Origin: Oxynema aestuarii AP17
Lineage (GTDB): Bacteria > Cyanobacteriota > Cyanobacteriia > Cyanobacteriales > Laspinemataceae
Reading direction: 5' to 3'
Assembly: GCF_012295525.1 (NCBI RefSeq)
Contig: NZ_CP051167.1
Coordinates: 3,393,501 to 3,457,500 of the forward strand
DNA: 64,000 nt
In this document: positions 1 to 64,000 of the stretch, in pieces
Numbering within the stretch: the first letter of the stretch is position 1
How the letters are laid out: the number at the start of each line of letters is the position of its first letter
Translations under genes and position numbers: made by a program
The notes under the pieces: generated by a model
Databases searched by the model: none
The model's input: only the letters and a program-made list of their open reading frames with translations
Told to the model about the DNA's origin: nothing

Positions 1-2835
1 TTTAGCGATCTCAGCATCAGCGTCGAAGGCGATCGCGCCGCCGCGAAACTCTCCCTCATCCGCGATCGCGATGGTAACGGTTTTCTCGACGAAGCCGAAG
101 CCGAAACCGCCATCCTCGCCGAAAGCGCGCCTTTATCCCAGATCGATCGCTACGCCATGGCCCCGGGGAACTACTTCGTCAAAGTCAGCCAAAACGACAC
201 CCCCACCGCCTACCAACTCAAAGTTAGCGCCACTCCGGCCCAAATTCTCAGCCGACCGGATTTAGGCGGAAATACCTTAGCCACCGCCTTCGACTTCGGT
301 AACCTAGTCCGACCGGACGCGATCGACGGTTTTATCGGTCGCGACGACCCGCAAGACTTTTACAGCTTCTTCCTCGACTCCCCGCGAGATTTGCGCGTCC
401 GCCTCGAAGGGTTAGCGGGGAAAGTCAATCTGAATCTGTATCGAGACGGCAATAATAACGGCGTACTCGATAACGGCGAGATCGTCCCCACCCAAGCCGA
501 TACCCAGCGCGTCCCCGTCGATTTTAATGGGGATGGGGAAATCGACGCCCAAGAATTTTTCGATTCCCTGCGACCCGCCGACGAGACCGATCCGTTTCCG
601 AGTGCGATTCAAGGAACGAATTTACAAGCGGGACGCTATTTTATCGGCGTTTCGACCCTCTCGGAAGAGACGGGATATCGGTTGCATCTCGAATCGATTC
701 CCACTGGGGTTCCCAATGGTGGGGCTGGAAACATCTTTCCTGTGGGGTTTGGGGCGATCGGACGGTTGCGCGATCGCCACGAACACGCGGACTTTATCGG
801 CGAAGTCAATCCTTACGATTTTTACCAGCTTGATGTCGGCGAACTGCGCCAGGTCAGCATCAAACTCGATCGCCTCGCCCAAAGTGCCAATTTAATTCTG
901 ATTCACGATATCAACAACGACGGCGGCTTCGACTTTCAGGAATTTGTCGTCTATCCTTCCCCCACCGAAACCCCGACCCCACAAATCGATCGCCTCCTGA
1001 GTGAGGGCACGTATTACATCGGCGTGGCCCAAGTTCGCGGCGATACCCCGTATTTCCTGACCGTGGAAAGTTCCGAGGTCGATCCCCCCGCCGACGGCGC
1101 CGGAAATCAACTCGCCAACGCCCACGATGTCGGCGTGTTAACGGAAGAAATTCAAATTAAAAATGACTTTCTCGGACAGGGCGATCGCGAAGATTACTAT
1201 CAATTTACCCTCGATTCTTTCCGCGATGTCGGCCTCTATTTGTACGACATGACGGGAAATGCTCACTTATATTTGATCCGCGATCGCAATTACAACGGAC
1301 AAGTCGATCCGGACGAGATCGTGGATGGATCGGAAGCATCCGGAGCCTACCAAGACCAGATTAACCGCATTTTAGCCCCGGGAACCTATTTCGTGCGCCT
1401 CGCCCAAGCACAGAAAGAAACCTCGTATAACTTATGGCTGGAGGGCCAACCCGTAGAGGTGGATCTCAATCCCGCCGGGGACAATTTACCGGAAGCGACC
1501 GATTTAGGTTTACTCGATCGCCCGATCCGTCAAAGCGGTCGCATCGGTCTGGACAATCCCGCCGATTTCTACCACTTTCAAATCGATACGCCGCGCGATC
1601 TGAGTATTTTTCTCGATCGCCTCGGCGCCAACGCCGACGTCCAGTTGATTCACGACCGCAACGCCGACGGAATCGTCGAAGCGGACGAAGTGGTGGCCCG
1701 GGGAGTGGAAGGCGCCACGACTCCGGAAGAAATTCATTTTGACAACCTCGGACCGGGCACTTATCACCTGGCGGTCACTCCGTCGGCGGCGGAACAAAGT
1801 TATTACGAATTGAGCCTCGTTCCCCAACGTTACAGCCGCAGTTTCGGCTACGGGATCCCGAATGCGGCGGCGGCGGTGGCGGCGGCGATCGCCAGCGAAC
1901 CGTTTACCCCCGGACCGAAGTTAGGAACCAGTGGCTGGGCCGTGGATTTGGTCGGGGCTACGGCGGCGTGGGAACGGGGTTATACGGGTCGAGGGGTGAC
2001 CGTGGCGGTCATCGACGGGGCGATCGATTATACCCATCCGGACCTCGACGATAATTTATGGATTAATGAGGATGAAATCCCCGGAAATGGCGTTGACGAC
2101 GACGGGAACGGCTTTGTTGACGATGTCCGGGGATGGAACTTCTTCGAGGGGAATAACGAAGTGCGCGACTTGAATCCGTTGGAAGGTCACGCCTCCCACG
2201 TGGCGGGAATTATCGCCGGGGAAAATAACGGGGTGGGAATGACGGGAATCGCACCGAATGCTCGGGTGATGGCGGTTCGGGCGATCGATCCGTTGGTCGG
2301 GGGGGTAGACAGTGTCGCGGCGGGTATCCGTTACGCGGTGGATAATGGGGCGCAGGTGATTAATTTGAGTTTGGGCGGGTCGGCGCCGATTCCGTCGTTG
2401 CAAGAGGCCCTTAGGTATGCGAACGATCGCGGCGTGGTGGTGGTGATGTCGTCGGGAAATGACGGGTTGAGTCGCTTTTCCGGGGGCAAACGCTTTAGCG
2501 GACCGAAGTATCCGGCGGATTTGGCGACGGAATACGGACTCGCCGTCGGTGCAGTGGACCGCGATCGCGCGATCGCCGATTTCAGCACCCGCGCCAATAC
2601 GGATTTACGCGATTATGTCGTTGCACCGGGGGTAGACGTTTATTCTTCGTTGACCACCAGTAATTTTGCCTTTTGGGAAGGCACTTCGATGGCGTCTCCG
2701 GTGGTCGCTGGGGTGGCGGCGTTGATTCTCAGTGCCAATCCCAATTTAACTCCGGTTCAAGTCGAGCAGTTGATAACTGCAACGGCAGATCCGAATGGAA
2801 TTATTGAAACGGGCAGTTTTGAGAGTTTCTTATAA
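1..2835 (+). CDS. Secreted S8 subtilisin-like protease with PPC-like repeats (5' end cut by window)
   Basis: The frame is open from base 1, so the true start lies upstream; an internal ATG at 157 is not needed. The visible part has about four full tandem repeats plus part of a fifth. Each repeat reads D-(F/Y)-Y-x-F, then a beta-rich stretch, then an acidic loop such as DRDGNGFLDEAE or DINNDGGFDFQE. These resemble bacterial pre-peptidase (PPC) domains carrying EF-hand-like calcium loops. The C-terminal third is a subtilase domain. Counting from ATG 157, the catalytic Asp is 620 (AVIDGAIDYTHP), His 678 (GHASHVAG, where HGTHVAG is usual) and Ser 844 (GTSMASP). An Asp-rich insert (NGVDDDGNGFVDD) after the Asp motif is common in cyanobacterial calcium-dependent subtilases. 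The role is inferred to be extracellular proteolysis, probably Ca-dependent. It stops at TAA 2833, facing the minus-strand gene that follows. Confidence 0.9.
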   Translation, partial: FSDLSISVEGDRAAAKLSLIRDRDGNGFLDEAEAETAILAESAPLSQIDRYAMAPGNYFVKVSQNDTPTAYQLKVSATPAQILSRPDLGGNTLATAFDFGNLVRPDAIDGFIGRDDPQDFYSFFLDSPRDLRVRLEGLAGKVNLNLYRDGNNNGVLDNGEIVPTQADTQRVPVDFNGDGEIDAQEFFDSLRPADETDPFPSAIQGTNLQAGRYFIGVSTLSEETGYRLHLESIPTGVPNGGAGNIFPVGFGAIGRLRDRHEHADFIGEVNPYDFYQLDVGELRQVSIKLDRLAQSANLILIHDINNDGGFDFQEFVVYPSPTETPTPQIDRLLSEGTYYIGVAQVRGDTPYFLTVESSEVDPPADGAGNQLANAHDVGVLTEEIQIKNDFLGQGDREDYYQFTLDSFRDVGLYLYDMTGNAHLYLIRDRNYNGQVDPDEIVDGSEASGAYQDQINRILAPGTYFVRLAQAQKETSYNLWLEGQPVEVDLNPAGDNLPEATDLGLLDRPIRQSGRIGLDNPADFYHFQIDTPRDLSIFLDRLGANADVQLIHDRNADGIVEADEVVARGVEGATTPEEIHFDNLGPGTYHLAVTPSAAEQSYYELSLVPQRYSRSFGYGIPNAAAAVAAAIASEPFTPGPKLGTSGWAVDLVGATAAWERGYTGRGVTVAVIDGAIDYTHPDLDDNLWINEDEIPGNGVDDDGNGFVDDVRGWNFFEGNNEVRDLNPLEGHASHVAGIIAGENNGVGMTGIAPNARVMAVRAIDPLVGGVDSVAAGIRYAVDNGAQVINLSLGGSAPIPSLQEALRYANDRGVVVVMSSGNDGLSRFSGGKRFSGPKYPADLATEYGLAVGAVDRDRAIADFSTRANTDLRDYVVAPGVDVYSSLTTSNFAFWEGTSMASPVVAGVAALILSANPNLTPVQVEQLITATADPNGIIETGSFESFL

Positions 2836-2861
2836 TTGCGTCCGCCATGGTTCCCCTCGAT

Positions 2862-2885
2862 GTCGTTCCTCGATCGAGGAACGAC
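2862..2885. terminator. 24-bp perfect palindrome between convergent genes
   Basis: The two 12-base halves (left half GTCGTTCCTCGA) are exact reverse complements, centred on CGATCG. It sits 26 bases after the protease stop and 60 bases before the stop of the minus-strand SRPBCC gene. Position and symmetry suit a bidirectional terminator, but there is no T-tract on either side, so an alternative is a protein-binding palindrome. Confidence 0.45.
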
Positions 2886-2922
2886 AATTCCCGAGACTCA
2901 ATTCAGGCACTTTTAGGAATTC

Positions 2923-2953
2923 ACGATACGCCGTTGGCGTCGCTTCACGAACG
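2923..2953. repeat. Dispersed palindromic repeat overlapping a gene end
   Basis: A hairpin (ATACGCC, GTT, GGCGT) is followed by CGCTTCACGAACG. The same architecture (GCGAT, small hairpin, then a TTCGCGAA-like palindrome) recurs near 15970, 22103, 49187 and 60699. Here it supplies the last codons and the stop of the SRPBCC gene. Such short palindromic repeats are common in filamentous cyanobacteria. Confidence 0.5.
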
Positions 2954-3592
2954 CCGGATCGCTTCTTGTCGTAAGGCGCCGAGGGTATCGGCTAAGGCAT
3001 CTTGAAATATGCTGTAAAAAATCCCTTTTGGCGTACTGTCATTGGGTTGCGCTTGTACGACTTGAGTGAGCAGAACGAAGCGATCGCCGGGGGAGGTGGT
3101 GACGGTTTCGATGGTCCAATATCCCTCTAAACGGGTTAAATCTCCCTCGATTTGACGGAAGTCAATGCGGGTTTGTGGGGTTTTGATATTGACGGTTTTG
3201 ATGCGCGATCGCACCCCCAATCCGAACACTTGACGTTCGTCAATTTGTTCGATCGTGGTTTGATTTCCCGTTGCTTCTAAAACTTGACAAGAAACTACGT
3301 TGGGAAGAAAGCGAGAAAAGTTACGATAATCGGTCAAAACTTCCCATACGGTTGCTTGTCCTGCGGGAATTAAAACTTTAGCGACATAGGAACCTTTTTC
3401 CCCTGTAACGATCGCCTGACCCCGGTTTAATTGGTCCCGTTCGCGGTCGGAGAGTTGGGCGATCGCGGCGCTCGAAATCTCGGTTGCACGCGCGCTTCCG
3501 GTGGCGGTCTCGGGGAGGGGAACGACTCCCAACCAAGCGACTAAAGAAAGGACGGCGATCGCGATCGGTTGGCTCAATTTTGGTTTCATCAT
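2945..3592 (-). CDS. Secreted SRPBCC (START/polyketide-cyclase-like) protein
   Basis: This 215-aa protein starts MM; the second Met, three bases in, is equally possible. The N-terminus has a basic head, a hydrophobic stretch (IAIAVLSLVAWLGVV) and small residues, reading as a Sec signal peptide of about 35 residues. From about residue 65 it matches the SRPBCC/coenzyme-Q-binding type: VWEVLTDYRNFSRFLPNV, then a long beta-sheet region and a closing amphipathic helix (DALADTLGALRQEA). The family binds hydrophobic ligands in a deep cavity; the ligand here is unknown. The periplasmic location is inferred. It is convergent with the subtilase, and a 204-base gap with HIP1 sites separates it from the nuclease gene upstream on the same strand. 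Confidence 0.75.
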   Translation of the reverse strand: MMKPKLSQPIAIAVLSLVAWLGVVPLPETATGSARATEISSAAIAQLSDRERDQLNRGQAIVTGEKGSYVAKVLIPAGQATVWEVLTDYRNFSRFLPNVVSCQVLEATGNQTTIEQIDERQVFGLGVRSRIKTVNIKTPQTRIDFRQIEGDLTRLEGYWTIETVTTSPGDRFVLLTQVVQAQPNDSTPKGIFYSIFQDALADTLGALRQEAIRRS

Positions 3593-3796
3593 TAAGATTT
3601 TTGGCTTATTATAAGAACGTTCGATCGCTCGATCGGCGATCGAATTACGCCTTATCTTATCCGAGCGATCGCCGAATTTCCAGATCGATTTTTAGAACGG
3701 TTCTCAACCCCGTTCGCTCCCCAGGGAGGAGGTCGATTCTCTCCTTTCCTCGGATTTAGGGTTGACGACCGGGCGATCGCCCCATGACCGATGCAG

Positions 3797-4591
3797 TTAC
3801 AAATCTAGGGTTAATTGTAACTCTCTCTCGGGTTTGGCGCTTTCTGGTAACGGGTCGGGTTCGGCGTGAATAGCGGGACAATAGCGGGAATACTGACAGC
3901 GATCGCAAGCTTTGGTTTGATGCGGTTTCCACTCCCGTTCGCCGCGCAATTGTTTGGCCATTTTGGCGATCGTTTGACGGACCCGCCTGTCATGTTCTGG
4001 GGTCACTTCAAATTCGATCTTATCTCCCGTTCGCAAATAAATTAAACTCAGTTTTTTTAAGCGACAATTGTAAATATGTTGGAGGGCGATCGCGTACAAT
4101 CCCAGTTGGAGGTCGATCCGCTTTGAATCGAGGGATTTAATTTCTTTAGTTGATTTATAATCGATTAGTTCGAGATCGTCTCCCAACCAGTCGAGGCGAT
4201 CGTAGCGTCCGGACAAGGTAAATTCGATATTATCTAGAAACCAAGGAGCTTGTATTTTTCCTTCTACGGCGAGGGGACGGCGCAAGCTCGGTAACTCGGT
4301 CATGAAGCGATCGTAATAGTTTTTTAAAATCGTCAGACCTTCGCGAAACTGGCTCGGATCGAGATCTTGAGAATGATTTTGCCAGCAATATTCCAGCCAT
4401 TCAAAACTGGGCATCGGCTGGAGATAGTCCCAGTCTTGATAAATTTGCGCTAAGGCTTTATGTAAAGAGGTTCCTAATGCTTGAGATTTGCCAAATCCCC
4501 CACCGGGTAACCCGCGTTCGTATTTAAAATAGTACGATTTCGGGCAAGTTTGATAGGTTTGTAATTTGGCGGCAGATAGGTGATACGCCAT
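3797..4591 (-). CDS. RecB-family PD-(D/E)XK nuclease with Fe-S cysteines
   Basis: This 264-aa stand-alone nuclease is of the RecB C-terminal/Cas4/AddB type. The active-site core is visible as Asp131 (RYDRLDW), then Asp144-Tyr-Lys146 in ELIDYKST, followed by the QxxxY motif Gln162-Tyr166 (LQLGLY). Cys16 near the N-terminus (TYQTCPKSYYF) and Cys229, Cys232 and Cys238 near the C-terminus (ACDRCQYSRYCP) form the four-cysteine 4Fe-4S clamp of this subfamily. Full-length members of COG2887 in cyanobacteria are about this size, so it does not look truncated. No helicase or CRISPR gene is adjacent; EVE and ssb genes lie on the same strand just upstream. A role in DNA end processing or repair is inferred. 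Confidence 0.82.
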   Translation of the reverse strand: MAYHLSAAKLQTYQTCPKSYYFKYERGLPGGGFGKSQALGTSLHKALAQIYQDWDYLQPMPSFEWLEYCWQNHSQDLDPSQFREGLTILKNYYDRFMTELPSLRRPLAVEGKIQAPWFLDNIEFTLSGRYDRLDWLGDDLELIDYKSTKEIKSLDSKRIDLQLGLYAIALQHIYNCRLKKLSLIYLRTGDKIEFEVTPEHDRRVRQTIAKMAKQLRGEREWKPHQTKACDRCQYSRYCPAIHAEPDPLPESAKPERELQLTLDL

Positions 4592-4670
4592 TTTTGATTG
4601 ACGAGGTAAATCTCGCCCACAATGTTATTTTAAGTCAAGTAATGATTTATTTTAACCAATTTAAACCGAG

Positions 4671-4718
4671 GGCGATCGCCTGAAAATTTAGAAGTTAAGA
4701 GGCGATCGCCTGAAAATT
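4671..4718. repeat. Two 18-base direct repeats containing HIP1
   Basis: GGCGATCGCCTGAAAATT occurs at 4671-4688 and again at 4701-4718, so the period is 30 bases. The second copy abuts the stop codon of the EVE gene. There are only two copies, so this looks like a short tandem duplication, not an array. Confidence 0.6.
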
Positions 4719-5140
4719 CACCCGTTCTCTCCGGGTTCTCCCGCCCATTCTAAAATACGCTGCCAATACACCGGATCGACCGACATCACCGACAGGCGAG
4801 GAAGGCGAACTAAGTCAAATCGATCGAAGTTTTGGTCAGCTTTAATTTGCGCTAAACTGACGGGATGCTTGAGGGGACGAACGCTTTCGAGATCGACGAC
4901 CGTGCGTTTGGGATCGTCGAGCTTGGGGTCGGGATAAGGGGGGCTGGTAATTTTAGCAATTCCCACCGCTCGCCGTTCTTTTCCGGTGTGGTAAATTAAG
5001 GCCAAATCTCCCGGTTGGATCTGGCGTAAATTTTTGAGCGCTAAGTTGTTTTTTACCCCATCCCAAACGGTGTGGCGATCGCGTTCTAAATCGCCGTAAC
5101 TATAATCGCTAGGTTCGGTTTTAAGCAGCCAGTAATTCAT
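4718..5140 (-). CDS. EVE-domain protein (thymocyte nuclear protein 1-like)
   Basis: The protein has 140 aa and is an EVE domain over its whole length. It opens with the family signature NYWLLKTEPSDYSYGDL and continues with WDGVKNNLALKNLR and GDLALIYHTGKERRAVGIAKI. EVE domains are PUA-like folds that bind modified bases in nucleic acids. GGAG precedes the start at a suitable distance. It lies 24 bases downstream of ssb on the same strand, so the two could share a transcript. The in-cell ligand cannot be told from the sequence. Confidence 0.9.
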   Translation of the reverse strand: MNYWLLKTEPSDYSYGDLERDRHTVWDGVKNNLALKNLRQIQPGDLALIYHTGKERRAVGIAKITSPPYPDPKLDDPKRTVVDLESVRPLKHPVSLAQIKADQNFDRFDLVRLPRLSVMSVDPVYWQRILEWAGEPGENG

Positions 5141-5164
5141 CGATCGCGCTCCACGGCGGCGAGT

Positions 5165-5545
5165 TTAAAATTCATCGTCTTCATAATTAGAATAGGCGTT
5201 TGACGATGCCATCGATCGCTCGTTATCTTGTTTGGAACCGAGCAAGTCGAGACGGTCTACTTTGATAACTGGTGAGGAGCGTTCGGCTTTGGTCGTCGCA
5301 TCGATCCAATGATTGAATTTTAACGCTCCAGTGACGCCAATTAAACTGCCTTTGCGAACGTAATTGGCCGCAACTTCTGCGGTTTTCCCCCACAGTTCTA
5401 AGTTGAACCAATCCGGTTCGTCACTATGGCGAGTGCGGCGATTGACTGCTAAGGTCAAACGACATTTAACGGTTCCCGATTCAAAATATCTAACGTCGGG
5501 GTCCATTCCGACTCGACCGACTAAGGTGACAACATTAAGACTCAT
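5165..5545 (-). CDS. ssb: Single-stranded DNA-binding protein
   Basis: This OB-fold SSB binds and protects single-stranded DNA in replication and repair. I chose the internal start at 5545 (SLNVVTLVGRVGMDPDVRYF), which matches how cyanobacterial SSBs begin; the frame extends 10 codons further upstream but that part lacks family similarity. The protein is then 126 aa. Typical segments are CRLTLAVNRR, DWFNLELWGKTAEVAANYV and GSLIGVTGALKF. The tail is short and acidic (NYEDDEF), a variant of the usual DDxPF partner-binding tip. Upstream lies a long non-coding stretch that probably holds its promoter. Confidence 0.9.
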   Translation of the reverse strand: MSLNVVTLVGRVGMDPDVRYFESGTVKCRLTLAVNRRTRHSDEPDWFNLELWGKTAEVAANYVRKGSLIGVTGALKFNHWIDATTKAERSSPVIKVDRLDLLGSKQDNERSMASSNAYSNYEDDEF

Positions 5546-6450
5546 ACTCGGAAAAACAAGTAATTTTAATGACAATTGGGCGATCGAAATGCAACTGAAT
5601 TCTGTCCAACCGATCGAAGTTTGGCGCGGAATTAAGATGACAATTCGATTCGGATCTAGACTAACAGAGAACTTAGGGATTTGCTATGGTTGGAGGTTAC
5701 ACCGATCGCCCGCGATCGCATCTGGAGCGATCGCCCGATCCGACCGTCGGAACGAGAGCGGGTCACGGGAGTACGGTTTGGATCCTGGAGAGTTCCCGTA
5801 GGGTCATCCCCAGGAGAATTGCCCGTGGCGCCGAGGGAGAGGACGGGCGATCGTCCGATGGTTTTCCTGGGAGGTTTAAGGGAGCGAGGGAGGGGAGTTC
5901 CCTGCTTGAAATCGAGGGGCGATCGCGAGATTTTATCTTAACCCTCGGCGATTTCACCCTCATTTTTATCGAGCCGAAAGAAATCCATTCTCAACAGTAT
6001 TCGTGCAACTTAAAATAAAAAGCTTAAATTCGAGCCAAAAAGCCCTTTGAGAAGGCGGAAAAAAACCAGTTCAAAACCATCGAGAACGGGCGATCGCGTC
6101 TCCGTAAGACTTCAGCGCAAGTCGAACAGATTCGAGCCAGTCTGTAAACGGTGAGGACGATGGGGGAACGGTGGCGCAAGGGGCATTTTTAAGAGCGCCG
6201 TTGTGATTCTTGGAAGCTTACGAGGGACGGGCGTGCAACCCCACTGGCGATCGCATAACCCGGTCGATTCTCTCCGGATTGCCCGGAAAGTCCTAGGGAT
6301 TATAGTGGGGAGACAACCGGGTTAGGTAATCGATACAATTCTGCCTCTCTGACTAGACTCAGAGGAGAAAACGTAATAGAATCCAACTCGGTCAACATTT
6401 CTGTTACATTGTCGTCGCATAGCATTGCAATTTTGGGGGCGTAGAAACGA
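5546..6450. other. Long intergenic region between divergent ssb and mreB
   Basis: No convincing gene is seen in about 900 bases. Open frames at 5364-5801, 5681-5941 and 5686-6018 overlap one another, are rich in Arg, Gly and Ser and owe their length to runs of HIP1-like GATCGC. The last 150 bases before mreB carry a small inverted repeat (CTCTGA/TCAGAG near 6350) and probably the mreB leader and promoter. The size suggests a long mreB 5' UTR or an unrecognised RNA. Confidence 0.5.
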
Positions 6451-7494
6451 GTGGGTCTTTTCAATCGCTTTTCCTTATCTCGGGACATGGGTATCGATCT
6501 CGGTACCGCCAACACTCTAGTATATGTATCTGGTAAAGGTATTGTCCTTCAAGAACCTTCCGTCGTTGCCATTGATAAAGATGAAAAAATCCCCTTAGCC
6601 GTCGGTGAAGATGCTAAAAAAATGCTGGGTCGGACGCCCGGAAATGTAATCGCCTTGCGCCCCCTTCGCGATGGCGTAATTGCCGACTTCGACACTGCCG
6701 AGTTAATGCTCAAGCACTTCATCAGTCGCGTTCACGAAGGGAGAGCCTTGGTGTCGCCGCGGATCGTGATCGGGATTCCGAGTGGCGTCACCGGGGTGGA
6801 ACGGCGCGCCGTGATGGAAGCCGCATCTCAAGCGGGGGCGCGCGACGTGTATTTGATCGACGAACCCGTAGCGGCGGCGATCGGCGCCGGACTGCCCGTC
6901 GCCGAACCGACCGGAAACATGATCGTCGATATCGGCGGCGGAACCACCGAGGTCGCGGTGTTGAGTTTGCAAGGGACCGTACTCAGCGAATCCGTTCGCG
7001 TGGCTGGGGACGAACTCAACGAATCGATTTCCCAGTACATGAAGAAAGTTCACAACCTCGTCATCGGGGAACGGACCGCCGAAGAAATTAAAATTCAAAT
7101 CGGTTCGGCGTATCCGACCCACGAAGATGACGATGCGGTCATGGAAGTTAGAGGTCTGCACTTGCTCTCCGGCTTACCGCGAACGGTGACGATCAAAGGA
7201 CCCGAAATTCGCGAAAGTATGGCCGAACCCCTGGCGGTGATCGTCGAAGCGGTCAAGCGAACCTTAGAACGCACTCCCCCGGAACTGGCAGCAGATATTA
7301 TCGATCGCGGCATCATGTTGGCGGGAGGCGGTGCCTTATTAAAAGGACTCGACACCCTGATCAGTCACGAAACCGGAATCGTCACTCACGTTGCTGCCGA
7401 CCCGCTCAGTTGTGTAGTCTTGGGAACGGGTCGCGTTTTGGAAAACTTCAAACAGCTAGAGCGTGTCTTTAGCGGTCGTTCGAGAACGATGTAA
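6451..7494 (+). CDS. mreB: Rod-shape-determining protein MreB
   Basis: This bacterial actin homologue polymerises under the inner membrane and directs peptidoglycan synthesis for cell elongation. It has 347 aa and begins at GTG 6451 with the short amphipathic N-terminus GLFNRFSLSRDMGIDLGTAN. The actin-type ATP-binding segments are visible: DLGTANTLVY (phosphate 1), IVDIGGGTTEVAVLS (phosphate 2), and the adenosine region LAGGGALLKGLD. It is the first gene of the mreBCD operon; mreC follows after 63 bases. Length and sequence look normal. Confidence 0.97.
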   Translation: MGLFNRFSLSRDMGIDLGTANTLVYVSGKGIVLQEPSVVAIDKDEKIPLAVGEDAKKMLGRTPGNVIALRPLRDGVIADFDTAELMLKHFISRVHEGRALVSPRIVIGIPSGVTGVERRAVMEAASQAGARDVYLIDEPVAAAIGAGLPVAEPTGNMIVDIGGGTTEVAVLSLQGTVLSESVRVAGDELNESISQYMKKVHNLVIGERTAEEIKIQIGSAYPTHEDDDAVMEVRGLHLLSGLPRTVTIKGPEIRESMAEPLAVIVEAVKRTLERTPPELAADIIDRGIMLAGGGALLKGLDTLISHETGIVTHVAADPLSCVVLGTGRVLENFKQLERVFSGRSRTM

Positions 7495-7557
7495 TTCCCC
7501 GCGATCGCCCGCGATCGGGAGGAACCCTTCTGCAAGTTGAGACTCTAAAGACTATCC

Positions 7558-8355
7558 ATGTACACATTACGTCGCTGGTGGGATCGGCATGGTTTGCACG
7601 TCGCCTTAGTGGGCCTGACGGTGAGCGCTGCCCTCTTCGTTCGTTATACCCAAGGGGCCGCCATCTTTGAGGTCTATCAAGTGGTGACTCGTCCCTTCCA
7701 GTCCGAACCGACTTCTCAAGAGCAACTGACCAACGCCAAAGTCGCCGAACTCGAACAGCGCGTCGTCGAACTCGAAGCCCAAAATCAAAAGCTCAAAAAA
7801 CTCCTCGATTACGTTTCCGACCAGAAACAAGAAGGCATTGTCGCCCCGGTTGTCGGTCGCAGTGCGGATCACTGGTGGCGCCAAGTGATTATCGGGCGCG
7901 GCAGTGAGGAAGGGATTCAAAAAAATTACATCGTCACCAGCCCGGGCGGGGTCGTCGGACGAGTGATGGAAGTAACCCCCCATACCAGTCGCGTTCTATT
8001 AATTAGCGATCCGAGTTCTCGCTTGGGGGTGACGATCAGCCGCAGTCGCTTTATGGGCGTCATGCGCGGGAAAGCCGCCAACCGCGCCGTGGTCGAGTTT
8101 TTCGACAAAGTGCCCGACGTCAAAACTGGAGACGTGGTCGCCACCTCCTCTTACAGTCGGATCTTCCCTTCCGGATTGTCCGTCGGTCGCGTGGAGAGCG
8201 TCGATCTCAATAAAAGTCCGGCGCCGGAAGCGGTGATCGAATTATCAGCTCCCTTGAGTTCCTTGGAGTGGGTCGTCGTCTATCCCCACCAAGAAACGGA
8301 AGAATTGCCCCCCCTGGAAGGGACTCCGGAACCACCAGAGCGAGAACAAGGATGA
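7558..8355 (+). CDS. mreC: Rod-shape-determining protein MreC
   Basis: MreC is a single-pass inner-membrane protein that links MreB to the periplasmic elongation machinery. It has 265 aa. A membrane segment lies near residues 12-30 (GLHVALVGLTVSAALFV), a coiled coil follows at about 60-85 (KVAELEQRVVELEAQNQKLKKLL), and then the beta-barrel MreC core with GRSADHWWRQVIIGRGSEEGI and SPGGVVGRVMEVTPHTSRVLLI. The C-terminus is acidic and Pro-rich (EELPPLEGTPEPPE). It is separated from mreD by a single base, so the two are probably translationally coupled. Confidence 0.96.
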   Translation: MYTLRRWWDRHGLHVALVGLTVSAALFVRYTQGAAIFEVYQVVTRPFQSEPTSQEQLTNAKVAELEQRVVELEAQNQKLKKLLDYVSDQKQEGIVAPVVGRSADHWWRQVIIGRGSEEGIQKNYIVTSPGGVVGRVMEVTPHTSRVLLISDPSSRLGVTISRSRFMGVMRGKAANRAVVEFFDKVPDVKTGDVVATSSYSRIFPSGLSVGRVESVDLNKSPAPEAVIELSAPLSSLEWVVVYPHQETEELPPLEGTPEPPEREQG

Positions 8356-8356
8356 C

Positions 8357-8902
8357 ATGAGGAATTTATCCTATTGGCCGACCAGTTCGCTGAGATTGCT
8401 CAATGCGGCGATCGTGGTCGGCTCCCTGTTTCTGTGTTTGTTAATGTTGCCCACGCGCTTGCCGGGTCTCGAACTGCTCGGCATTTCACCCAATTGGGCC
8501 TTGATTTGGGTCGTGGCTTGGAGCCTCAAACGCAAGCCCTGGCAAGGAATCGTTGCCGGGTTGGTGGTGGGATGGCTTCAAGACGCCATGACCTCCGCCG
8601 AACCCACCCACGCGATTAGTTTGGCGGTCGTCGGTCTGTTGACGGCCCGCTTGGAAAAACAAAAATATCTCCAAGAAGATTTTATTTCCGTGGCTTTGGT
8701 CGTTTTCGGTATGGCCCTGTTGGCGGAAACGATCTTGGCGCTCCAATTCAGCCTCACGGGAGTGCGGACGTTGAGTGAAATTTGGACGACTCACCAACCC
8801 CTCGCCCTCGCTTCGGCAATTTTGAGCAGCCTTTGGGCTCCGGTGGTTTACTTCCCGTTAAACCGATGGTGGCAAACCTTTCGTAACCTGGATCCTTCCT
8901 AA
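8357..8902 (+). CDS. mreD: Rod-shape-determining protein MreD
   Basis: This 181-aa integral membrane protein is the third subunit of the elongasome scaffold. It has about five hydrophobic segments (for example AAIVVGSLFLCLLMLP, WALIWVVAWSL and ISVALVVFGMALLAETIL), a charged WSLKRKPWQGI loop and GLVVGWLQDAMTS, as in cyanobacterial MreD. It starts one base after the mreC stop. It ends 12 bases from the stop of the convergent SH3-domain gene. Confidence 0.93.
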   Translation: MRNLSYWPTSSLRLLNAAIVVGSLFLCLLMLPTRLPGLELLGISPNWALIWVVAWSLKRKPWQGIVAGLVVGWLQDAMTSAEPTHAISLAVVGLLTARLEKQKYLQEDFISVALVVFGMALLAETILALQFSLTGVRTLSEIWTTHQPLALASAILSSLWAPVVYFPLNRWWQTFRNLDPS

Positions 8903-8914
8903 AGGGGAGGCGTG

Positions 8915-10051
8915 TCAATCTAGCTCGAATGTCCCGAGAACCGGACCGACGGAAGCACCGCGATTGAGTTCGCCGTCGGAGACGAAATCTTGATTGGCAT
9001 CGACTAAGATAACGCCTGCTTGAAAATAACATTCGGCTTTGACACGATCGCCCGCCTCGGTGACTAATAAATTCAAACTTCCCCCTTCGGTGGCACATTT
9101 AAACCGAATCGTCGCCACTTCTTCCGGTTCGCGTTCTTGCCATACTTGGGAATAGGGTTCGACCTCGGGCCATGCGGCTAAAAATTCTCGTTCTTCCCCG
9201 GGAAAGGGCAGTAACCCCAAAGGTTCGCCGTAGCGATCGCCATTTTCTTCTAAGTCTTTTTCCCAACAGCTCCACAACACTTTACGGCTTTCGTTGGTGT
9301 TTTGAAAAACTTGTAAAGAGAAGGCACGATCCGAGGGACATTCCTCTAGATATTGACGGGTTTGTTCCGGCCAAATCTGCTTTAATTCACTCAACAATTC
9401 CTCACAAGAGCGATCGCCGCACTCTCCATAAACCCGATCGCTTAAAACGGGCTGCTCTCCTCCCGCTTCCGAATCGCAATAGCGCAAATATGGGGCATAA
9501 ACGTAACCGTCGAGTTCGACTCCCGTGGTCGAAATCGGCACCCAATTATTATCCGGAGGATCGAGGATATAAACGACCGCATCTCGGGGTAAGGTGCCGA
9601 TAATTTCCGAATCCGTCGTCGGACGTTTGCGTAGATTGAGCGGGTCATTGTCCGTATTCACCTGACGACAAGACCCCTCGATCGCCCGAGGATTGGCGCG
9701 ATCGCTGGCGTGGGCTTGAAATCCGGCAAGATAGCCATCACTATAGGCTAAATCGGCTTCGCTCGCCCCGGTTGGCGGTTGGGCGATCGTCGGATTGCCA
9801 ATCGTGACGGCATCGTGCAAGCCACTTTTATATCCGGCAATAAAGCGATCGCGGATCTGGGTATCGTCCGGATTATTTTGATAAAAATTGCTGGTTCGAT
9901 ACTGTTCTAATGCCTGACACCAAATCCGTTTTTCGGGGGTCCACACTTCCCGAGTGTTGCAGTTATATTCTGGTGCAGCTTGCGCCACGGAAACGAGGGG
10001 TAAAAAGGTTGCAAATCCTAAAATTGTGGCGGAAAGGATAGGTTTTAACAT
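8915..10051 (-). CDS. Secreted protein with bacterial SH3 domain
   Basis: I chose the start at 10051 because it opens a clear signal peptide (LKPILSATILGFATFLPLV, then VAQA before APEYNCN). The frame continues 23 codons upstream to a TTG, giving a weaker hydrophobic head. The product is about 378 aa. After a Cys-containing N-terminal region (YNCNTREVWTPEKRIWCQ) there is an SH3b domain at roughly residues 125-195 (LNLRKRPTTDSEIIGTLPRDAVVYIL to GYVYAPYLRYC). The C-terminal half has many Cys, Glu and Trp residues and is not recognised. SH3b domains usually bind cell-wall glycans or peptides, so a periplasmic wall-associated role is inferred. Confidence 0.7.
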   Translation of the reverse strand: MLKPILSATILGFATFLPLVSVAQAAPEYNCNTREVWTPEKRIWCQALEQYRTSNFYQNNPDDTQIRDRFIAGYKSGLHDAVTIGNPTIAQPPTGASEADLAYSDGYLAGFQAHASDRANPRAIEGSCRQVNTDNDPLNLRKRPTTDSEIIGTLPRDAVVYILDPPDNNWVPISTTGVELDGYVYAPYLRYCDSEAGGEQPVLSDRVYGECGDRSCEELLSELKQIWPEQTRQYLEECPSDRAFSLQVFQNTNESRKVLWSCWEKDLEENGDRYGEPLGLLPFPGEEREFLAAWPEVEPYSQVWQEREPEEVATIRFKCATEGGSLNLLVTEAGDRVKAECYFQAGVILVDANQDFVSDGELNRGASVGPVLGTFELD

Positions 10052-10251
10052 GGCTTGGTTATCAAAATTGAAAACAACGGCGATCGCGGCGATCGCCAAA
10101 AATATCAACATCTGCTCCAAGGGGTAAAAATGACCGACCGCCAGAGGAGAAAGTTCAGATTAGACCTTTGTTCATCATCAGGAAAAAACTCGGTAAAACT
10201 CCTTAAATGAAGGTTCTTTTAACCAGGTTGCCAAACGATTTGCTCAAAGGT

Positions 10252-10755
10252 CTATGAGAGCGATTCCCGATTCTCGATTCCCGATTCTGCCTCCCCTTGC
10301 ACCACCAAAACCGAACATTTGACGTGGTGCAGAACATGATTGCTGACACTACCGAGGAAGAATTCGGCGAGGGACGATCGCCCGTGACGGCCCACCACGA
10401 CTAAATCGGCCCCCCAACGGCTGGCAATTTCGCGAATCCACCACCCCGCATCGCCGATTTGATACTCGAATTGTGCGGGAATGCCCAAACCGCGCGCCTG
10501 TTTGCGATACTCGTGCAACCATTTCTCGACATCTTCCATTTCTTTTTTAATCACCTCTTGTTGCACTTGAGCCGAATTGACCGCCCCTTCTCCATAGAGG
10601 TCCGCCCCCGGTCCGAGGGTCACCGGGCCGACCCCGAGACAGTGAAAAACGTATAAATTCGCGCCTTCCTGACGGGCTAAAGTCAACGCCGTCTCGAAGA
10701 CTCGATCCGCTTCGGGCGATCGCGCGATCGCCACTAAAATTTTCTTAAATCCCAT
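10252..10755 (-). CDS. Universal stress protein (UspA family)
   Basis: The protein is a 167-aa Usp domain. It opens with KKILVAIARSPEADRVFE and has the ATP-binding signature Gly-2x-Gly-9x-Gly-Ser in GRHGRSSLAEFFLGSVSNHV, followed by KCSVLVVQ. An insert around residues 45-85 (PGADLYGEGAVNSAQVQQE plus a charged helix) is typical of cyanobacterial members. GGAG lies 7 bases before ATG. The last residues (GIENRESLS) are encoded by a short direct repeat of GATTCCCGATTCT and look like a non-conserved tail. It is divergent from leuB with a 109-base shared upstream region. Confidence 0.92.
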   Translation of the reverse strand: MGFKKILVAIARSPEADRVFETALTLARQEGANLYVFHCLGVGPVTLGPGADLYGEGAVNSAQVQQEVIKKEMEDVEKWLHEYRKQARGLGIPAQFEYQIGDAGWWIREIASRWGADLVVVGRHGRSSLAEFFLGSVSNHVLHHVKCSVLVVQGEAESGIENRESLS

Positions 10756-10864
10756 CGCTTGACTCCGATTCCCTCAAAATTGAAATTCTCAAATACAATC
10801 CAACACTTTTGGACGACCCTTTCCCAGGTATCATTAGTAATTTGCAAGATTTTATAACTCCATC

Positions 10865-11959
10865 ATGACCCAGAACTACCGCATTACCCTGTTGCCCGGT
10901 GACGGAATCGGCCCTGAAATTATGGCAGTGGCGGTAGAGGTTCTCAACGCCATCGGCCCGCAACACGACCTCCAGTTTCAGTTTGAAGAAGCCCCCATCG
11001 GTGGTGCTGCCATTGACGCGACCGGAGAACCCCTCCCGGCAGCCACCCTAGAGACTTGTCGTCGCAGTGACGCGGTGCTGCTGGCCGCGATCGGCGGTTA
11101 CAAGTGGGACAACTTGCCGCGCCACCAACGCCCGGAAACCGGATTGCTGGCCTTGCGTGCGGGACTGGACTTGTTCGCTAACCTACGCCCCGCCACGATT
11201 CTACCCCAGCTCGTCGATGCGTCGAGTTTGAAGCGCGACGTCGTCGAAGGGGTCGATATTATGGTGGTTCGCGAACTGACGGGGGGGGTGTATTTCGGTC
11301 AGCCGAAAGGGATTTTCGAGACCGAAACCGGGGAAAAACGGGGCGTCAATACGATGGCGTATACGGAATCGGAAATCGATCGCATCGCCCGAGTTGCTTT
11401 TGAAACGGCCCGCAAGCGCCAACGCAAACTCTGTTCTGTGGATAAGGCCAACGTCCTCGATGTTTCTCAATTATGGCGCGATCGCGTCACGGCGATCGCC
11501 GCCGACTATCCCGATGTCGAACTGTCTCATCTCTACGTAGACAATGCCGCCATGCAGTTAGTTCGCCAGCCCAAACAGTTCGACACGATCGTTACGGGAA
11601 ACCTCTTCGGCGATATTCTCTCCGACGCCGCCGCCATGCTCACGGGCAGTATCGGGATGTTACCGTCCGCCAGTATCGGCGCTTCCGGTCCGGGGGTCTA
11701 CGAACCCGTCCACGGGTCGGCGCCGGATATTGCCGGGCGCGATCTCGCCAATCCCCTCGCCCAAGTTCTCAGTGCGGCGATGATGCTACGTTACGGCTTG
11801 AACCAGCCGGAGGCGGCTTCAAAAATTGAAAAAGCCGTGTTGCAAGTTCTCGATGAGGGCTATCGCACCGGGGATATCATGTCGGAAGGCATGACTGCCG
11901 TGGGATGTAAAGCCATGGGCGGGGCGTTGCTGAAAGCCTTGGATCGTCCCGCCGAGTAG
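10865..11959 (+). CDS. leuB: 3-isopropylmalate dehydrogenase
   Basis: This enzyme catalyses NAD-dependent oxidative decarboxylation of 3-isopropylmalate in leucine biosynthesis (cytosol, dimer). It has 364 aa, the usual length. Family segments are [11 protein letters not shown] at the N-terminus, [11 protein letters not shown], the substrate-binding [27 protein letters not shown], the metal-binding [25 protein letters not shown], and the NAD-binding [12 protein letters not shown]. No strong Shine-Dalgarno is seen before the ATG. No other leu gene is nearby, as is usual in cyanobacteria. Confidence 0.97.
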
Positions 11960-12033
11960 GTCAACCGTTCACACGGGGCGCAAATCGATCGACAATGAAG
12001 CCCGAATGACGGCAGTTTTGAGTAGCAACGATC

Positions 12034-12897
12034 ATGTGGGATAAGATTGTCCGGCAAATTGGCGAAGTTACGGGAGAGGCTTTTGAGGCGAGCGATCGCC
12101 GTTCGGTCGGCGGCGGCTGTATCAATCAAGGATACCGTCTCGGCAGTGGCGATCGCGCCTACTTCGTCAAACTCAACAGCGCTTCGGGTCTTTCTATGTT
12201 TGAAGCCGAAGCTTTAGGACTCGAACAAATGTGGGAAACCCAAACGATTCGCGTTCCCAAACCCATTTGTACTGGGGTTTCTGGGTCTTCCGCCTATATC
12301 GTCCTCGAATGGTTGGATCTCGGTGGGGGAGGCTCCCAGGTGGCGGCTCGAATGGGGCGGCAACTCGCCCGCCTCCACCGGGAATCCGTCGGGTCAAAAT
12401 TCGGCTGGGATCGGGATAATACGATCGGCTCGACCCCCCAGCTCAATCCCTGGACGGACGATTGGGCCGAGTTTTGGGCGGTTCGCCGCATCGGTTACCA
12501 ATTGGACTTAGCCCGTCGGAAGGGGGGCAGTTTTCCGTTGGGCGATCGCCTCGTAGAGGCCATCCCGGATTTGCTCGCCGGTCACGACCCCCAACCGTCT
12601 CTGGTTCACGGCGATCTGTGGGGCGGCAATGCGTCGGCGACGGCGGACGGCGAACCCGTGATTTTCGATCCGGCGACCTATTACGGCGATCGCGAGGTGG
12701 ACGTGGCGATGACGGAACTGTTCGGCGGCTTCTCCGGTGCGTTTTACCAGGGCTATAACGAGGTCTGGCCGTTGGCTGCGGGCTATGCGGAGCGCAAAAC
12801 CCTTTACAACCTCTACCACATCATCAACCACTTCAATTTATTTGGGGGGGGTTACGCTTCCCAAGCCAACAGCATGATGCGCCGTCTCGTCGGCTAG
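12034..12897 (+). CDS. Fructosamine kinase family protein
   Basis: This 287-aa protein belongs to the fructosamine/ketosamine-3-kinase family, which phosphorylates sugar adducts on proteins so that they break down (protein deglycation). Visible features are YFVKLNSASGLSMFEAEALGL (nucleotide-binding lysine and following helix), the catalytic HGDLWGGNA, and the metal-binding IFDPATYYGDREVDVAMTELFGGF. It starts 74 bases after leuB and is followed by a hairpin terminator. The actual substrate is not shown by the sequence. Confidence 0.93.
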   Translation: MWDKIVRQIGEVTGEAFEASDRRSVGGGCINQGYRLGSGDRAYFVKLNSASGLSMFEAEALGLEQMWETQTIRVPKPICTGVSGSSAYIVLEWLDLGGGGSQVAARMGRQLARLHRESVGSKFGWDRDNTIGSTPQLNPWTDDWAEFWAVRRIGYQLDLARRKGGSFPLGDRLVEAIPDLLAGHDPQPSLVHGDLWGGNASATADGEPVIFDPATYYGDREVDVAMTELFGGFSGAFYQGYNEVWPLAAGYAERKTLYNLYHIINHFNLFGGGYASQANSMMRRLVG

Positions 12898-12935
12898 TTC
12901 CCGGGGTCGCCCGTCCAAAACCTGCCCAAAATATG

Positions 12936-12964
12936 AGACCCAGACCTTTGAGGGGTCTGGGTCT
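12936..12964 (+). terminator. Hairpin terminator after the fructosamine kinase gene
   Basis: A perfect 11-bp stem (AGACCCAGACC with GGTCTGGGTCT, 7-base loop) lies 39 bases after the stop codon. It is followed by a G/T-rich run instead of a clean T-tract, so termination may be partial. Confidence 0.65.
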
Positions 12965-13553
12965 TGGGTTGTTATAAGCCAGCCAGCAGGTATTTAAAAC
13001 AAGAAGGCGAAATTTAAAAGATATTAAAACACTGGCTAGCGGTTTTGAAATCGGGTTTTAAAGCAAGTCACGAACAGGTATGAACCTTGGTTACTTCTAA
13101 CGTTAGACGGTAGTTGTGAAAAACTTGTGAAGATTCTGCACAATTGGCAAAATTTTTTGACTTTTTTTTGGCGGGCTGGGGATTTTGCTCTAGGGACGCT
13201 AGCTTCGTTGGCTCGGGGGTTTGACGGAGATCGTTGAGCACTGGGCGATCGCAAAATGTATCTAGTTGTAATAAAATGCAATATTTAAACAAAAAAATTA
13301 AGTAAATTTACGGTTGCCTTCGATGATTTTTTTCTAAGCGACCGATGCCACTCGATCGAGGGTCGATGTTCGTAGGGCGATCGCCCCCCATTGAGGTCAA
13401 TTCAGCGTGGTCATCCTACAATGGCAGGGGAGAGAATGGCGATCGCGCGCTCGGTCCGTCGTCCGGTCTCGCTGTCGATCGATGTTGACAGTTTTCGGGA
13501 TCTCCGGTTTTCGTGCTGGCTGCCTTGTAAATCCGCTTGCAACTCCATAAAAG
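12965..13553. other. Intergenic region with no gene seen
   Basis: About 590 AT-richer bases contain only short overlapping frames (for example 13036-13281 on the minus strand) with no family features, plus HIP1-like sites near 13245 and 13378. It presumably carries the promoter of the following secreted protein. Confidence 0.4.
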
Positions 13554-14804
13554 ATGTCTTTGAACGATCGTAGGCCCTGGGTTATGAAACGATTTGCGCC
13601 GATCTCGGTCGGATTGCTCTGTGCTGTAGTCGTCGGCGCCCCGGGCGATCGCCTCGCGGCCCAACCGAGACCGACCTTTTCCGAAGAGACTGCAAGCCAG
13701 TCCAAGCCTGCTGGGCCGTTTCCCAGCTTTAACAGCGATCGCCTCGACGCTCAATTGCGCCTTTACCAGCAGTTGTTAGAGGAATCGGGGCCGCCGGATG
13801 TTTTGATTGTCGGCAGTTCGCGATCGCTCCAGGGAATCGATCCGATCGCCCTGGAACAAGCCCTCGCCCATCACGGCTATCCCGGAGTGCGAGTGTTTAA
13901 CTTCGGGATCAATGGCGCCACCGCCCAGGCGATCGATGTTTTACTGCGCGACATTTTCACCCCGGAACAGTTACCCAACTTGATTCTCTGGGCCGATGGA
14001 GTGCGCGCCTTCAATAGCGGTCGGCGCGATCGCACCTACGAGGCGATCGTTTCTTCTGCGGGATACGAACGCTTGTCCCGAGGCGATCGCCCCTTATCAT
14101 TGCCAGCGCCCCCCGTAGAAGTGGCACGGGTAAATGCGATCTCCCCGACGGAGACGAAGGCGATCGTCGTCACCCCCAGCGACGATCCCCGGGAGATGCT
14201 GGCGACGAGTTATCAAGCCGTGCGCGGTTGGTTGAGCCTGGTGGGAACCGAACTTCGGGAAACTTATCAAGAACGACAACAAGAAATGAGCTGGTTGGGC
14301 GGCGAACCCGCCGAACCGCCCCCGCCGTTGCCGACTTTGGACGCGGTGATGTCCGGACAACTGGCGGAACACTTGCAACCGACGGGCTTTTTTCCGGTGA
14401 CCGATCGCTACGATCCAGCTACGTACTATCAAACTTTTCCCCGGGTTCCGGGACGCTACGACGGCGATTATGCTGCTTTTAGTTTGCAAGGAGAGCAACA
14501 AAGCGCACTCCGGGCGATCGCCCGCTTCAGCGAAGCCGAGCAGATCCCCCTCGTCATCGTCAATTTACCGTTAACTCAAGACTATTTAGACCCGACTCGA
14601 TCGGACGCCGAACGTCTGTTCCGCGACCAAATGCAGCGTTTGGCTGCCGAACACAACTTTATCTTTCGCGATTTGAGTCAGTTGTGGCCGACTCGGGTGG
14701 AATATTTCGCCGATCCGAGTCATCTCAACCGTTTTGGGGCGTTCGCCGTCGCTCTCGAACTGGCAGGCGATCCGGCAATCCCCTGGTCGGCGACCCGGGA
14801 GTAG
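13554..14804 (+). CDS. Secreted SGNH-like protein (DUF1574-like)
   Basis: This is a 416-aa protein from the first ATG. A second ATG at 13584 (KRFAPISVGLLCAVVVGAPG) gives a cleaner signal peptide and may be the true start; neither has a good Shine-Dalgarno. The mature part has elements arranged as in SGNH/GDSL-type folds: VLIVGSSRSLQGIDP (nucleophile block), FNFGINGATAQ (Gly/Asn block) and a C-terminal DPSHLNRFG (Asp-His pair). Cyanobacterial proteins of this type are often labelled DUF1574 and compared with acyl-transfer or esterase proteins acting on cell-surface polysaccharide. Activity and substrate are inferred only. Confidence 0.65.
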   Translation: MSLNDRRPWVMKRFAPISVGLLCAVVVGAPGDRLAAQPRPTFSEETASQSKPAGPFPSFNSDRLDAQLRLYQQLLEESGPPDVLIVGSSRSLQGIDPIALEQALAHHGYPGVRVFNFGINGATAQAIDVLLRDIFTPEQLPNLILWADGVRAFNSGRRDRTYEAIVSSAGYERLSRGDRPLSLPAPPVEVARVNAISPTETKAIVVTPSDDPREMLATSYQAVRGWLSLVGTELRETYQERQQEMSWLGGEPAEPPPPLPTLDAVMSGQLAEHLQPTGFFPVTDRYDPATYYQTFPRVPGRYDGDYAAFSLQGEQQSALRAIARFSEAEQIPLVIVNLPLTQDYLDPTRSDAERLFRDQMQRLAAEHNFIFRDLSQLWPTRVEYFADPSHLNRFGAFAVALELAGDPAIPWSATRE

Positions 14805-14810
14805 TTCCCA

Positions 14811-14860
14811 AAAAAAACACCAAAAAAAACAATGGGGGTCTTGCCGCGATCGCAAGACCC
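14811..14860 (-). terminator. Strong intrinsic terminator reading on the minus strand
   Basis: A perfect 9-bp stem (14836-14844 with 14852-14860: GGGTCTTGC/GCAAGACCC) is preceded on the plus strand by two runs of eight or so A. On the minus strand the hairpin is therefore followed by long T-tracts, the classic signal. It implies a minus-strand transcript coming from 14861-15240, where no annotated-length gene exists. It may also serve the plus-strand SGNH-like gene less efficiently. Confidence 0.6.
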
Positions 14861-15043
14861 ACTTAAGAAGTTAGCAAAGGATTGCTCAGAAGAATAAGTA
14901 ACCTGAAAATGAACCTTCTGGTTTTACAAAAAACAACTCTAGTTGACAAGAACCGCAGCAATCGTAGCAAGTAAACCGAGCTTTTACACCCAGCCGATCG
15001 AGGCTTGACTTTAACCTCACCTTGCCGCCGGACGAACCCAGCC

Positions 15044-15190
15044 TCAGCCCCTTTCAGAGCCACTGCGATCGGACTTCAGGCCGAAACACCTCGATGCCTT
15101 CGTCCTCCATTTCCGTGCTTGAACTTCAGCGATATTCAAGACTTCTTTGAGGTGCTTGAATATTAAAGTAGCACGACTCTGAGAAAGCAC
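15044..15190 (-). CDS. Possible small protein of 48 aa ahead of a minus-strand terminator
   Basis: A GTG-started frame encodes LSQSRATLIFKHLKEVLNIA continuing with EVQARKWRTKASRC and a Ser/Arg-rich end. It has an amphipathic helical look and ends about 180 bases before the minus-strand terminator. A second frame (14863-15063, 66 aa, GTG start, basic then hydrophobic) overlaps its end. I recognise neither, and no clear Shine-Dalgarno is visible. A non-coding RNA would explain the terminator equally well. Confidence 0.25.
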   Translation of the reverse strand: MLSQSRATLIFKHLKEVLNIAEVQARKWRTKASRCFGLKSDRSGSERG

Positions 15191-15491
15191 CAAGCAACCG
15201 TTACTAAACTTTACATTTCACCTTCACATTTCAGCCAGATTGAGCCGCCACCGACACGGCGATCGCGGAGTCCTCAGCACCACACTCCACCCGCGATCGC
15301 CGGGAACGGCTATTAACCGTTCGATTGGGGCGATCGCCGACCTTCATTCCTTGCAATTTCCGAGGCGATCGATCCGGAAAAATCAATTTCAAACTAACTG
15401 CATTCTTGCATTTTATTTGTCTTGCAAGTTTATCCTGATGCCCATTTCTCCTCGCCGTATAGAGAAGTAAAAAGCGAGAGGATTTCTATTC

Positions 15492-15656
15492 ATGCGTATC
15501 AGTGCTTCTATCTTGCTGTTGACTTGTATCTTAGTCAGTTTAGCCGCCAATTTTTCTACAGTTGAAAAATATCGGAGTGCAGAAGCCGGACAAGTTGGAA
15601 AACACGAACCCATCAAACCTTATCCCGGTCCGAGAGGTCCGAGACGAGCTTGGTAA
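15492..15656 (+). CDS. Tiny secreted or membrane-anchored peptide, 54 aa
   Basis: The frame encodes RISASILLLTCILVSLAANF, a textbook signal peptide or single membrane helix, followed by about 33 mostly hydrophilic residues ending KPYPGPRGPRRAW. GAGAGGA lies about 8 bases before the ATG. The C-terminus is Pro/Gly/Arg-rich and basic. It stands 70 bases ahead of a second small secreted-peptide gene, so the two may be co-transcribed. I do not recognise the family; export is inferred from the hydrophobic head. Confidence 0.6.
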   Translation: MRISASILLLTCILVSLAANFSTVEKYRSAEAGQVGKHEPIKPYPGPRGPRRAW

Positions 15657-15726
15657 TTCTTTTTTTCTGAGAAAACCATAAATTCCAAACACTCGATCGT
15701 TAACGTTATCCAGGAAGATCGCACTC

Positions 15727-15957
15727 ATGAATCATTCACGAATAAGGGTTGTGCTGACACCGATTTTGGCGGTTTCAGCAATCGCTTCAGCATCGATTTT
15801 TAATCTTTCCTTATCCGAGAGCATTCCAGAGAAAGTCCAAGAATTAAACCCGGCTTCGAACACCGTCAAGCCATCGATCGCCCTGGAAAAACAGTGCGAA
15901 CTCGGACGGGGAGGGAGTAGTCGCCGGGATTGTTCGGTGAGTCTGGAAACAAGCTGA
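15727..15957 (+). CDS. Small secreted peptide with two cysteines, 76 aa
   Basis: The N-terminus (RIRVVLTPILAVSAIASASIF) reads as a signal peptide of about 25-30 residues. The mature part contains Cys-x11-Cys (CELGRGGSSRRDC), which could close a disulfide loop with a basic Gly/Ser/Arg core. AGGAAG precedes ATG. It follows the 54-aa peptide gene by 70 bases and is followed by a dispersed repeat and a strong hairpin terminator. Family unknown. Confidence 0.6.
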   Translation: MNHSRIRVVLTPILAVSAIASASIFNLSLSESIPEKVQELNPASNTVKPSIALEKQCELGRGGSSRRDCSVSLETS

Positions 15958-15969
15958 AATCGGTTCGAT

Positions 15970-16012
15970 CGCGATCGCGTAGCGTCTCCGGAGGAGAATC
16001 GTCCCGAAGGCG
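15970..16012. repeat. Dispersed palindromic repeat
   Basis: It contains GCGTAGCG, a small hairpin TCTCC-GGA-GGAGA and then ATCGTCCCGAAG. This is the same hairpin-plus-palindrome architecture as at 2923, 22103, 49187 and 60699, here in the spacer after the small-peptide genes. Confidence 0.5.
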
Positions 16013-16070
16013 AAGATGGCGAGGATCGAACCCCATCGATATTGTCTATGAGGTTATCCGCGTTCTTTGC

Positions 16071-16106
16071 AAAAGCCCGGTAGTTTGAACTACTGGGCTT
16101 TGTTGT
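16071..16106 (+). terminator. Hairpin terminator after the small-peptide genes
   Basis: The stem AAAGCCCGGTAGTT pairs with AACTACTGGGCTTT (one G-U pair, 2-base loop) and is followed by TGTTGTTG. It lies about 110 bases after the second peptide gene and 160 bases before alaS. The run of A before the stem means it could also act on the opposite strand. Confidence 0.75.
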
Positions 16107-16264
16107 TGACGGTTGCACGGACTGGGGAACAGTCGAACGGGGAGAAAAGGCGATCGCCCCACAAACAACCCGTCCCCATCGGCGAGAACAAACGCGATCG
16201 GACCAAGGAATGTCAGAATAGAAACAATAGAAATAGTTAGAATAGGTTCTCTTGTCACCCAGTT

Positions 16265-18901
16265 ATGGCTTCTTCTCCCGAGTTTCTGACAGGCGCACAA
16301 ATCCGAGAAAAATTTTTAGACTTCTACGCCAAACGCGGACATCAGATCCTGCCGAGTGCTTCGCTGATTCCGGAAGATCCCACCGTATTGCTGACGATCG
16401 CCGGAATGCTGCCATTTAAGCCAATTTTCTTAGGACAGCGATCGCCCGACTTTCCCCGCGCCACCACCTCGCAAAAATGTATCCGAACCAACGACATCGA
16501 AAACGTGGGGCGAACCGCCAGACACCACACCTTTTTCGAGATGTTGGGCAACTTCAGTTTCGGGGATTACTTTAAAAAAGAGGCGATCGCCTGGGCGTGG
16601 GAACTGTCCACCAAAGTCTTTAACTTACCTCCAGAACGGCTCGTCGTCAGCGTCTTTAGAGAAGATGACGAAGCCTTCGGGATCTGGCGCGACGACATCG
16701 GGATCCCCGCCCATCGGATTCAGAGAATGGGAGAAAAAGATAACTTCTGGGCGTCCGGACCGACCGGACCGTGTGGACCGTGTTCGGAAATTTACTACGA
16801 CTTCCACCCAGACAAAGGAGACGCGGCGATCGATCTCGAAGACGACACCCGGTTTATCGAGTTTTACAACCTCGTATTCATGCAATATAACCGGGACGCC
16901 GAAGGAAACTTAACCCCGTTACAGAATCAAAATATCGATACGGGATTGGGACTCGAACGCATGGCGCAGATCCTGCAAAAAGTCCCGAATAACTACGAAA
17001 CCGATTTAATTTTCCCAATTATCGAAGCGGCGGCCAAAATTGCCGGAATTCGCTACGGCGACAGCGACGATCGAACCAAAGTATCCCTCAAAGTGGTCGG
17101 CGACCACTTGCGCGCCGTCATCCACACGATCGCCGACGGAGTCAGTGCATCTAATTTAGGGCGCGGTTACGTCCTGCGGCGCTTAATCCGGCGCGTCGTC
17201 CGTCACGGGCGTTTAATCGGGATTTCGAGACCCTTTACCGCCGAACTCGCCGAAACGGCGATCGCCCTGTCCGAAAGCGCCTATCCCAACGTTCGCGAAC
17301 GAGAAGCGACGATTAAAGGGGAACTGGAACGGGAAGAATCCCGGTTTTTGGAAACCCTCGAACGCGGCGAAAAACTCCTGTCCGAAATTCTCGCCAGTCA
17401 ACCCGCACAAATTTCGGGAAGAGATGCGTTCGTCCTCTACGATACTTACGGCTTCCCGTTGGAACTGACCCAAGAAATTGCCGAAGAAAGCGGGCTGAGT
17501 GTGGATTTGGCGGGCTTCGAGGCGGCGATGGAAGAACAGCGCCAGCGATCGCAAGCGGCCCACGAAACCATCGATCTCACAGTTCAAGGGAGTTTGGACA
17601 AACTCGCCGAACATATCCATCCGACGGAGTTCCTCGGTTACAGCGAAGTGCAATCGACGGTGAACGTCGAAGCGGTACTAGTTAAAGGGCAATCGGTCGA
17701 AGAAGCGGAAACGGGGAGTGAAGTGCAGGTCATTTTGCCAAAAACTCCGTTTTATGCCGAATCCGGCGGCCAGATCGGCGATCGCGGCTATTTGTCCGGG
17801 GAATCCGTCGTCGTTCGCATCGAAGATGTCAAGAAAGAATCGGACATTTTCGTGCATTTCGGGCGGGTCGAACGGGGAATCCTACGGGTGGGCGAACCCG
17901 TCAGCGCCCAGATCGATCGTGCCTGTCGCCGTCGCGCCCAAGCGAACCACAGCGCCACTCACTTATTACAAGCCGCGTTAAAGAAACTCGTCGATGACTC
18001 GATTTCTCAGGCGGGTTCGTTAGTGGCATTCGATCGCCTCCGCTTCGATTTCAACTGTCCTCGGGCGCTGACGCCGGAAGAGTTGCAGCAAGTGGAAGAC
18101 CAGATCAATACGTGGATTGCCGAAGCCCATGAAGCGCAAATCGCCGTGATGCCCTTAGCCGAGGCGAAAGCGAAAGGGGCGATCGCCATGTTCGGCGAAA
18201 AATATGGCGAACAGGTCCGAACCATCGATTTTCCCGGGGTTTCGATGGAACTGTGCGGCGGAACCCACGTTCGCAATACGGCGGAAATCGGGGCGTTTAA
18301 GATCGTGTCCGAAACCGGGGTAGCTTCCGGAATTCGCCGGATCGAAGCGGTCGCGGGACCGTCGGTGTTGGATTATCTGGAAGTGCGCGATCGCGTGGTT
18401 CGGGATTTGAGCGAACGATTTAAGGTCAAACCCGATGAAATTCCCGACCGCATTACCAACTTGCAAAACGAACTGAAAGCGACTCAGAAAGAGCTCGACG
18501 CGGTTAAAGCGCAATTGGCGATCGCCCAATCGGACCAACTGGTTTCCCAAGCCGAATCCGTCGGCGAGTTTGAGATTTTAGTCGCCCAACTCGACGACGG
18601 CGTCGAACCGGATGCCCTCAAAACGGCGGCGGAACGCTTACTCGCCAAACTCGGCAAGGGTGCAGTGGTTCTCGCGTCGGTTCCCACCCCGGAAAAAGTC
18701 AGTTTGATCGCCGCCTTCAGTAAAGAGGTCAACGCCAAAGGCTTACAAGCGGGCAAATTTATCGGCCAAATCGCCAAACTCTGCGGCGGCGGTGGCGGCG
18801 GTCGTCCCAATTTAGCCCAAGCGGGCGGACGAGATCCGAGTCAGTTAAAAGCGGCGTTGGACTCGGCGAAAGCCCAGTTAGTTGAGGGATTAAAGGGCTA
18901 G
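16265..18901 (+). CDS. alaS: Alanine-tRNA ligase
   Basis: This enzyme charges tRNA-Ala with alanine and edits mischarged Ser/Gly. It has 878 aa, the standard length. In order it shows the class II catalytic domain ([68 protein letters not shown]), the tRNA-recognition region, and the editing domain with the zinc-binding pair [12 protein letters not shown] and [15 protein letters not shown]. The C-Ala region ends with a Gly-rich [16 protein letters not shown]. Nothing is missing. Confidence 0.98.
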
Positions 18902-18928
18902 GGAGTTCGGCGTTAGGACAGGATCTGT

Positions 18929-18951
18929 GGTGCGGGCAAAATGCCCGTACC
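18929..18951. repeat. Dispersed hairpin repeat after alaS
   Basis: GGTGCGGGCA, a 3-base loop and TGCCCGTACC form a 10-bp stem with one G-U pair. Similar GTG-GGGAGCA-type hairpins are scattered in cyanobacterial genomes, and one sits inside the MITE-like element at 58260. It could act as the alaS terminator, though no T-tract follows. Confidence 0.5.
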
Positions 18952-19163
18952 CCTTCCGGAAAGGGCGATCGCCGTTGGGAAAGATTGGATAACTTTATTG
19001 TATAAAGCTTTGCAATTGTTTTGAATGAAGTTGGAAGGTTGCCGAACCGATCGATCGCCAGTTTCAAGCCGAAATTGAGCTAATTTCAGATAAAAACGAT
19101 CGAGAGTACGGCAAACGCCAATCTTTCAGATTGATATCTTATTTCTCAATCGGAGAGTGAACC

Positions 19164-22100
19164 GTGTTTTATCTGTCCTACGCCCAATTCCGCCATCCGA
19201 AGCTGGTATTTGGGCTGTGGTTATCCCTATTCGCTTTTTCTCCAGGGGCGATCGCTCAAGTGATTCCCGATGGGAGTTTGCCTCAAAACACGATCGTTAC
19301 TCCCCAGGGAAATCAAATGGCGATCGACGGCGGAACTCGATCGGGGGCTAATTTATTTCACAGTTTTGAAGAGTTTTCTCTCACGTCACAACAGTCGGCA
19401 ATTTTTAATAATGGTTTAGATATACAAAATATTTTTTCGCGAGTGACCGGGGGCAAGCTGTCCGAAATCGACGGCTTGTTACAAACCAAGGGAGGGGCAA
19501 ATTTATTTTTACTCAATCCGTCCGGAATCGTCTTCGGGCCGAATGCGCGCTTGAATGTGGGGGGGTCGTTCGTGGCGAGTTCGGCAGAGGCGATCGCCTT
19601 TGGGGACGGCAGTCAGTTCGGGGTGAGGCCGAACTCGGATCGCGCCTTACTGTCGATCGCCGTTCCCATCGGTTTGCAGTTCGGCAGCAATCCCGGGGCA
19701 ATCGTCCATCGCTCGATCGCGGCGGAGGGCAGTGGGAATCCGGCAGGGTTCCAAGTGCCTTTCGGTCGCACTTTGGGGATGATTGGCGGCGATGTAAGTA
19801 TAGAAGGGGGAAGGCTCGGCGCGCCGGAAGGACGAATCGAACTCGGTAGCGTCGGCGACAGTAGTTTTGTGGAGCTGGCGATCGCCGATTCGGGATGGAG
19901 CTTCGGTTATGAGGGAGTCGAACAGTGGGGGGCGATCGCGATCGGCGATGGCGCCCGCCTGAATACGAGCGGACGCGGCGGGGGAGCGATGCAACTCGTC
20001 GGCGGTCAAATTGCGATTAGTGGGGGTTCCCAACTGTTAGCCATTACGGCAGGCGATCGCGACGGCGAACCGATGACCCTACGGGGCAACGACAGCATCG
20101 CGATCGCGAGTAGATCCACCCTATCGACACGCACCCAAGGTGGGGGGAACGGCGGCGATCTGCGCTTGAGTGGCGCGAACTTAACCCTCGCGGACGGGGC
20201 GATCGTCGCGACGGGAACCGAGGGTGCCGGACGCGGGGGCGACCTGACGATCGAGGCCCCTGGAACGGTGCAGATAAGTGGAGCCGATCCGGATAACTTT
20301 ACGCTCTTAGTTGGGGATAGCACCGCAGATGGAGCCGCCGGAGCGATCGAAATGAACGCCGGAAACGTTTTTCTACAAGGAACGGCGGCAATTTCCAATC
20401 GAGCCTTGGGTAATGGCAACGGCGGCAATATCAGCATCAATACCCGGGAGGATTTTACGGCGATCGGGACGGGATTTGCATCGTTTGAAACGTTAATCGG
20501 CGCGGCACTCTCCGCGCAATTGCCACCAGACGCGTTGATTGGCGGCGTATTCACTGCCACAAACGGCGGCGGACAATCGGGAAAAATTATCATCGAGAGT
20601 GGCGGGTCGGTGCAGTTATTCAATGGCGCTTCAATCTTCAGTCCGACCTTTAGCGGCGCAGCCGGAGGGAACATTGAAGTCCGCGCCGACGGGGCGATCG
20701 CCGCCAACGCATCCGGCTTGCTGACCACCACGATCGGCAATAGTGGGGCGGCTGGCAATATTTTTTTAGACGCTACGCGGATCGCGATCGAGGATGGATC
20801 GGTCGTCTCTAGTGCTACCCTATTGGGATCCGGATCCGGTGGGGATGTGGTACTCAATGCCTCGGATACGGTAGAAATTGTGCGTAGCATTCCGGGGAAT
20901 TTATTGCCGACGGGGATTTTAAATAACTCGATTTTGGGAACGGGCGACGCAGGGGAGATCCGCATTTTGGCCCGACGGCTGACCATCCGTGAAGGTGGCT
21001 TGATCGTCAGTAATACCGGGGGATTAGTCGGAAGCGACGTGATTACTAGCGGGGGACGAGGGGGCGATATTATCATCAACACCAGTGAGTCGGTCGAAAT
21101 TTCCGGGATTTCTGCCGACGGCGTTGATACGAGTGGTCCGGGAACCACATCGTTTGGGGATTTACCTGCGGGAAATTTGATCGTGACCACGAAACGCATG
21201 GTCGTCGATGGCGGGGCGATCGTTTCGAGTGCGACCCTGGGCGCCGGGGATGGCGGAACCCTGACAATTCGTGCGTCTGAGTCTCTAGAGGTACGAGGGA
21301 CGTCCGCGATTACAGGTTTGCCGACGTCATTGACTACCTCTTCGGGACGGGCAGACATACCCCAATTGGAAGCGACGGGGAACGGGGGAGACCTGCGGAT
21401 TTTTACGCCGGAATTGCATGTTAGCGAGGGGGCGGCGTTGGACGTGCGTAGTTTGGGGTCTGGAGGGGCGGGAACTTTAGAAATTGCCGCACAAACGGTG
21501 CGCCTCGATCGCGGCGGCACCCTCAATGCGGCGACCGTAGCTGGAACTGGGGGTAATATCCAGGTGCAGGCGCCGGATTTTATTTTGCGCCGCGGCAGCC
21601 AGATTACCACGAATGCGGGGAATACCAATGGCGGCAACATCACGATCGCCACGGAAACCCTCGCCGCGATCGAAAATAGCGACATTACCGCCAACGCCCG
21701 CGAAGGTCGGGGGGGACGAGTCAGCATCGACGCCACGGGGATTTTTGGAACCGCATTTCGCGACCGACAAACCCCCGAAAGCGATATTACGGCGACGTCG
21801 GCACTCGGCCCGGAGTTTAGCGGCGTGGTCGAGATCGAAACTCCCGAGGCGGATCCGAGTGCGGGATTGGTAGAGTTCCCTTCGGAAGTTCGGGATGCGA
21901 GCAACCAAATTGCCACGGGTTGCGCCGCCGATAGCGGCAACGTGTTTGTGGTGACCGGACGCGGCGGCTTGCCGGAAAATCCAACTCAACTCTTCCAACG
22001 TCACCAGGCTTGGCGGGATTTGCGATCGCCCGCCACGGCTGAGCGCGAAGATTTCCGAGAGACTACCAACCCGGCGACTCCGGAAACCCAGAATCGGCGA

Positions 22101-22247
22101 GGGATGCTCCAAAGGAGCCCCTTCGCGATCGAGGCGACGGAATGGACCGTGGGTTCCCAGGGCGAAATTATCTTAAAAGCTGCCGGGAATGGTTCGTCGG
22201 ATCCTTCGCCTTTCTCTGCTTGTCCGGTGTCGCGAACGCCCGAGTAG
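19164..22247 (+). CDS. Filamentous-haemagglutinin-like exoprotein with TPS domain
   Basis: This is a 1027-aa secreted beta-helix protein of the two-partner secretion type. It starts at GTG 19164, with GGAG about 8 bases before. The signal peptide (LVFGLWLSLFAFSPGAIAQ) is followed by the TPS domain at about residues 33-140 (NTIVTPQGNQMAIDGGT, LFHSFEEFSL, GGANLFLLNPSGIVFG), which is recognised by an FhaC/ShlB-type outer-membrane pore. Residues about 200-880 are beta-helix repeats with recurrent GGDL, GGNI and SGGxI turns. The C-terminal module reads NQIATGCAAD, VVTGRGGLPENPTQLF, WRDLR, as in other cyanobacterial exoproteins. No FhaC partner is in the window. It heads the group CHAT-DUF928-CHASE2. 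Confidence 0.92.
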   Translation: MFYLSYAQFRHPKLVFGLWLSLFAFSPGAIAQVIPDGSLPQNTIVTPQGNQMAIDGGTRSGANLFHSFEEFSLTSQQSAIFNNGLDIQNIFSRVTGGKLSEIDGLLQTKGGANLFLLNPSGIVFGPNARLNVGGSFVASSAEAIAFGDGSQFGVRPNSDRALLSIAVPIGLQFGSNPGAIVHRSIAAEGSGNPAGFQVPFGRTLGMIGGDVSIEGGRLGAPEGRIELGSVGDSSFVELAIADSGWSFGYEGVEQWGAIAIGDGARLNTSGRGGGAMQLVGGQIAISGGSQLLAITAGDRDGEPMTLRGNDSIAIASRSTLSTRTQGGGNGGDLRLSGANLTLADGAIVATGTEGAGRGGDLTIEAPGTVQISGADPDNFTLLVGDSTADGAAGAIEMNAGNVFLQGTAAISNRALGNGNGGNISINTREDFTAIGTGFASFETLIGAALSAQLPPDALIGGVFTATNGGGQSGKIIIESGGSVQLFNGASIFSPTFSGAAGGNIEVRADGAIAANASGLLTTTIGNSGAAGNIFLDATRIAIEDGSVVSSATLLGSGSGGDVVLNASDTVEIVRSIPGNLLPTGILNNSILGTGDAGEIRILARRLTIREGGLIVSNTGGLVGSDVITSGGRGGDIIINTSESVEISGISADGVDTSGPGTTSFGDLPAGNLIVTTKRMVVDGGAIVSSATLGAGDGGTLTIRASESLEVRGTSAITGLPTSLTTSSGRADIPQLEATGNGGDLRIFTPELHVSEGAALDVRSLGSGGAGTLEIAAQTVRLDRGGTLNAATVAGTGGNIQVQAPDFILRRGSQITTNAGNTNGGNITIATETLAAIENSDITANAREGRGGRVSIDATGIFGTAFRDRQTPESDITATSALGPEFSGVVEIETPEADPSAGLVEFPSEVRDASNQIATGCAADSGNVFVVTGRGGLPENPTQLFQRHQAWRDLRSPATAEREDFRETTNPATPETQNRRGMLQRSPFAIEATEWTVGSQGEIILKAAGNGSSDPSPFSACPVSRTPE
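22103..22128. repeat. Palindromic repeat inside the exoprotein gene
   Basis: By my comparison 24 of 26 bases match the copy at 49187-49212 (GATGCTCC, small hairpin, then CTTCGCGA). Here it is translated in frame as part of the variable C-terminal tail (GMLQRSPFAIE), so the repeat adds residues without breaking the gene. Confidence 0.6.
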
Positions 22248-22586
22248 GCGCGCCTTACAAGGGATCTCAACTCAAACAGTAACAAGCGATCGGCTCGCCA
22301 TTGCAATTCCCTCGCTCAATTTGTTACGCCTTTCTATTGACAAAATGACTAAAATATGGTCAAAAAGCCGACAAGGGGAATAGAGCGTTTTAAATTAACT
22401 CGGTAACAGTTTCAACATCCAGGTTAGGCGATTTGGCGGATGACGACTCGCCAAAAAAGTAACAAAATCGAACTAGATTAGATCGAAAAGGTAACAACGA
22501 CAAGGCGGTCAGACCCATCATTTCTGGTGTAACTTAACGGGTGAAGGGGTTACCCAATAAAGAGCAGTCAATTCTAGTGGTAATTC

Positions 22587-22677
22587 GAGGCTTGCCCGTC
22601 TGGTATTCGTCATTCTAATAGAGTGACGATAATCCGTGGGGGGAATACAGAAGGGCAAGCCTCATCCCTTTTTTTAA
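22587..22677 (+). ncRNA. Candidate structured RNA: nested stems ending in a T-tract
   Basis: Three nested pairings are visible. The outer 11-bp stem pairs 22587-22597 (GAGGCTTGCCC) with 22653-22663. The middle GTATTC at 22603-22608 pairs with 22643-22648. The inner 9-bp stem pairs 22608-22616 with 22620-22628 around a 3-base loop. The outer stem is followed by ATCCC and seven T, as in an intrinsic terminator. It lies 340 bases after the exoprotein gene. It could be the 3' end of a small RNA, an elaborate terminator of the exoprotein mRNA, or a leader for the genes downstream. Confidence 0.5.
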
Positions 22678-22944
22678 AGACATGTTTTGTTTTTAAAGAA
22701 AGTTTTGAAAGGCCATTGAGGCGATCGCCGCGTCATATCGCCCCCCTGTTTTGCAATCGAGTAAGCGGTCTCTGTGTGAAAATGCTGTGTGAAAATGCAT
22801 AGTTACCAGGCGGCCAGGATGCCCGAACCACCAAAAACCGGATGATTTAATGGTGCTTTTAGGAACATCACTGGTTTGGCTGATGCAGTTTCAATGTCTA
22901 AAAGCTTACCATCTACACTAGCCAGTTGAAGTACCGCCCCGAAA

Positions 22945-23172
22945 GTGAATCCCACGTCCACTTTGGTCGAACTGCTCTCCGAGGTGAACGACGTGAGCGA
23001 TCCGAGCGATCGCATGGCCACGGGACGTGCGGCGGATGAAGCCAATGTCTTCACGGTTACCGGACGGGGCGGTTTGCCGGAAAACCCGACTCGACGATGG
23101 AACGATCCAGTACTAGTGTGGCGAGATTTTCGCCCGGTGATTCCGGAACGATCGCGCCGGGAATCGGACTGA
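22945..23172 (+). pseudogene. Decayed C-terminal fragment of a haemagglutinin-like exoprotein
   Basis: The 75-aa frame reads STLVELLSEVNDVSDPSDRM, then ATGRAADEANVFTVTGRGGLPENPTRRWNDPVLVWRDFRP in continuous register with the end of the upstream exoprotein (LVEFPSEVRDASNQIATGCAAD, VVTGRGGLPENPTQLF, WRDLR). The conserved Cys is replaced by Arg and no TPS or beta-helix part precedes it. It is therefore a remnant of a second exoprotein gene or a partial duplication, most of it deleted. Divergence at many positions suggests the event is old. Confidence 0.75.
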
Positions 23173-23323
23173 GGATCGGCGTCGGGAACGGGGGTGAACC
23201 CAATGGAAGCCAGCCATGGGTCCGTCAACCCCCGAGGTCAAATCGAATGAGCGATCGATTCCGGTCGGGGCGATCCTTGTGCTCCCCCATCCGTCGTCAC
23301 CCACTGTAAGGATAAATAAACCG

Positions 23324-25966
23324 ATGGAAAGATGGCGCACGCGGCGCACAAAAGTCTATCGAGCTTTGTGTTTGGCGCTTTTAAGCTTTGCGATCGTCAC
23401 GATCGCCCTCCCCAGTACGACCCGACCGCTTGCGGCGGTTCCGGCGGCGATCCTCCAACAGAGGCGCTTCGCGATCGCCCAAGCCCGTAACGACGCCCAA
23501 TCCCTGCTCGATCGCGGTCAACGGGCTTACGAGGCGGGACAGTTTCTCGAAGCGGCGACGGCGTGGGAAGCCGCCGCGAAGGAGTTCGCCCGTCGCTCCC
23601 AGACCCCCGGGGAAACCGTAGGGGCAGTTCGCGAACCGCCTCTACTCTGGATTTATCTCGGCCAAGTCTACCAAGATTTAGGTCGCTGGTCCGACGCCGA
23701 AACCGCGATCGCCCGCGCCTTCGACTTACTCGACACGGACCTCGACGGGTCTCGCGACGCCTTACTCGCCCGCGCCTTCAACGCCCGAGGCAGTCTGCAA
23801 CTCGCCCTCGGTCAACCGGAAAACGCTCTAGACAGTTGGGAACGGGCCGAAGCGGCGTATGCGGCGGTCGGCGACGAGATCGGCGAACTCGGCAGTCGCA
23901 TCGATCGCGCTCAAGCCTTGCAAACCTTGGGTATGTACCGCCGATCGCGCGAATTACTCGAAACCACCGCCCAGCAGTTACAAAATCGCCCGGATTCGGC
24001 GGTTAAAGTCGCCGGATTGCAGAGTTTGGGACTCGTTTTACAAGCGGTTAACGAAGACGCGCGAGCGCGGGAGGTCTTGCAAGAAAGCCTCGCCGTCGCT
24101 CGCCGCACGGGGGAATCATCCCGCCTGAGCGACATTCTCACCAGTCTCGCCCATAGCGAGCGCGCCCTCGACCGTCCGGACGCCGCCGCCTCCCTCTATC
24201 GAGAAGCGGCGAGGGTGGCGACGGACCCGATCGCGATCGCCTCGGCCCAACTTAGCTTACTCGCCTTAGCCGTAGAGACCGCCGACTGGGCACAAGCCCG
24301 CGATCTGTGGCCGCCATTGGGCGATCGCCTCGCCGCGTTGCCCCCGAGTCGTCCGTCGATTTACGCCAAGGTCAACCTCTCGGAAACCCTCTTACAAGGC
24401 CAACAAAACGCCCCCTCAGCCCAACCCCTGCTCGATCGCGCCGATTACGAACCCCTCGCCCGTTTGCTCGCCCAAGGGGTGCGCGAGGCTCGCGATCTCG
24501 GCGACGTGCGCGCGGAATCCTTCGCCCTCGGACAATTTGGTAAACTCTATTTCCAAGGGGGACAAGTCGATCGCGCCCGGGAGTTGACCACAAGAGCCCT
24601 GGCCCTCGCCGCCCAAGTCAACGCCGCCGATCTCTCGGCCCGGTGGCAAACCCAACTCGGGGAAATTTTCAAAACCGACAACGACCTCCCAGAGGCGATC
24701 GCCGCCTACCGTGAAGCCGTGGCAACCCTGCAATCCCTGCGCGCCGACTTGGTCGGGATCGATCCGGACGTCCAGTTTTCGTTTCAAGAAAGCGTCGAAC
24801 CCGTCTATCGCGAACTCGTCGGTTTGCTGCTGGCGTCGAATCCATCTCAAGACGACCTCAAACAAGCCCGCGACACGATCGAAGCATTGCAACTGGCAGA
24901 ACTCGACAACTTCTTCCGCGAGGCTTGTCTGGATACGGAATCGGTGGAGATCGATCGCATCGACCCGACGGCTGCGGCCATTTATCCGATTATCTTACGC
25001 GATCGCCTCGAAGTCATTCTCTCGATTCCCGGCGAACCCCTCGCCCACTACGCCACCCCCTTGACCGGGGAACAGGTCGAAACCACCCTCGACGAATTAC
25101 TCGAAACCCTCAATCCCTTTTTCGACGATCGCGATCGCCTGCGCCTCTCCCAACAAGTCTACGACTGGTTGATTCGTCCGGCCCGCGATCGACTCGACGC
25201 CGCCAACATCAAAACCCTGGTCTTCGTTCTCGACGGCGCCTTTCGGAATTTACCGATGTCGGTACTTTACGACGGCGAGCAGTATTTAGTTGAAACATAC
25301 GCGATCGCCGTCACTCCCGGGTTTCAACTGTTCGCCCCGCGCGCAATTTCGGCGGTAGATCTCAAAGCGTTAACTGGGGGACTGACCGAAGCCCGTCAAG
25401 GATTTGCGGCCCTGCCTGCAGTCAAACGAGAAGTTGAAGAAATCGCCTCGGAACTGCCGACCAAAATTTATCTCGATCGCGACTTTACCGCCAAAAATTT
25501 GCAAGATCGCATCCAATCTTCTAGCTTTCCAATCGTTCATTTAGCCACCCACGGACAATTTAGTTCCAATCCCGAGGAAACCTTTATTTTGACCTGGGAT
25601 GGCAAAATTCAAGTCCGCGAATTTGAAGCGTTATTGCACTCGAATCGTAGCGAAGTACTCAACCCGGTGGAACTGTTAATCCTCAGCGCCTGTCAAACTG
25701 CCGCCGGGGACAAACGCGCCGCCCTCGGTCTGGCGGGGGTGGCGGTGCGATCGGGCGCGGGCAGTACCTTGGCGACGTTGTGGTCGGTTAAAGATGAATC
25801 GACGGCAGAATTGATGGCTAACTTTTACGACCGTCTCGGCGATCGCACCGTCCCTATTGGTAAAGCGGAGGCGTTACGACAAGCCCAACTTTCTCTATTA
25901 AAAGAGGAAAAATATCGGCATCCTTTTTATTGGGCGCCGTTTGTTCTCGTGGGGAATTGGTTGTAA
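23324..25966 (+). CDS. Secreted TPR-CHAT domain protein (caspase-like protease family)
   Basis: I chose ATG 23324 (AAGGA upstream) over the longer frame from 23216, because it opens a signal peptide (RALCLALLSFAIVTIALPS). The product is 880 aa. Residues about 50-480 are TPR-like helices (LLDRGQRAYEAGQFLEAATA, LWIYLGQVYQDLGRWSDAE and similar). The C-terminal 350 residues form a CHAT domain with catalytic His743 in VHLATHGQF and Cys790 in LILSACQTA, followed by GLAGVAVRSGAGSTLATLWSV. CHAT enzymes are caspase-like cysteine proteases. In cyanobacteria, proteins like this are often found beside TPS exoproteins and DUF928 proteins, as here. Its substrate is unknown; processing or quality control of the exoprotein is a plausible inference. 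Confidence 0.88.
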   Translation: MERWRTRRTKVYRALCLALLSFAIVTIALPSTTRPLAAVPAAILQQRRFAIAQARNDAQSLLDRGQRAYEAGQFLEAATAWEAAAKEFARRSQTPGETVGAVREPPLLWIYLGQVYQDLGRWSDAETAIARAFDLLDTDLDGSRDALLARAFNARGSLQLALGQPENALDSWERAEAAYAAVGDEIGELGSRIDRAQALQTLGMYRRSRELLETTAQQLQNRPDSAVKVAGLQSLGLVLQAVNEDARAREVLQESLAVARRTGESSRLSDILTSLAHSERALDRPDAAASLYREAARVATDPIAIASAQLSLLALAVETADWAQARDLWPPLGDRLAALPPSRPSIYAKVNLSETLLQGQQNAPSAQPLLDRADYEPLARLLAQGVREARDLGDVRAESFALGQFGKLYFQGGQVDRARELTTRALALAAQVNAADLSARWQTQLGEIFKTDNDLPEAIAAYREAVATLQSLRADLVGIDPDVQFSFQESVEPVYRELVGLLLASNPSQDDLKQARDTIEALQLAELDNFFREACLDTESVEIDRIDPTAAAIYPIILRDRLEVILSIPGEPLAHYATPLTGEQVETTLDELLETLNPFFDDRDRLRLSQQVYDWLIRPARDRLDAANIKTLVFVLDGAFRNLPMSVLYDGEQYLVETYAIAVTPGFQLFAPRAISAVDLKALTGGLTEARQGFAALPAVKREVEEIASELPTKIYLDRDFTAKNLQDRIQSSSFPIVHLATHGQFSSNPEETFILTWDGKIQVREFEALLHSNRSEVLNPVELLILSACQTAAGDKRAALGLAGVAVRSGAGSTLATLWSVKDESTAELMANFYDRLGDRTVPIGKAEALRQAQLSLLKEEKYRHPFYWAPFVLVGNWL

Positions 25967-26092
25967 TTTTTACATTGCTCGATTGAAAGTTAATCCAAAT
26001 TTCATTTAACTTCAGAGCAGAAGAATTACAATAGGAAATAAACGCCAACCCGGGGCATTTACGAAAATTTAGTGTTGAAAAGGGAAACAAGA

Positions 26093-26890
26093 ATGAACCG
26101 TCAAACAAGATCGATATTTCTGAAAATCTCTTGCCTGACCCTCGCCGTACAAGCGCTGGGGTTACCACTGCTGACCCCGCGCGCGATCGCCGGATCCGAT
26201 CCGGTCGATCCGAGGGCGAGTCTGGAAGCGGCCATGAGAGCGGGCATCACCTTCGAGCCGCCCAAACAAGGGATGCCGACAGATACCGCCGGAGGGGCCT
26301 CCCGCGATGCTGGATGCGCCCGCGAAGATATCAGCGCCACGGGCTGCGTCACTCCGTTGATGCCGGAAAATAACTACGGTTTGACGGTTTCCGAACGTCC
26401 GACGTTCTACCTCTACGTCCCCGAAACCGATGCGAAAGAGGTATTTTTTAGCTTAGTTGACGAAAATCGCAATCATCACTACCAAGCGAAGCTTCCCCTC
26501 GACCGTCAAGAAGGAATTATCGGGATTACTCTCCCCGAAAATGCTCCAGCTTTAGCCGTCGATAAGACTTATCAATGGACCGTAATTTTGATTGGCGATC
26601 GCGGTTTGCGACCGGACAGCCCGGGGGTTCAAGGCACGGTGCGCCGGGTCGAACTCGATGCAACTCTAGCCCGTCAAATTGAAGACGCATCCCTGGCGGA
26701 ACGAGCGGCTTTATATGGTGAAAATGGGATTTGGTTTGAAGCGCTTTCGAGCTTAGCCACCCTCGAAAGGAATGGAGAATCGAGCGCGATCGCCTCGACT
26801 TCCGAACTCGAAAATCCCAATAATATCTGGCAAGAATTCCTTTCTTCTGTCGGTTTACAAGCGATCGCCGCCAAGCCGATTTTAAATTAG
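26093..26890 (+). CDS. Secreted DUF928 protein
   Basis: I prefer ATG 26093 (AGGG upstream) to the GTG at 26072. The product is 265 aa with a signal peptide (SIFLKISCLTLAVQALGLPL). The DUF928 region follows: CAREDISATGCVTPLMPENNYGLTVSERPTFYLYVPE, a beta-sandwich-like middle, KTYQWTVILIGD, and the terminal helices with AERAALYGENGIWFEALSSLA. Function is unknown. It lies 126 bases after the CHAT gene on the same strand, a recurring cyanobacterial arrangement from memory. Two Cys (GCARED and TGC) may form a disulfide. Confidence 0.85.
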   Translation: MNRQTRSIFLKISCLTLAVQALGLPLLTPRAIAGSDPVDPRASLEAAMRAGITFEPPKQGMPTDTAGGASRDAGCAREDISATGCVTPLMPENNYGLTVSERPTFYLYVPETDAKEVFFSLVDENRNHHYQAKLPLDRQEGIIGITLPENAPALAVDKTYQWTVILIGDRGLRPDSPGVQGTVRRVELDATLARQIEDASLAERAALYGENGIWFEALSSLATLERNGESSAIASTSELENPNNIWQEFLSSVGLQAIAAKPILN

Positions 26891-27000
26891 ATCGGCGTCG
26901 CTTATGTTTTCGATTTCAACTTCGATCGCCCGTCCTCATCGGCACCTTCGAGGAAACGAACTCGTTTCCAGGCGATCGAAGCTTTTTGCGTCTCCAACAA

Positions 27001-27055
27001 GTGAACTACCGCTATTGAATCGGAGATTACAATAGCGGCTTCCTACCCAACAGAT
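27001..27055 (-). mobile_element. Right-end hairpin of an IS605-family element (omega-RNA scaffold end)
   Basis: CCGCTATTG at 27009-27017 pairs with CAATAGCGG at 27030-27038. On the minus strand this lies just past the tnpB stop and ends GGTAGTTCAC, the form typical of IS200/IS605 right ends. In intact elements this part forms the 3' scaffold of the omega-RNA, with the guide taken from flanking DNA (here leftward of 27001). Confidence 0.65.
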
Positions 27056-27082
27056 TGCCCAATCGTAGATTTCTTGCGTCCT

Positions 27083-27924
27083 CTACGCTTCGGTCTTACA
27101 CCTGGACAGTAGGCTTGGCCCCGCGTCCCGCAGGTCAAGAGTCGTAGTCCCTCTTCTGGCGAGGTTGATAGCTGCATTGAGATCGCGATCGTGACTCGTC
27201 CCACAGCTAGAACAAGTCCAATTTCTGACATCTAGTGGCAGACTATCGATTTGATTCAAGCAAACGTTGCAGGTTTTAGAAGAGGGGAAGAATCTATCGA
27301 CCTCAACATAGACTTTCCCTTCCTGTTCGGCTTTGTACTTGAGCATGGTCAAAAACATTTCCCAACCGACTATCCAAGGTCTACGCCGACGGCTTTTCCC
27401 TCGGTGGATGAATCTGGATTGGGTTTTCCATCTTCAAAGAGAATAGAGGCAAAATATTGGTCGCAGCGATTTTTAGTGACCGTAACAGTTTTGAGTTTGC
27501 CTTCTATTGGTCGATGAACAACCGCTTTAACTTCCCCAATCTTCGGTAGCTTCAAGGCGGTCTCCAGCACCTTGACATTTTGGGGATACTGGATGGATTG
27601 TTTATCGTGCTTGGACTTGAATCGCGGATACCTGGCCCGTTTCTCAAAGAAGTTGTTAAAAGCGGTTCCCAGGTTAGTACAAACCTGTTGAAGACACTGC
27701 GAGTAGGTCAGCTTTAACCACTCATACTCTTGCTTGAGGCTGGGAATCTGTTTCTTGATGTCGTAACTAGATAGTCCCTTCCCAGTCTCTTTGTAGGTTT
27801 GATTCATCAAGTTCAGACCATAGTTCCACAGCCATCTGCAATGGCCGAAGGATTGCTACAGCGATTGCTTCTGCTGCTCATTTGGGTATAGTTCGATCGT
27901 GACGACTTTGAGGATTAAGGTAAA
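27083..27924 (-). pseudogene. tnpB: Broken IS605-type tnpB (RNA-guided nuclease), internally deleted
   Basis: On the minus strand the N-terminal part is recognisable (IELYPNEQQKQSL, GHCRWLWNYGLNLMNQTY, YEWLKLTYSQCLQQV, FEKRARYPRFKSK) up to the RuvC-I motif VGVDLG, where a stop follows at 27370-27372. In another frame only about 11 bases later the C-terminal part resumes (WEMFLTMLKYKAEQEGK, the zinc finger CNVC-CSSC, RuvC-III DRDLNAAINLA). The middle, including RuvC-II, is deleted. A second lesion is an in-frame TAG at 27856-27858. No tnpA is present. The element sits between the DUF928 and CHASE2 genes in opposite orientation. Confidence 0.9.
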
Positions 27925-27962
27925 TTAGATTCACCATAAACACTCTACCCTAAGTTACTGCT

Positions 27963-28012
27963 GCAATTCATGTCACGCTTCAAATCTCTGACTGAAGCGT
28001 GACATGAATTGC
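27963..28012. repeat. 20-bp perfect inverted repeat
   Basis: GCAATTCATGTCACGCTTCA at 27963-27982 and its exact complement at 27993-28012 flank a 10-base loop. It lies between the dead tnpB and the CHASE2 gene. It may be the left-end structure of the element, a tiny insertion with perfect arms, or a strong hairpin in the leader of the CHASE2 mRNA. No T-tract follows. Confidence 0.7.
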
Positions 28013-28062
28013 GGATTTGGCTAAATCCTGGATAGGCAATACCTTTGGTGAAAAGGGTAATC

Positions 28063-28127
28063 AGAAACTGGGTTGAGTCGTATCCGTTCGGTCGGTTCGT
28101 TACAATTTTTGTATCAACCCAGTTTCT
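28063..28127 (+). promoter_or_regulatory. Inverted repeat in the leader of the CHASE2 cyclase gene
   Basis: AGAAACTGGGTTGA at 28063-28076 is exactly complementary to 28114-28127, with 37 bases between that include ACAATTTTTG. The right arm ends 24 bases before the start codon, so folding would place a stem next to the ribosome-binding region. It could be an attenuator, a translational switch or a pair of operator half-sites. Confidence 0.5.
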
Positions 28128-28151
28128 CCTGTCCTTTCGGGATGCCTGTCA

Positions 28152-30683
28152 ATGTGGCCGAAGCTCAAACCGCGAAGTTGGCAATGGCGCGGTATTTTAA
28201 TTAGCGCCCCCAGTGTTGCCGCCTTAGTGATTGGCGTTCACACTGCCGGATTGTTCCAACTTCTCGAATGGATGGCTCTCGACAGTTTTTTTCGCTGGCG
28301 TCCCCTCGAAGCCCCCGACCCTCGCATTGTCGTCGTCACGATCGACGAAGCCGATATCACTTATGCCGGACAGTGGCCGATTCCGGATGCGGTCTTGGCG
28401 CAGTTGCTCGAAAATTTAAACAGTTATCGACCTCGGGCGATCGGGATGGACTTGTACCGCGATTTGCCCGTCCCTCCCGGACACGATCGCCTCGTGGAGG
28501 TACTCGAAGCGATGCCTAATTTAATTGGGGTCGAGAAAGTCGCGGGCGATCGTGTCGGACCGCCCGCTATTTTAGCCGAACAAGGCCAAGTGGGACTCGC
28601 CGATCTGGTCTTAGATGCCGATGGCAAAGTCCGGCGGGGTCTGCTTTCGGTCAAGCCGGACGACGGCGAAACGAAATTGGGTTTGGCGACGCGGGTGAGT
28701 TTGATGTATTTAGAAGCGGAAGGGATCGCTCTGGAGTTGGCCGATCCCGAAAAGATGCATTTGAAATTGGGAAAAGCGCTGTTCGTCCCCTTTGCAGAAA
28801 ATGACGGCAGTTACGTGCGCGCCGATGCCGGAGGCTATCAGATTTTACTCAACTATCGCGGTCCGCAAACCAACTTCACCACGGTTTCGATGACCGACAT
28901 TCTCGAAAAACGCGCCGACCCGGAGATCCTGCGCGATCGCCTCGTCTTGATCGGCGCCACCGGACAAAGTTTAAACGACCTCTTTTTTACCCCCTACACG
29001 AACAGTTTGTGGGGGGTTCCCAAGCGGATGCCCGGGGTGGTGATTCACGCCAATTTAGCCAGTCAAATTCTTGCCGGGGCTTTAGACGGACGCCCGTTTT
29101 TGCAAGTATGGAACGACCCGGCAGAATGGTTGTGGACCTTGGCGTGGTCTTTTGTCGGGGCGAGTGGCGGTTGGGGGTTTTTACAAAGCAATTGTTTTAA
29201 AAATAATTTATTTTTTCGCGGCGTCGTCCTCGGCGGGGGGATCCTCGTCGGTTGCGCGATCGCCGTCGGTAGCAGTTATTTTGCCTTTCTCCATTCCTGG
29301 TGGATTCCTACCGTTCCTCCCGTCCTCGCCTTGAGTGGGTCGGCGATCGCGATCGCGGGCTATCACAGCCGTACCCTGCAGCGTCAGAGCGATCGCCGAC
29401 TCGCCAAATTTCTCGAAGCTATGCCGATTGCCGTCGCCGTCCTCGATCGCGACGGCAAGCCCTATTATGCCAATCAAACTGCCCAAGCTCTCCTCGGCAA
29501 AGGGGCGATCGGCCATGTCACGATCGAACAACTCTCCGAGTTTTATAATTACTATCGTGCCGGAACTGACACATTGTATCCCTGGAACGAATTACCGATC
29601 GTGCGAGCGCTCTACGGCGAGTCCATTGCTGCCGAGGATATCGAAATTCGTACCGACGATCGCGTCACGCCGATTTCGGCGATGGGAATGCCGATTTTTG
29701 ACGAAGATAATCAAGTCGCCTACGCCTTAGTCACCTTTCAAGATATCACCGAACGGCGACAGGCCGAAGCCGAACGCGAACAGTTCACTAAAGAACTCTT
29801 CGACCTCAACCAAAACTTAGAAAAAGCCTTAGATGCCGAACTCGAATTAACCGACGCTTACGGTCGCTTCGTCCCCCACCAGTTTCTGTATTTCCTCGGT
29901 TACGAAAGCATTACCGATGTCAAATTAGGGGAAGCGGTTCAAAAGGAAATGTCGATTTTATTTACTGACATTCGTAATTTTACCACACTCTCGGAAAGTA
30001 TGAATCCCGAGGATAATTTTAAATTTATTAATGCCTTTCTCTCGCGCATGGAACCCGCGATCGCCGAAAATAACGGCTTTATCGATAAATATATCGGCGA
30101 TGCGATTATGGCCCTATTTAGCGGCAGTGCGGACGAGTCGGTGAGAGCCGCGATTTCCATGCTTCAACGCCTTCAAGAATATAACTTAACCCGAGGCCGA
30201 CCGGGACGCCCCAAAATCCAAATTGGCATCGGTATCAACACCGGATCCCTGATGCTCGGCACCGTCGGCGGTTCCAACCGCATGGACGGAACAGTCATCG
30301 GAGATGCGGTTAATTTAGCCGCCCGCATCGAAAGTCTCACCAAAGATTACGGCGTCGCTTTGCTCATTTCCAATCAAACGTTTGTCGCCCTCGACAATCC
30401 CTCGGAATACCACGTCCGTTTGATCGATCGCGTCCGGGTCAAAGGTAAATCTCAATTAGTCACCGTCTACGAGGTGTTTGATGCCGATGCTCCGGATATA
30501 AAACAAGGAAAACTGGAAACTAAAACCATTTTTGAACAAGCTTTATTGTTATATAATTTGGGGTCTTATCTCGAAGCCGCGCACTTATTTCAAAACTGCT
30601 TAAATGTCAATCATCAAGATAATGTCGCCCGGATTTATTTAAAACGCTGTCATTGTGCGGAAAGTCAAAGTTCGGTATCGTAA
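28152..30683 (+). CDS. CHASE2-PAS-adenylate/guanylate cyclase, membrane receptor
   Basis: The protein has 843 aa. It has a membrane segment near 13-33, an extracytoplasmic CHASE2 sensor at about 40-325 (RIVVVTIDEADI, RAIGMDLYRDLPVPPGHDRL, DRLVLIGATGQSLNDLF), three membrane segments at about 325-410, a PAS domain at about 412-535 (AVAVLDRDGKPYYANQTA), and a class III cyclase domain at about 595-750. Metal-binding Asp606 (LFTDIRNFT) and Asp650 (YIGDAIMALF) are present, with Lys646 as the usual adenine-selecting residue and TVIGDAVNLAARIE following. It therefore looks like an active adenylate cyclase making cAMP in response to an external ligand. The C-terminal 50 residues look TPR-like. It follows the DUF928 gene, separated only by the tnpB remnant. 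Confidence 0.92.
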   Translation: MWPKLKPRSWQWRGILISAPSVAALVIGVHTAGLFQLLEWMALDSFFRWRPLEAPDPRIVVVTIDEADITYAGQWPIPDAVLAQLLENLNSYRPRAIGMDLYRDLPVPPGHDRLVEVLEAMPNLIGVEKVAGDRVGPPAILAEQGQVGLADLVLDADGKVRRGLLSVKPDDGETKLGLATRVSLMYLEAEGIALELADPEKMHLKLGKALFVPFAENDGSYVRADAGGYQILLNYRGPQTNFTTVSMTDILEKRADPEILRDRLVLIGATGQSLNDLFFTPYTNSLWGVPKRMPGVVIHANLASQILAGALDGRPFLQVWNDPAEWLWTLAWSFVGASGGWGFLQSNCFKNNLFFRGVVLGGGILVGCAIAVGSSYFAFLHSWWIPTVPPVLALSGSAIAIAGYHSRTLQRQSDRRLAKFLEAMPIAVAVLDRDGKPYYANQTAQALLGKGAIGHVTIEQLSEFYNYYRAGTDTLYPWNELPIVRALYGESIAAEDIEIRTDDRVTPISAMGMPIFDEDNQVAYALVTFQDITERRQAEAEREQFTKELFDLNQNLEKALDAELELTDAYGRFVPHQFLYFLGYESITDVKLGEAVQKEMSILFTDIRNFTTLSESMNPEDNFKFINAFLSRMEPAIAENNGFIDKYIGDAIMALFSGSADESVRAAISMLQRLQEYNLTRGRPGRPKIQIGIGINTGSLMLGTVGGSNRMDGTVIGDAVNLAARIESLTKDYGVALLISNQTFVALDNPSEYHVRLIDRVRVKGKSQLVTVYEVFDADAPDIKQGKLETKTIFEQALLLYNLGSYLEAAHLFQNCLNVNHQDNVARIYLKRCHCAESQSSVS

Positions 30684-30971
30684 GATTTTTATATCGTCTT
30701 TTTCAAGGCAGTATTAATATTTAAAATTTCAATATTTTTTGGTGAACCCAGGGATTTAGGATCGATCTCGTACCTCCTGATTTTAAAAACCACGATCGCC
30801 GATTCGGCAAACGAGAATTTATCAAAAATCGATCGAAAATTCACTAGCCATTCATCGGTTTTGTTTCAGCTCGCCCCCGGCGTCAAGCCACTGACGATTG
30901 CTGTGGAAGTCGCGATCGGAAAGGGGGTAAGTTTTTGCTATGGTATTGGGCGTCCCCCGTCCTCGATCGCC

Positions 30972-31799
30972 ATGGATTTGCTGCTGCTGACTCCGGTTTT
31001 CTTGCTCGCATTTGCATTAGGAGCTTCAATTGGCAGTTTTATTAATGTCGTCGTCTATCGATTACCCGCCGAATTGTCCCTGCTGTGGCCCCCGTCGCGC
31101 TGTCCGCACTGCCTGCACCGCCTGGCGCCTGTGGATAATATCCCTGTTTTCGGTTGGTTGAGGTTGAAGGGACGTTGTGCGTACTGTGGGACGGCGATCG
31201 CCAAACGCTATCCCTTGGTGGAAGCGGCGACGGGCCTGTTATTTGTCGGGGTCGTGGTGGTGGCGAGTGCGAATCCGGTGCAAATGGTCGGCTATTGGGT
31301 CTTTTTCAGTTGGTTGTTGGCGTTATCGTTAATCGATTTTGACACGATGACCTTACCCAATCCCCTGACCCAATCGGGATTGATCTTAGGATTGGCATTT
31401 CAGGGAATCCTAGGGACGATCGCGGGTTCCGGAGGGGAGGCGATCGCGCAACGCTTGAGTTTTGGTATTTTCGGGGCCGTGTTGGGGATGTGGCTGTTAG
31501 AGGCGATCGCCTTCGTCGGTTCGATCGCCTTCGGCAAAACGGCAATGGGCGCCGGAGATGCGAAACTGGCGGCGATGATGGGGGCGTGGTTGGGTTGGAA
31601 ATCCTTACTGGTCGCTTGTTTCCTCGCCTGCGCGATCGGCGCCTTCGGTGGGGGGGCGGCGATCGCCCTGGGCGCGTTATCCCGTCACAAACCGATGCCC
31701 TTCGGTCCGTTTCTCGCCCTCGGTGCGGTGATTGCGGCGATTTGGGGAGAGGCGATCGTCACGACCTATCTGGATTTATTCTTTGCGCCCCTGCGTTAA
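30972..31799 (+). CDS. pilD: Prepilin peptidase / N-methyltransferase (A24 family)
   Basis: This bifunctional membrane enzyme cleaves and methylates type IV prepilins. I chose ATG 30972 (DLLLLTPVFLLAFALGASIG), which matches the family N-terminus; the frame continues 37 unrelated codons upstream. It is about 275 aa. Residues 10-30 hold GASIGSFINVVVYRLP, then the zinc-binding cysteines CPHC and CAYC in the cytoplasmic loop. The catalytic aspartates lie in LSLIDFDTMTLPN and GAGDAKLAAMMGAWLG. There are eight or so membrane segments. It stands alone, 288 bases after the cyclase gene. Confidence 0.94.
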   Translation: MDLLLLTPVFLLAFALGASIGSFINVVVYRLPAELSLLWPPSRCPHCLHRLAPVDNIPVFGWLRLKGRCAYCGTAIAKRYPLVEAATGLLFVGVVVVASANPVQMVGYWVFFSWLLALSLIDFDTMTLPNPLTQSGLILGLAFQGILGTIAGSGGEAIAQRLSFGIFGAVLGMWLLEAIAFVGSIAFGKTAMGAGDAKLAAMMGAWLGWKSLLVACFLACAIGAFGGGAAIALGALSRHKPMPFGPFLALGAVIAAIWGEAIVTTYLDLFFAPLR

Positions 31800-31888
31800 C
31801 CCACAGCGAACCACCTCCCCAGGTTAACTTTCCGGGGAACCATAGCGTACAGTAAAAACGAAAGTACGACGGAATCGAAATCGGAACC

Positions 31889-32638
31889 ATGCCAGATTTA
31901 GCTATCGAAACTGCTCCGGTGAAAATCCCCAACGGCGACTTGCAAATCGCCGCTTATCTCGCCCAACCCGTGGGAACCGGGCCGTTTCCCTGCGTCATCG
32001 TCTTTCAAGAAGTGTTCGGCGTCAACGCCCACATTCGCGAAGTCACCGAACGGATCGCCAAACAGGGCTATATCGCGATCGCTCCGGCAATTTACCAGCG
32101 TACCGCCCCGGATTTTGAAGTCGGCTACAGCGACGCCGATCTCGCCCTCGGTCGGAAATACAAAGAGCAAACCACCGCCGACGAACTCCTCAGCGACACC
32201 CGGGCGGCGATCGCCTATCTCAAAACCCTCCCCTCCACCCGTACCGAGGCATTCGGCTGTATCGGCTTCTGTTTTGGCGGTCACGTCGCCTACCTCGCCG
32301 CCACCCTCCCGGAAATTCAAGCGACCGCCTCCTGTTACGGCGCCGGAATCGTCACCACCTGTCCCGGTGGCGGCGAACCCACCGTGACCCGTACCCCCCA
32401 AATTTCCGGGGCGATCGACCTCTTTTTCGGCACCGAAGATCCGCTCATTCCCAACGAGCAAGTCGATCTCCTGGAAACGGAACTCCAAAAGCAGCGAATT
32501 CGTCATCGCATCTTCCGTTACGAGGGAGCAACCCACGGTTTTCTCTGCGACGCTCGCCCTAGCTACAATCAGGAAGCCGCCGCCGATGCGTGGACTCGAA
32601 TTTTCGAGCTCTTTCGAGACCGACTGCAAACTCCCTAA
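31889..32638 (+). CDS. Dienelactone hydrolase family protein
   Basis: This 249-aa alpha/beta hydrolase has the DLH-type triad: Cys in the elbow GCIGFCFGGHVAYL, Asp in FGTEDPLIPNEQ, and His in YEGATHGFLCD. The segment GYIAIAPAIYQRT and early FPCVIVFQEVFGVN (oxyanion side) are also typical. No signal peptide is present, so it is cytosolic. In cyanobacteria such proteins are usually of unknown substrate; the name reflects the family, not a proven pathway. It has its own spacer on both sides. Confidence 0.92.
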   Translation: MPDLAIETAPVKIPNGDLQIAAYLAQPVGTGPFPCVIVFQEVFGVNAHIREVTERIAKQGYIAIAPAIYQRTAPDFEVGYSDADLALGRKYKEQTTADELLSDTRAAIAYLKTLPSTRTEAFGCIGFCFGGHVAYLAATLPEIQATASCYGAGIVTTCPGGGEPTVTRTPQISGAIDLFFGTEDPLIPNEQVDLLETELQKQRIRHRIFRYEGATHGFLCDARPSYNQEAAADAWTRIFELFRDRLQTP

Positions 32639-32799
32639 CCGATCTCGGTGACGGTTCGTGCAGGGGAAATTGACCGGGATCGAGCGCCGTCAGTACGATC
32701 CCAATTCTTCAAGGATCCGCGATCGCGATCGGGAATCCTTGAGTGGGGTTGACCCCGGTCAGCCCCGTTCACAGCGTAATTGATTTAGGAGATGCAATC

Positions 32800-35088
32800 A
32801 TGCCTGAAGGCGTTCTCAGCGACGACGTCAATCAAATTGGTCCTCCCCCGGAAACGGATTTTTTTGATGCGGATTTTTATCGACTGGCTAATCCCGATTT
32901 ACTCGGGCTCACTCCAGAACAGTTAGAAGTTCATTTCCGCGAACGGGCGATCGCCGAAGGACGCTCGTTTATTCCCGTTTACGACGCCCAATTTTATCGC
33001 ACCAACAACCCGGATTTAGCCGGATTGAGCGATCGCGCCCTCTTCGATCACTTCATTAATATCGGTTTGGGGGAAGGTCGTAAATTTTCCCCGGTTTTCG
33101 ATATCGACTTCTACCGTCAAAATCTCTTACTCACCGAAAACGGCGCCGATATTATCGAACAGCTCACCCCGGAACCGATCCCGGAAAATCCGGCCTTAGA
33201 ATTATTTGCCGACCCTCAAACGATCGTGACGCGATCGCCCTCGCTCAACGAAAACTTATATAAATTATTCCTCGAAAGCGAATTAGGCGTTACCACCGAT
33301 TTAGAAGAAGAAACCGGATTGAATCCGGAAGATATTACCGAAGAAATCGATTATTCTCCCTTCTTCGATCCCCTCTTTTATCTCAACAACAATCCCGACC
33401 TCGCCGAAGCCTTCGGCACCAATACCGAGCAAGCCCTACAACATTTCGTCACGCGGGGCATTAACGAACCGAGACGGGCTTCGCTGATTTTCGACCCAAT
33501 TTTCTACATCCGTACCAATCCCGACCTCGAAGCTGCGGGATTGGCGACGCCGAAAGGGGCGTTATTTCATTACGAAATTAACGGTTTGCCCGAAGGTAGA
33601 CGCCCGTCTTTATTCTTCGATCCACAATTTTATGTAGCCAGTAACCCGGACTTGCGCGAGCGGGGGTTGGACAATGAGGATTTAATCGATAATTTTATCC
33701 TCGTCGGGTTAGAACAGGAGCGGCGATCGTCGTTATTTTTCGACCCGAGAGCGATTAATTCTTTGATTATTCCTCAAACTACGCAAACGGAAGAAGAAGC
33801 GCAACAAGCTGACGACGAAACGCCCCCCAATTCGACTGAGAATTTATTAAATGGGGACTATCAGAAATGGCCGACGCCGATCGGTGGGATCTTAACCTAT
33901 AGTTTCGTGACTCAAGCGAGTGCAGTTCAGTACGAAGGGACTGAAAGTGGGGTGGGCGAGGTCAACGAAGCGATTAAAAATAACGTGCGGCAGATTATGA
34001 ATGAATATAATCAGGTGCTGCCGTTCGATTTAATTGAAGTCGCCGATCGCCCCCCGAATACGGGACAAATTCGCATTTTATTTGCAGATAATCCCAATTA
34101 CGCTTACAGCTACGCGCCGGGATTGGGAACGGGGGGCGATATCGTCCTGAGTCGGAATTTTGAAACCGATCCGAATCGCTCGTTTTCTCAAGGGGCGGGC
34201 AATTTCGGCTACCAGCGTCTGGTTCACGAAATCGGTCACGCCCTCGGGTTGCGCCAACCGAACGACTACACCGGGTTTGCGTTCGCCGAACGCCCCACCT
34301 TCCCGGCGGGAGGGTCGGGGTTGCCTTTTAACGAAGACAACAGCACGAATACGGCGATGAGTTTTAATATTGCCGGGGTCGGGGCGAGTACGCCGATGAC
34401 TTATGACGTGAGGGCGTTGCAGTTTCTTTACGGGTTTAACGATGCTAATTTGGGCGACGATGTTTATCGTTTTGACGGGGCGAGTTTTATCGGGGTCAAG
34501 CAGACGATTTGGGATGCGGGTGGCGTCGATACGTTTGATTTTTCGGAATTGCCCCCGAGTGACAGTTATTTCTTCGATCTGAATGAGGGGGGTCAGAGTA
34601 CGAATCAAACGGCGCTCAATGCGGCGACCTATCAGGCGATTAACGATCCGAGTGGGGCGACTTATGCGGCGAGTAGTTATGCGACGCGGGTCGCTTACGG
34701 AACGACGATCGAGAATTTAATTGGGTCGGCGGTCAATGATGAAATTTTGGGGAATAATGCGGCGAACCGCATCGAGGGCGGTTCCGGGGCAGACCGGATT
34801 ACGGGAAGTCGCGGCGCCGACGTGATTGCGGGGGGGTCGGGAACGGATACGTTTATTTTTGCGCCGGGTGACGGGGGCGCGGCGGTCTCCGACGGGGATA
34901 CGATTCTCGATTTTACGGTGGGCGAGGATCGGATCGGGTTGAGTTCGCCGTTGACGTTTGAGGCGATCGCGATCCAGGCGTCGGGAGGGAATTCTTTGTT
35001 GCGGATTGCCAATACGGGGGAAATTCTGGCGACGTTGGTCGGGGTGAGTCCGGGTCAGTTAGGGGCCAGTGATTTTATCGGGGTGTGA
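32800..35088 (+). CDS. RTX-type secreted protein with NPD repeats and M10-like metallopeptidase domain
   Basis: I chose ATG 32800 (AGGAG 8 bases upstream), giving 762 aa. There are three parts. Residues 15-340 carry about six repeats of the form F-D-x-x-F-Y-x-x-N-P-D-L followed by HFxxxGxxEGR, known from cyanobacterial calcium-binding secreted proteins. At about 370-600 is a serralysin-like (M10) domain: RLVHEIGHALGL with His476, Glu477 and His480, and a Met-turn-like NTAMSFN. At about 640-700 are RTX nonapeptides (GGSGADRITGSRGADVIAGGSGTD), then the usual serralysin C-terminal block ending LGASDFIGV. The third zinc ligand of HExxHxxGxxH is Gln (LGLRQPNDY). No signal peptide, so type I secretion is inferred. 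Confidence 0.85.
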   Translation: MPEGVLSDDVNQIGPPPETDFFDADFYRLANPDLLGLTPEQLEVHFRERAIAEGRSFIPVYDAQFYRTNNPDLAGLSDRALFDHFINIGLGEGRKFSPVFDIDFYRQNLLLTENGADIIEQLTPEPIPENPALELFADPQTIVTRSPSLNENLYKLFLESELGVTTDLEEETGLNPEDITEEIDYSPFFDPLFYLNNNPDLAEAFGTNTEQALQHFVTRGINEPRRASLIFDPIFYIRTNPDLEAAGLATPKGALFHYEINGLPEGRRPSLFFDPQFYVASNPDLRERGLDNEDLIDNFILVGLEQERRSSLFFDPRAINSLIIPQTTQTEEEAQQADDETPPNSTENLLNGDYQKWPTPIGGILTYSFVTQASAVQYEGTESGVGEVNEAIKNNVRQIMNEYNQVLPFDLIEVADRPPNTGQIRILFADNPNYAYSYAPGLGTGGDIVLSRNFETDPNRSFSQGAGNFGYQRLVHEIGHALGLRQPNDYTGFAFAERPTFPAGGSGLPFNEDNSTNTAMSFNIAGVGASTPMTYDVRALQFLYGFNDANLGDDVYRFDGASFIGVKQTIWDAGGVDTFDFSELPPSDSYFFDLNEGGQSTNQTALNAATYQAINDPSGATYAASSYATRVAYGTTIENLIGSAVNDEILGNNAANRIEGGSGADRITGSRGADVIAGGSGTDTFIFAPGDGGAAVSDGDTILDFTVGEDRIGLSSPLTFEAIAIQASGGNSLLRIANTGEILATLVGVSPGQLGASDFIGV

Positions 35089-35219
35089 GGGACAAAAGTC
35101 ATGGGGTTCGGGGCGAACGCGCGATCGCCCCGCCGCGTTCTGGGTCGATTCCGTTGGTTTAAAATAGAGTTCGACCTTCACCCATTGTTGGTTTTTTTAT
35201 TCAGTTGCAAAAGGAAAAC

Positions 35220-36089
35220 ATGTCATTTTCTGCGGATGATTTTGCCAAAGCCCTCGAACAAGAAAGCTACGATTTTCGACCGGGGCAGATTGTGAGGGGC
35301 AAGGTGTTCGAGTACGAGTCAAATGGGGCATATGTTGATATTGGCGGCAAGTCTCCGGCGTTTTTGCCCAAATCTGAAGCCGCACTGACTCCGGTAGAGA
35401 ATCTGTCCGAATTTTTGCCCAAGGGAGAGGAACGGGAGTTCGCCATTGTCAGTCAGCCGAATGCGGAAGGTCAGGTGAAGGTTTCCCTGCGACAACTGGA
35501 ATTGCTGAAGGTGTGGGACGAGTTGAGCGAAAAGCAGCGTCTCAATCAGTCGGTAGAGGTGCGGGTCAATGGGGTGAATAAAGGGGGCGTGACGGTGGAT
35601 ATTGGAGGGTTGCGCGGTTTTATTCCGCGATCGCACCTGCTCCAGCGCGGGGATTTGCAGGGGTTAGTCGGTCAAAAGTTGAGTGTGAGTTTCTTGGAAC
35701 TCGATCGCGATCGCGAGAAACTGGTTCTCTCGCAACGGTTGGTCGCACAAGCGAGCCGCATGGAGGCGTTACAGGTCGGGCAGCTCGTGGAAGGTGAAGT
35801 GGTCGGGATTAAGCCGTTCGGGGTTTTTGTGGATTTGGATGGCGTGACGGCTTTGTTGCACATCAATCAGGTCAGTAACAAGTACGTTCGGGCTTTAGAC
35901 GAGCTGTTCCACATCGGTCAGGGAATTTCGGCGATCGCGATCGATATTGACGAGTACAAAGGTCGGATTTCTCTGTCTACGAAGCTCCTCGAAAATTATC
36001 CCGGCGAGATTCTCGAACAGTTCGACCAACTGATGGCGGAGGCGCCAGCCCGTCGCGAAAAAGCAGGAGACAAAATTCTTCCGGAGTAG
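35220..36089 (+). CDS. S1 RNA-binding domain protein (ribosomal S1-like)
   Basis: I chose ATG 35220, preceded by AAAAGGA; the frame begins 5 codons earlier at TTG. It has 289 aa and three S1 OB-fold domains: PGQIVRGKVFEYESNGAYVDIG, VEVRVNGVNKGGVTVDIGGLRGFIP, and VGQLVEGEVVGIKPFGVFVDLDGVTALLHINQVS. The length and the three-domain build match the short S1 homologues of cyanobacteria, which bind mRNA and may take part in translation initiation. It differs from the six-domain enterobacterial RpsA. It could be the second S1 paralogue (Rps1b/Nbp1 type); that cannot be decided here. Confidence 0.9.
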   Translation: MSFSADDFAKALEQESYDFRPGQIVRGKVFEYESNGAYVDIGGKSPAFLPKSEAALTPVENLSEFLPKGEEREFAIVSQPNAEGQVKVSLRQLELLKVWDELSEKQRLNQSVEVRVNGVNKGGVTVDIGGLRGFIPRSHLLQRGDLQGLVGQKLSVSFLELDRDREKLVLSQRLVAQASRMEALQVGQLVEGEVVGIKPFGVFVDLDGVTALLHINQVSNKYVRALDELFHIGQGISAIAIDIDEYKGRISLSTKLLENYPGEILEQFDQLMAEAPARREKAGDKILPE

Positions 36090-36715
36090 GAAAAAGAAAG
36101 AAAAGTAAAAGGGGAATTTCAAGATTTTGATGAAATTTTCTTGAATCAGAGATAAACAGCATAGAAACCATAAGTTTTTCAATGGCTATTATCTCAATTC
36201 TTTTTCCATTTTTGTGGATAGCAAAGCAAGCGATCGCGGGGTTTCGGCGATCGCGATTCCCGATTCTCTTGGCTTAAAGCCCGGGCAAATTTCCAGGACT
36301 TCCCCGTTGTTGGTCGCCCTTGAGGTATGATAAGGATAAGGGATTTTATCGTTGCCAGCGCGCGGAGCGATCCCCAATTACTTAAGCGAGTGGGTGTTCT
36401 AGAGGGAGCCGCCACAGTCTGCAGAACGACTCAACCCTCGAAGTCCCCAGCCGTTTTCGATTCCTCAAGAGGGTGCAAAATCAATTGACGAAACTTTATT
36501 AATGCGGGGTGGTTTTTTAAAGAGTCGTTAAAGTGTGATCTCGATCGTCCACTTTTACTAATTCGAGTGAGTTAATAAAAGCAGGATCGTTCAAAATCGA
36601 CTCGTTGGGTCGTGTAGAATTCGCCCCCGATCGAGTCTGACTTTTCAGGTAGCCTCACTCAACACCACAACCTTCAAGCTCCAATTTCATCAAGTCGCAT
36701 ACACCGAGGAACACC
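36090..36715. other. Intergenic region with no gene seen
   Basis: About 630 bases, AT-richer at both ends. A weak inverted repeat (TTCAAGA/TCTTGAA near 36120-36145) follows the S1 gene and may end its transcript. TTGACG near 36486 could be a promoter -35 element, but no good -10 lies at the right distance. The last 60 bases are the leader of the PEP-CTERM gene. Confidence 0.4.
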
Positions 36716-37492
36716 ATGAAACTAGAAAAACTGTTATTAACTACAGTGGCAGCCAGCACGCTAGCCAGTGTGGTTTCTGTCCTACCAGCGCAAGCTACCA
36801 ACTTGTTCGGTACGGACGGGATTTTGTTTGACGCGGATACTTCTGTCAAATTTACCTTTAACGAATCTCACGGTTACTACAAATCGACCATCGGCGTCTG
36901 GGAAGTCGGAACTGAGAATTATACGAATCTGTTTTCCGAGCAAAGTCGTTTTGATAGTGGCGTCGATGCTTATGCCACTGACAACTTAGGAACCTGTGGC
37001 GGCGTCATTTCTTCCGCGCTATGTGAGACAAGCTTCTTATTTGAAGCCGGAAAAGAATACGCTCTCTATATCGAAAGCACCCCCGACGGTCATCCCGATT
37101 ACCCGAAACTGTTCTCGACCACTTCCTTGAACGACGGTAGTATTTTCACCCAACAAGCGAAGTTCTTCCAAGGTACGTCGGAACTCGACACTTACCGAGC
37201 TGGAAATTACAACGACATCCGTACCGCAGACGGTTACGATCCGAACAACAGTATCTACGGCAACCTAGCCACCAACAATTCGCAATCTGGCGATCCGTTT
37301 AGCGGTCCGGTCTTGATTGCTCTGGAAGATTCGGGCAATTATAGCGGACATAGAGACTACAACGATTTCTTGATGACTGCGCAAGCGGTTCCGCAAGCTT
37401 CCGTTCCCGAACCCGCGACGTTAATGGGTTTGGGCGTTATCGCCGGATTGATGGGTTTGAGCCGTCGTCGTAAAGAAAGCGAAGTGTCTTAA
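36716..37492 (+). CDS. PEP-CTERM sorting-domain protein
   Basis: This is a 258-aa exported protein. The signal peptide (KLEKLLLTTVAASTLASVVS, cleaved after AQA) is followed by a beta-rich body with two Cys (NLGTCGGVISSALCE). The end of the body, ALEDSGNYSGHRDYNDFLMTAQ, resembles DUF4114 proteins. The tail is a classic PEP-CTERM: VPEPATLMGLGVIAGLMGLSRRRK, with the VPEP motif, a membrane helix and an Arg cluster. Such proteins are sorted by an exosortase and are linked to exopolysaccharide-producing bacteria, which fits the polysaccharide locus just downstream. Body function unknown. Confidence 0.9.
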   Translation: MKLEKLLLTTVAASTLASVVSVLPAQATNLFGTDGILFDADTSVKFTFNESHGYYKSTIGVWEVGTENYTNLFSEQSRFDSGVDAYATDNLGTCGGVISSALCETSFLFEAGKEYALYIESTPDGHPDYPKLFSTTSLNDGSIFTQQAKFFQGTSELDTYRAGNYNDIRTADGYDPNNSIYGNLATNNSQSGDPFSGPVLIALEDSGNYSGHRDYNDFLMTAQAVPQASVPEPATLMGLGVIAGLMGLSRRRKESEVS

Positions 37493-37616
37493 TGGTGCGA
37501 TCGCCAGTCAAGATCCGGTTAGATTTTAGGGTTAGGGGCAAAGCTTCGAGATGATTGGCTGTAGTGGGTCGGCCAAATCTTGATGACAATCGCTCTTCAA
37601 TGCATCAACAAACAAC

Positions 37617-37661
37617 ACGCGGGTGCCACTTCAACAAACCAGAAGTGGCACCCGCGTTTTT
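37617..37661 (+). terminator. Strong intrinsic terminator
   Basis: A perfect 16-bp stem (ACGCGGGTGCCACTTC at 37617-37632 with 37642-37657, 9-base loop) is followed by T. It lies 124 bases after the PEP-CTERM gene and 100 bases from the stop of the convergent autokinase gene, so it probably serves the former and may block read-through from both sides. Confidence 0.9.
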
Positions 37662-37762
37662 GGCTTGGATATTTTCTGGCCTATTTTCTAGCGAGCATCG
37701 GGGAGGGGTGTGAAAACCAGGAGTTCCACCCCGCACCCAACCCCGTGAGACTGGCTTAGCTG

Positions 37763-40018
37763 TTAAGTGTTGACGGTACTTGGCGTATAGCCACGAATAC
37801 CGTTCGCCGCCACTCCGAGAATCGTAGCTCCAGAAATTTTGAGTCCTTCCAACGCCTTTTTAACGGCATTGCGGTCAGTTTGCGCGAGGGCGACCACCAA
37901 GAGCATACCGTCACTTTGAGCCGCGAGAATGTTGGCATCGGCCAAGCCTACCAGGGGAGGGGTATCGTAGATGACCAGATCGAAGAAATCTTGAAATTGC
38001 TCCATGAGACATTGCATTTTGCGCGATGATAGGAGTTTGATCGGATCGTTGGGAAGCGGTCCGGCAGTCAAGACGAAGAGGTTGTCATCGACGGGGGATT
38101 GCTGGATGACTTCATTGAGACTGATATCGGTAGCGATCGTATCGCTCAAGCCTCGCAGATTGGCCAACCCCAGCTTTTCGTGAATTTTGGGACAGCGCAA
38201 GTCCGCATCGACTAAAAGCACGCGCTGGCCGATCGCGGCGGCGGTTTGAGCTAAATTCACCGCTACCGTGGACTTCCCATCGCCTGCTTCAGCCGCCCCA
38301 ATCGCTAAAGAATGTAACGGTTTCTCGTAACTGAGCAAGCGTAAGTTCGTATAGAGGGAGCGAAACGCCTCCAATAACGGCGAACTGGTATAGGTTTGGG
38401 TCGTTGTCGCGCGGGCCAGCAGTAAATTGCTGCCGCGATCGCTACTCCAAGCCCCTCCACTCCCCAGGGTTTTGCGGGGCTTGCGAGATTTTTTGAGTTC
38501 CTTGGCAAATGGAATCACCGCTAACAGAGGCAATTTGGTTCCGCCTTTAATTTCCTCGGGACTATGGAAGACCGTAATCAAAACCTCCACTAAAAAGCCA
38601 GCCCCGACACCCACCAGAAAACTTAAAATCCCGGCTAGAAGAAGTTGCCGTTTCGTTTGCTTAAACGTCGTGGGGATCAAATTGCCATTGGCATCCCGCC
38701 GCAAACTCGGCGGTTCGATCAACTGCCAAGGGATTTCCTGCTGCGCCGTATCAATTTCGAGGGCTTGTTTTTTCGTTAGCAGTTCTTTGAGGCTATCCGT
38801 TGCCACTTGCAATTCTCGTTCGAGATCGGCATATTGGCGAGCCACCACGGGCAATTCACTCAGTTTGGCGTCGAGGGCAGCCTGAGCTTGTGCCAAGCTG
38901 CGATCGCGCGCTTCGAGTTCCCGCAATCGACCTGCCACGCGCTCGATCGCATTCTGCGCCTCTTCCTGCGCCAAATTCATCAAACTCTCTTTTTTCTCGC
39001 GCATCACCTTCATCGGTTCGCTCTCTTCGAGATACAGCGACGACTTGATCGCCATTTCCGTATCTTGTCGCTGAAGCTGACCGATTAAGGCTTCGTAAGC
39101 TTTGCCCTCATTCGCCAAGATCGCTGCCGCCTCCCCATCGCGCAATTGATTGATCAAATTGGCATAGGCCATACGAGTTTCTGCCAATTGAGCTTGCACT
39201 CCCACCCGTTCGCGTTCGAGTCCCACCGCATACTCGTGCAGCGTATTGCCCGAACGCTCTGGATTGAGGACATTGTACTGTTGGCGCAACTGCTCCATTT
39301 GTTGTTGCAAGTTATCGACTTCTCCTCGCAAAATCGGCAATTGCTGGTCGATAAACTCCAATCCCGGGCGTAAGGTGGCAATTCGTTCCTGTCGGCTGTA
39401 CTCCAAATAAGCTTTAGCCAGTTGTTCTAAAACAAATTGTATTTTTTTAGGATTTTCGTCCCGATAGTTAACTTGTAATAACTTCGTTCCTTGTTTTTTG
39501 CCATCCTGTTCGTAGCTGACTCGGTTAATACTAAAATTGCTTAGCAGCGAATTATATTCCAATTTTGGATATTGAGACTTGAGCTGTTTGACCACTGGAA
39601 TCATCAGCTTCGGACTGCGAAGAACGCGAATCTGAGTTTCGTAATCGAGCAAGCTATTATCTTCAATTCGGATCCTCTGGACGTCTACTCCTGGGGTTTG
39701 AGATAACAGGTATTGCCGCGCCAACAACCCTTCAGCCGTTAGAGGCTCGACGAGGAGACGAAACGACCCTTCAAATTCATAAACCGTTTGCCGGGATAAA
39801 GAGACAATTACGGTGCCAGCCGCTACCGTCAGCGCAATAGTAACCCCTACCATCACCAGCGCTCGCCGCCGTAGCACCCCAAATACCCACGCTAAATCCA
39901 GACTTTGTTCGTCCGATTCCGGCGTATTCGTCGCGTAGACAGCCCCAGATAAAGAGGACTGAGCTAGCTTGGGATTGTGCTTAGATGAAAAAGTGTGGAA
40001 ATCTTGTCCAGTATCCAT
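37763..40018 (-). CDS. Polysaccharide chain-length regulator / tyrosine autokinase (Wzc-like)
   Basis: This 751-aa inner-membrane BY-kinase controls polymerisation and export of surface polysaccharide together with a Wza-type channel. The N-terminal Wzz domain has membrane segments near 50-70 and 480-500 (LLLAGILSFLVGVGAGFLVEV) with long coiled coils between (DNLQQQMEQLRQQYNVLN and others). The cytosolic kinase has Walker A GAAEAGDGKSTVAVNLA, Walker A' VLLVDADLRCP and Walker B DLVIYDTPPLVGLAD. The C-terminus (GIRGYTPSTVNT) has a single Tyr, whereas typical BY-kinases end in a tyrosine cluster. It is followed in the same direction as the SLBB exporter, which lies 201 bases upstream. Confidence 0.93.
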   Translation of the reverse strand: MDTGQDFHTFSSKHNPKLAQSSLSGAVYATNTPESDEQSLDLAWVFGVLRRRALVMVGVTIALTVAAGTVIVSLSRQTVYEFEGSFRLLVEPLTAEGLLARQYLLSQTPGVDVQRIRIEDNSLLDYETQIRVLRSPKLMIPVVKQLKSQYPKLEYNSLLSNFSINRVSYEQDGKKQGTKLLQVNYRDENPKKIQFVLEQLAKAYLEYSRQERIATLRPGLEFIDQQLPILRGEVDNLQQQMEQLRQQYNVLNPERSGNTLHEYAVGLERERVGVQAQLAETRMAYANLINQLRDGEAAAILANEGKAYEALIGQLQRQDTEMAIKSSLYLEESEPMKVMREKKESLMNLAQEEAQNAIERVAGRLRELEARDRSLAQAQAALDAKLSELPVVARQYADLERELQVATDSLKELLTKKQALEIDTAQQEIPWQLIEPPSLRRDANGNLIPTTFKQTKRQLLLAGILSFLVGVGAGFLVEVLITVFHSPEEIKGGTKLPLLAVIPFAKELKKSRKPRKTLGSGGAWSSDRGSNLLLARATTTQTYTSSPLLEAFRSLYTNLRLLSYEKPLHSLAIGAAEAGDGKSTVAVNLAQTAAAIGQRVLLVDADLRCPKIHEKLGLANLRGLSDTIATDISLNEVIQQSPVDDNLFVLTAGPLPNDPIKLLSSRKMQCLMEQFQDFFDLVIYDTPPLVGLADANILAAQSDGMLLVVALAQTDRNAVKKALEGLKISGATILGVAANGIRGYTPSTVNT

Positions 40019-40219
40019 CGTGATTTCTCGAAAAAAAGTTCCGATCGAGTAATGACCCAGTTAGATGGCCGCCGCCAATTGATGAGATCGAGTAATCCAC
40101 CATCTCACGAGCCGACGGAGGGGGCGAGCTGCTCGTCCTTGGCGTGAAGTGGATGGGTGTTTCCCAAAGATAACAAACATTTCCAAATCCCTGCGATCGA
40201 GGCAAAAATGTTGAAGGGG

Positions 40220-41749
40220 TTAACGGTTTATGATTCCTAAAACATCTAACAGTTGGATCGTATCGAGAATCGTAATGGCGATGCCTCTAAACATACCTGC
40301 CGGGCCGACGGTCAGCCCGACGGTATCCGAAAACTTCGCTTGACCCGATCGCCCCACCAGAATAATGTCATTTTCTCGTAGCAAGGGATTCGTTTCGCCG
40401 TTGATGCTTTGAGTAAAATCTACCTGGACTTCTCGTCGAGAGACCGTACCATCGGGATTGAACCGAATTAACCCCACTGTATCTGTTTTAGCTCGATTTT
40501 TATTAAACCCTCCGGCAGCGAGTATGGCTTGATTCATTGGGGTATCCCCTGGCAGCGTCAACCCACCCGGATTGCTGACTTCGCCCACGACTGTAACTTG
40601 GATCGCTTCCGGCGCAAAATTCGCCGCCGCTAAATCCGAAGCTTCTGCTGGGTTGATTTCAGTTGCCGTCGGGATAACGATCGTATCGCCATCCTGCACG
40701 ATCGTATCTTGATGGATATCCCCCGCTTGCAAAAGTTCCCACAAGTCAATATTGAGAACTTGTCGGGCGCCGATTTTGGTCGTGCGCCTCAGTTGAATGC
40801 GTCTTAGGTCGGCATCGGGGGTGATCCCTCCAGCGAGCTGAATGGCTCGGGTTACGGTGGGCAGTCCTTCCGTGCGTTGAGCATTGGTGGTATTGCCGCC
40901 AATGACGATGTAAGACCCGGGTCGTTTGACTTCTCCGATGACGGTTACCGCACGAGGTTTATTGGCTTCCGGTGCAAATCCTGCACTGGCTAACTGACGT
41001 AATTCCTCACGGCGCACGGTTTCGGCAGTCGGAATAAAAATGATGTCCCCATCTCTCAAGGTTAAATCGGCGGGGGCTTCTCCCGTTTGTAGCATTTTCC
41101 ACAGATCGAGGGAAATCGTTTGTTCTTGCCCGGAACCTTGCAGGCGACGCAATTGAACCTGTCGGATATCGGCGGCGAGGGTGATCCCTTCTGCCATGTC
41201 AATAGCTTGAAGGATATTGGGATATTGAACCCCCGGTTGATTCCCGACCCCTCCGGTGAGCGGCATGGTGTACGAACCAGGACGATTCACTTCTCCGGCC
41301 ACCCGAACTGTTAACGGGCGTGGGGAGAGTAAAATTAAGGTGACTAGAGGACGCTTGAGAACCCGAGCGTATGCGCTTTCAAGAGTACGATCGGCTTCGT
41401 CTAGGGTCATCCCTTGAATGGAAAGGGTGCCAATCAAGGGTAAGGAAATTCTGCCGTCAATCGGGATTTGATATTCGGCGCTTAATTCGGGCAGATCGAA
41501 GATATCGATCCGGATGCGATCGCCTCCTCCCAGGCGATAGGGGGTGTCGCTGAGGTCTGCCGGGTCGGCATTGAATTGAGGATTGGAAATTGGGAAGCTT
41601 TCTGCTTCTTCTACGGTTGGAAGCTGTGCCCGAACGGGGAGGCTCGAACCAGTGGAGATCGCAGTGGCCAAACCCAAGAAGATCGAGTAGTGAAGCATGG
41701 CTCGGTAGCCCACCGATCTTCTCGTGATTTTTTGCTTACGCTTGTTCAT
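40220..41749 (-). CDS. Polysaccharide export protein with SLBB domains (Wza/GumB-like)
   Basis: The protein has 509 aa. A signal peptide (IFLGLATAISTGSSLPVRAQ) is followed by the polysaccharide export domain at about 65-150 (YRLGGGDRIRIDIFDLPELS, YQIPIDGRISLPLIGTLSIQGMT) and three SLBB domains (VRVAGEVNRPGSYTM, VTVIGEVKRPGSYIV, VTVVGEVSNPGGLTL). Wza-like proteins form the outer-membrane channel for exopolysaccharide. No lipobox Cys is seen, unlike enterobacterial Wza. Encoded just upstream of the autokinase and divergent from the polymerase gene. Confidence 0.92.
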   Translation of the reverse strand: MNKRKQKITRRSVGYRAMLHYSIFLGLATAISTGSSLPVRAQLPTVEEAESFPISNPQFNADPADLSDTPYRLGGGDRIRIDIFDLPELSAEYQIPIDGRISLPLIGTLSIQGMTLDEADRTLESAYARVLKRPLVTLILLSPRPLTVRVAGEVNRPGSYTMPLTGGVGNQPGVQYPNILQAIDMAEGITLAADIRQVQLRRLQGSGQEQTISLDLWKMLQTGEAPADLTLRDGDIIFIPTAETVRREELRQLASAGFAPEANKPRAVTVIGEVKRPGSYIVIGGNTTNAQRTEGLPTVTRAIQLAGGITPDADLRRIQLRRTTKIGARQVLNIDLWELLQAGDIHQDTIVQDGDTIVIPTATEINPAEASDLAAANFAPEAIQVTVVGEVSNPGGLTLPGDTPMNQAILAAGGFNKNRAKTDTVGLIRFNPDGTVSRREVQVDFTQSINGETNPLLRENDIILVGRSGQAKFSDTVGLTVGPAGMFRGIAITILDTIQLLDVLGIINR

Positions 41750-42408
41750 ACTTGATTTTATCCGCAGCGATCGGGAATTATGATATTAATGGATATTTAA
41801 GATCTTAACCAGCGATCTGCGTCCTTGGAGATCGGTTAACATAAGCTTGTCAGCTTGAAGACAATCTGGGAATTAAATTCTTCCTCAAAAGTAAATCCTC
41901 CTCAGAGCTTGCCCTCAAAAGAAAGTCCCCTTTCAACCCGTTGAGAAGTTTGCCATCCTCACCCCTTTCTTAAGGTCGCTAATGGGTTGGACTGGGTGTG
42001 CGATCGGCGAGATCGATTAGTCAACGGGGAACGGATCGCCCCTGTCATAGTCTGCACGATGCAACTCGATCGAGATCTTGCTACTCTTGAGGGGATTCGC
42101 TCACGATTGATGGAGATCGAAACATTTCCTTTCAGTCGATCGTTTTCTCCCTATTTTTTAGGGAGGGTCTCAACCCACAGAGCGTTTATGGGATAAGTTC
42201 GAGTATGCCAAAATAGATTTGCCGACCTATCCGTCACCCTTGAGAGTGCGATCGTTCCGAGCTAACCTTAGCTTTTCACGCGATGGGAATGGCGATCGCA
42301 CTCAAGCAAACATCACGATCCCTCATTGAATAAAGTCCCTCGTTGAATGAAGTCCTTGACTGGACTTAGCTTTTCCTAGCCTCCCATCGAACTACTTTTT
42401 ATATTTTC
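41750..42408. other. Divergent regulatory region of the exopolysaccharide locus
   Basis: About 660 bases between the export gene (minus) and the polymerase gene (plus). It contains repeated motifs: CCTCAAAAGTAAATCC and CCTCAAAAGAAAGTCC near 41883 and 41912, and a 17-base tandem repeat at 42320-42353. A 69-aa frame at 41987-42196 has no family features and is not counted as a gene. The promoters of both arms must lie here. Confidence 0.5.
42320..42353. repeat. Tandem 17-base repeat upstream of the polymerase gene
   Basis: CCCTCATTGAATAAAGT is followed at once by CCCTCGTTGAATGAAGT (two differences), 56 bases before the start codon. Position suggests paired operator sites or a simple duplication. 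Confidence 0.5.
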
Positions 42409-43836
42409 ATGAAAGAGCTAATTGCCCACCCCGCAATTCTCCCTTTAATTCCTTTATTTGGAATTATTTTTCTGCTCTTTGTTTTTCAGTTGGTGAATCG
42501 ACGAAAATCCCTTGGCTATCTAATTGAAAAAAATGCTTTAATCTTATTGATATTCATGATTTGTGGGGTCACGATTACCCCATTCAATAAATTCACTCCT
42601 CTAGCCTTGATCGAGCGCGAAAAGACTTTACCTTCTTTGGCCGCTCAAATTGTTTTATACTTGTCTACAGTTTTTGTTTTACTCCCTCGATTGCGCTTTA
42701 CTTTACAAAAAATTATTGCTGCATTTTATTCAATTGTTATTTTTAATCCCGGTTTTTGTGCTTTAGTACTCCTCATTGTTTTGTCGGGATTTTGGTCGGC
42801 AACGCCAGACTACACATTTAAAAATGCAGGTATATTATTGGGTACGACAATTGTTTTAATATATATAGCAAAACAATATGATATTCAGCAATTCGCAGAA
42901 CTGATTCGCTTAAATAATACATGGATTGCCATCCCTAGTATTTACTACAGCTTATTTAGGAAATCGATCGGGATTAATGCAACTAAGAATTCGTGGCAAG
43001 GCATTTTAGCTCACCCCAATCCCCTCGGTTCCTTAATGGCACTCAACATTTTCTTGTGGGGGGTTTATGCTGCTCGTAACCCTAAAGATAGAAAAAAAGC
43101 ATTCACCATTATTTTCATTTCCCTTTACGTTTTACAAATGGCAGGAACGGCAGGGGCTAAAGTTCAACTTATTTTACTAACTTGCCTCCTTCTGTTTGTA
43201 AATTCAATTAAACCTTTGCCCTTTCAGTGGACATTCACGGGAATTGTTGTCTTTCTAATTTTAGCGATTATTGGTACGATCCTCGTGACCGAGAATTTAG
43301 AAACAATTGTTGTTGACGGTCTGGGTAAAGATATGACCTTTACCGGACGAGTCCCGGTATGGAATATGTTATTTACAGAACATATTCCCAAACATCCGTG
43401 GTTTGGATTTGGATATCATGGTTTCTGGCAGCCTTGGCGAGGCTTAGACAATCCCGCCTTCAATGTTATTGTTATGCCCTCAGAATGGAGACCCCCTCAT
43501 GCTCACAATGGGTTTGTAGATACCATTGTCGATTTGGGATTTTTTGGGGGGTTAGCATTTGCAATTTCCTTCATTACTAATCTAATATATGCTGTTGTTT
43601 ATCTCAGTCAAAAAAAAGGTTCAGAAGCTGCATTACCCTTGATTTTTTTGACTTATGTGGTCATCACAAACCTTTCCGAAGGGGGATTAATTGAAGTAAG
43701 TATGACTTGGGTTTTATATGCGACAACAACTCTACGTTTATCAATGGAAATGTCCTACTTAATTAAATCGCAAAAACCGCCAAAGAGGCTAGTTACGCAG
43801 CCTACATTAGAAGCGAATCGAATGGATTCATTGTAA
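42409..43836 (+). CDS. O-antigen-ligase-like polysaccharide polymerase (Wzy)
   Basis: This 475-aa inner-membrane protein has about eleven hydrophobic segments. The conserved part of the WzyC/O-antigen ligase family is visible: AHPNPLGSLMALNIFLW in the middle, and the large periplasmic loop with FGFGYHGFWQPW and PPHAHNGFVDTIVDLGFFGGLAF. It would join repeat units delivered by the flippase into a chain. Because the flippase, autokinase and export genes are adjacent, polymerase is more likely than ligase. The gene is AT-rich with no HIP1 site seen, unlike most of the window. Confidence 0.88.
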   Translation: MKELIAHPAILPLIPLFGIIFLLFVFQLVNRRKSLGYLIEKNALILLIFMICGVTITPFNKFTPLALIEREKTLPSLAAQIVLYLSTVFVLLPRLRFTLQKIIAAFYSIVIFNPGFCALVLLIVLSGFWSATPDYTFKNAGILLGTTIVLIYIAKQYDIQQFAELIRLNNTWIAIPSIYYSLFRKSIGINATKNSWQGILAHPNPLGSLMALNIFLWGVYAARNPKDRKKAFTIIFISLYVLQMAGTAGAKVQLILLTCLLLFVNSIKPLPFQWTFTGIVVFLILAIIGTILVTENLETIVVDGLGKDMTFTGRVPVWNMLFTEHIPKHPWFGFGYHGFWQPWRGLDNPAFNVIVMPSEWRPPHAHNGFVDTIVDLGFFGGLAFAISFITNLIYAVVYLSQKKGSEAALPLIFLTYVVITNLSEGGLIEVSMTWVLYATTTLRLSMEMSYLIKSQKPPKRLVTQPTLEANRMDSL

Positions 43837-44301
43837 AGAGATATAAGTGAAGCCATAGCTATTGAAGATTCTATAGCTATCCTCAATCGTAACTTCAAGG
43901 GAGTGTGAACCCAATTTTCAATTAGATCGAGTCTTTAGTGATTCAATTCTATCGACGGTAATCATAGCTTAGATCGATAAATTGATACCATCAGGCTCAT
44001 CGGACATACTCGCGATTGATTTCACAAATTAGATAGGATGGCTATATTGATGGAGGAAGTTACAGGATTAAAAGTTTCCATTATTCACGATACCGAAGAT
44101 GTAGAGCAAATTTTGCTAAGAATAATCACAATTATCTCTAGCAATTTTAGCAAAGCTTTACCATCCACTTTGGGACTCTAAGAGGTGTAATAATAATCAA
44201 GCCAAAGGGAGTAAACTAGATCGCTAAGAACAATTCACAGCCTGGAGCAAACCAAGATTTTAAAGATTTGATAAATTAGCATTTCTGAGTATTAGTCTTG
44301 C
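43837..44301. other. Intergenic region, AT-rich
   Basis: About 500 bases. A 43-aa frame at 44050-44181 (ATG, EEVTGLKVSIIHDTEDVEQI) is the only candidate; it lacks a clear ribosome site or family and may be a gene fragment. Direct repeats of ATAGCTAT occur near 43855 and 43874. Confidence 0.35.
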
Positions 44302-44307
44302 TATAAT
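44302..44307 (+). promoter_or_regulatory. Candidate -10 element of the flippase gene
   Basis: TATAAT preceded by TTGC lies 27 bases before the GTG start. No good -35 is seen 17 bases further up, so it would be a weak or extended -10 promoter with a very short leader. Confidence 0.35.
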
Positions 44308-44333
44308 AGATTGTTATTTTCAAGAACTGAATT

Positions 44334-45674
44334 GTGGAAAAACCAAAAATAACCGTTACTTTAAGCAATCTTATTAGCAACACAGCTTGGTTGTTTGCTG
44401 ATAAAATACTCCAGATGGGTCTGGGTCTTGTCGTTGGCATTTGGGTAGCTCGTTACCTCGGTCCAGAACAGTATGGAATGCTCAATTATGCTATTTCCTT
44501 TGTAGCCTTATTCGGTCCGATCGCCGGATGGGGATTAGATGCTATTTCAGTTAGAGAACTCGCATCAGAACCTGAAAAGAAAGAAGAAATCCTAGGAACT
44601 ACATTTGTCCTAAAATTACTGGGTGGATTTCTAATTTTATTCCTAACTTTTGTCGCAATATATTTACTCAAGCCTGACGAGATATTAACCCGATGGCTTG
44701 TAGGAATTATTGCAGTAGGAACGATTTTTCAATCTTTTGAGACCATTGATTTCTGGTTCCGCTCTCAAACTCAATCAAAATATACAGTTTTAGCAAAAAA
44801 CTTCACTTACGTTCTAGCGACAGTTATAAAAATTATCCTCATACAAACTAGCGCACCACTGATTGCGTTTGCTGCTATTAAATCCGGTGAAATTGGCTTT
44901 ACTGCTATTGGCTTAGTTGTGGTTTATGGACGGAGGGGCGGTAATATTTTTCGTTGGCAGCCCAATTTCAAAATGGCTCACCTTTTACTACAAGATAGTT
45001 GGCCATTAATTATTTCTGGCATAAGCACCTATATTTATGCGACCATAGACCAAGTTATGCTCGGTCAAATGTCTACCGTTAAATCTTTGGGTATTTATTC
45101 AGTTGCTGTCAAGCTTTCAGAGATTTTTAATTTTCTCCCAGTGGTCATTTCTCAATCGGTGTTGCCAACCGTCGTTAATAAATACAAGGAGGGAGAACAA
45201 TCCTTACTACATACCATGCAGAATATTTACGATATTATGGCAATTTTATGGTTTTTTATTGCTGTATTTATTTCTAGTTTTTCACCTTGGATTGTGTCCA
45301 AAGTTTACGGAGAAGCTTATTCGGAGTCGGCGATTATTTTATCCGTATATGTCTGGTCGCAGTTTGGTAGTAATTTCGGGGTAGCTAGAAGCTTATATAT
45401 TAATGTCAAAAACTTATTCAAACTTTCTTTGATTATTAGTTTTGCTGGTGCTTTTCTCAATATTGCTTTAAATTCTTGGTTAATTCCGCAATACGAAGCA
45501 ATGGGGGCAACGGTCGCAACCCTAATCACTTATTTTGTCGCAGTAGTTGGTATCAATATAGTTTTTCCTGAATTACGCAAACTCTTACCCATTATTGGAA
45601 AATCTTTAATTATTCCTAATTCAATTTTTCGCCTGATAAAAGAGTATAGAAAGAGTAAAAATAAGTCATCATAG
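44334..45674 (+). CDS. Polysaccharide flippase (Wzx / MOP family)
   Basis: This 446-aa protein starts at GTG 44334. It has about twelve to fourteen membrane segments and the N-terminal signature of the family (NTAWLFADKILQMGLGLVVGIWVARYLGPEQYGMLNYAISFVALF, seen in parts). It also has LGTTFVLKLLGG and YIYATIDQVMLGQMSTVKSLGIYSVAVKLSE, typical of oligosaccharide flippases. It would move lipid-linked repeat units across the inner membrane. The C-terminal tail is basic (KEYRKSKNKSS). AT-rich like its neighbours; the next gene starts 36 bases on. Confidence 0.92.
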   Translation: MEKPKITVTLSNLISNTAWLFADKILQMGLGLVVGIWVARYLGPEQYGMLNYAISFVALFGPIAGWGLDAISVRELASEPEKKEEILGTTFVLKLLGGFLILFLTFVAIYLLKPDEILTRWLVGIIAVGTIFQSFETIDFWFRSQTQSKYTVLAKNFTYVLATVIKIILIQTSAPLIAFAAIKSGEIGFTAIGLVVVYGRRGGNIFRWQPNFKMAHLLLQDSWPLIISGISTYIYATIDQVMLGQMSTVKSLGIYSVAVKLSEIFNFLPVVISQSVLPTVVNKYKEGEQSLLHTMQNIYDIMAILWFFIAVFISSFSPWIVSKVYGEAYSESAIILSVYVWSQFGSNFGVARSLYINVKNLFKLSLIISFAGAFLNIALNSWLIPQYEAMGATVATLITYFVAVVGINIVFPELRKLLPIIGKSLIIPNSIFRLIKEYRKSKNKSS

Positions 45675-45710
45675 TCGTTGAGATTGATTTTGCTTGTAGG
45701 TTGAGTAATC

Positions 45711-46910
45711 ATGTTGAAAATTAAGCCCAATATTGAAATAAAAGCCACTTGTCCTCACTGCCAAAATTACCTGAGTTCTAACGGGGTACTTTGGCAAGGA
45801 ATTCATGTTTGTTATGAAGCGACATGCAGTGAGTGTAATACAGCAATCGTTGGGGATTTACCCGTGGGTCATGCAGACCCCTATTCTTTTCAAGTCGATC
45901 TAGAAAAAGGAATCCTGTTCGGCGGAGATTTAGGAAGAAAAGAGCTAGGGGAACCTTTATTCGATTCGTTACAAAATCCTGCTCAAGAAGCAATAGAAAT
46001 CAAGAAGGAAGTTTTTAAAGAATTGAATAAAGTTATTATTTTAAACTGTATTGATTGTTTGTACGGCCATAGTTTGTTAAAGTTGCTCAATGCTCAAAGG
46101 CATTTGGAAGTGCATCCAGAGTTGGGATTAATTGCGATCGTACCCCAATTATTACGATGGATGGTTCCCGATGGAGTAGCTGAAATTTGGACGGTCAATT
46201 TACCGTTAAAGAGAAGTAAATTATATTTTCCTGTTTTCGATCGCTTCGTGAGGGAGGAATGTCAGCGTTTTGAAGAAATTTATGTTAGTAAGGCGTATTC
46301 TCATCCTGGTTATTTTGACATTTCTCGCTTTACTAAAGTAGCCAAACATAATTTTGAGTCTCCGGACTTTAGGATCACTTTTATTTGGCGAGAAGATCGA
46401 TTACTTCTGAAGCAATTCAGTTTTAAACTCTTAAAAAAACTGGGTCTGGTAAAGTGGGGATTTGCTCTTCAAAATCGACGAATTGTTAAAGTTTTTAGCG
46501 AGATTAAAAAGAAAATCCCCAAGGCTAAGTTTTCGGTAACTGGCTTGGGAACATCGACCAAGTTTCCGGATTGGATAGATGACAAACGAGTCACTAAGTT
46601 TGACGAAAAAACAGAGCGTAAAATTTGCGAAATCTATGCTGAAAGTCGCTTAGTCATCGGAATTCATGGCTCGAATATGTTGCTTCCCTCAGCTCATGCT
46701 GGAATGACGATCGATTTAATGCCAACCGACCGATGGGGAAATTTTGCTCAAGATATCTTATATCAAGAAGAAGACCCTCGTTTTGCTTCTTTTCGATATC
46801 TTTACTTGCCTTTAAGTGTGCCGTTAAAGGAATTAGGTTTTATTGCTGGAACGATGGTTCAAAAGCGCCAGCATTTTTATAGTAACATGGCTGCGGATAA
46901 AAGGAAATGA
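45711..46910 (+). CDS. Probable glycosyltransferase with N-terminal zinc ribbon
   Basis: This 399-aa cytosolic protein has no membrane segment. Residues 13-46 form a zinc ribbon (CPHC and later CSEC). The C-terminal half has features of GT-B-type transferases, above all ESRLVIGIHGSNMLLPSAHAGMTIDLMP near residue 320, which resembles the end of family GT61-like enzymes, and AKFSVTGLGTSTKFPDW earlier. The catalytic sugar and acceptor are unknown. The stop overlaps the next start by ATGA, so translation is coupled to the following glycosyltransferase. The zinc ribbon is unusual for this fold. Confidence 0.6.
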   Translation: MLKIKPNIEIKATCPHCQNYLSSNGVLWQGIHVCYEATCSECNTAIVGDLPVGHADPYSFQVDLEKGILFGGDLGRKELGEPLFDSLQNPAQEAIEIKKEVFKELNKVIILNCIDCLYGHSLLKLLNAQRHLEVHPELGLIAIVPQLLRWMVPDGVAEIWTVNLPLKRSKLYFPVFDRFVREECQRFEEIYVSKAYSHPGYFDISRFTKVAKHNFESPDFRITFIWREDRLLLKQFSFKLLKKLGLVKWGFALQNRRIVKVFSEIKKKIPKAKFSVTGLGTSTKFPDWIDDKRVTKFDEKTERKICEIYAESRLVIGIHGSNMLLPSAHAGMTIDLMPTDRWGNFAQDILYQEEDPRFASFRYLYLPLSVPLKELGFIAGTMVQKRQHFYSNMAADKRK

Positions 46911-47833
46911 AAACACCGATTGTTTTTCTTATTTTTAAACGGCCCGAGGCGACGGAAAAGGTTTTTGATGTGATTCGCTCGGCGAAACCTGAAAAGTTAT
47001 TTGTAGTCGCAGATGGAGCGCGTTACGATCGCGCGAACGAAGCCGAACAATGCGAAATAACCCGAGCTATTGTGGATCGGGTAGATTGGGATTGTGAAGT
47101 TTTCAAAAATTATTCGGATGTCAATTTAGGATGCGCAAAGCGAGTTTCAAGTGGGTTAAGCTGGACGTTCAAACAGGTCGATCGCGCCATTATTTTAGAA
47201 GATGATTGCATTCCGGATCCGAGTTTTTTCCGTTTTTGTGAGGAATTATTAGAGCGGTATGAAGACGACGAGCGGATTTGTTCGATTTCGGGACAAAACG
47301 TTCAATTTGGCAGACGCCGTACGGAAAATAGCTATTATTTTTCTCGTTACCAACATTGTTGGGGGTGGGCAACTTGGAGGCGAGCTTGGCAACATTTCCA
47401 ATTCGATCGCGCCGTGTGGGAAAGGGTCAAAGCTGAGCAGTTGTTAAAAGATATTTTAATTGACGATCGCGCCGTTCGGGTCTGGCATAAAATCTTTGAA
47501 GTGACCTATTCCGGAGAAGTCGATAGTTGGGCGAGTCGTTGGATGCTTTCTTGTTGGTTACAAAACGGGTTGAGTATTCTCTCGAATGTGAATCTGATCT
47601 CCAATATTGGTTTTGATACGGATTCGACCAATACGGATGATACGGTCAGCCCTTATAACAATATGACCCGAGAATCATTAGACTTTCCCTTAAAACATCC
47701 ATCTTTTATGGTTCGCGACAATCAAGCGGATGATTTTACCCAAAAAACGCTGTACAACTACTATCCGACCTTGACAGAAAAAATTCATAAAAGGTTTAAA
47801 AAAATAGCATTTTGGAGCTCAAACCTGTTTTAA
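46907..47833 (+). CDS. Family 2-like glycosyltransferase
   Basis: This 308-aa GT-A-type enzyme opens TPIVFLIFKRPEATEKVFDVI, followed by LFVVADGARYDR and the metal-binding ILEDDCIPDPSFFRF (the DD/DxD site). A middle motif SRYQHCWGWATWRRAWQHF is characteristic of the bacterial nucleotide-sugar transferases of this subgroup. It overlaps the previous gene by four bases. Base composition rises towards the window average within this gene, which marks the edge of the AT-rich segment. Confidence 0.88.
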   Translation: MKTPIVFLIFKRPEATEKVFDVIRSAKPEKLFVVADGARYDRANEAEQCEITRAIVDRVDWDCEVFKNYSDVNLGCAKRVSSGLSWTFKQVDRAIILEDDCIPDPSFFRFCEELLERYEDDERICSISGQNVQFGRRRTENSYYFSRYQHCWGWATWRRAWQHFQFDRAVWERVKAEQLLKDILIDDRAVRVWHKIFEVTYSGEVDSWASRWMLSCWLQNGLSILSNVNLISNIGFDTDSTNTDDTVSPYNNMTRESLDFPLKHPSFMVRDNQADDFTQKTLYNYYPTLTEKIHKRFKKIAFWSSNLF

Positions 47834-47931
47834 AAACTATCGAAGATCGAGAAAGTCGCCTCCAATTTTTAGAGAGGTCTGAGTCGATCTAAAGCAGGGG
47901 ATTTTGACGTTGGAGTGGTTCTGAAAAATCA

Positions 47932-49242
47932 ATGAATGTATTGTCGATTGGAACGGATGATAGCGAATCGGGTGCGGGACGGGCGGCGTACCAACTGCAT
48001 CGGGGACTGCGCGAGGGAGGGATCCACTCCCAGATGTTGGTTCAGAACAAACGCACCGACGATCCGGACGTGTTGCTGCAAGGGGCTAAGTTTTGGCGGA
48101 AATTAGCCCAGTTCAGTCCAAATTTAACGGCATTACCTGTGGGATGGTATCGAGATCGCACCGGGGAGATTTTCTCGCCACAATGGTTTCCGGGGCGGAT
48201 TGCGGCTCAGGTCCGAGGGCTGGATCCGGATTTGATTAACTTGCACTGGTTGGGTTGGGGATTCGTGCGACTCGAAACGCTGCCACAGTTCCAAAAGCCT
48301 TTGGTATGGACGTTTCACGATATGTGGGCGTTTACGGGAGGCTGCCACTATACGGGGGAGTGCGATCGCTACAAGCAACGGTGTGGAGACTGTCCGCAAC
48401 TCAACAGCCATCGAGAACAGGATTTATCCCGTTGGGTGTGGAAGCGCAAGGCAAAAGCATGGAAAAATTTGGATTTAACGGTGGTGACGCCGAGTCGGTG
48501 GCTGGCCCGTTGCGCGTCCGAGAGTTCCCTCCTCGGCGATCGCCGGGTAGAAGTCATTCCCAATGGGTTAGATTTGGAAACGTACAAGCCCTTCGACCGC
48601 ACGATCGCCCGCCAGTTGCTCAAACTGCCCTCGGATAAACTCCTAGTCTTATTCGGCGCCGTGAGTGCGACTAGCGATCGTCGTAAAGGCTTTCACTTGC
48701 TGCAAAGCGCCCTCAAACACTTGAGCGAGTTAGGGTGGCGCGATCGGCTCGAATTAGTGGTTTTCGGGGCTTCGGAACCGATCGATCCGCCGGATTTGGG
48801 CTTTCGTTGTCACTATTTGGGACGGTTGCGCGACGAGCTTTCAATTTCGCTCGTTTACGCGGCGGCAGATTTGTTCGCCGCACCTTCCATCCAAGACAAC
48901 TTACCGAATACGATTATGGAAGCGCTCTCGTGTGGCACGCCGTGCATCGGTTTCGAGATTGGCGGGATTGGCGAGATGATCGAACATCAGGGGAATGGCT
49001 ACCTCGCCACGCCGTTCGAGACCGAAAACTTTGCCCGGGGAATCGCCTGGATTCTCGAAGATCCCGAACGCTGGCAAAAACTGCGCGATCGCGCGCGGGA
49101 AAAAGCCCAAGCCGAATTCAGCCGAGACTTACAAGCGCGACGATATCTCGATCTGTTCGACGAACTCCTCGATCGCCAATCCGAGCGATGCTCCAAGGGA
49201 GCCGCTTCGCGAACGACTCAAGCCCCACCATTGCAACAGTAA
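47932..49242 (+). CDS. Family 4 glycosyltransferase
   Basis: This 436-aa GT-B enzyme has an N-terminal domain with GTDDSESGAGRAAYQLHRGLREGG and HWLGWGFVRLETLP. A Cys-containing acceptor region follows (WTFHDMWAFTGGCHYTGECDRYKQRCGDCPQL, seen in parts). The C-terminal Rossmann domain has PNGLDLETYKPFDR and the donor-binding EX7E region, here APSIQDNLPNTIMEALSCGTPCIGFEIGG. This type is common in colanic-acid-like loci (WcaC/WcaL-like). The last 15 codons come partly from a dispersed repeat and are not conserved. Confidence 0.9.
   Translation: MNVLSIGTDDSESGAGRAAYQLHRGLREGGIHSQMLVQNKRTDDPDVLLQGAKFWRKLAQFSPNLTALPVGWYRDRTGEIFSPQWFPGRIAAQVRGLDPDLINLHWLGWGFVRLETLPQFQKPLVWTFHDMWAFTGGCHYTGECDRYKQRCGDCPQLNSHREQDLSRWVWKRKAKAWKNLDLTVVTPSRWLARCASESSLLGDRRVEVIPNGLDLETYKPFDRTIARQLLKLPSDKLLVLFGAVSATSDRRKGFHLLQSALKHLSELGWRDRLELVVFGASEPIDPPDLGFRCHYLGRLRDELSISLVYAAADLFAAPSIQDNLPNTIMEALSCGTPCIGFEIGGIGEMIEHQGNGYLATPFETENFARGIAWILEDPERWQKLRDRAREKAQAEFSRDLQARRYLDLFDELLDRQSERCSKGAASRTTQAPPLQQ
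49187..49212. repeat. Palindromic repeat inside a glycosyltransferase gene
   Basis: Near-identical to the copy at 22103-22128 and translated here as the variable C-terminal tail (RCSKGAASRT). It lies 33 bases before the next start codon, in the position of a gene-end REP-like element. Confidence 0.6.
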
Positions 49243-49244
49243 CG

Positions 49245-50132
49245 ATGGCCAATCAGACGATAGCAGCTTTGATGACTTGCCACAATCGCAAAACCCAAAC
49301 CCTGGCAAGTCTCGATTCCTTCTTCACCCAAACCCTTCCCCCCGACGTTCGCCTGAGTGCTTACTTAGTCGATGACGCCAGTACCGACGGCACCAGCGAA
49401 GCCGTGCGCGATCGCTACCCCCAAACCCAAATTTATCGCGGCGATGGCAATTTATTCTGGAACGGTGGAATGCGGCGTGCTTTCGAGGAAGCCTTAGCTG
49501 GAAACTACACCTATTACCTCTGGCTCAACGACGACACCATCCTTTACCCCGACACGATCGCCCGCCTGTTAGAATATGCCGAACAATTAGAAGAAAACAC
49601 CGCCGCCCATCGCTTCGTCCTCATCGGTTCCACCTGCGATCCCGACACGGGAAACTTGACTTACGGGGGAATGGTGCGCGCGACCTGGTGGCATCCCCTC
49701 AAATTCCAACTCCTCCCGACCGCCGACACCCTACAGACCTGCCATACCATGAATGGTAATTGCGTCTTAATTCCCCGGGAAATCGCCCAAAGCGTCGGCA
49801 ACTTAGACCCCAATTTCGTTCACAGTACGGGAGATTTAGATTACGGCTTGCGCGTCAGACAAGCGGGAGGGACCCTCTGGGTGCTACCGGGTTACGTCGG
49901 AACCTGCAAGCAGAATCCTAGAGAAGCCGATGTCTGGGAAAATCCCAATTTGAACCTGTGGGAACGACTCAAAAAGGTCAGCCAACCGAAAGGACTGCCC
50001 GTCCAAGAGTGGAAAGTCTTTGCCAAACGCCATGCGGGGCCGTTCTGGCCGTTTTACTGGAGTTTGCCCTACGTCCGGCTCGTTGTAGCGGCAGTGTTCG
50101 GCGGTAAAATGGGGAGTCAGATTAATGGCTAA
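49245..50132 (+). CDS. Family 2 glycosyltransferase (rhamnosyltransferase-like)
   Basis: The open frame extends upstream to 48735 inside the previous gene, but similarity begins only at ATG 49245 (ANQTIAALMTCHNRKTQTLASL), giving 295 aa. GT-A features: AYLVDDASTDGTSEAVRDR, GNLFWNGGMRRAFEEAL and the metal site YLWLNDDTILYPD. The segment NFVHSTGDLDYGLRVRQAGG (ED-like acceptor site) follows. It starts two bases after the preceding gene's stop and overlaps the next gene by eight bases, so it is a tightly packed operon. Confidence 0.92.
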   Translation: MANQTIAALMTCHNRKTQTLASLDSFFTQTLPPDVRLSAYLVDDASTDGTSEAVRDRYPQTQIYRGDGNLFWNGGMRRAFEEALAGNYTYYLWLNDDTILYPDTIARLLEYAEQLEENTAAHRFVLIGSTCDPDTGNLTYGGMVRATWWHPLKFQLLPTADTLQTCHTMNGNCVLIPREIAQSVGNLDPNFVHSTGDLDYGLRVRQAGGTLWVLPGYVGTCKQNPREADVWENPNLNLWERLKKVSQPKGLPVQEWKVFAKRHAGPFWPFYWSLPYVRLVVAAVFGGKMGSQING

Positions 50133-51255
50133 ACGAGTAATCCTGCTCACTAATTTCATTCCCCCTTACCGATTGCCCTTGTATCGGGCATTGGCCGATC
50201 GCGTGGGTGACTTGCAGGTGGCGATTTCGACGCCGATGGAAGCCAATCGCAATTGGACGCCGAATTGGGAAGGCTTAAACGTTAAAGTTCAAAAAAACCT
50301 GACCTTGCGCCGCAAGTGGCGTCACCCCCACGGCTTTTCCGAAGACATTTACGTTCACATCCCTTACGATACCCTGTCGTTGCTCGCCGATTATCGCCCG
50401 GACGTGATTATTTCGGGAGAAATGGGCTTGAGAACCCTCCAAGCCGCCCTTTACCGACGCTTTCATCCGGAAAGCCCATTAATTTTGTGGGCGACGGTGT
50501 CGGAATACAGCGAACGAGGGCGGGGTAAACTGCGCGATCGCCTGCGACGGTGGCTCGTTCCTCAAGCCGATGCCTTGTTAGTGAACGGGAAAAGTGGGGC
50601 TCGTTACGTGCGTCAGTTTGGCATCCGGGACGAACAACTGTTTTACGCGCCGTATACCACCAATATCGAGCCATTTTTGCAAGTTCCGCTCTCCCGAAAC
50701 GGCGATCGCGCCTACCGCTTGCTCTACGTCGGCCAATTCCTCGAACGCAAAGGGATGATTCCCTTATTTTCCGCGCTGAAACGCTACGCCGAACGCCACT
50801 CGCAACGGCAGTTAGAATTAATCCTCGTCGGCGACGGGCCATTGCGTCCTCAATTGGAAAGGGAGACGATTCCCGATAACTTAACCTTGAACTGGATCGG
50901 TCACGTAGACTATGGCAAATTGCCGGAAATCTACGCTCAAGCGGGGATGTTTCTGTTTCCGACTTTGGCGGATGAATGGGGGTTAGTGACCAACGAAGCG
51001 ATGGCTGCCGGGTTGCCTGTTTTGGGGAGTTTGTACGGTCAATCGGTAGAAGAACTGGTCGAAGAAGGGAAAACCGGATGGACGTTTCGACCCGATCGCC
51101 CGGAGGAACTCGATCGCGCCCTCGAACGAGCTTTAGCGACCCCTCCCGAAGCCCTGGAACAGATGCGCGTCAGCGCCCGCGATCGCATTGCCAGCATCAC
51201 CCCCGAACGAGTCGCCGATCGCATGGTAGAAGCCATTGAGTTTGTCAGTTCGTGA
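50125..51255 (+). CDS. Family 4 glycosyltransferase
   Basis: The protein has 376 aa in a GT-B fold. The N-terminal domain begins KRVILLTNFIPPYRLPLYRAL and includes DVIISGEMGLRTLQAALYRR. The donor domain has YVGQFLERKGMIPLFSAL, LVGDGPLRPQLE, and the EX7E-type LFPTLADEWGLVTNEAMAAGLPVLGS. It likely adds one sugar of the repeat unit. Its end overlaps the first bases of the longest reading frame of the following glycosidase, but that gene is better started at 51276. Confidence 0.93.
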   Translation: MAKRVILLTNFIPPYRLPLYRALADRVGDLQVAISTPMEANRNWTPNWEGLNVKVQKNLTLRRKWRHPHGFSEDIYVHIPYDTLSLLADYRPDVIISGEMGLRTLQAALYRRFHPESPLILWATVSEYSERGRGKLRDRLRRWLVPQADALLVNGKSGARYVRQFGIRDEQLFYAPYTTNIEPFLQVPLSRNGDRAYRLLYVGQFLERKGMIPLFSALKRYAERHSQRQLELILVGDGPLRPQLERETIPDNLTLNWIGHVDYGKLPEIYAQAGMFLFPTLADEWGLVTNEAMAAGLPVLGSLYGQSVEELVEEGKTGWTFRPDRPEELDRALERALATPPEALEQMRVSARDRIASITPERVADRMVEAIEFVSS

Positions 51256-51275
51256 GTTATAGGAGGAACCCGCCA

Positions 51276-52691
51276 ATGAAACGGATCGAACCTTGGATGA
51301 TTTTACTTTTCCTTTGTTCGTTTCTGACCGTTCATTGGCTGCCCGCAGGAGGCGATCGGGTCGTGGCGGCGATCGAGCAGTTGGACGGTCCGACCACAGA
51401 AATTCCTGCCGAATATTTTGGGATGCACATCCACCGGGCTGTTAGAAAACCGCAAACCCCTTGGCCCGCAATCTCATTTCATACGTGGCGCCTGTGGGAT
51501 GCATACGTCGCCTGGCCCGACTTAGAACCGGAACCGGGAGAGTGGAATTTTGAGATTTTAGATCGCTACGTTGAAATGGCACGCGATCGCGATGTCGAAA
51601 TCCTCTTACCTCTGGGACTTTCGCCTACTTGGGCGTCCGCCCGTCCTCAAGAAGGTTCCGGTTATCGACCGTCGGGAGGGTGGGCCGCCGAACCTCGGAA
51701 TTTGGAAGACTGGCGCAATTACGTGCGAACTGTCGCCACTCGCTATCAAGGAAAAATTCACTATTACGAAATTTGGAACGAACCGAACGAGGGCGGTTTT
51801 TACTCCGGAAGTGTCGCCCAAATGGTCGTTCTCGCCCGGGAAGCCTATCAAATTTTAAAAGCGATCGATCCGACGATTCAAGTGGTTTCCCCTGCTGCGA
51901 CCGGAGGGAGTACCACCGAAAGCCTACGCTACGGCCCGGACTGGCTGAAGGAGTATCTCGAACAAGGGGGGGGAGACTATGCGGATATTATCGGCTATCA
52001 TTTCTACGTCACCCCCCAACCCCCTGAAGGGATGCTGCCTCTGATTGCCAGGGTGCAAGAGGTGATGAGGGAGCATGGGGTTGGGGACAAACCCCTATGG
52101 AATACGGAATCCGGTTGGGCTCAGCCAAAAACCTTCAGTTCCCCACAAGAAGCAGTAGGATACGTGGGGCGATCGCACATTCTCCAATGGGTCGCTGGCG
52201 TCAGTCGATTCTATTGGTATGCGTGGGACAATCACGCTTGGATCGCTCTGGGGATGGTGGAACGAGACAATCGTACCTTGACGGAAGCGGCGATCGCCTA
52301 TCGAGAAATTCAAGATTGGTTAATTGGCGCCCGTTTGCCCTCTTGTGAGGTCGATGTCGAACAAAATTGGGTGTGCGCTTTAACTCAAAAAGACGGCGAT
52401 CGCTCTTGGATTGTTTGGAATCAAGAGACGACGAAAACTTTTGAAATTCCTCCAAGTTGGGCTGTTTCTCACGCTCGGGATTTAGAGGGGAATCATTATA
52501 ATTTGGATTCTGAGGTAGCATCTTATCGTTTAAATCGAGAAGGAAAATTGACCCTCGATATCGGTCAATCGCCGTTACTGCTCGAAGCGAGCGATCGCCC
52601 CGATGGGAACCGCTCTCATCAATGGAGATCCAGCTTTCGGCGCATGGCTTCGCGACTGAGGAAGTTCCTTCAGTTTTCTCTTTCCATGTGA
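51276..52691 (+). CDS. Secreted clan GH-A glycoside hydrolase (xylosidase/xylanase-like)
   Basis: I chose ATG 51276 because AGGAGG lies 10 bases upstream and a signal peptide follows (WMILLFLCSFLTVHWLP). The product is 471 aa. A (beta/alpha)8 enzyme is indicated by the WRLWDAYVAWPDLEPEPGEWNF start, acid/base Glu169 in YYEIWNEPN, and nucleophile Glu278 in KPLWNTESGW. Families GH39, GH5 and GH10 are related; the nearest family is not decided by eye. Residues 50-400 share closely similar motifs with the protein at 53908. It lies in the polysaccharide operon, so it probably trims or releases the same polymer. The C-terminal 35 residues are basic and variable. Confidence 0.82.
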   Translation: MKRIEPWMILLFLCSFLTVHWLPAGGDRVVAAIEQLDGPTTEIPAEYFGMHIHRAVRKPQTPWPAISFHTWRLWDAYVAWPDLEPEPGEWNFEILDRYVEMARDRDVEILLPLGLSPTWASARPQEGSGYRPSGGWAAEPRNLEDWRNYVRTVATRYQGKIHYYEIWNEPNEGGFYSGSVAQMVVLAREAYQILKAIDPTIQVVSPAATGGSTTESLRYGPDWLKEYLEQGGGDYADIIGYHFYVTPQPPEGMLPLIARVQEVMREHGVGDKPLWNTESGWAQPKTFSSPQEAVGYVGRSHILQWVAGVSRFYWYAWDNHAWIALGMVERDNRTLTEAAIAYREIQDWLIGARLPSCEVDVEQNWVCALTQKDGDRSWIVWNQETTKTFEIPPSWAVSHARDLEGNHYNLDSEVASYRLNREGKLTLDIGQSPLLLEASDRPDGNRSHQWRSSFRRMASRLRKFLQFSLSM

Positions 52692-52706
52692 AATAGGTAC
52701 CCAGAG

Positions 52707-53774
52707 ATGACCCTGAAAAAAATCTATATTGCGACCGGGTTTTGTGCTGATAAAAAAGGCGAAGAAAGCCATTACCCTCAAGTTGGATTACAATCCTCTT
52801 CTCTCAAGTTTCAGCAAATTTATTTAAAATGCATTGTTGTATTTTTTGCAACGAGCATTCGTCACAATTCTAACGCCCACCACGTCCTCTGTACGAACTT
52901 AGATAAGTTACCCGATATCGGGAATACTGAAACCGAAAAATTGCTCGAACAGATTGGCGTTGAGATTGTAAGACTCCCCTTTACCTTTCAACCCCCAGAA
53001 AAATATTTTGATTCTTGGAAAAGCACTTTTTATAAATTAGATTTAATCAAATACTTTTCAAGAACTTGCGATCGAAATGAAGCTGCATTTTGCCTCGATT
53101 CCGATTGTGTATGGATTGATTCCATAGAGGGTCTTGCTGCGGAAATCCAGCGATCGGGATACGTGACTTACAATACTGGATTTAATGAAAAATACAAGAT
53201 CAGTCATCTCAACCGTCGAGATCTAAGCAAGCTGTACCGAGAATTAGGTCTTTCCTTAAATGAAGAAATTCCCGTGTACTGTGGTGCAGAGTTAATTGCA
53301 GCAAAAGACAAAAACTTCCAAAAGCTTTTAGGAGAAATAGAGCGCGGATGGGAGTTTTCTTTGGAACAATTCAGGCAAAATAAAACAAAGTTTAATACAG
53401 AAGAACATCTTTTGAATTTTGCCTATAACAGCTTGCAAGCTCCGTTAGGAAATGGCAATCCTTATATCGATCGTATTTGGACGACATTAGGCGGATTTAA
53501 TAATGCCAGCGATCGTCACTTGAATTTAACAATTTGGCACCTGCCATTCGAGAAAAAATATGGATTTAAAAGATTATTCGAGAAAGTAGTCGATTTCCAG
53601 TCGGAATTTTGGCAAGTCCCCGAAAAAGAATTAGCCGGATACTTGTCTCGATTCTTTGGAATTCCCAAGAGAACGCCACAAAAGTTAATCGTTGATAGCA
53701 TCGATGCTTTGTCCTATCGAAGTACAAAAATCATGGCAAAAATACTGCCAACAGGAGTGAGCAAAAACTCTTAG
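52707..53774 (+). CDS. Unrecognised protein with a DxD site, possible glycosyltransferase
   Basis: This 355-aa protein without signal peptide or membrane segment lies between two paralogous glycosidase genes, 15 bases after the first. It opens KKIYIATGFCADKKGEESHYP. Residues about 105-145 show SWKSTFYKLDLIKYF and AAFCLDSDCVWID, which looks like the metal-binding DxD of GT-A transferases (D-S-D), followed by VYCGAELIAAKD. A role as nucleotide-sugar transferase is inferred. The gene is AT-rich with no HIP1 site seen, unlike both neighbours, which suggests a separate origin. Confidence 0.55.
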   Translation: MTLKKIYIATGFCADKKGEESHYPQVGLQSSSLKFQQIYLKCIVVFFATSIRHNSNAHHVLCTNLDKLPDIGNTETEKLLEQIGVEIVRLPFTFQPPEKYFDSWKSTFYKLDLIKYFSRTCDRNEAAFCLDSDCVWIDSIEGLAAEIQRSGYVTYNTGFNEKYKISHLNRRDLSKLYRELGLSLNEEIPVYCGAELIAAKDKNFQKLLGEIERGWEFSLEQFRQNKTKFNTEEHLLNFAYNSLQAPLGNGNPYIDRIWTTLGGFNNASDRHLNLTIWHLPFEKKYGFKRLFEKVVDFQSEFWQVPEKELAGYLSRFFGIPKRTPQKLIVDSIDALSYRSTKIMAKILPTGVSKNS

Positions 53775-53907
53775 TTTGAAAGCAGTAAAGTAGCCTCAAA
53801 AGCTAAAAACAGTAATCCCCGAACAACCAAAGTTAGTTTGAATAAGTCAAAAACAATGAAAAGGGCAAAGCTGCCATGTTGACCCCGCAAAATTCGGAGA
53901 AACTAAC

Positions 53908-55239
53908 GTGAATCGTTTAAAAGGCAAAATCGGACTCTTCTTTGCCTTGATGCTCGTCACTTTCACGATCGCAGTCGGGTTGAAATTTAATGTCATTCGC
54001 CAACCGATTGCACTCAATCCACCCGCCAGACCAATTCCCGCAACCCTCTTTGGGTTACACATTCACCATTTGGTTAAAAAGCCATCCGATCTGCCCCAAG
54101 TGACGCCCTGGCCCTCCGTTGAATTTGGCACGTGGCGATTGTGGGATGCACATATCGGATGGCTCAATCTCGAAAAAGAAAAAGGTCAATGGCAGTTTGA
54201 CACTTTAGATCGCTATCTGGAAATCGCCCGCGAACGAGAGGTCGAATTACTTCTACCTTTAGGATTGTCGCCAAAGTGGGCATCGGCGCGCCCCGAAGAA
54301 CCCTCTGCTTACGCACCTGGGGCGGCGGCTGAACCCAAAAATATAGAAGATTGGCAAAATTACGTGCGTACAGTGGGTACGCGCTACCGGGGAAGGCTTC
54401 CCTATTACGAAATCTGGAACGAACCAAATTGGAAGCGCTTTTTTACCGGAAGTACGGAACAGATGTTCGAGTTGGCGCGCGAAGCGCATGAGATTCTCAA
54501 ACCCCTCGACCCCGAGATCGCGATCGTTTCTCCATCGGCGACTGACGGGAAACATGGGGCCGCTTGGTTGGCGGACTATTTTGCATTGGGGGGTGTAGAC
54601 TACTCGGATATTATTGGCTTTCACTTCTATGTCGGACCGGGAGAAGGCCCTGAAGATGCGATCCCGGTGATTCAAGAAGTCCAACAAGTCATGAGCGATT
54701 ATGGGGTGGCGGATAAACCGTTATGGAATACGGAAGCGGGATGGTTGGGAGACCAGCCGTTTGAAGATCCCCAAACCAGTGTGGCTTATGTGGCGCGGGC
54801 GTATATCCTCAACTGGGCGTCAGGGGTAGAGCGTCTGTATTGGTACGATTGGGATTTCAATCCGATCGTGCGTTTGCATTTAGTGAAAGAAGATAACAAA
54901 ACTCTAACGCCAGCCGGAGTGGCTTATGGGGAAATTTACGATTGGTTGGTGGGCGCGCGCATGGACGAATGTCACTCGGATCTTCGGTATACCTGGACTT
55001 GCCAGTTGACGCGCGATCGCGATTACCAAGCTTGGATTCTCTGGAATCCGGATCGGTCGTCCTCGTTCTCGGTTCCCGAGGAGTGGAAGGTCGCCCAGGT
55101 ACGATATTTGAATGGAGAGCGCCGCCGATTTCAGGGGTCGAAGGTAGAGATCGGTCCGACACCGATCCTTTTGGAACGGACAGGGGACACACTTGGCGAC
55201 TCCCGGGCGAATGCACAAAGCCGTTTCAAATCATCTTAA
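53908..55239 (+). CDS. Secreted clan GH-A glycoside hydrolase, paralogue of 51276
   Basis: This 443-aa protein starts at GTG 53908 with GGAG upstream. The N-terminus (KIGLFFALMLVTFTIAVGLK) is a signal peptide or anchor. Motifs match the paralogue: FGLHIHHLVKKP, WRLWDAHIGWLNLE, LLPLGLSPKWASARPEE, acid/base Glu172 in YYEIWNEPNW, HFYVGPGEGPEDAIP and nucleophile Glu276 in KPLWNTEAGW. The C-terminal 100 residues form a beta domain, also shared. Two diverged copies suggest different linkages or different sites of action on the exopolysaccharide. Confidence 0.82.
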   Translation: MNRLKGKIGLFFALMLVTFTIAVGLKFNVIRQPIALNPPARPIPATLFGLHIHHLVKKPSDLPQVTPWPSVEFGTWRLWDAHIGWLNLEKEKGQWQFDTLDRYLEIAREREVELLLPLGLSPKWASARPEEPSAYAPGAAAEPKNIEDWQNYVRTVGTRYRGRLPYYEIWNEPNWKRFFTGSTEQMFELAREAHEILKPLDPEIAIVSPSATDGKHGAAWLADYFALGGVDYSDIIGFHFYVGPGEGPEDAIPVIQEVQQVMSDYGVADKPLWNTEAGWLGDQPFEDPQTSVAYVARAYILNWASGVERLYWYDWDFNPIVRLHLVKEDNKTLTPAGVAYGEIYDWLVGARMDECHSDLRYTWTCQLTRDRDYQAWILWNPDRSSSFSVPEEWKVAQVRYLNGERRRFQGSKVEIGPTPILLERTGDTLGDSRANAQSRFKSS

Positions 55240-55331
55240 CGGGAGTTAATTCGTGCGCGACCGAGACCGATGACGGGAAGCGCGATCGCCCAACCCACAC
55301 GAGTTGTTCTAAGCTGAATTAGGGAAGCCTT

Positions 55332-58208
55332 ATGCCCAATTTTCCTGCTCGACGGGGCAACGAACCACAATCTCTCAACCCCTTCAACCTACGACATTAC
55401 GGATGGCTTGCAGATTGGATTTTCTTTCGCCCCAGTCGCTTTAGCGCTTATCTTTACGACGCCAACCCGGAGGTTTACCGCCGCAGAGGGTGGGCGAGAG
55501 TGCGCGGCAGTTTCAAAGTGCCCGCATATCGAAACTTATATGGGATGGGCCTAGTCTCTACCTTATTCTTACTGCTCTCGATAGCTTCCCTGCTCGGCTT
55601 TTATACCCTCTCCTCGGCGCAAGGACATAACTCGTCGATCGAAACCGTCGCCGCCATTTCGCCGCAACGGGTCGTTTCCGCGTCGGCGGGCGACTTTCAG
55701 GGCGCCGCTAGCATTAAAGTCTGGAACCTGGAAACGGGAGGGGTCGAATATAGCCTCGACGATCATCGCAATCGCGTCGAAGCGTTGGCGGTGACGACCG
55801 ATGGCACCCGTCTGCTTTCTGCGGGGGGCGATCGCCGCCTTCGCGTTTGGGACTTGGATCGTGGCGAACTCCTCCACAAGCTAAAACCCCACGATCGCTG
55901 GATCGAAACCGTCGCCGTTACCCCGGACGGAACTCGGGGGATTTCTGGCTCCGCCGATCGCACCCTCAAGGTCTGGGACTTGGAAAGCGGCGAACTCATC
56001 CATACCCTCAAAGGTCATACGGGGACGGTCACCACGGTGGCAGTGCTACCGGAGAATCGCCTCCTCTCCGGTAGTGAGGACAGCACTCTCAAACTTTGGG
56101 ATTTGGGCGCGGGAACCGAACTTGTCACCCTCCAAGGACATAACGCTGGAGTCACGGTGGTGCGCGCGATCGGAGATCGCGCCGTGTCTGGCAGTACCGA
56201 CGGCACCTTGAAAGTCTGGGATTTAGAACGCGCCACCGCCGTGCATACCCTCACCGGACACGAGAATGAGATTCGGGCGATCGCCGCTATCGGTGACGGA
56301 CAGGCGATCTCCGCCTCGGCTGACCGAACCTTAAAAATCTGGAATCTCAACGACGGCACCCTCGTACATACCCTCGCGGACCATACCGGGTGGGTCGAGG
56401 ACGTGGTGGTGACTCCCGACGGAACCCGGGCGATTTCTGCCTCCAGCGATCGCACCTTGAAGATTTGGGATGTCCGACAAGGAACCCTCTTGCATACCCT
56501 CGTCGGTCATCGGGAGTGGATTCGCTCGATCGCCATCACCCCAGACGGAACCCGGGTCATTTCCGGGGCGGGCGATCGCCAGCCGAAAGTCTGGGACGTT
56601 CAGTCGGGACGCGAACTTCCCCTCAAAACCACCAATCGCATCGCCGCGATCGCCACCGTCGGTTTTAGTATCAGCGTTGTTTGGGTCTGCCTCTGTGCAG
56701 TCTTGACTAGCGCGATCGCCCTCGCTGCCGCGACAACTAGCTTTGGGGTCGCCGGAACGGTCATCCTAGCATTGGCGATCGCCATGACCAGCGCCGTCGT
56801 CTTTACGGTCGTCTTTGTTTTTGCAGATGTCCTGCAAGTCAATCCCCATTTTTACCAGCAATTCGGCGAGTTAGACCTCGATGCGGATACAGTCAGGCTC
56901 ATCTACAGTCTGGCGATCGGAACCCTCGCCTCCGTGACTTTCAATCTCGTCAACCGTCAGGCTCTCGGGGTTTTTGCCCCGTTCGTCTTCTTAATGCTGC
57001 TGGCCGCAGGGATCGGCGTTTTTGAAGCGAGTATTTTACAAAACTCTCAGATTATCACCACCAAACGCTTGATTGCCGGAGTCAAAATCGCTTGGACTGT
57101 GGCCATTACCTTTAACTTAAGCGTACTGCTCGGTTCCGTGCGCGCCATCTTTTATCCGATCGACGCCATTGCCTGGTTGCGCGGTCGCCGTCAAACCCAT
57201 CCGGTTCGCCGGGACGAATCCCTGGTGTTACCCGTCCCCCAAAGCGAGCGCTACCTTTACCGCGCCTTGCACAGAGACGAACGCGAGGGACTGCGCGAGA
57301 TCGCTGCCGTGGCCCGCAATCCCTTCCAACGGGCGATCTCCCAGCGCGTCCTCTACCGCTACCTGCACGAAAATTCCGACCCACTCCATTTCCTCTATCG
57401 CTGGCTCGAAGATCCCGAACTTGAGGCTTACGCGATCGCCCCGGTGACCGCCTCCGATTGGGCCTTGATTCCCTCGCGCCGACAATTACTCCTCGGCGAA
57501 CTCAACGGCAGACTGGTCGAATGTAGCGGCGAATGGGGCAACCAGCTCGCCGAGCGCTGCGTCTGGTTCCTGACCGCGTGGCGGCGATCGCGCCGTCAAA
57601 CCCCCCTGACTCGCTTTGCGGGAGTCTTGTACGAATTGCTCGACGAAACCCACCTCCAGGCCGCTCGATTCCCTGTATTAACCCCAGAATCGAACTACAA
57701 CGATCTCAAAAATTATTCCGGCGGCGTCGAAATCGCCCATTCCCTCAACGCACTCACGGCCTTTTTGGGCTATCAAACCCTCGGCGAACTCCAGACGGCG
57801 GCGGAATGGGTCGCGTTGATGGCCAAAAAAGGTCTCTACGAACGTCACGACGATGCTCCTGACTCCTTTGGTGTCGCCGAGGGTACTCAGACCCAACCCG
57901 ATTCTGCTGTGGAGACCCTACGGGAACGCCTCGTCCCTACTTCGGGCGCCGTGCGACCCGCCGTTCTCGACGCGATCGCCCGCTTGGCAGAAATCGCCGC
58001 CTCCACCCGTACCCCCACCGCAGCGTCCTGCGAATCGCAATTGGCGGTGTTGGCGCGATCGACGGCAGCTTTAGCCGACCTCGATGCTGTTGTGACTTCG
58101 GAACTCATCGATCCGGAATGCACGATCGTCCGCAAAATTATCCACCAGTGGCAAGGGGCGATCGCCCGGGCGATCGCTCAAGTCAACCGCAACTCTTCCC
58201 CGGTTTAA
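55332..58208 (+). CDS. Membrane protein with WD40 propeller and helical C-terminus
   Basis: The protein has 958 aa. A basic cytosolic N-terminus is followed by one membrane segment near 73-93 (GLVSTLFLLLSIASLLGF). A run of eight WD40 repeats at about 105-465 comes next (each with G-S/A-x-D-R-T-L-K-V/I-W-D and GHxxxV). Then come a hydrophobic bundle at about 475-650 and a soluble helical region at 670-958. The last part (ECTIVRKIIHQWQGAIARAIAQV) resembles the linker that, in larger cyanobacterial proteins I recall, leads into an ATPase domain; here the protein ends. It is encoded after the glycosidases; function unknown, scaffold or sensor possible. Confidence 0.75.
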   Translation: MPNFPARRGNEPQSLNPFNLRHYGWLADWIFFRPSRFSAYLYDANPEVYRRRGWARVRGSFKVPAYRNLYGMGLVSTLFLLLSIASLLGFYTLSSAQGHNSSIETVAAISPQRVVSASAGDFQGAASIKVWNLETGGVEYSLDDHRNRVEALAVTTDGTRLLSAGGDRRLRVWDLDRGELLHKLKPHDRWIETVAVTPDGTRGISGSADRTLKVWDLESGELIHTLKGHTGTVTTVAVLPENRLLSGSEDSTLKLWDLGAGTELVTLQGHNAGVTVVRAIGDRAVSGSTDGTLKVWDLERATAVHTLTGHENEIRAIAAIGDGQAISASADRTLKIWNLNDGTLVHTLADHTGWVEDVVVTPDGTRAISASSDRTLKIWDVRQGTLLHTLVGHREWIRSIAITPDGTRVISGAGDRQPKVWDVQSGRELPLKTTNRIAAIATVGFSISVVWVCLCAVLTSAIALAAATTSFGVAGTVILALAIAMTSAVVFTVVFVFADVLQVNPHFYQQFGELDLDADTVRLIYSLAIGTLASVTFNLVNRQALGVFAPFVFLMLLAAGIGVFEASILQNSQIITTKRLIAGVKIAWTVAITFNLSVLLGSVRAIFYPIDAIAWLRGRRQTHPVRRDESLVLPVPQSERYLYRALHRDEREGLREIAAVARNPFQRAISQRVLYRYLHENSDPLHFLYRWLEDPELEAYAIAPVTASDWALIPSRRQLLLGELNGRLVECSGEWGNQLAERCVWFLTAWRRSRRQTPLTRFAGVLYELLDETHLQAARFPVLTPESNYNDLKNYSGGVEIAHSLNALTAFLGYQTLGELQTAAEWVALMAKKGLYERHDDAPDSFGVAEGTQTQPDSAVETLRERLVPTSGAVRPAVLDAIARLAEIAASTRTPTAASCESQLAVLARSTAALADLDAVVTSELIDPECTIVRKIIHQWQGAIARAIAQVNRNSSPV

Positions 58209-58259
58209 TTCCGGTAGGTGCGATCGTCGTCAGCGAATCCGCCAAGCCATGACGGGTTC

Positions 58260-58364
58260 TATAGCATTCCTAAATCAGTCGAGTCAGGGCGATCCCTCCA
58301 GACCCCTTGGGAGTGGGAGCATCTTGCTCCCTACTTCCGTTACAAATCATTTAGGATTCCTATA
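58260..58364. mobile_element. MITE-like element, 105 bp with terminal inverted repeats
   Basis: TATAGCATTCCTAAATCA at 58260-58277 is complementary in 15 of 18 positions to 58347-58364. Both outer ends read TATA, consistent with TA target duplication of IS630/Tc1-type elements. Inside is a hairpin GGGAGCA-TCT-TGCTCCC of a type scattered in cyanobacteria. No transposase is present. Confidence 0.55.
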
Positions 58365-58427
58365 CAACGCTTTTTCAACAAGGGATCGACCCGATCGCTC
58401 TTTCTCCAGATCTCCTTATTTCTCAGC

Positions 58428-59522
58428 TTATTTCCCTTCAGAATCGAGGGATTTTTCAAACACTTCAACCATTCGATCGTAAGCGGGTTTCGGTTGATAA
58501 CTGCGATCGAAAATCATCGGTGCTTTACCTCCCGTAAATCCTTGAAGCCAGGAATGCGCGTCGGTCAATCCCCACATCAAGAAGTTATTGCAATTCGAGT
58601 TTTCCAGACAGACGTCTAAAAATGCCCCGTACAGCCGTGCTTGTTCTGCTAATTTTTCCTCGCGATCGGCACCTTTCAATGCCGTAATCGGAACGTCCAT
58701 TTCAGTAATCAATACTTCTAACCCGAGTTCTTGCAAGCGCTTCATATTTTTGTTCACTTCCTCGGGGTCGTTGGCGGAGAGAAAGCCGATATGACTCTGG
58801 AAGCCTACCCCATCCACGGGGATACCTCGTTCTAACATCCCTTTCACTAAGTCGTACATACCGTCAGATTTAGAATTGAGTCCTTCGGCATAATCGTTGA
58901 TGTACAGTAAGGCATCGGGATCGGCTTCCTTGGCCCATTGAAAGGCTAAATCGATATATTCCGGACCGATGGTTTTAAACCAAATACTTTCACGCAAGGA
59001 GCCGTCGGAATTGAGGGGTTCGTTGACGACATCCCAGGCTAAAACTTGACCGCGATAGTGGCTCAAAATTGTTTGAATGTGGTCTTTCATAATTGCGAGC
59101 AGTTCTTCGCGGCTGAAGTGACTCTCGGTAACCCAGCGAGGCAGTTGGTGAAACCAGATGGGAGCGTGTGCGATCACTTTCATGCCGTGTTTTCTGGCAA
59201 AGGTAACGATCGCGTCGGAGTCGGTGAAGTCGTAGCGATCGCGCTCGGGATGAATATTTTGGAATTTCATCGAGTTTTCCGGGATGAGCGCGTTAAATTC
59301 CCGGGCGAGTAAGTCTCGATAGAGGGGGTCTTTACGTAAAGGGGTGGCATTGACGGCTACCCCGATCGCAAAGTCTCGTTGGTCGGCGAGGTGGCGCAAG
59401 GAAACGGGGGATGCTTGGGCGGTTTGTTGGGTTTGGGAAATGGGGGAACGGCTACAACTCGCGGTGGTGAAACCAAGGATTAGAGAGAGGCAAAATGCCA
59501 CTAACCAGGAAACTCTCAACAT
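58428..59522 (-). CDS. Endo-1,4-beta-xylanase-like protein (GH10)
   Basis: This is a 364-aa secreted enzyme. The N-terminus (SWLVAFCLSLILGFTTASCS) ends in a Cys at position 23 that could be lipidated, although the lipobox is imperfect. A GH10 barrel follows: FNALIPENSMKFQNIHPERDRYDF, then HAPIWFHQLPRW, acid/base Glu168 in AWDVVNEPL, HIGFLSAND, and nucleophile Glu274 in VLITEMDVP. The terminal part has MWGLTDAHSWLQGF. The family hydrolyses beta-1,4-xylan and related glucans. Beside the exopolysaccharide genes it more likely acts on the cell's own matrix; this is inference. Convergent with the WD40 gene. Confidence 0.92.
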   Translation of the reverse strand: MLRVSWLVAFCLSLILGFTTASCSRSPISQTQQTAQASPVSLRHLADQRDFAIGVAVNATPLRKDPLYRDLLAREFNALIPENSMKFQNIHPERDRYDFTDSDAIVTFARKHGMKVIAHAPIWFHQLPRWVTESHFSREELLAIMKDHIQTILSHYRGQVLAWDVVNEPLNSDGSLRESIWFKTIGPEYIDLAFQWAKEADPDALLYINDYAEGLNSKSDGMYDLVKGMLERGIPVDGVGFQSHIGFLSANDPEEVNKNMKRLQELGLEVLITEMDVPITALKGADREEKLAEQARLYGAFLDVCLENSNCNNFLMWGLTDAHSWLQGFTGGKAPMIFDRSYQPKPAYDRMVEVFEKSLDSEGK

Positions 59523-59855
59523 AAAAATGGTTATTTTTTGCTAACTAATTTTTTTGAGTGAGGTTTGGCGCAGGGACGCGAACGCGACACCAAAGAAAAA
59601 ATATAGTTTGATTGTAAAAACTCGAAATAAAATACCGTCGAAAAATATAAAGTCTTCAACAATTTCAACGCCGATCCCCCTGGGGTTTGGTAATGCAATC
59701 CTAGAGAAGTAGGGGTTTGGTTACCCAACCCTTACAGGGCACCATAAAAACATCGAGAGCGTTGGAGTAACCCGATGGCCGCCCTGTGTCGTTCGATCCT
59801 CGGGCGATCGCCTCCTTTCAAATAGGGCTGTTAAGGTTTATTTTACAAACAGTCT
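59523..59855. other. Intergenic region with no gene seen
   Basis: About 330 bases. GGGGTTTGGTAATG and GGGGTTTGGTTACC are imperfect direct repeats near 59681 and 59710, and ACCCAACCC follows. No frame of interest and no good terminator is visible. Confidence 0.4.
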
Positions 59856-60740
59856 CTAACCCACTCTAAAAATCGCATCGGCGACCCGGCAAACGTCAGC
59901 CATTTCGGCGACGTCGTGAACGCGAACGATATCGGCGCCGCCCGCGATCGCCGCACAACAGGCCGCCGCCGTTCCCCAAACGCGCTGTTTTGGATCCGGG
60001 CGATCGAGGAGGTGGCCGATAAAGCTTTTGCGGGACGGTCCGATGAGTACAGGCACGCCGAGACGGCGAAAAACGGGGATCTTTCGTAAAATTTCCAAGT
60101 TCTGCTCGTAAGTTTTGGCAAAACCGATGCCCGGATCGACGACGATTTTTTCCCGAGGGATGCCCGCCGCGATCGCCGCGTCGATTTGGGTTTCGAGAAC
60201 CCGATAAATTTCGCCGATTAAATCGTCGTAATCGGTTAATTGTTGCATGGTTTGCGGGGTTCCCCTCATGTGCATGAGGATCGCCCCGACGCCGAGGGCG
60301 GCGATCGTCGGTAACATTTGCGGGTCGGCCAAACCGCCGCTCACGTCGTTTACCCAGGTGGCGCCTGCTTCGACCGCCGCTTCGGCGACGGACGCTCGCG
60401 TGGTATCGACGGAAATGGGGAGATTCTCGAACGTCGAAGCGAAGGGCGAGGAAGGATCCCGCAGCGATCGCACCACCGGGACCACCCGATCGCGCTCTTG
60501 TTCGGGAGAAACCTCCCGGGCGCCGGGGCGAGTCGATTGACCGCCGAGATCGAGCAGATCGGCGCCCGCCTCGACTAATTCGCGGGCGCGGGCGATCGCC
60601 GTTTCCACGGTATCGTACTGTCCCCCATCGCTAAAACTATCGGGAGTCACGTTGAGGATGCCCATAATATAGGTTTTGCGACCCCAGACGAACGGGCGAT
60701 CGCTTCGCGACGCCTCTGGCGTATCGCTCGCTGATTCCAT
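59856..60740 (-). CDS. folP: Dihydropteroate synthase
   Basis: This enzyme joins p-aminobenzoate to the dihydropterin diphosphate in folate synthesis; it is the sulfonamide target. I chose the ATG at 60740, seven bases after AGGAGT; the ATG at 60746 is too close to that site. It is about 294 aa. Family motifs: MGILNVTPDSFSDGGQYD, DLGGQSTRPGAREVSPEQE, ISVDTTRASVAEAAVEAG, WVNDVSGG, LMHMRGTPQTM, VDPGIGFAKTYEQN, GPSRKSFIGHLLDRPD and a closing VRVHDVAEM. The first 20 residues are partly encoded by a dispersed repeat and are not conserved. Downstream of tpiA on the same strand, 64 bases apart. Confidence 0.96.
   Translation of the reverse strand: MESASDTPEASRSDRPFVWGRKTYIMGILNVTPDSFSDGGQYDTVETAIARARELVEAGADLLDLGGQSTRPGAREVSPEQERDRVVPVVRSLRDPSSPFASTFENLPISVDTTRASVAEAAVEAGATWVNDVSGGLADPQMLPTIAALGVGAILMHMRGTPQTMQQLTDYDDLIGEIYRVLETQIDAAIAAGIPREKIVVDPGIGFAKTYEQNLEILRKIPVFRRLGVPVLIGPSRKSFIGHLLDRPDPKQRVWGTAAACCAAIAGGADIVRVHDVAEMADVCRVADAIFRVG
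60699..60728. repeat. Palindromic repeat inside the folP N-terminal extension
   Basis: It has the sequence order GCTTCGCGA, CGCC-TCT-GGCG hairpin, TATCGC, which is the inverse orientation of the repeats at 2923 and 49187. It encodes the low-similarity DTPEASRSDRP stretch of the protein. Confidence 0.55.
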
Positions 60741-60804
60741 CACCATTACTCCTGATTTATGGTTCGAGACGTCCCCATCGGTCGATTGCTAGGGCGATCG
60801 TCAC

Positions 60805-61530
60805 TTACTTGTAATTGACAATCTGACCCCAACTATCGGGTTGGAGGCTGGCGCCGCCGACTAACACGCCGTCAATTTCCGGTTGAGCCATAATTTCGTC
60901 GATGTTATTCGGTTTGACGGAACCGCCATACTGGATCGTCACATTTTTATCGGTCAATTTCGAGCGAATCAAACCGATAATGCGATTGGCTTCCACCGCC
61001 TCGCAGGTTTCTCCAGTACCGATCGCCCAAATCGGTTCGTAAGCAATCACGAGATTCCCTTGGTCGATCCCGACTAAATCTTTCTCCAGTTGGGAAAAAA
61101 TATGGGCTTCGGTTTGACCCGCGTCTCGTTGTTCTTTGGTTTCGCCGACACAGAGAATCGGCCTCAAGCGGTGGCGTTGGGCAGCTTTCAACCGTTGGTT
61201 GACCGTTTCGTCCGTTTCGCCGAAATATTGACGGCGTTCGCTATGACCGACGATGACATAGCGCACGCCCAGTTCGGCTAGCATCGGACCGGACACTTCT
61301 CCGGTATAGGCTCCGGCTTCTTCCCAGTGAATGTTCTGGGCCCCGAGGCGCACTCGCAATCCGTGCATGTTTTTCGACAGCACGGGCAATGCGGTAAAGG
61401 GAGCGCACAAGACGATTTCCCGTTCGTCGGGGGTGTCTTCCAACAAGGGTTTAAACCCTTCTAAAAACTCCAGGGACTCCGCCTGGGTTTTGTACATTTT
61501 CCAATTACCAGCCAGGATAATTTTACGCAC
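60805..61530 (-). CDS. tpiA: Triose-phosphate isomerase
   Basis: This enzyme interconverts glyceraldehyde-3-phosphate and dihydroxyacetone phosphate in glycolysis and the Calvin cycle. The frame opens at GTG 61557, but family proteins begin at [17 protein letters not shown], so I chose GTG 61530, giving 241 aa. Catalytic residues: Lys in GNWKMYK, His in [14 protein letters not shown], Glu in [13 protein letters not shown]. The phosphate loop [31 protein letters not shown] (seen in parts) completes it. No Shine-Dalgarno is obvious for either start. Confidence 0.96.
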
Positions 61531-62020
61531 GGGTAACTTTTGTCTGATTGAGAACACAACAATAGATGCTCGATCCAGTTTGACATCTCGTTACCCCAAA
61601 TCAAAGATGAGGGCGCCCTTTTCCGGTACGGACTTCCGTCCCGAGGGGGTTGGCAGAGCGCGATCGCACTTCGGCGATCGGCGCCCCACGCGGGTCTAAG
61701 ACACGGCGATCGCCGACATTTTAAGAATGCTTCGCTGCTTTTGAGAACAAAAATATTTTCAAAACTCGGGAAAAACTGAAAAAGTAAAAGAGATTTGCAA
61801 TTTTAAAACGAAGATTTCACTGACAAGTCTAGATAAATTTGTTAGCATGTCTGGAGAGCAAAAAAGTGTAGTTTATAACAAAATACAAAGATGCTTTAAC
61901 ATTTCTATATTTTTCTATATTTCTTCTAAAACTCTAAACCGAGCAACAGCTCTGGAGAGATGATAAAAGGGCAATAGCCTAAGTGTTTATTCTTAGATTC
62001 CCTACAGGAGCGTAATTTTA
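61531..62020. other. Intergenic region between divergent tpiA and the DUF4327 gene
   Basis: About 490 bases; the right half is AT-rich with the near-repeat CTATATTTTTCTATATTTC near 61905. A plus-strand frame at 61331-61699 overlaps tpiA and has no family features. The promoter candidate at 61820 lies here. Confidence 0.4.
61820..61848 (+). promoter_or_regulatory. Candidate sigma-70-type promoter of the DUF4327 gene
   Basis: CTGACA (61820-61825) and TAGCAT (61843-61848) are spaced by exactly 17 bases in an AT-rich context. Start of transcription near 61855 would give a leader of about 165 bases before ATG 62021. Confidence 0.4.
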
Positions 62021-62248
62021 ATGATGATTTCTACAAGCCTTTGTTATAACATCAACGTCATTAAAGCTGAAGCCCGTCGGCTAGTTCATAATGGCATTGT
62101 CAGCCGTCAGCAACCGATTTATACCCTTTGCCAGTACATCCCGGCGCGAGAATGGGAATTCGTCGAACTCGAACTCGAACGCAATGAATTTTTGTTGCGC
62201 GATCGCATCGGCGATCTGATGGGACGGGAAGAGTGGGAAGACGATTGA
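62021..62248 (+). CDS. DUF4327 protein
   Basis: A 75-aa cytosolic protein of a small family known from cyanobacteria. It begins with two adjacent Met codons; AGGAG lies about 10 bases before the first. Typical parts are VIKAEARRLVHNGIVSRQQPIYTLCQYIPAREW and the acidic helical end LLRDRIGDLMGREEWEDD. Function unknown. It stands alone with its own upstream region and is convergent with pnp. Confidence 0.85.
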   Translation: MMISTSLCYNINVIKAEARRLVHNGIVSRQQPIYTLCQYIPAREWEFVELELERNEFLLRDRIGDLMGREEWEDD

Positions 62249-62356
62249 GGAGTTCTCACGACCCTCGACGGGTTGGATTCAATTAAGGGTTTAGCCGCGC
62301 TGCGATCGGCGAGGCGAGAGGGGTTTTGCGTTAAATTTCTTCAAAAAAACACTGAA

Positions 62357-62380
62357 AAAGCTTCTGAATCCAGAAGCTTT
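62357..62380 (-). terminator. Intrinsic terminator of pnp
   Basis: AAAGCTTCTG (62357-62366) and CAGAAGCTTT (62371-62380) form a 10-bp stem with a 4-base loop. Read on the minus strand it is followed by TT-rich sequence and a run of seven T, about 135 bases after the pnp stop. It could also end the DUF4327 transcript from the other side. Confidence 0.75.
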
Positions 62381-62514
62381 CCAACCCCGGCGATCGCCCG
62401 ATTGGCGAGATGCGCGCAGGCGGTGAAAGCCCGCGCATTGTCCTCCAACCCAGCGCGATCGCCTCTTCTCATTTCAAGTTCAAAGAGACGAACCCGCGAC
62501 TTCAACCCGAGGGA

Positions 62515-64000
62515 TCAGGTCGATCCGGCTGCAGCGCGGGCGGCTGCCGCTTCGTCGGGATGAATGTTCAAGCGCGTCAAATTAATCCGACCTTTATTGT
62601 CGATATCGCGGATTTTAACCACCACGCGATCGCCGACGGCTAGCTCGTCTTCCACCTTACCGACGCGGTAATCCGCCAATTGCGAAATGTGGATCATCCC
62701 TTCTTTCCCCGGGAGAAACTCGACGAACGCCCCAATCGGAATAATCCGCGTGACGCGACCGGAATAAACGTCCCCCGCCGAAAGCTTGCGAGTCATGTTG
62801 CGAATAATTTCGAGAGCGCGTTGGGCTTTTTCCGCTTCGACCGCCGATACCGTAACGGTTCCGTCGTCTTCGATATCGATCTTCGCCCCGGTTTCTTCCG
62901 TAATCCCCTTGATCGTTTTGCCACCCGGTCCGATCACCATCCCGATTAAATCCGGATCGATCTTGAGGGTCAACAGGCGCGGCGCGTAAGGAGACTGCTC
63001 GCTGCGCGGCGCGTCGATCGCTTCGAGCATCTTTTCGAGAATGTGCAGCCGTGCGGGTTTCGCTTGCTGAATCGCTTGGGCGACGGTTTCGATGGACAAT
63101 CCGGAAATCTTCATATCCATCTGGAGGGCCGTAATTCCGGTATCGGTGCCCGCGACTTTGAAATCCATGTCGCCGAGGAAATCTTCGATCCCTTGAATGT
63201 CCGTGAGGACGCGCACTTCGTCCCCTTCCTTAATCAACCCCATCGCCGCGCCGGACACGGGTTTGAGAATCGGAACTCCGGCATCCATCAGACCCAAGGT
63301 CGAACCGCACACCGAACCCATCGAGGTCGAACCGTTGGACGAAAGCACTTCCGAAACCACGCGAATCACGTAGGGGAAATCTTCTTGTTTCGGCAGTACG
63401 GGAATTAACGCCCGTTCCGCGAGGGCTCCGTGACCGATTTCGCGGCGTCCCGGCGATCGCATCGGTCGGGTTTCGCCGACGGAGAACGGCGGGAAGTTGT
63501 AATGATGCAGGTAATTCTTCTGATCTTCGGGGTGCAAGTCGTCGGCGAGGTCTTGAGCATCTCCCGGCGTTCCCAAAGTGACTAGGGATAGTACCTGAGT
63601 CAGACCCCGGTTGAACAAGCCACTTCCGTGAACTCGTTTCGGTAAAACGCCGACCCGACAAGTCACCGGACGGACTTGGTCGAGTTTGCGACCGTCTACG
63701 CGGATGTCGTCTTCGACGATTTGCTTGCGCATCAATTTTTTGGTGACATCTTTAAAGATGTTCGCCAAGGCTTTGCTGTTTTCTTCGATCGCCACCCGTT
63801 CGGTTGCTTGTTCGTCGAGGGCGAGAATTTCTTCTTTAATCGACTCTTGGATTTCGTCTAAGAGCTTGTCTCGCGAGGTTTTATCGAGGTCGAATTGAGA
63901 CAGCACCTTTTTAATCGGGTCCGTCGCGCGATCGCGCACGAAAACTTCGAGAGTTTCGTCGGTGACGGGCGCTTCTTCCACCCCCGGTTCGATCCCCAAT
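62515..64000 (-). CDS. pnp: Polyribonucleotide nucleotidyltransferase, C-terminal two thirds (start outside window)
   Basis: PNPase degrades RNA from the 3' end with phosphate. The frame is open to the window edge; the TTG at 63999 is internal, and about 220 N-terminal residues (first RNase PH domain) lie beyond 64000. Visible parts are the helical linker, the second RNase PH domain ([94 protein letters not shown]), then the KH domain ([17 protein letters not shown]) and the S1 domain ([30 protein letters not shown]). It ends in an Ala-rich tail. Confidence 0.97.

What the first reader, a model, noticed from the sequence alone, without database searches (positions are those of the whole stretch)
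19164..30683. Exoprotein - CHAT protease - DUF928 - CHASE2 cyclase locus
Four plus-strand genes combine a secreted adhesin-like beta-helix protein, a secreted caspase-like CHAT protease with TPR repeats, a secreted DUF928 protein of unknown function, and a membrane adenylate cyclase with an external CHASE2 sensor. Seen: all three secreted products have signal peptides and the CHAT His/Cys and cyclase Asp/Lys residues are intact. Known: CHAT domains are caspase-like proteases, CHASE2 is an extracellular sensor. Inference: CHAT cleaves or matures the exoprotein, DUF928 helps, and CHASE2 reports the surface state as cAMP.
Basis: partly seen in the sequence, partly recalled or inferred. Interest (0 to 1): 0.75.

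Follow-up and report, generated by a model that had tools for sequence, protein, structure and literature searches.

The report
Adhesin–protease–receptor signalling cassette in cyanobacteria
The four genes are one copy of a gene cassette that recurs across multicellular cyanobacteria (nine full sets in this genome alone) and appears to link a giant cell-surface protein, through a caspase-like protease and a small periplasmic protein, to a receptor that signals inside the cell; I found no published description of it.

Summary
The four genes (two-partner-secretion (TPS) exoprotein, exported TPR-CHAT protease, exported DUF928 protein, CHASE2-PAS-cyclase) form a conserved cassette. This genome holds 20 DUF928 genes, and nine loci have all four families. 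Of 100 DUF928 loci from other cyanobacteria, 68 have CHASE2 within 10 kb (3.5 expected). Of 41 long CHAT-centred loci in named species, 29 have all four genes, mostly in the window's order.

(1) Separately encoded exoproteins end in an unnamed 'GRGG' domain holding an invariant Cys pair, like the HMW1/CdrA periplasmic hook. (2) In ten genomes, 76 TPS exoproteins carry GRGG, 36 carry a fused CHAT, and none carries both; the fusions form one clade. (3) DUF928 is an Ig-like domain on a disordered stalk with an invariant Arg motif, repeated up to 11 times.

Receptor outputs vary (cyclase, histidine kinase, GGDEF, PP2C), so cAMP is only this copy's output.

Best reading: an outside-in envelope signalling system in which CHAT acts on the exoprotein's periplasmic tail and DUF928 relays to CHASE2. 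The linkage is shown; the mechanism is inferred.

The parts
19164..22247 (+). TPS exoprotein (TpsA-like, FHA-type N-domain, beta-helix repeats), 1027 aa, signal peptide
   Evidence: PF05860 8.8e-60 and TIGR01901; sequence
21795..22211 (+). C-terminal GRGG domain of the exoprotein (FVVTGRGGLPENP ... EATEW); the only two Cys of the protein are here (C920) and just after it (C1020)
   Evidence: HMM match in own genome 5e-40; Cys positions; conservation
22936..23313 (+). decayed C-terminus of a second exoprotein (GRGG relic, two in-frame TGA, first Cys lost)
   Evidence: 2.0e-17, 2 TGA; translation; other loci carry tandem exoprotein genes here
23216..25966 (+). TPR-CHAT caspase-like protease, exported (N-terminal hydrophobic stretch), dyad H779/C826
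   Evidence: PF12770 5e-61 at aa 643-914 plus TPRs; dyad
26072..26890 (+). DUF928 protein, signal peptide, likely start ATG 26093
   Evidence: PF06051 2e-54; model pLDDT 86, pTM 0.81
26291..26305 (+). GGASR motif in the disordered DUF928 stalk (Arg invariant in the family, tandemly repeated in paralogs)
27100..27880 (-). decayed IS200/IS605 TnpB (OrfB) separating DUF928 from the receptor gene; interruption, not part of the cassette
   Evidence: zinc-finger-like CSSCGTSHDRDLNAAINLARRG and KAVGVDLG across broken frames; no Pfam match for the longest ORF
28152..30683 (+). CHASE2 - TMs - PAS - class III adenylate cyclase receptor, 843 aa
   Evidence: PF05226 3e-72, PF08448, PF00211 5e-20

Best explanation
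The locus is one of about nine full copies, in this genome, of a cyanobacterial trans-envelope signalling cassette. A TPS exoprotein is exported and displays its beta-helix outside the cell. Its C-terminal GRGG domain, closed by a Cys-Cys bond, stays in the periplasm in the pore of a TpsB transporter, as described for HMW1, HxuA and CdrA. The exported TPR-CHAT protease docks on, and cleaves or is switched by, this tail, so that contact with or pull on the exoprotein, or a failure of its secretion, changes protease activity in the periplasm. The DUF928 protein (Ig-like domain on a flexible Arg-motif stalk) is the periplasmic relay that engages the CHASE2 ectodomain. CHASE2 then sets whichever cytoplasmic output that copy carries: adenylate cyclase here, elsewhere a histidine kinase, diguanylate cyclase, PP2C phosphatase, CHAT domain, or a linked sigma factor. 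Shown: families, linkage, architecture, export signals, conserved residues, output diversity. Inferred: the disulfide, the periplasmic position of the tail, CHAT cleaving the tail, DUF928 binding CHASE2, and the outside-in direction.
For: Linkage: 9 full sets in this genome; 68/100 external DUF928 loci with CHASE2 within 9.9 kb against 3.5 expected, CHAT 45, TPS 38, TpsB 19, all four 24; 29/41 long CHAT-centred loci with all four. Fusions: TPS+CHAT in one ORF 36 times in ten genomes; CHAT+CHASE2 in 3 of 56 receptors; TPS+GRGG+TpsB in two genomes from different families, which puts GRGG on the POTRA (periplasmic) side. Tail: 105 of 109 C-complete separate exoproteins carry GRGG and the 4 exceptions are broken genes; 103/105 have exactly two Cys in the last 160 residues; 100/105 have no Cys between residue 61 and that tail. 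The CHAT dyad is intact in nearly all complete cassette CHATs, and 55 of 59 have signal-like N-termini. TPR-GRGG distances correlate within the genome (r 0.68, p 0.013, n 8), while the exoprotein's N-domain does not correlate with CHAT (r 0). DUF928-CHASE2 r 0.46, p 0.0014 within the genome. Outputs vary while the input side is constant.
Against: No biochemical data. GRGG-bearing exoproteins also occur without a CHAT gene nearby (for example L104, L165, L167, L179), so the tail may only be a TpsB anchor. The GRGG/CHAT exclusivity reflects essentially one evolutionary event: the CHAT-fused TPS domains form a single clade (100/100). The TPR-GRGG correlation rests on 8 loci. Of the 100 external DUF928 loci, 32 lack CHASE2 and 55 lack CHAT within 10 kb, so the parts also act apart. 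The GRGG model is poor (pLDDT 64). CHAT domains are not always proteolytic.
Confidence: 0.42

Rival explanations
1. Protease-activated ligand: the main CHAT substrate is DUF928. The exoprotein tail activates CHAT, which clips the DUF928 stalk after its invariant Arg, and the freed Ig-like domain binds CHASE2.
For: Arg is invariant (59/59 non-gap rows) inside a stalk predicted to be disordered. The GG[AS][ST]R unit is tandemly repeated 2-11 times in 40/193 proteins, more often where CHAT is in the locus (34/123 v 6/70, p 0.0015). CHAT and DUF928 genes are adjacent. The GRGG motif also has an invariant basic residue between Gly. Orthocaspases are known to prefer Arg (own knowledge).
Against: The motif is also kept in DUF928 from loci without CHAT (50/70). 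Cassette CHAT specificity is untested. Repeat-rich proteins are partly one clade, so the p value is inflated.
Confidence: 0.25
2. Inside-out control, as in LapD-LapG-CdrA: the receptor and DUF928 hold or release CHAT in response to a cytoplasmic state, and CHAT then releases the exoprotein from the surface.
For: Same anatomy as CdrA (Cys-hook TPS adhesin, periplasmic protease, inner-membrane receptor; PMC4694147, PMC11898600, PMC5422565). Some receptors carry GGDEF and EAL.
Against: Most receptors carry complete output enzymes (cyclase, kinase, PP2C) rather than degenerate binding domains, which fits outside-in flow.
Confidence: 0.13
3. Co-regulated neighbours without direct contact: CHAT matures the exoprotein, while DUF928-CHASE2 is a separate sensor unit that merely controls expression of the locus.
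For: DUF928-CHASE2 is the tightest unit and often occurs without TPS or CHAT. The DUF928-TPS and CHAT-TPS N-domain correlations are nil within the genome.
Against: The recurring order TPS-CHAT-DUF928-CHASE2, with short gaps, in many genera; CHAT-CHASE2 fusions.
Confidence: 0.15
4. Kin-recognition or cell-death cassette: exoprotein contact triggers the caspase-like CHAT to kill or arrest the cell.
For: CHAT is caspase-like; several exoprotein genes stand in tandem before one CHAT (15 loci), as in polymorphic contact systems.
Against: CHAT is exported; there is no toxin or immunity pair; output domains are ordinary signalling enzymes.
Confidence: 0.05

Closest known systems
CdrA-CdrB with LapG-LapD (Pseudomonas aeruginosa)
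   Same: TPS adhesin held at the surface by a C-terminal cysteine hook, a periplasmic cysteine protease that trims the tail, an inner-membrane receptor linked to a second messenger (PMC4694147, PMC11898600, PMC5422565)
   Different: Protease is CHAT (clan CD), not a transglutaminase-like LapG; receptor is CHASE2 with many different outputs; an extra DUF928 relay; exoprotein and receptor genes lie together; many paralogs per genome
HMW1/HxuA C-terminal anchor of TPS exoproteins
   Same: Cys pair near the C-terminus predicted to lock the tail in the TpsB pore (PMC5422565, citing Buscher et al. 2006)
   Different: GRGG domain has its own conserved motifs and no solved relative was found by sequence; CHAT fusion replaces it in one clade
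CHASE2 receptors, e.g. Dgc2 of Leptolyngbya boryana
   Same: CHASE2-PAS-output enzyme; Dgc2 (CHASE2-PAS-GGDEF) suppresses motility and biofilm formation; CHASE2 ligands unknown (PMC10581220)
   Different: No DUF928, CHAT or exoprotein partner is mentioned there
CHASE2 + DUF928 + WD40 gene cluster in Nostoc punctiforme
   Same: CHASE2 and DUF928 side by side; signalling suggested (PMC5587647)
   Different: Taken there as specific to one species; no CHAT or exoprotein named in the passage
Orthocaspases / TPR-CHAT proteins (HetF, Csx29)
   Same: His-Cys clan CD fold with TPRs
   Different: Those act in the cytoplasm (own knowledge); cassette CHATs carry export signals

Membership tests
Two-partner secretion exoprotein (TpsA) | N-terminal TPS domain after a Sec signal peptide | tested here: met
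   PF05860 aa 31-277, 8.8e-60; hydrophobic signal
Two-partner secretion exoprotein (TpsA) | cognate TpsB (ShlB/FhaC) transporter | tested here: inconclusive
   none in the window; about 4 TpsB-like genes elsewhere for 19 TPS ORFs; TpsB near 19/100 external DUF928 loci
HMW1/CdrA-type C-terminal anchor | conserved C-terminal Cys pair | tested here: met
   103/105 complete GRGG exoproteins have exactly two Cys in the last 160 aa
HMW1/CdrA-type C-terminal anchor | disulfide formed, tail retained in the TpsB pore | not testable with these tools
   supported only by TPS-GRGG-TpsB fusions in L088 and L207
CHAT protease | CHAT domain with His-Cys dyad | tested here: met
   PF12770 5e-61, H779/C826
CHAT protease | proteolytic activity | not testable with these tools
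   no assay
DUF928 (PF06051) | profile match above curated cut-off | tested here: met
   184 bits v 26
CHASE2 adenylate cyclase receptor | CHASE2 ectodomain, TMs, class III cyclase with metal Asp and substrate Lys | tested here: met
   PF05226, PF00211; FTDI, KYIGDA, VIGDAVNLAAR
LapD-LapG-CdrA system | LapG (transglutaminase-like) protease and LapD (degenerate GGDEF-EAL) receptor | tested here: not met
   protease is CHAT and receptor is CHASE2-cyclase; works-like claim only
CdiA-type contact toxin system | variable C-terminal toxin and immunity gene | tested here: not met
   C-terminus is the conserved GRGG domain, followed by CHAT

The most novel reading that the evidence does not exclude
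A bacterial protease-gated receptor pathway in which an extracellular giant protein, tethered by its disulfide-closed tail, controls an exported caspase-like protease that processes a soluble Ig-like ligand (DUF928) through its repeated Arg motifs, and the ligand switches CHASE2 receptors with interchangeable outputs. Many parallel copies in one cell would give filamentous cyanobacteria a family of surface-to-cytoplasm channels and would identify the long-sought CHASE2 ligand.
Probability: 0.3. Interest if true: 0.9.

Novelty: new variant of a known kind. Interest (0 to 1): 0.74.

Why it matters
CHASE2 ligands are unknown, DUF928 has no assigned function, and cyanobacteria carry dozens of CHAT proteins without known substrates. 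A widespread cassette that links all three to a secreted exoprotein turns these open questions into pairwise tests: does CHAT cut the GRGG tail or the DUF928 stalk, and does DUF928 bind CHASE2. A CHASE2 enzyme has already been shown to control motility and biofilm formation in a filamentous cyanobacterium (PMC10581220).

Tried and rejected
Degenerate-pattern search with the DUF928 alignment failed, being too divergent; CHAT was used instead. PDB sequence search gave nothing for DUF928 (E 0.86) or GRGG, and for CHAT only TPR matches. The GRGG AlphaFold2 model is too weak to interpret, so it was not searched by fold. For DUF928, Foldseek gives generic Ig/FnIII/CBM sandwiches at best E 2e-4, TM 0.38: a fold class, not a function; a carbohydrate-binding role is not claimed. 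I first read the perfect GRGG/CHAT exclusivity (p 2e-20) as many independent replacements, but the tree shows one fusion clade, so that p value is not independent evidence. DUF1822 plus a sigma-like gene follow the receptor in some loci, too few to be core. Literature: no paper in the held library joins CHAT with CHASE2, or CHAT with filamentous hemagglutinin and cyanobacteria; DUF928 appears in one paper. Subscription journals are not covered.

Full report
OBSERVATION. The four genes are real, intact and correctly placed. P0001 has a TPS domain and repeats; P0002 has TPRs and CHAT with H779/C826; P0003 is DUF928; P0004 is CHASE2-PAS-class III cyclase with the expected catalytic motifs. The exported proteins have signal-like N-termini. 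Two interruptions lie inside the block: a decayed second exoprotein tail at about 22936-23313 and a decayed IS200/IS605 TnpB at about 27100-27880 on the minus strand.

IS IT A UNIT? Within this genome (6.36 Mb, one contig) there are 20 DUF928, 47 CHAT, 22 CHASE2 and 19 TPS matches. Sixteen of 20 DUF928 lie within 10 kb of a CHASE2 (1.3 expected), 13 of a CHAT (2.5) and 9 of a TPS (1.1). Nine loci have all four families. Across 146 genomes of the phylum DUF928 occurs in 49, all of which have CHASE2; copy numbers correlate (rho 0.91 over 68 genomes of the order and class). In 100 external DUF928 loci, CHASE2 lies within 9.9 kb in 68 (3.5 expected), CHAT in 45, TPS in 38, TpsB in 19; all four in 24 loci from 13 genera and 8 families. 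Starting instead from CHAT, 41 loci of at least 20 kb from named cyanobacteria (Microcoleus, Nostoc, Phormidium, Moorena, Oscillatoria, Crocosphaera and others) have DUF928 in 36, CHASE2 in 35, TPS in 35 and all four in 29. In 24 of all 80 CHAT-centred loci the four genes stand next to each other in the window's order on one strand; 10 have two or more exoprotein genes before CHAT.

THE EXOPROTEIN TAIL. All but four C-complete, separately encoded TPS exoproteins (105 of 109) end in a domain of about 130 residues that matched no Pfam model in P0001: consensus C-x(about 11)-[F]-x-x-T-G-[RK]-G-G-[LV]-P-x-x-P ... E-A-x-G-W ... L-V-A ... C. The four exceptions are broken genes. Exactly two Cys lie in the last 160 residues in 103/105, and no Cys lies between residue 61 and that tail in 100/105. 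In known TPS systems such a Cys pair makes a periplasmic loop that locks the tail in the TpsB pore (HMW1, HxuA: PMC5422565; CdrA 'cysteine hook': PMC11898600). In two genomes the exoprotein is fused, GRGG first, to its own POTRA/TpsB barrel (L088, L207), which puts the GRGG domain at the periplasmic face.

CHAT AND THE TAIL. In ten genomes 126 TPS frames divide into 76 with GRGG and no CHAT, 36 fused to CHAT and without GRGG, none with both, and 14 with neither, of which 10 are short fragments. This reads as 'CHAT in cis, or a tail for CHAT in trans', but the CHAT-fused TPS domains form a single clade (100/100), so it is one evolutionary event, not 36. Distances of the CHAT protein's TPR part and of GRGG correlate inside this genome (r 0.68, p 0.013, n 8) and in the external set (r 0.51, p 0.001, not corrected for species), whereas the exoprotein N-domain does not correlate with CHAT in this genome.

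DUF928. AlphaFold2 gives a confident seven-stranded sandwich with a helical tail after a disordered N-terminal stalk (pLDDT 86, pTM 0.81). Best solved matches are generic Ig/FnIII/CBM domains. The stalk holds an invariant Arg (59 of 59 non-gap rows) in GG[AG][ST]R. In 40 of 193 proteins a unit of the type F-x-P-P-x-x-G-A-P-x-x-x-x-G-G-A-S-R-G is tandemly repeated 2-11 times, more often where CHAT is in the locus (34/123 v 6/70, p 0.0015, uncorrected for kinship). An invariant residue in a disordered, multiplied segment suggests a processing or docking site. DUF928 is closest, in gene order and in within-genome co-variation, to CHASE2 (r 0.46, p 0.0014, n 16).

THE RECEPTOR. Of 56 cassette CHASE2 proteins 20 end in a cyclase, 19 in a histidine kinase (16 receptors also match a receiver domain), 6 have GGDEF, 2 EAL, 4 SpoIIE/PP2C, 3 CHAT, 4 match AAA_35; some loci continue with DUF1822 and an ECF-sigma-like gene. 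The input side is constant and the output interchangeable, which argues that information flows inward.

MECHANISM. All four products can meet in the periplasm: exoprotein tail, exported CHAT, exported DUF928, CHASE2 ectodomain. I favour an outside-in system in which the tail controls or is cut by CHAT and DUF928 relays to CHASE2 (0.42). The main rival is a protease-activated DUF928 ligand (0.25). LapG-LapD-CdrA is the nearest known way of working, but the protease and receptor families differ, so it is not a member.

NOVELTY. The literature search found no description of the cassette; the nearest is a one-species note of CHASE2 beside DUF928 (PMC5587647). Dgc2, a CHASE2-PAS-GGDEF enzyme, controls motility and biofilm in Leptolyngbya with unknown ligand (PMC10581220). 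Subscription literature was not searchable.

Noticed in passing
window 22936-23313: Decayed second exoprotein C-terminus (GRGG relic) between the exoprotein and CHAT; elsewhere 2-3 tandem exoprotein genes sit here, and L305 9662-9985 is an exoprotein shrunk to 107 aa by internal deletion, suggesting birth and death of exoprotein copies.
   Followed up: partly
L088:2518-7095 and L207:2715-7040: One ORF holds TPS exoprotein, GRGG domain, POTRA and TpsB barrel: a single-chain two-partner secretion arrangement found in two genomes of different families.
   Followed up: partly
L096:7417-8568, L265, L200, L261, L183: DUF928 stalks with 5-11 tandem GAPxQxxGGASRG-type repeats; copy number differs between homologs.
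   Followed up: partly
L088:13030-16318, L171:3848-6789, L225:12949-15308: DUF1822 gene followed by an ECF-sigma-like gene beside the CHASE2 receptor: possible transcriptional output.
   Followed up: partly
window 27100-27880 (-): Decayed IS200/IS605 TnpB inside the block.
   Followed up: yes
window 32743-35088, 36716-37492: Serralysin-like RTX protein and a PEP-CTERM protein downstream of the locus.
   Followed up: no
G002:C1:1390078-1421392: Five CHAT genes with near-equal match scores in about 31 kb in a relative: a tandem CHAT array, with no TPS match listed there.
   Followed up: no
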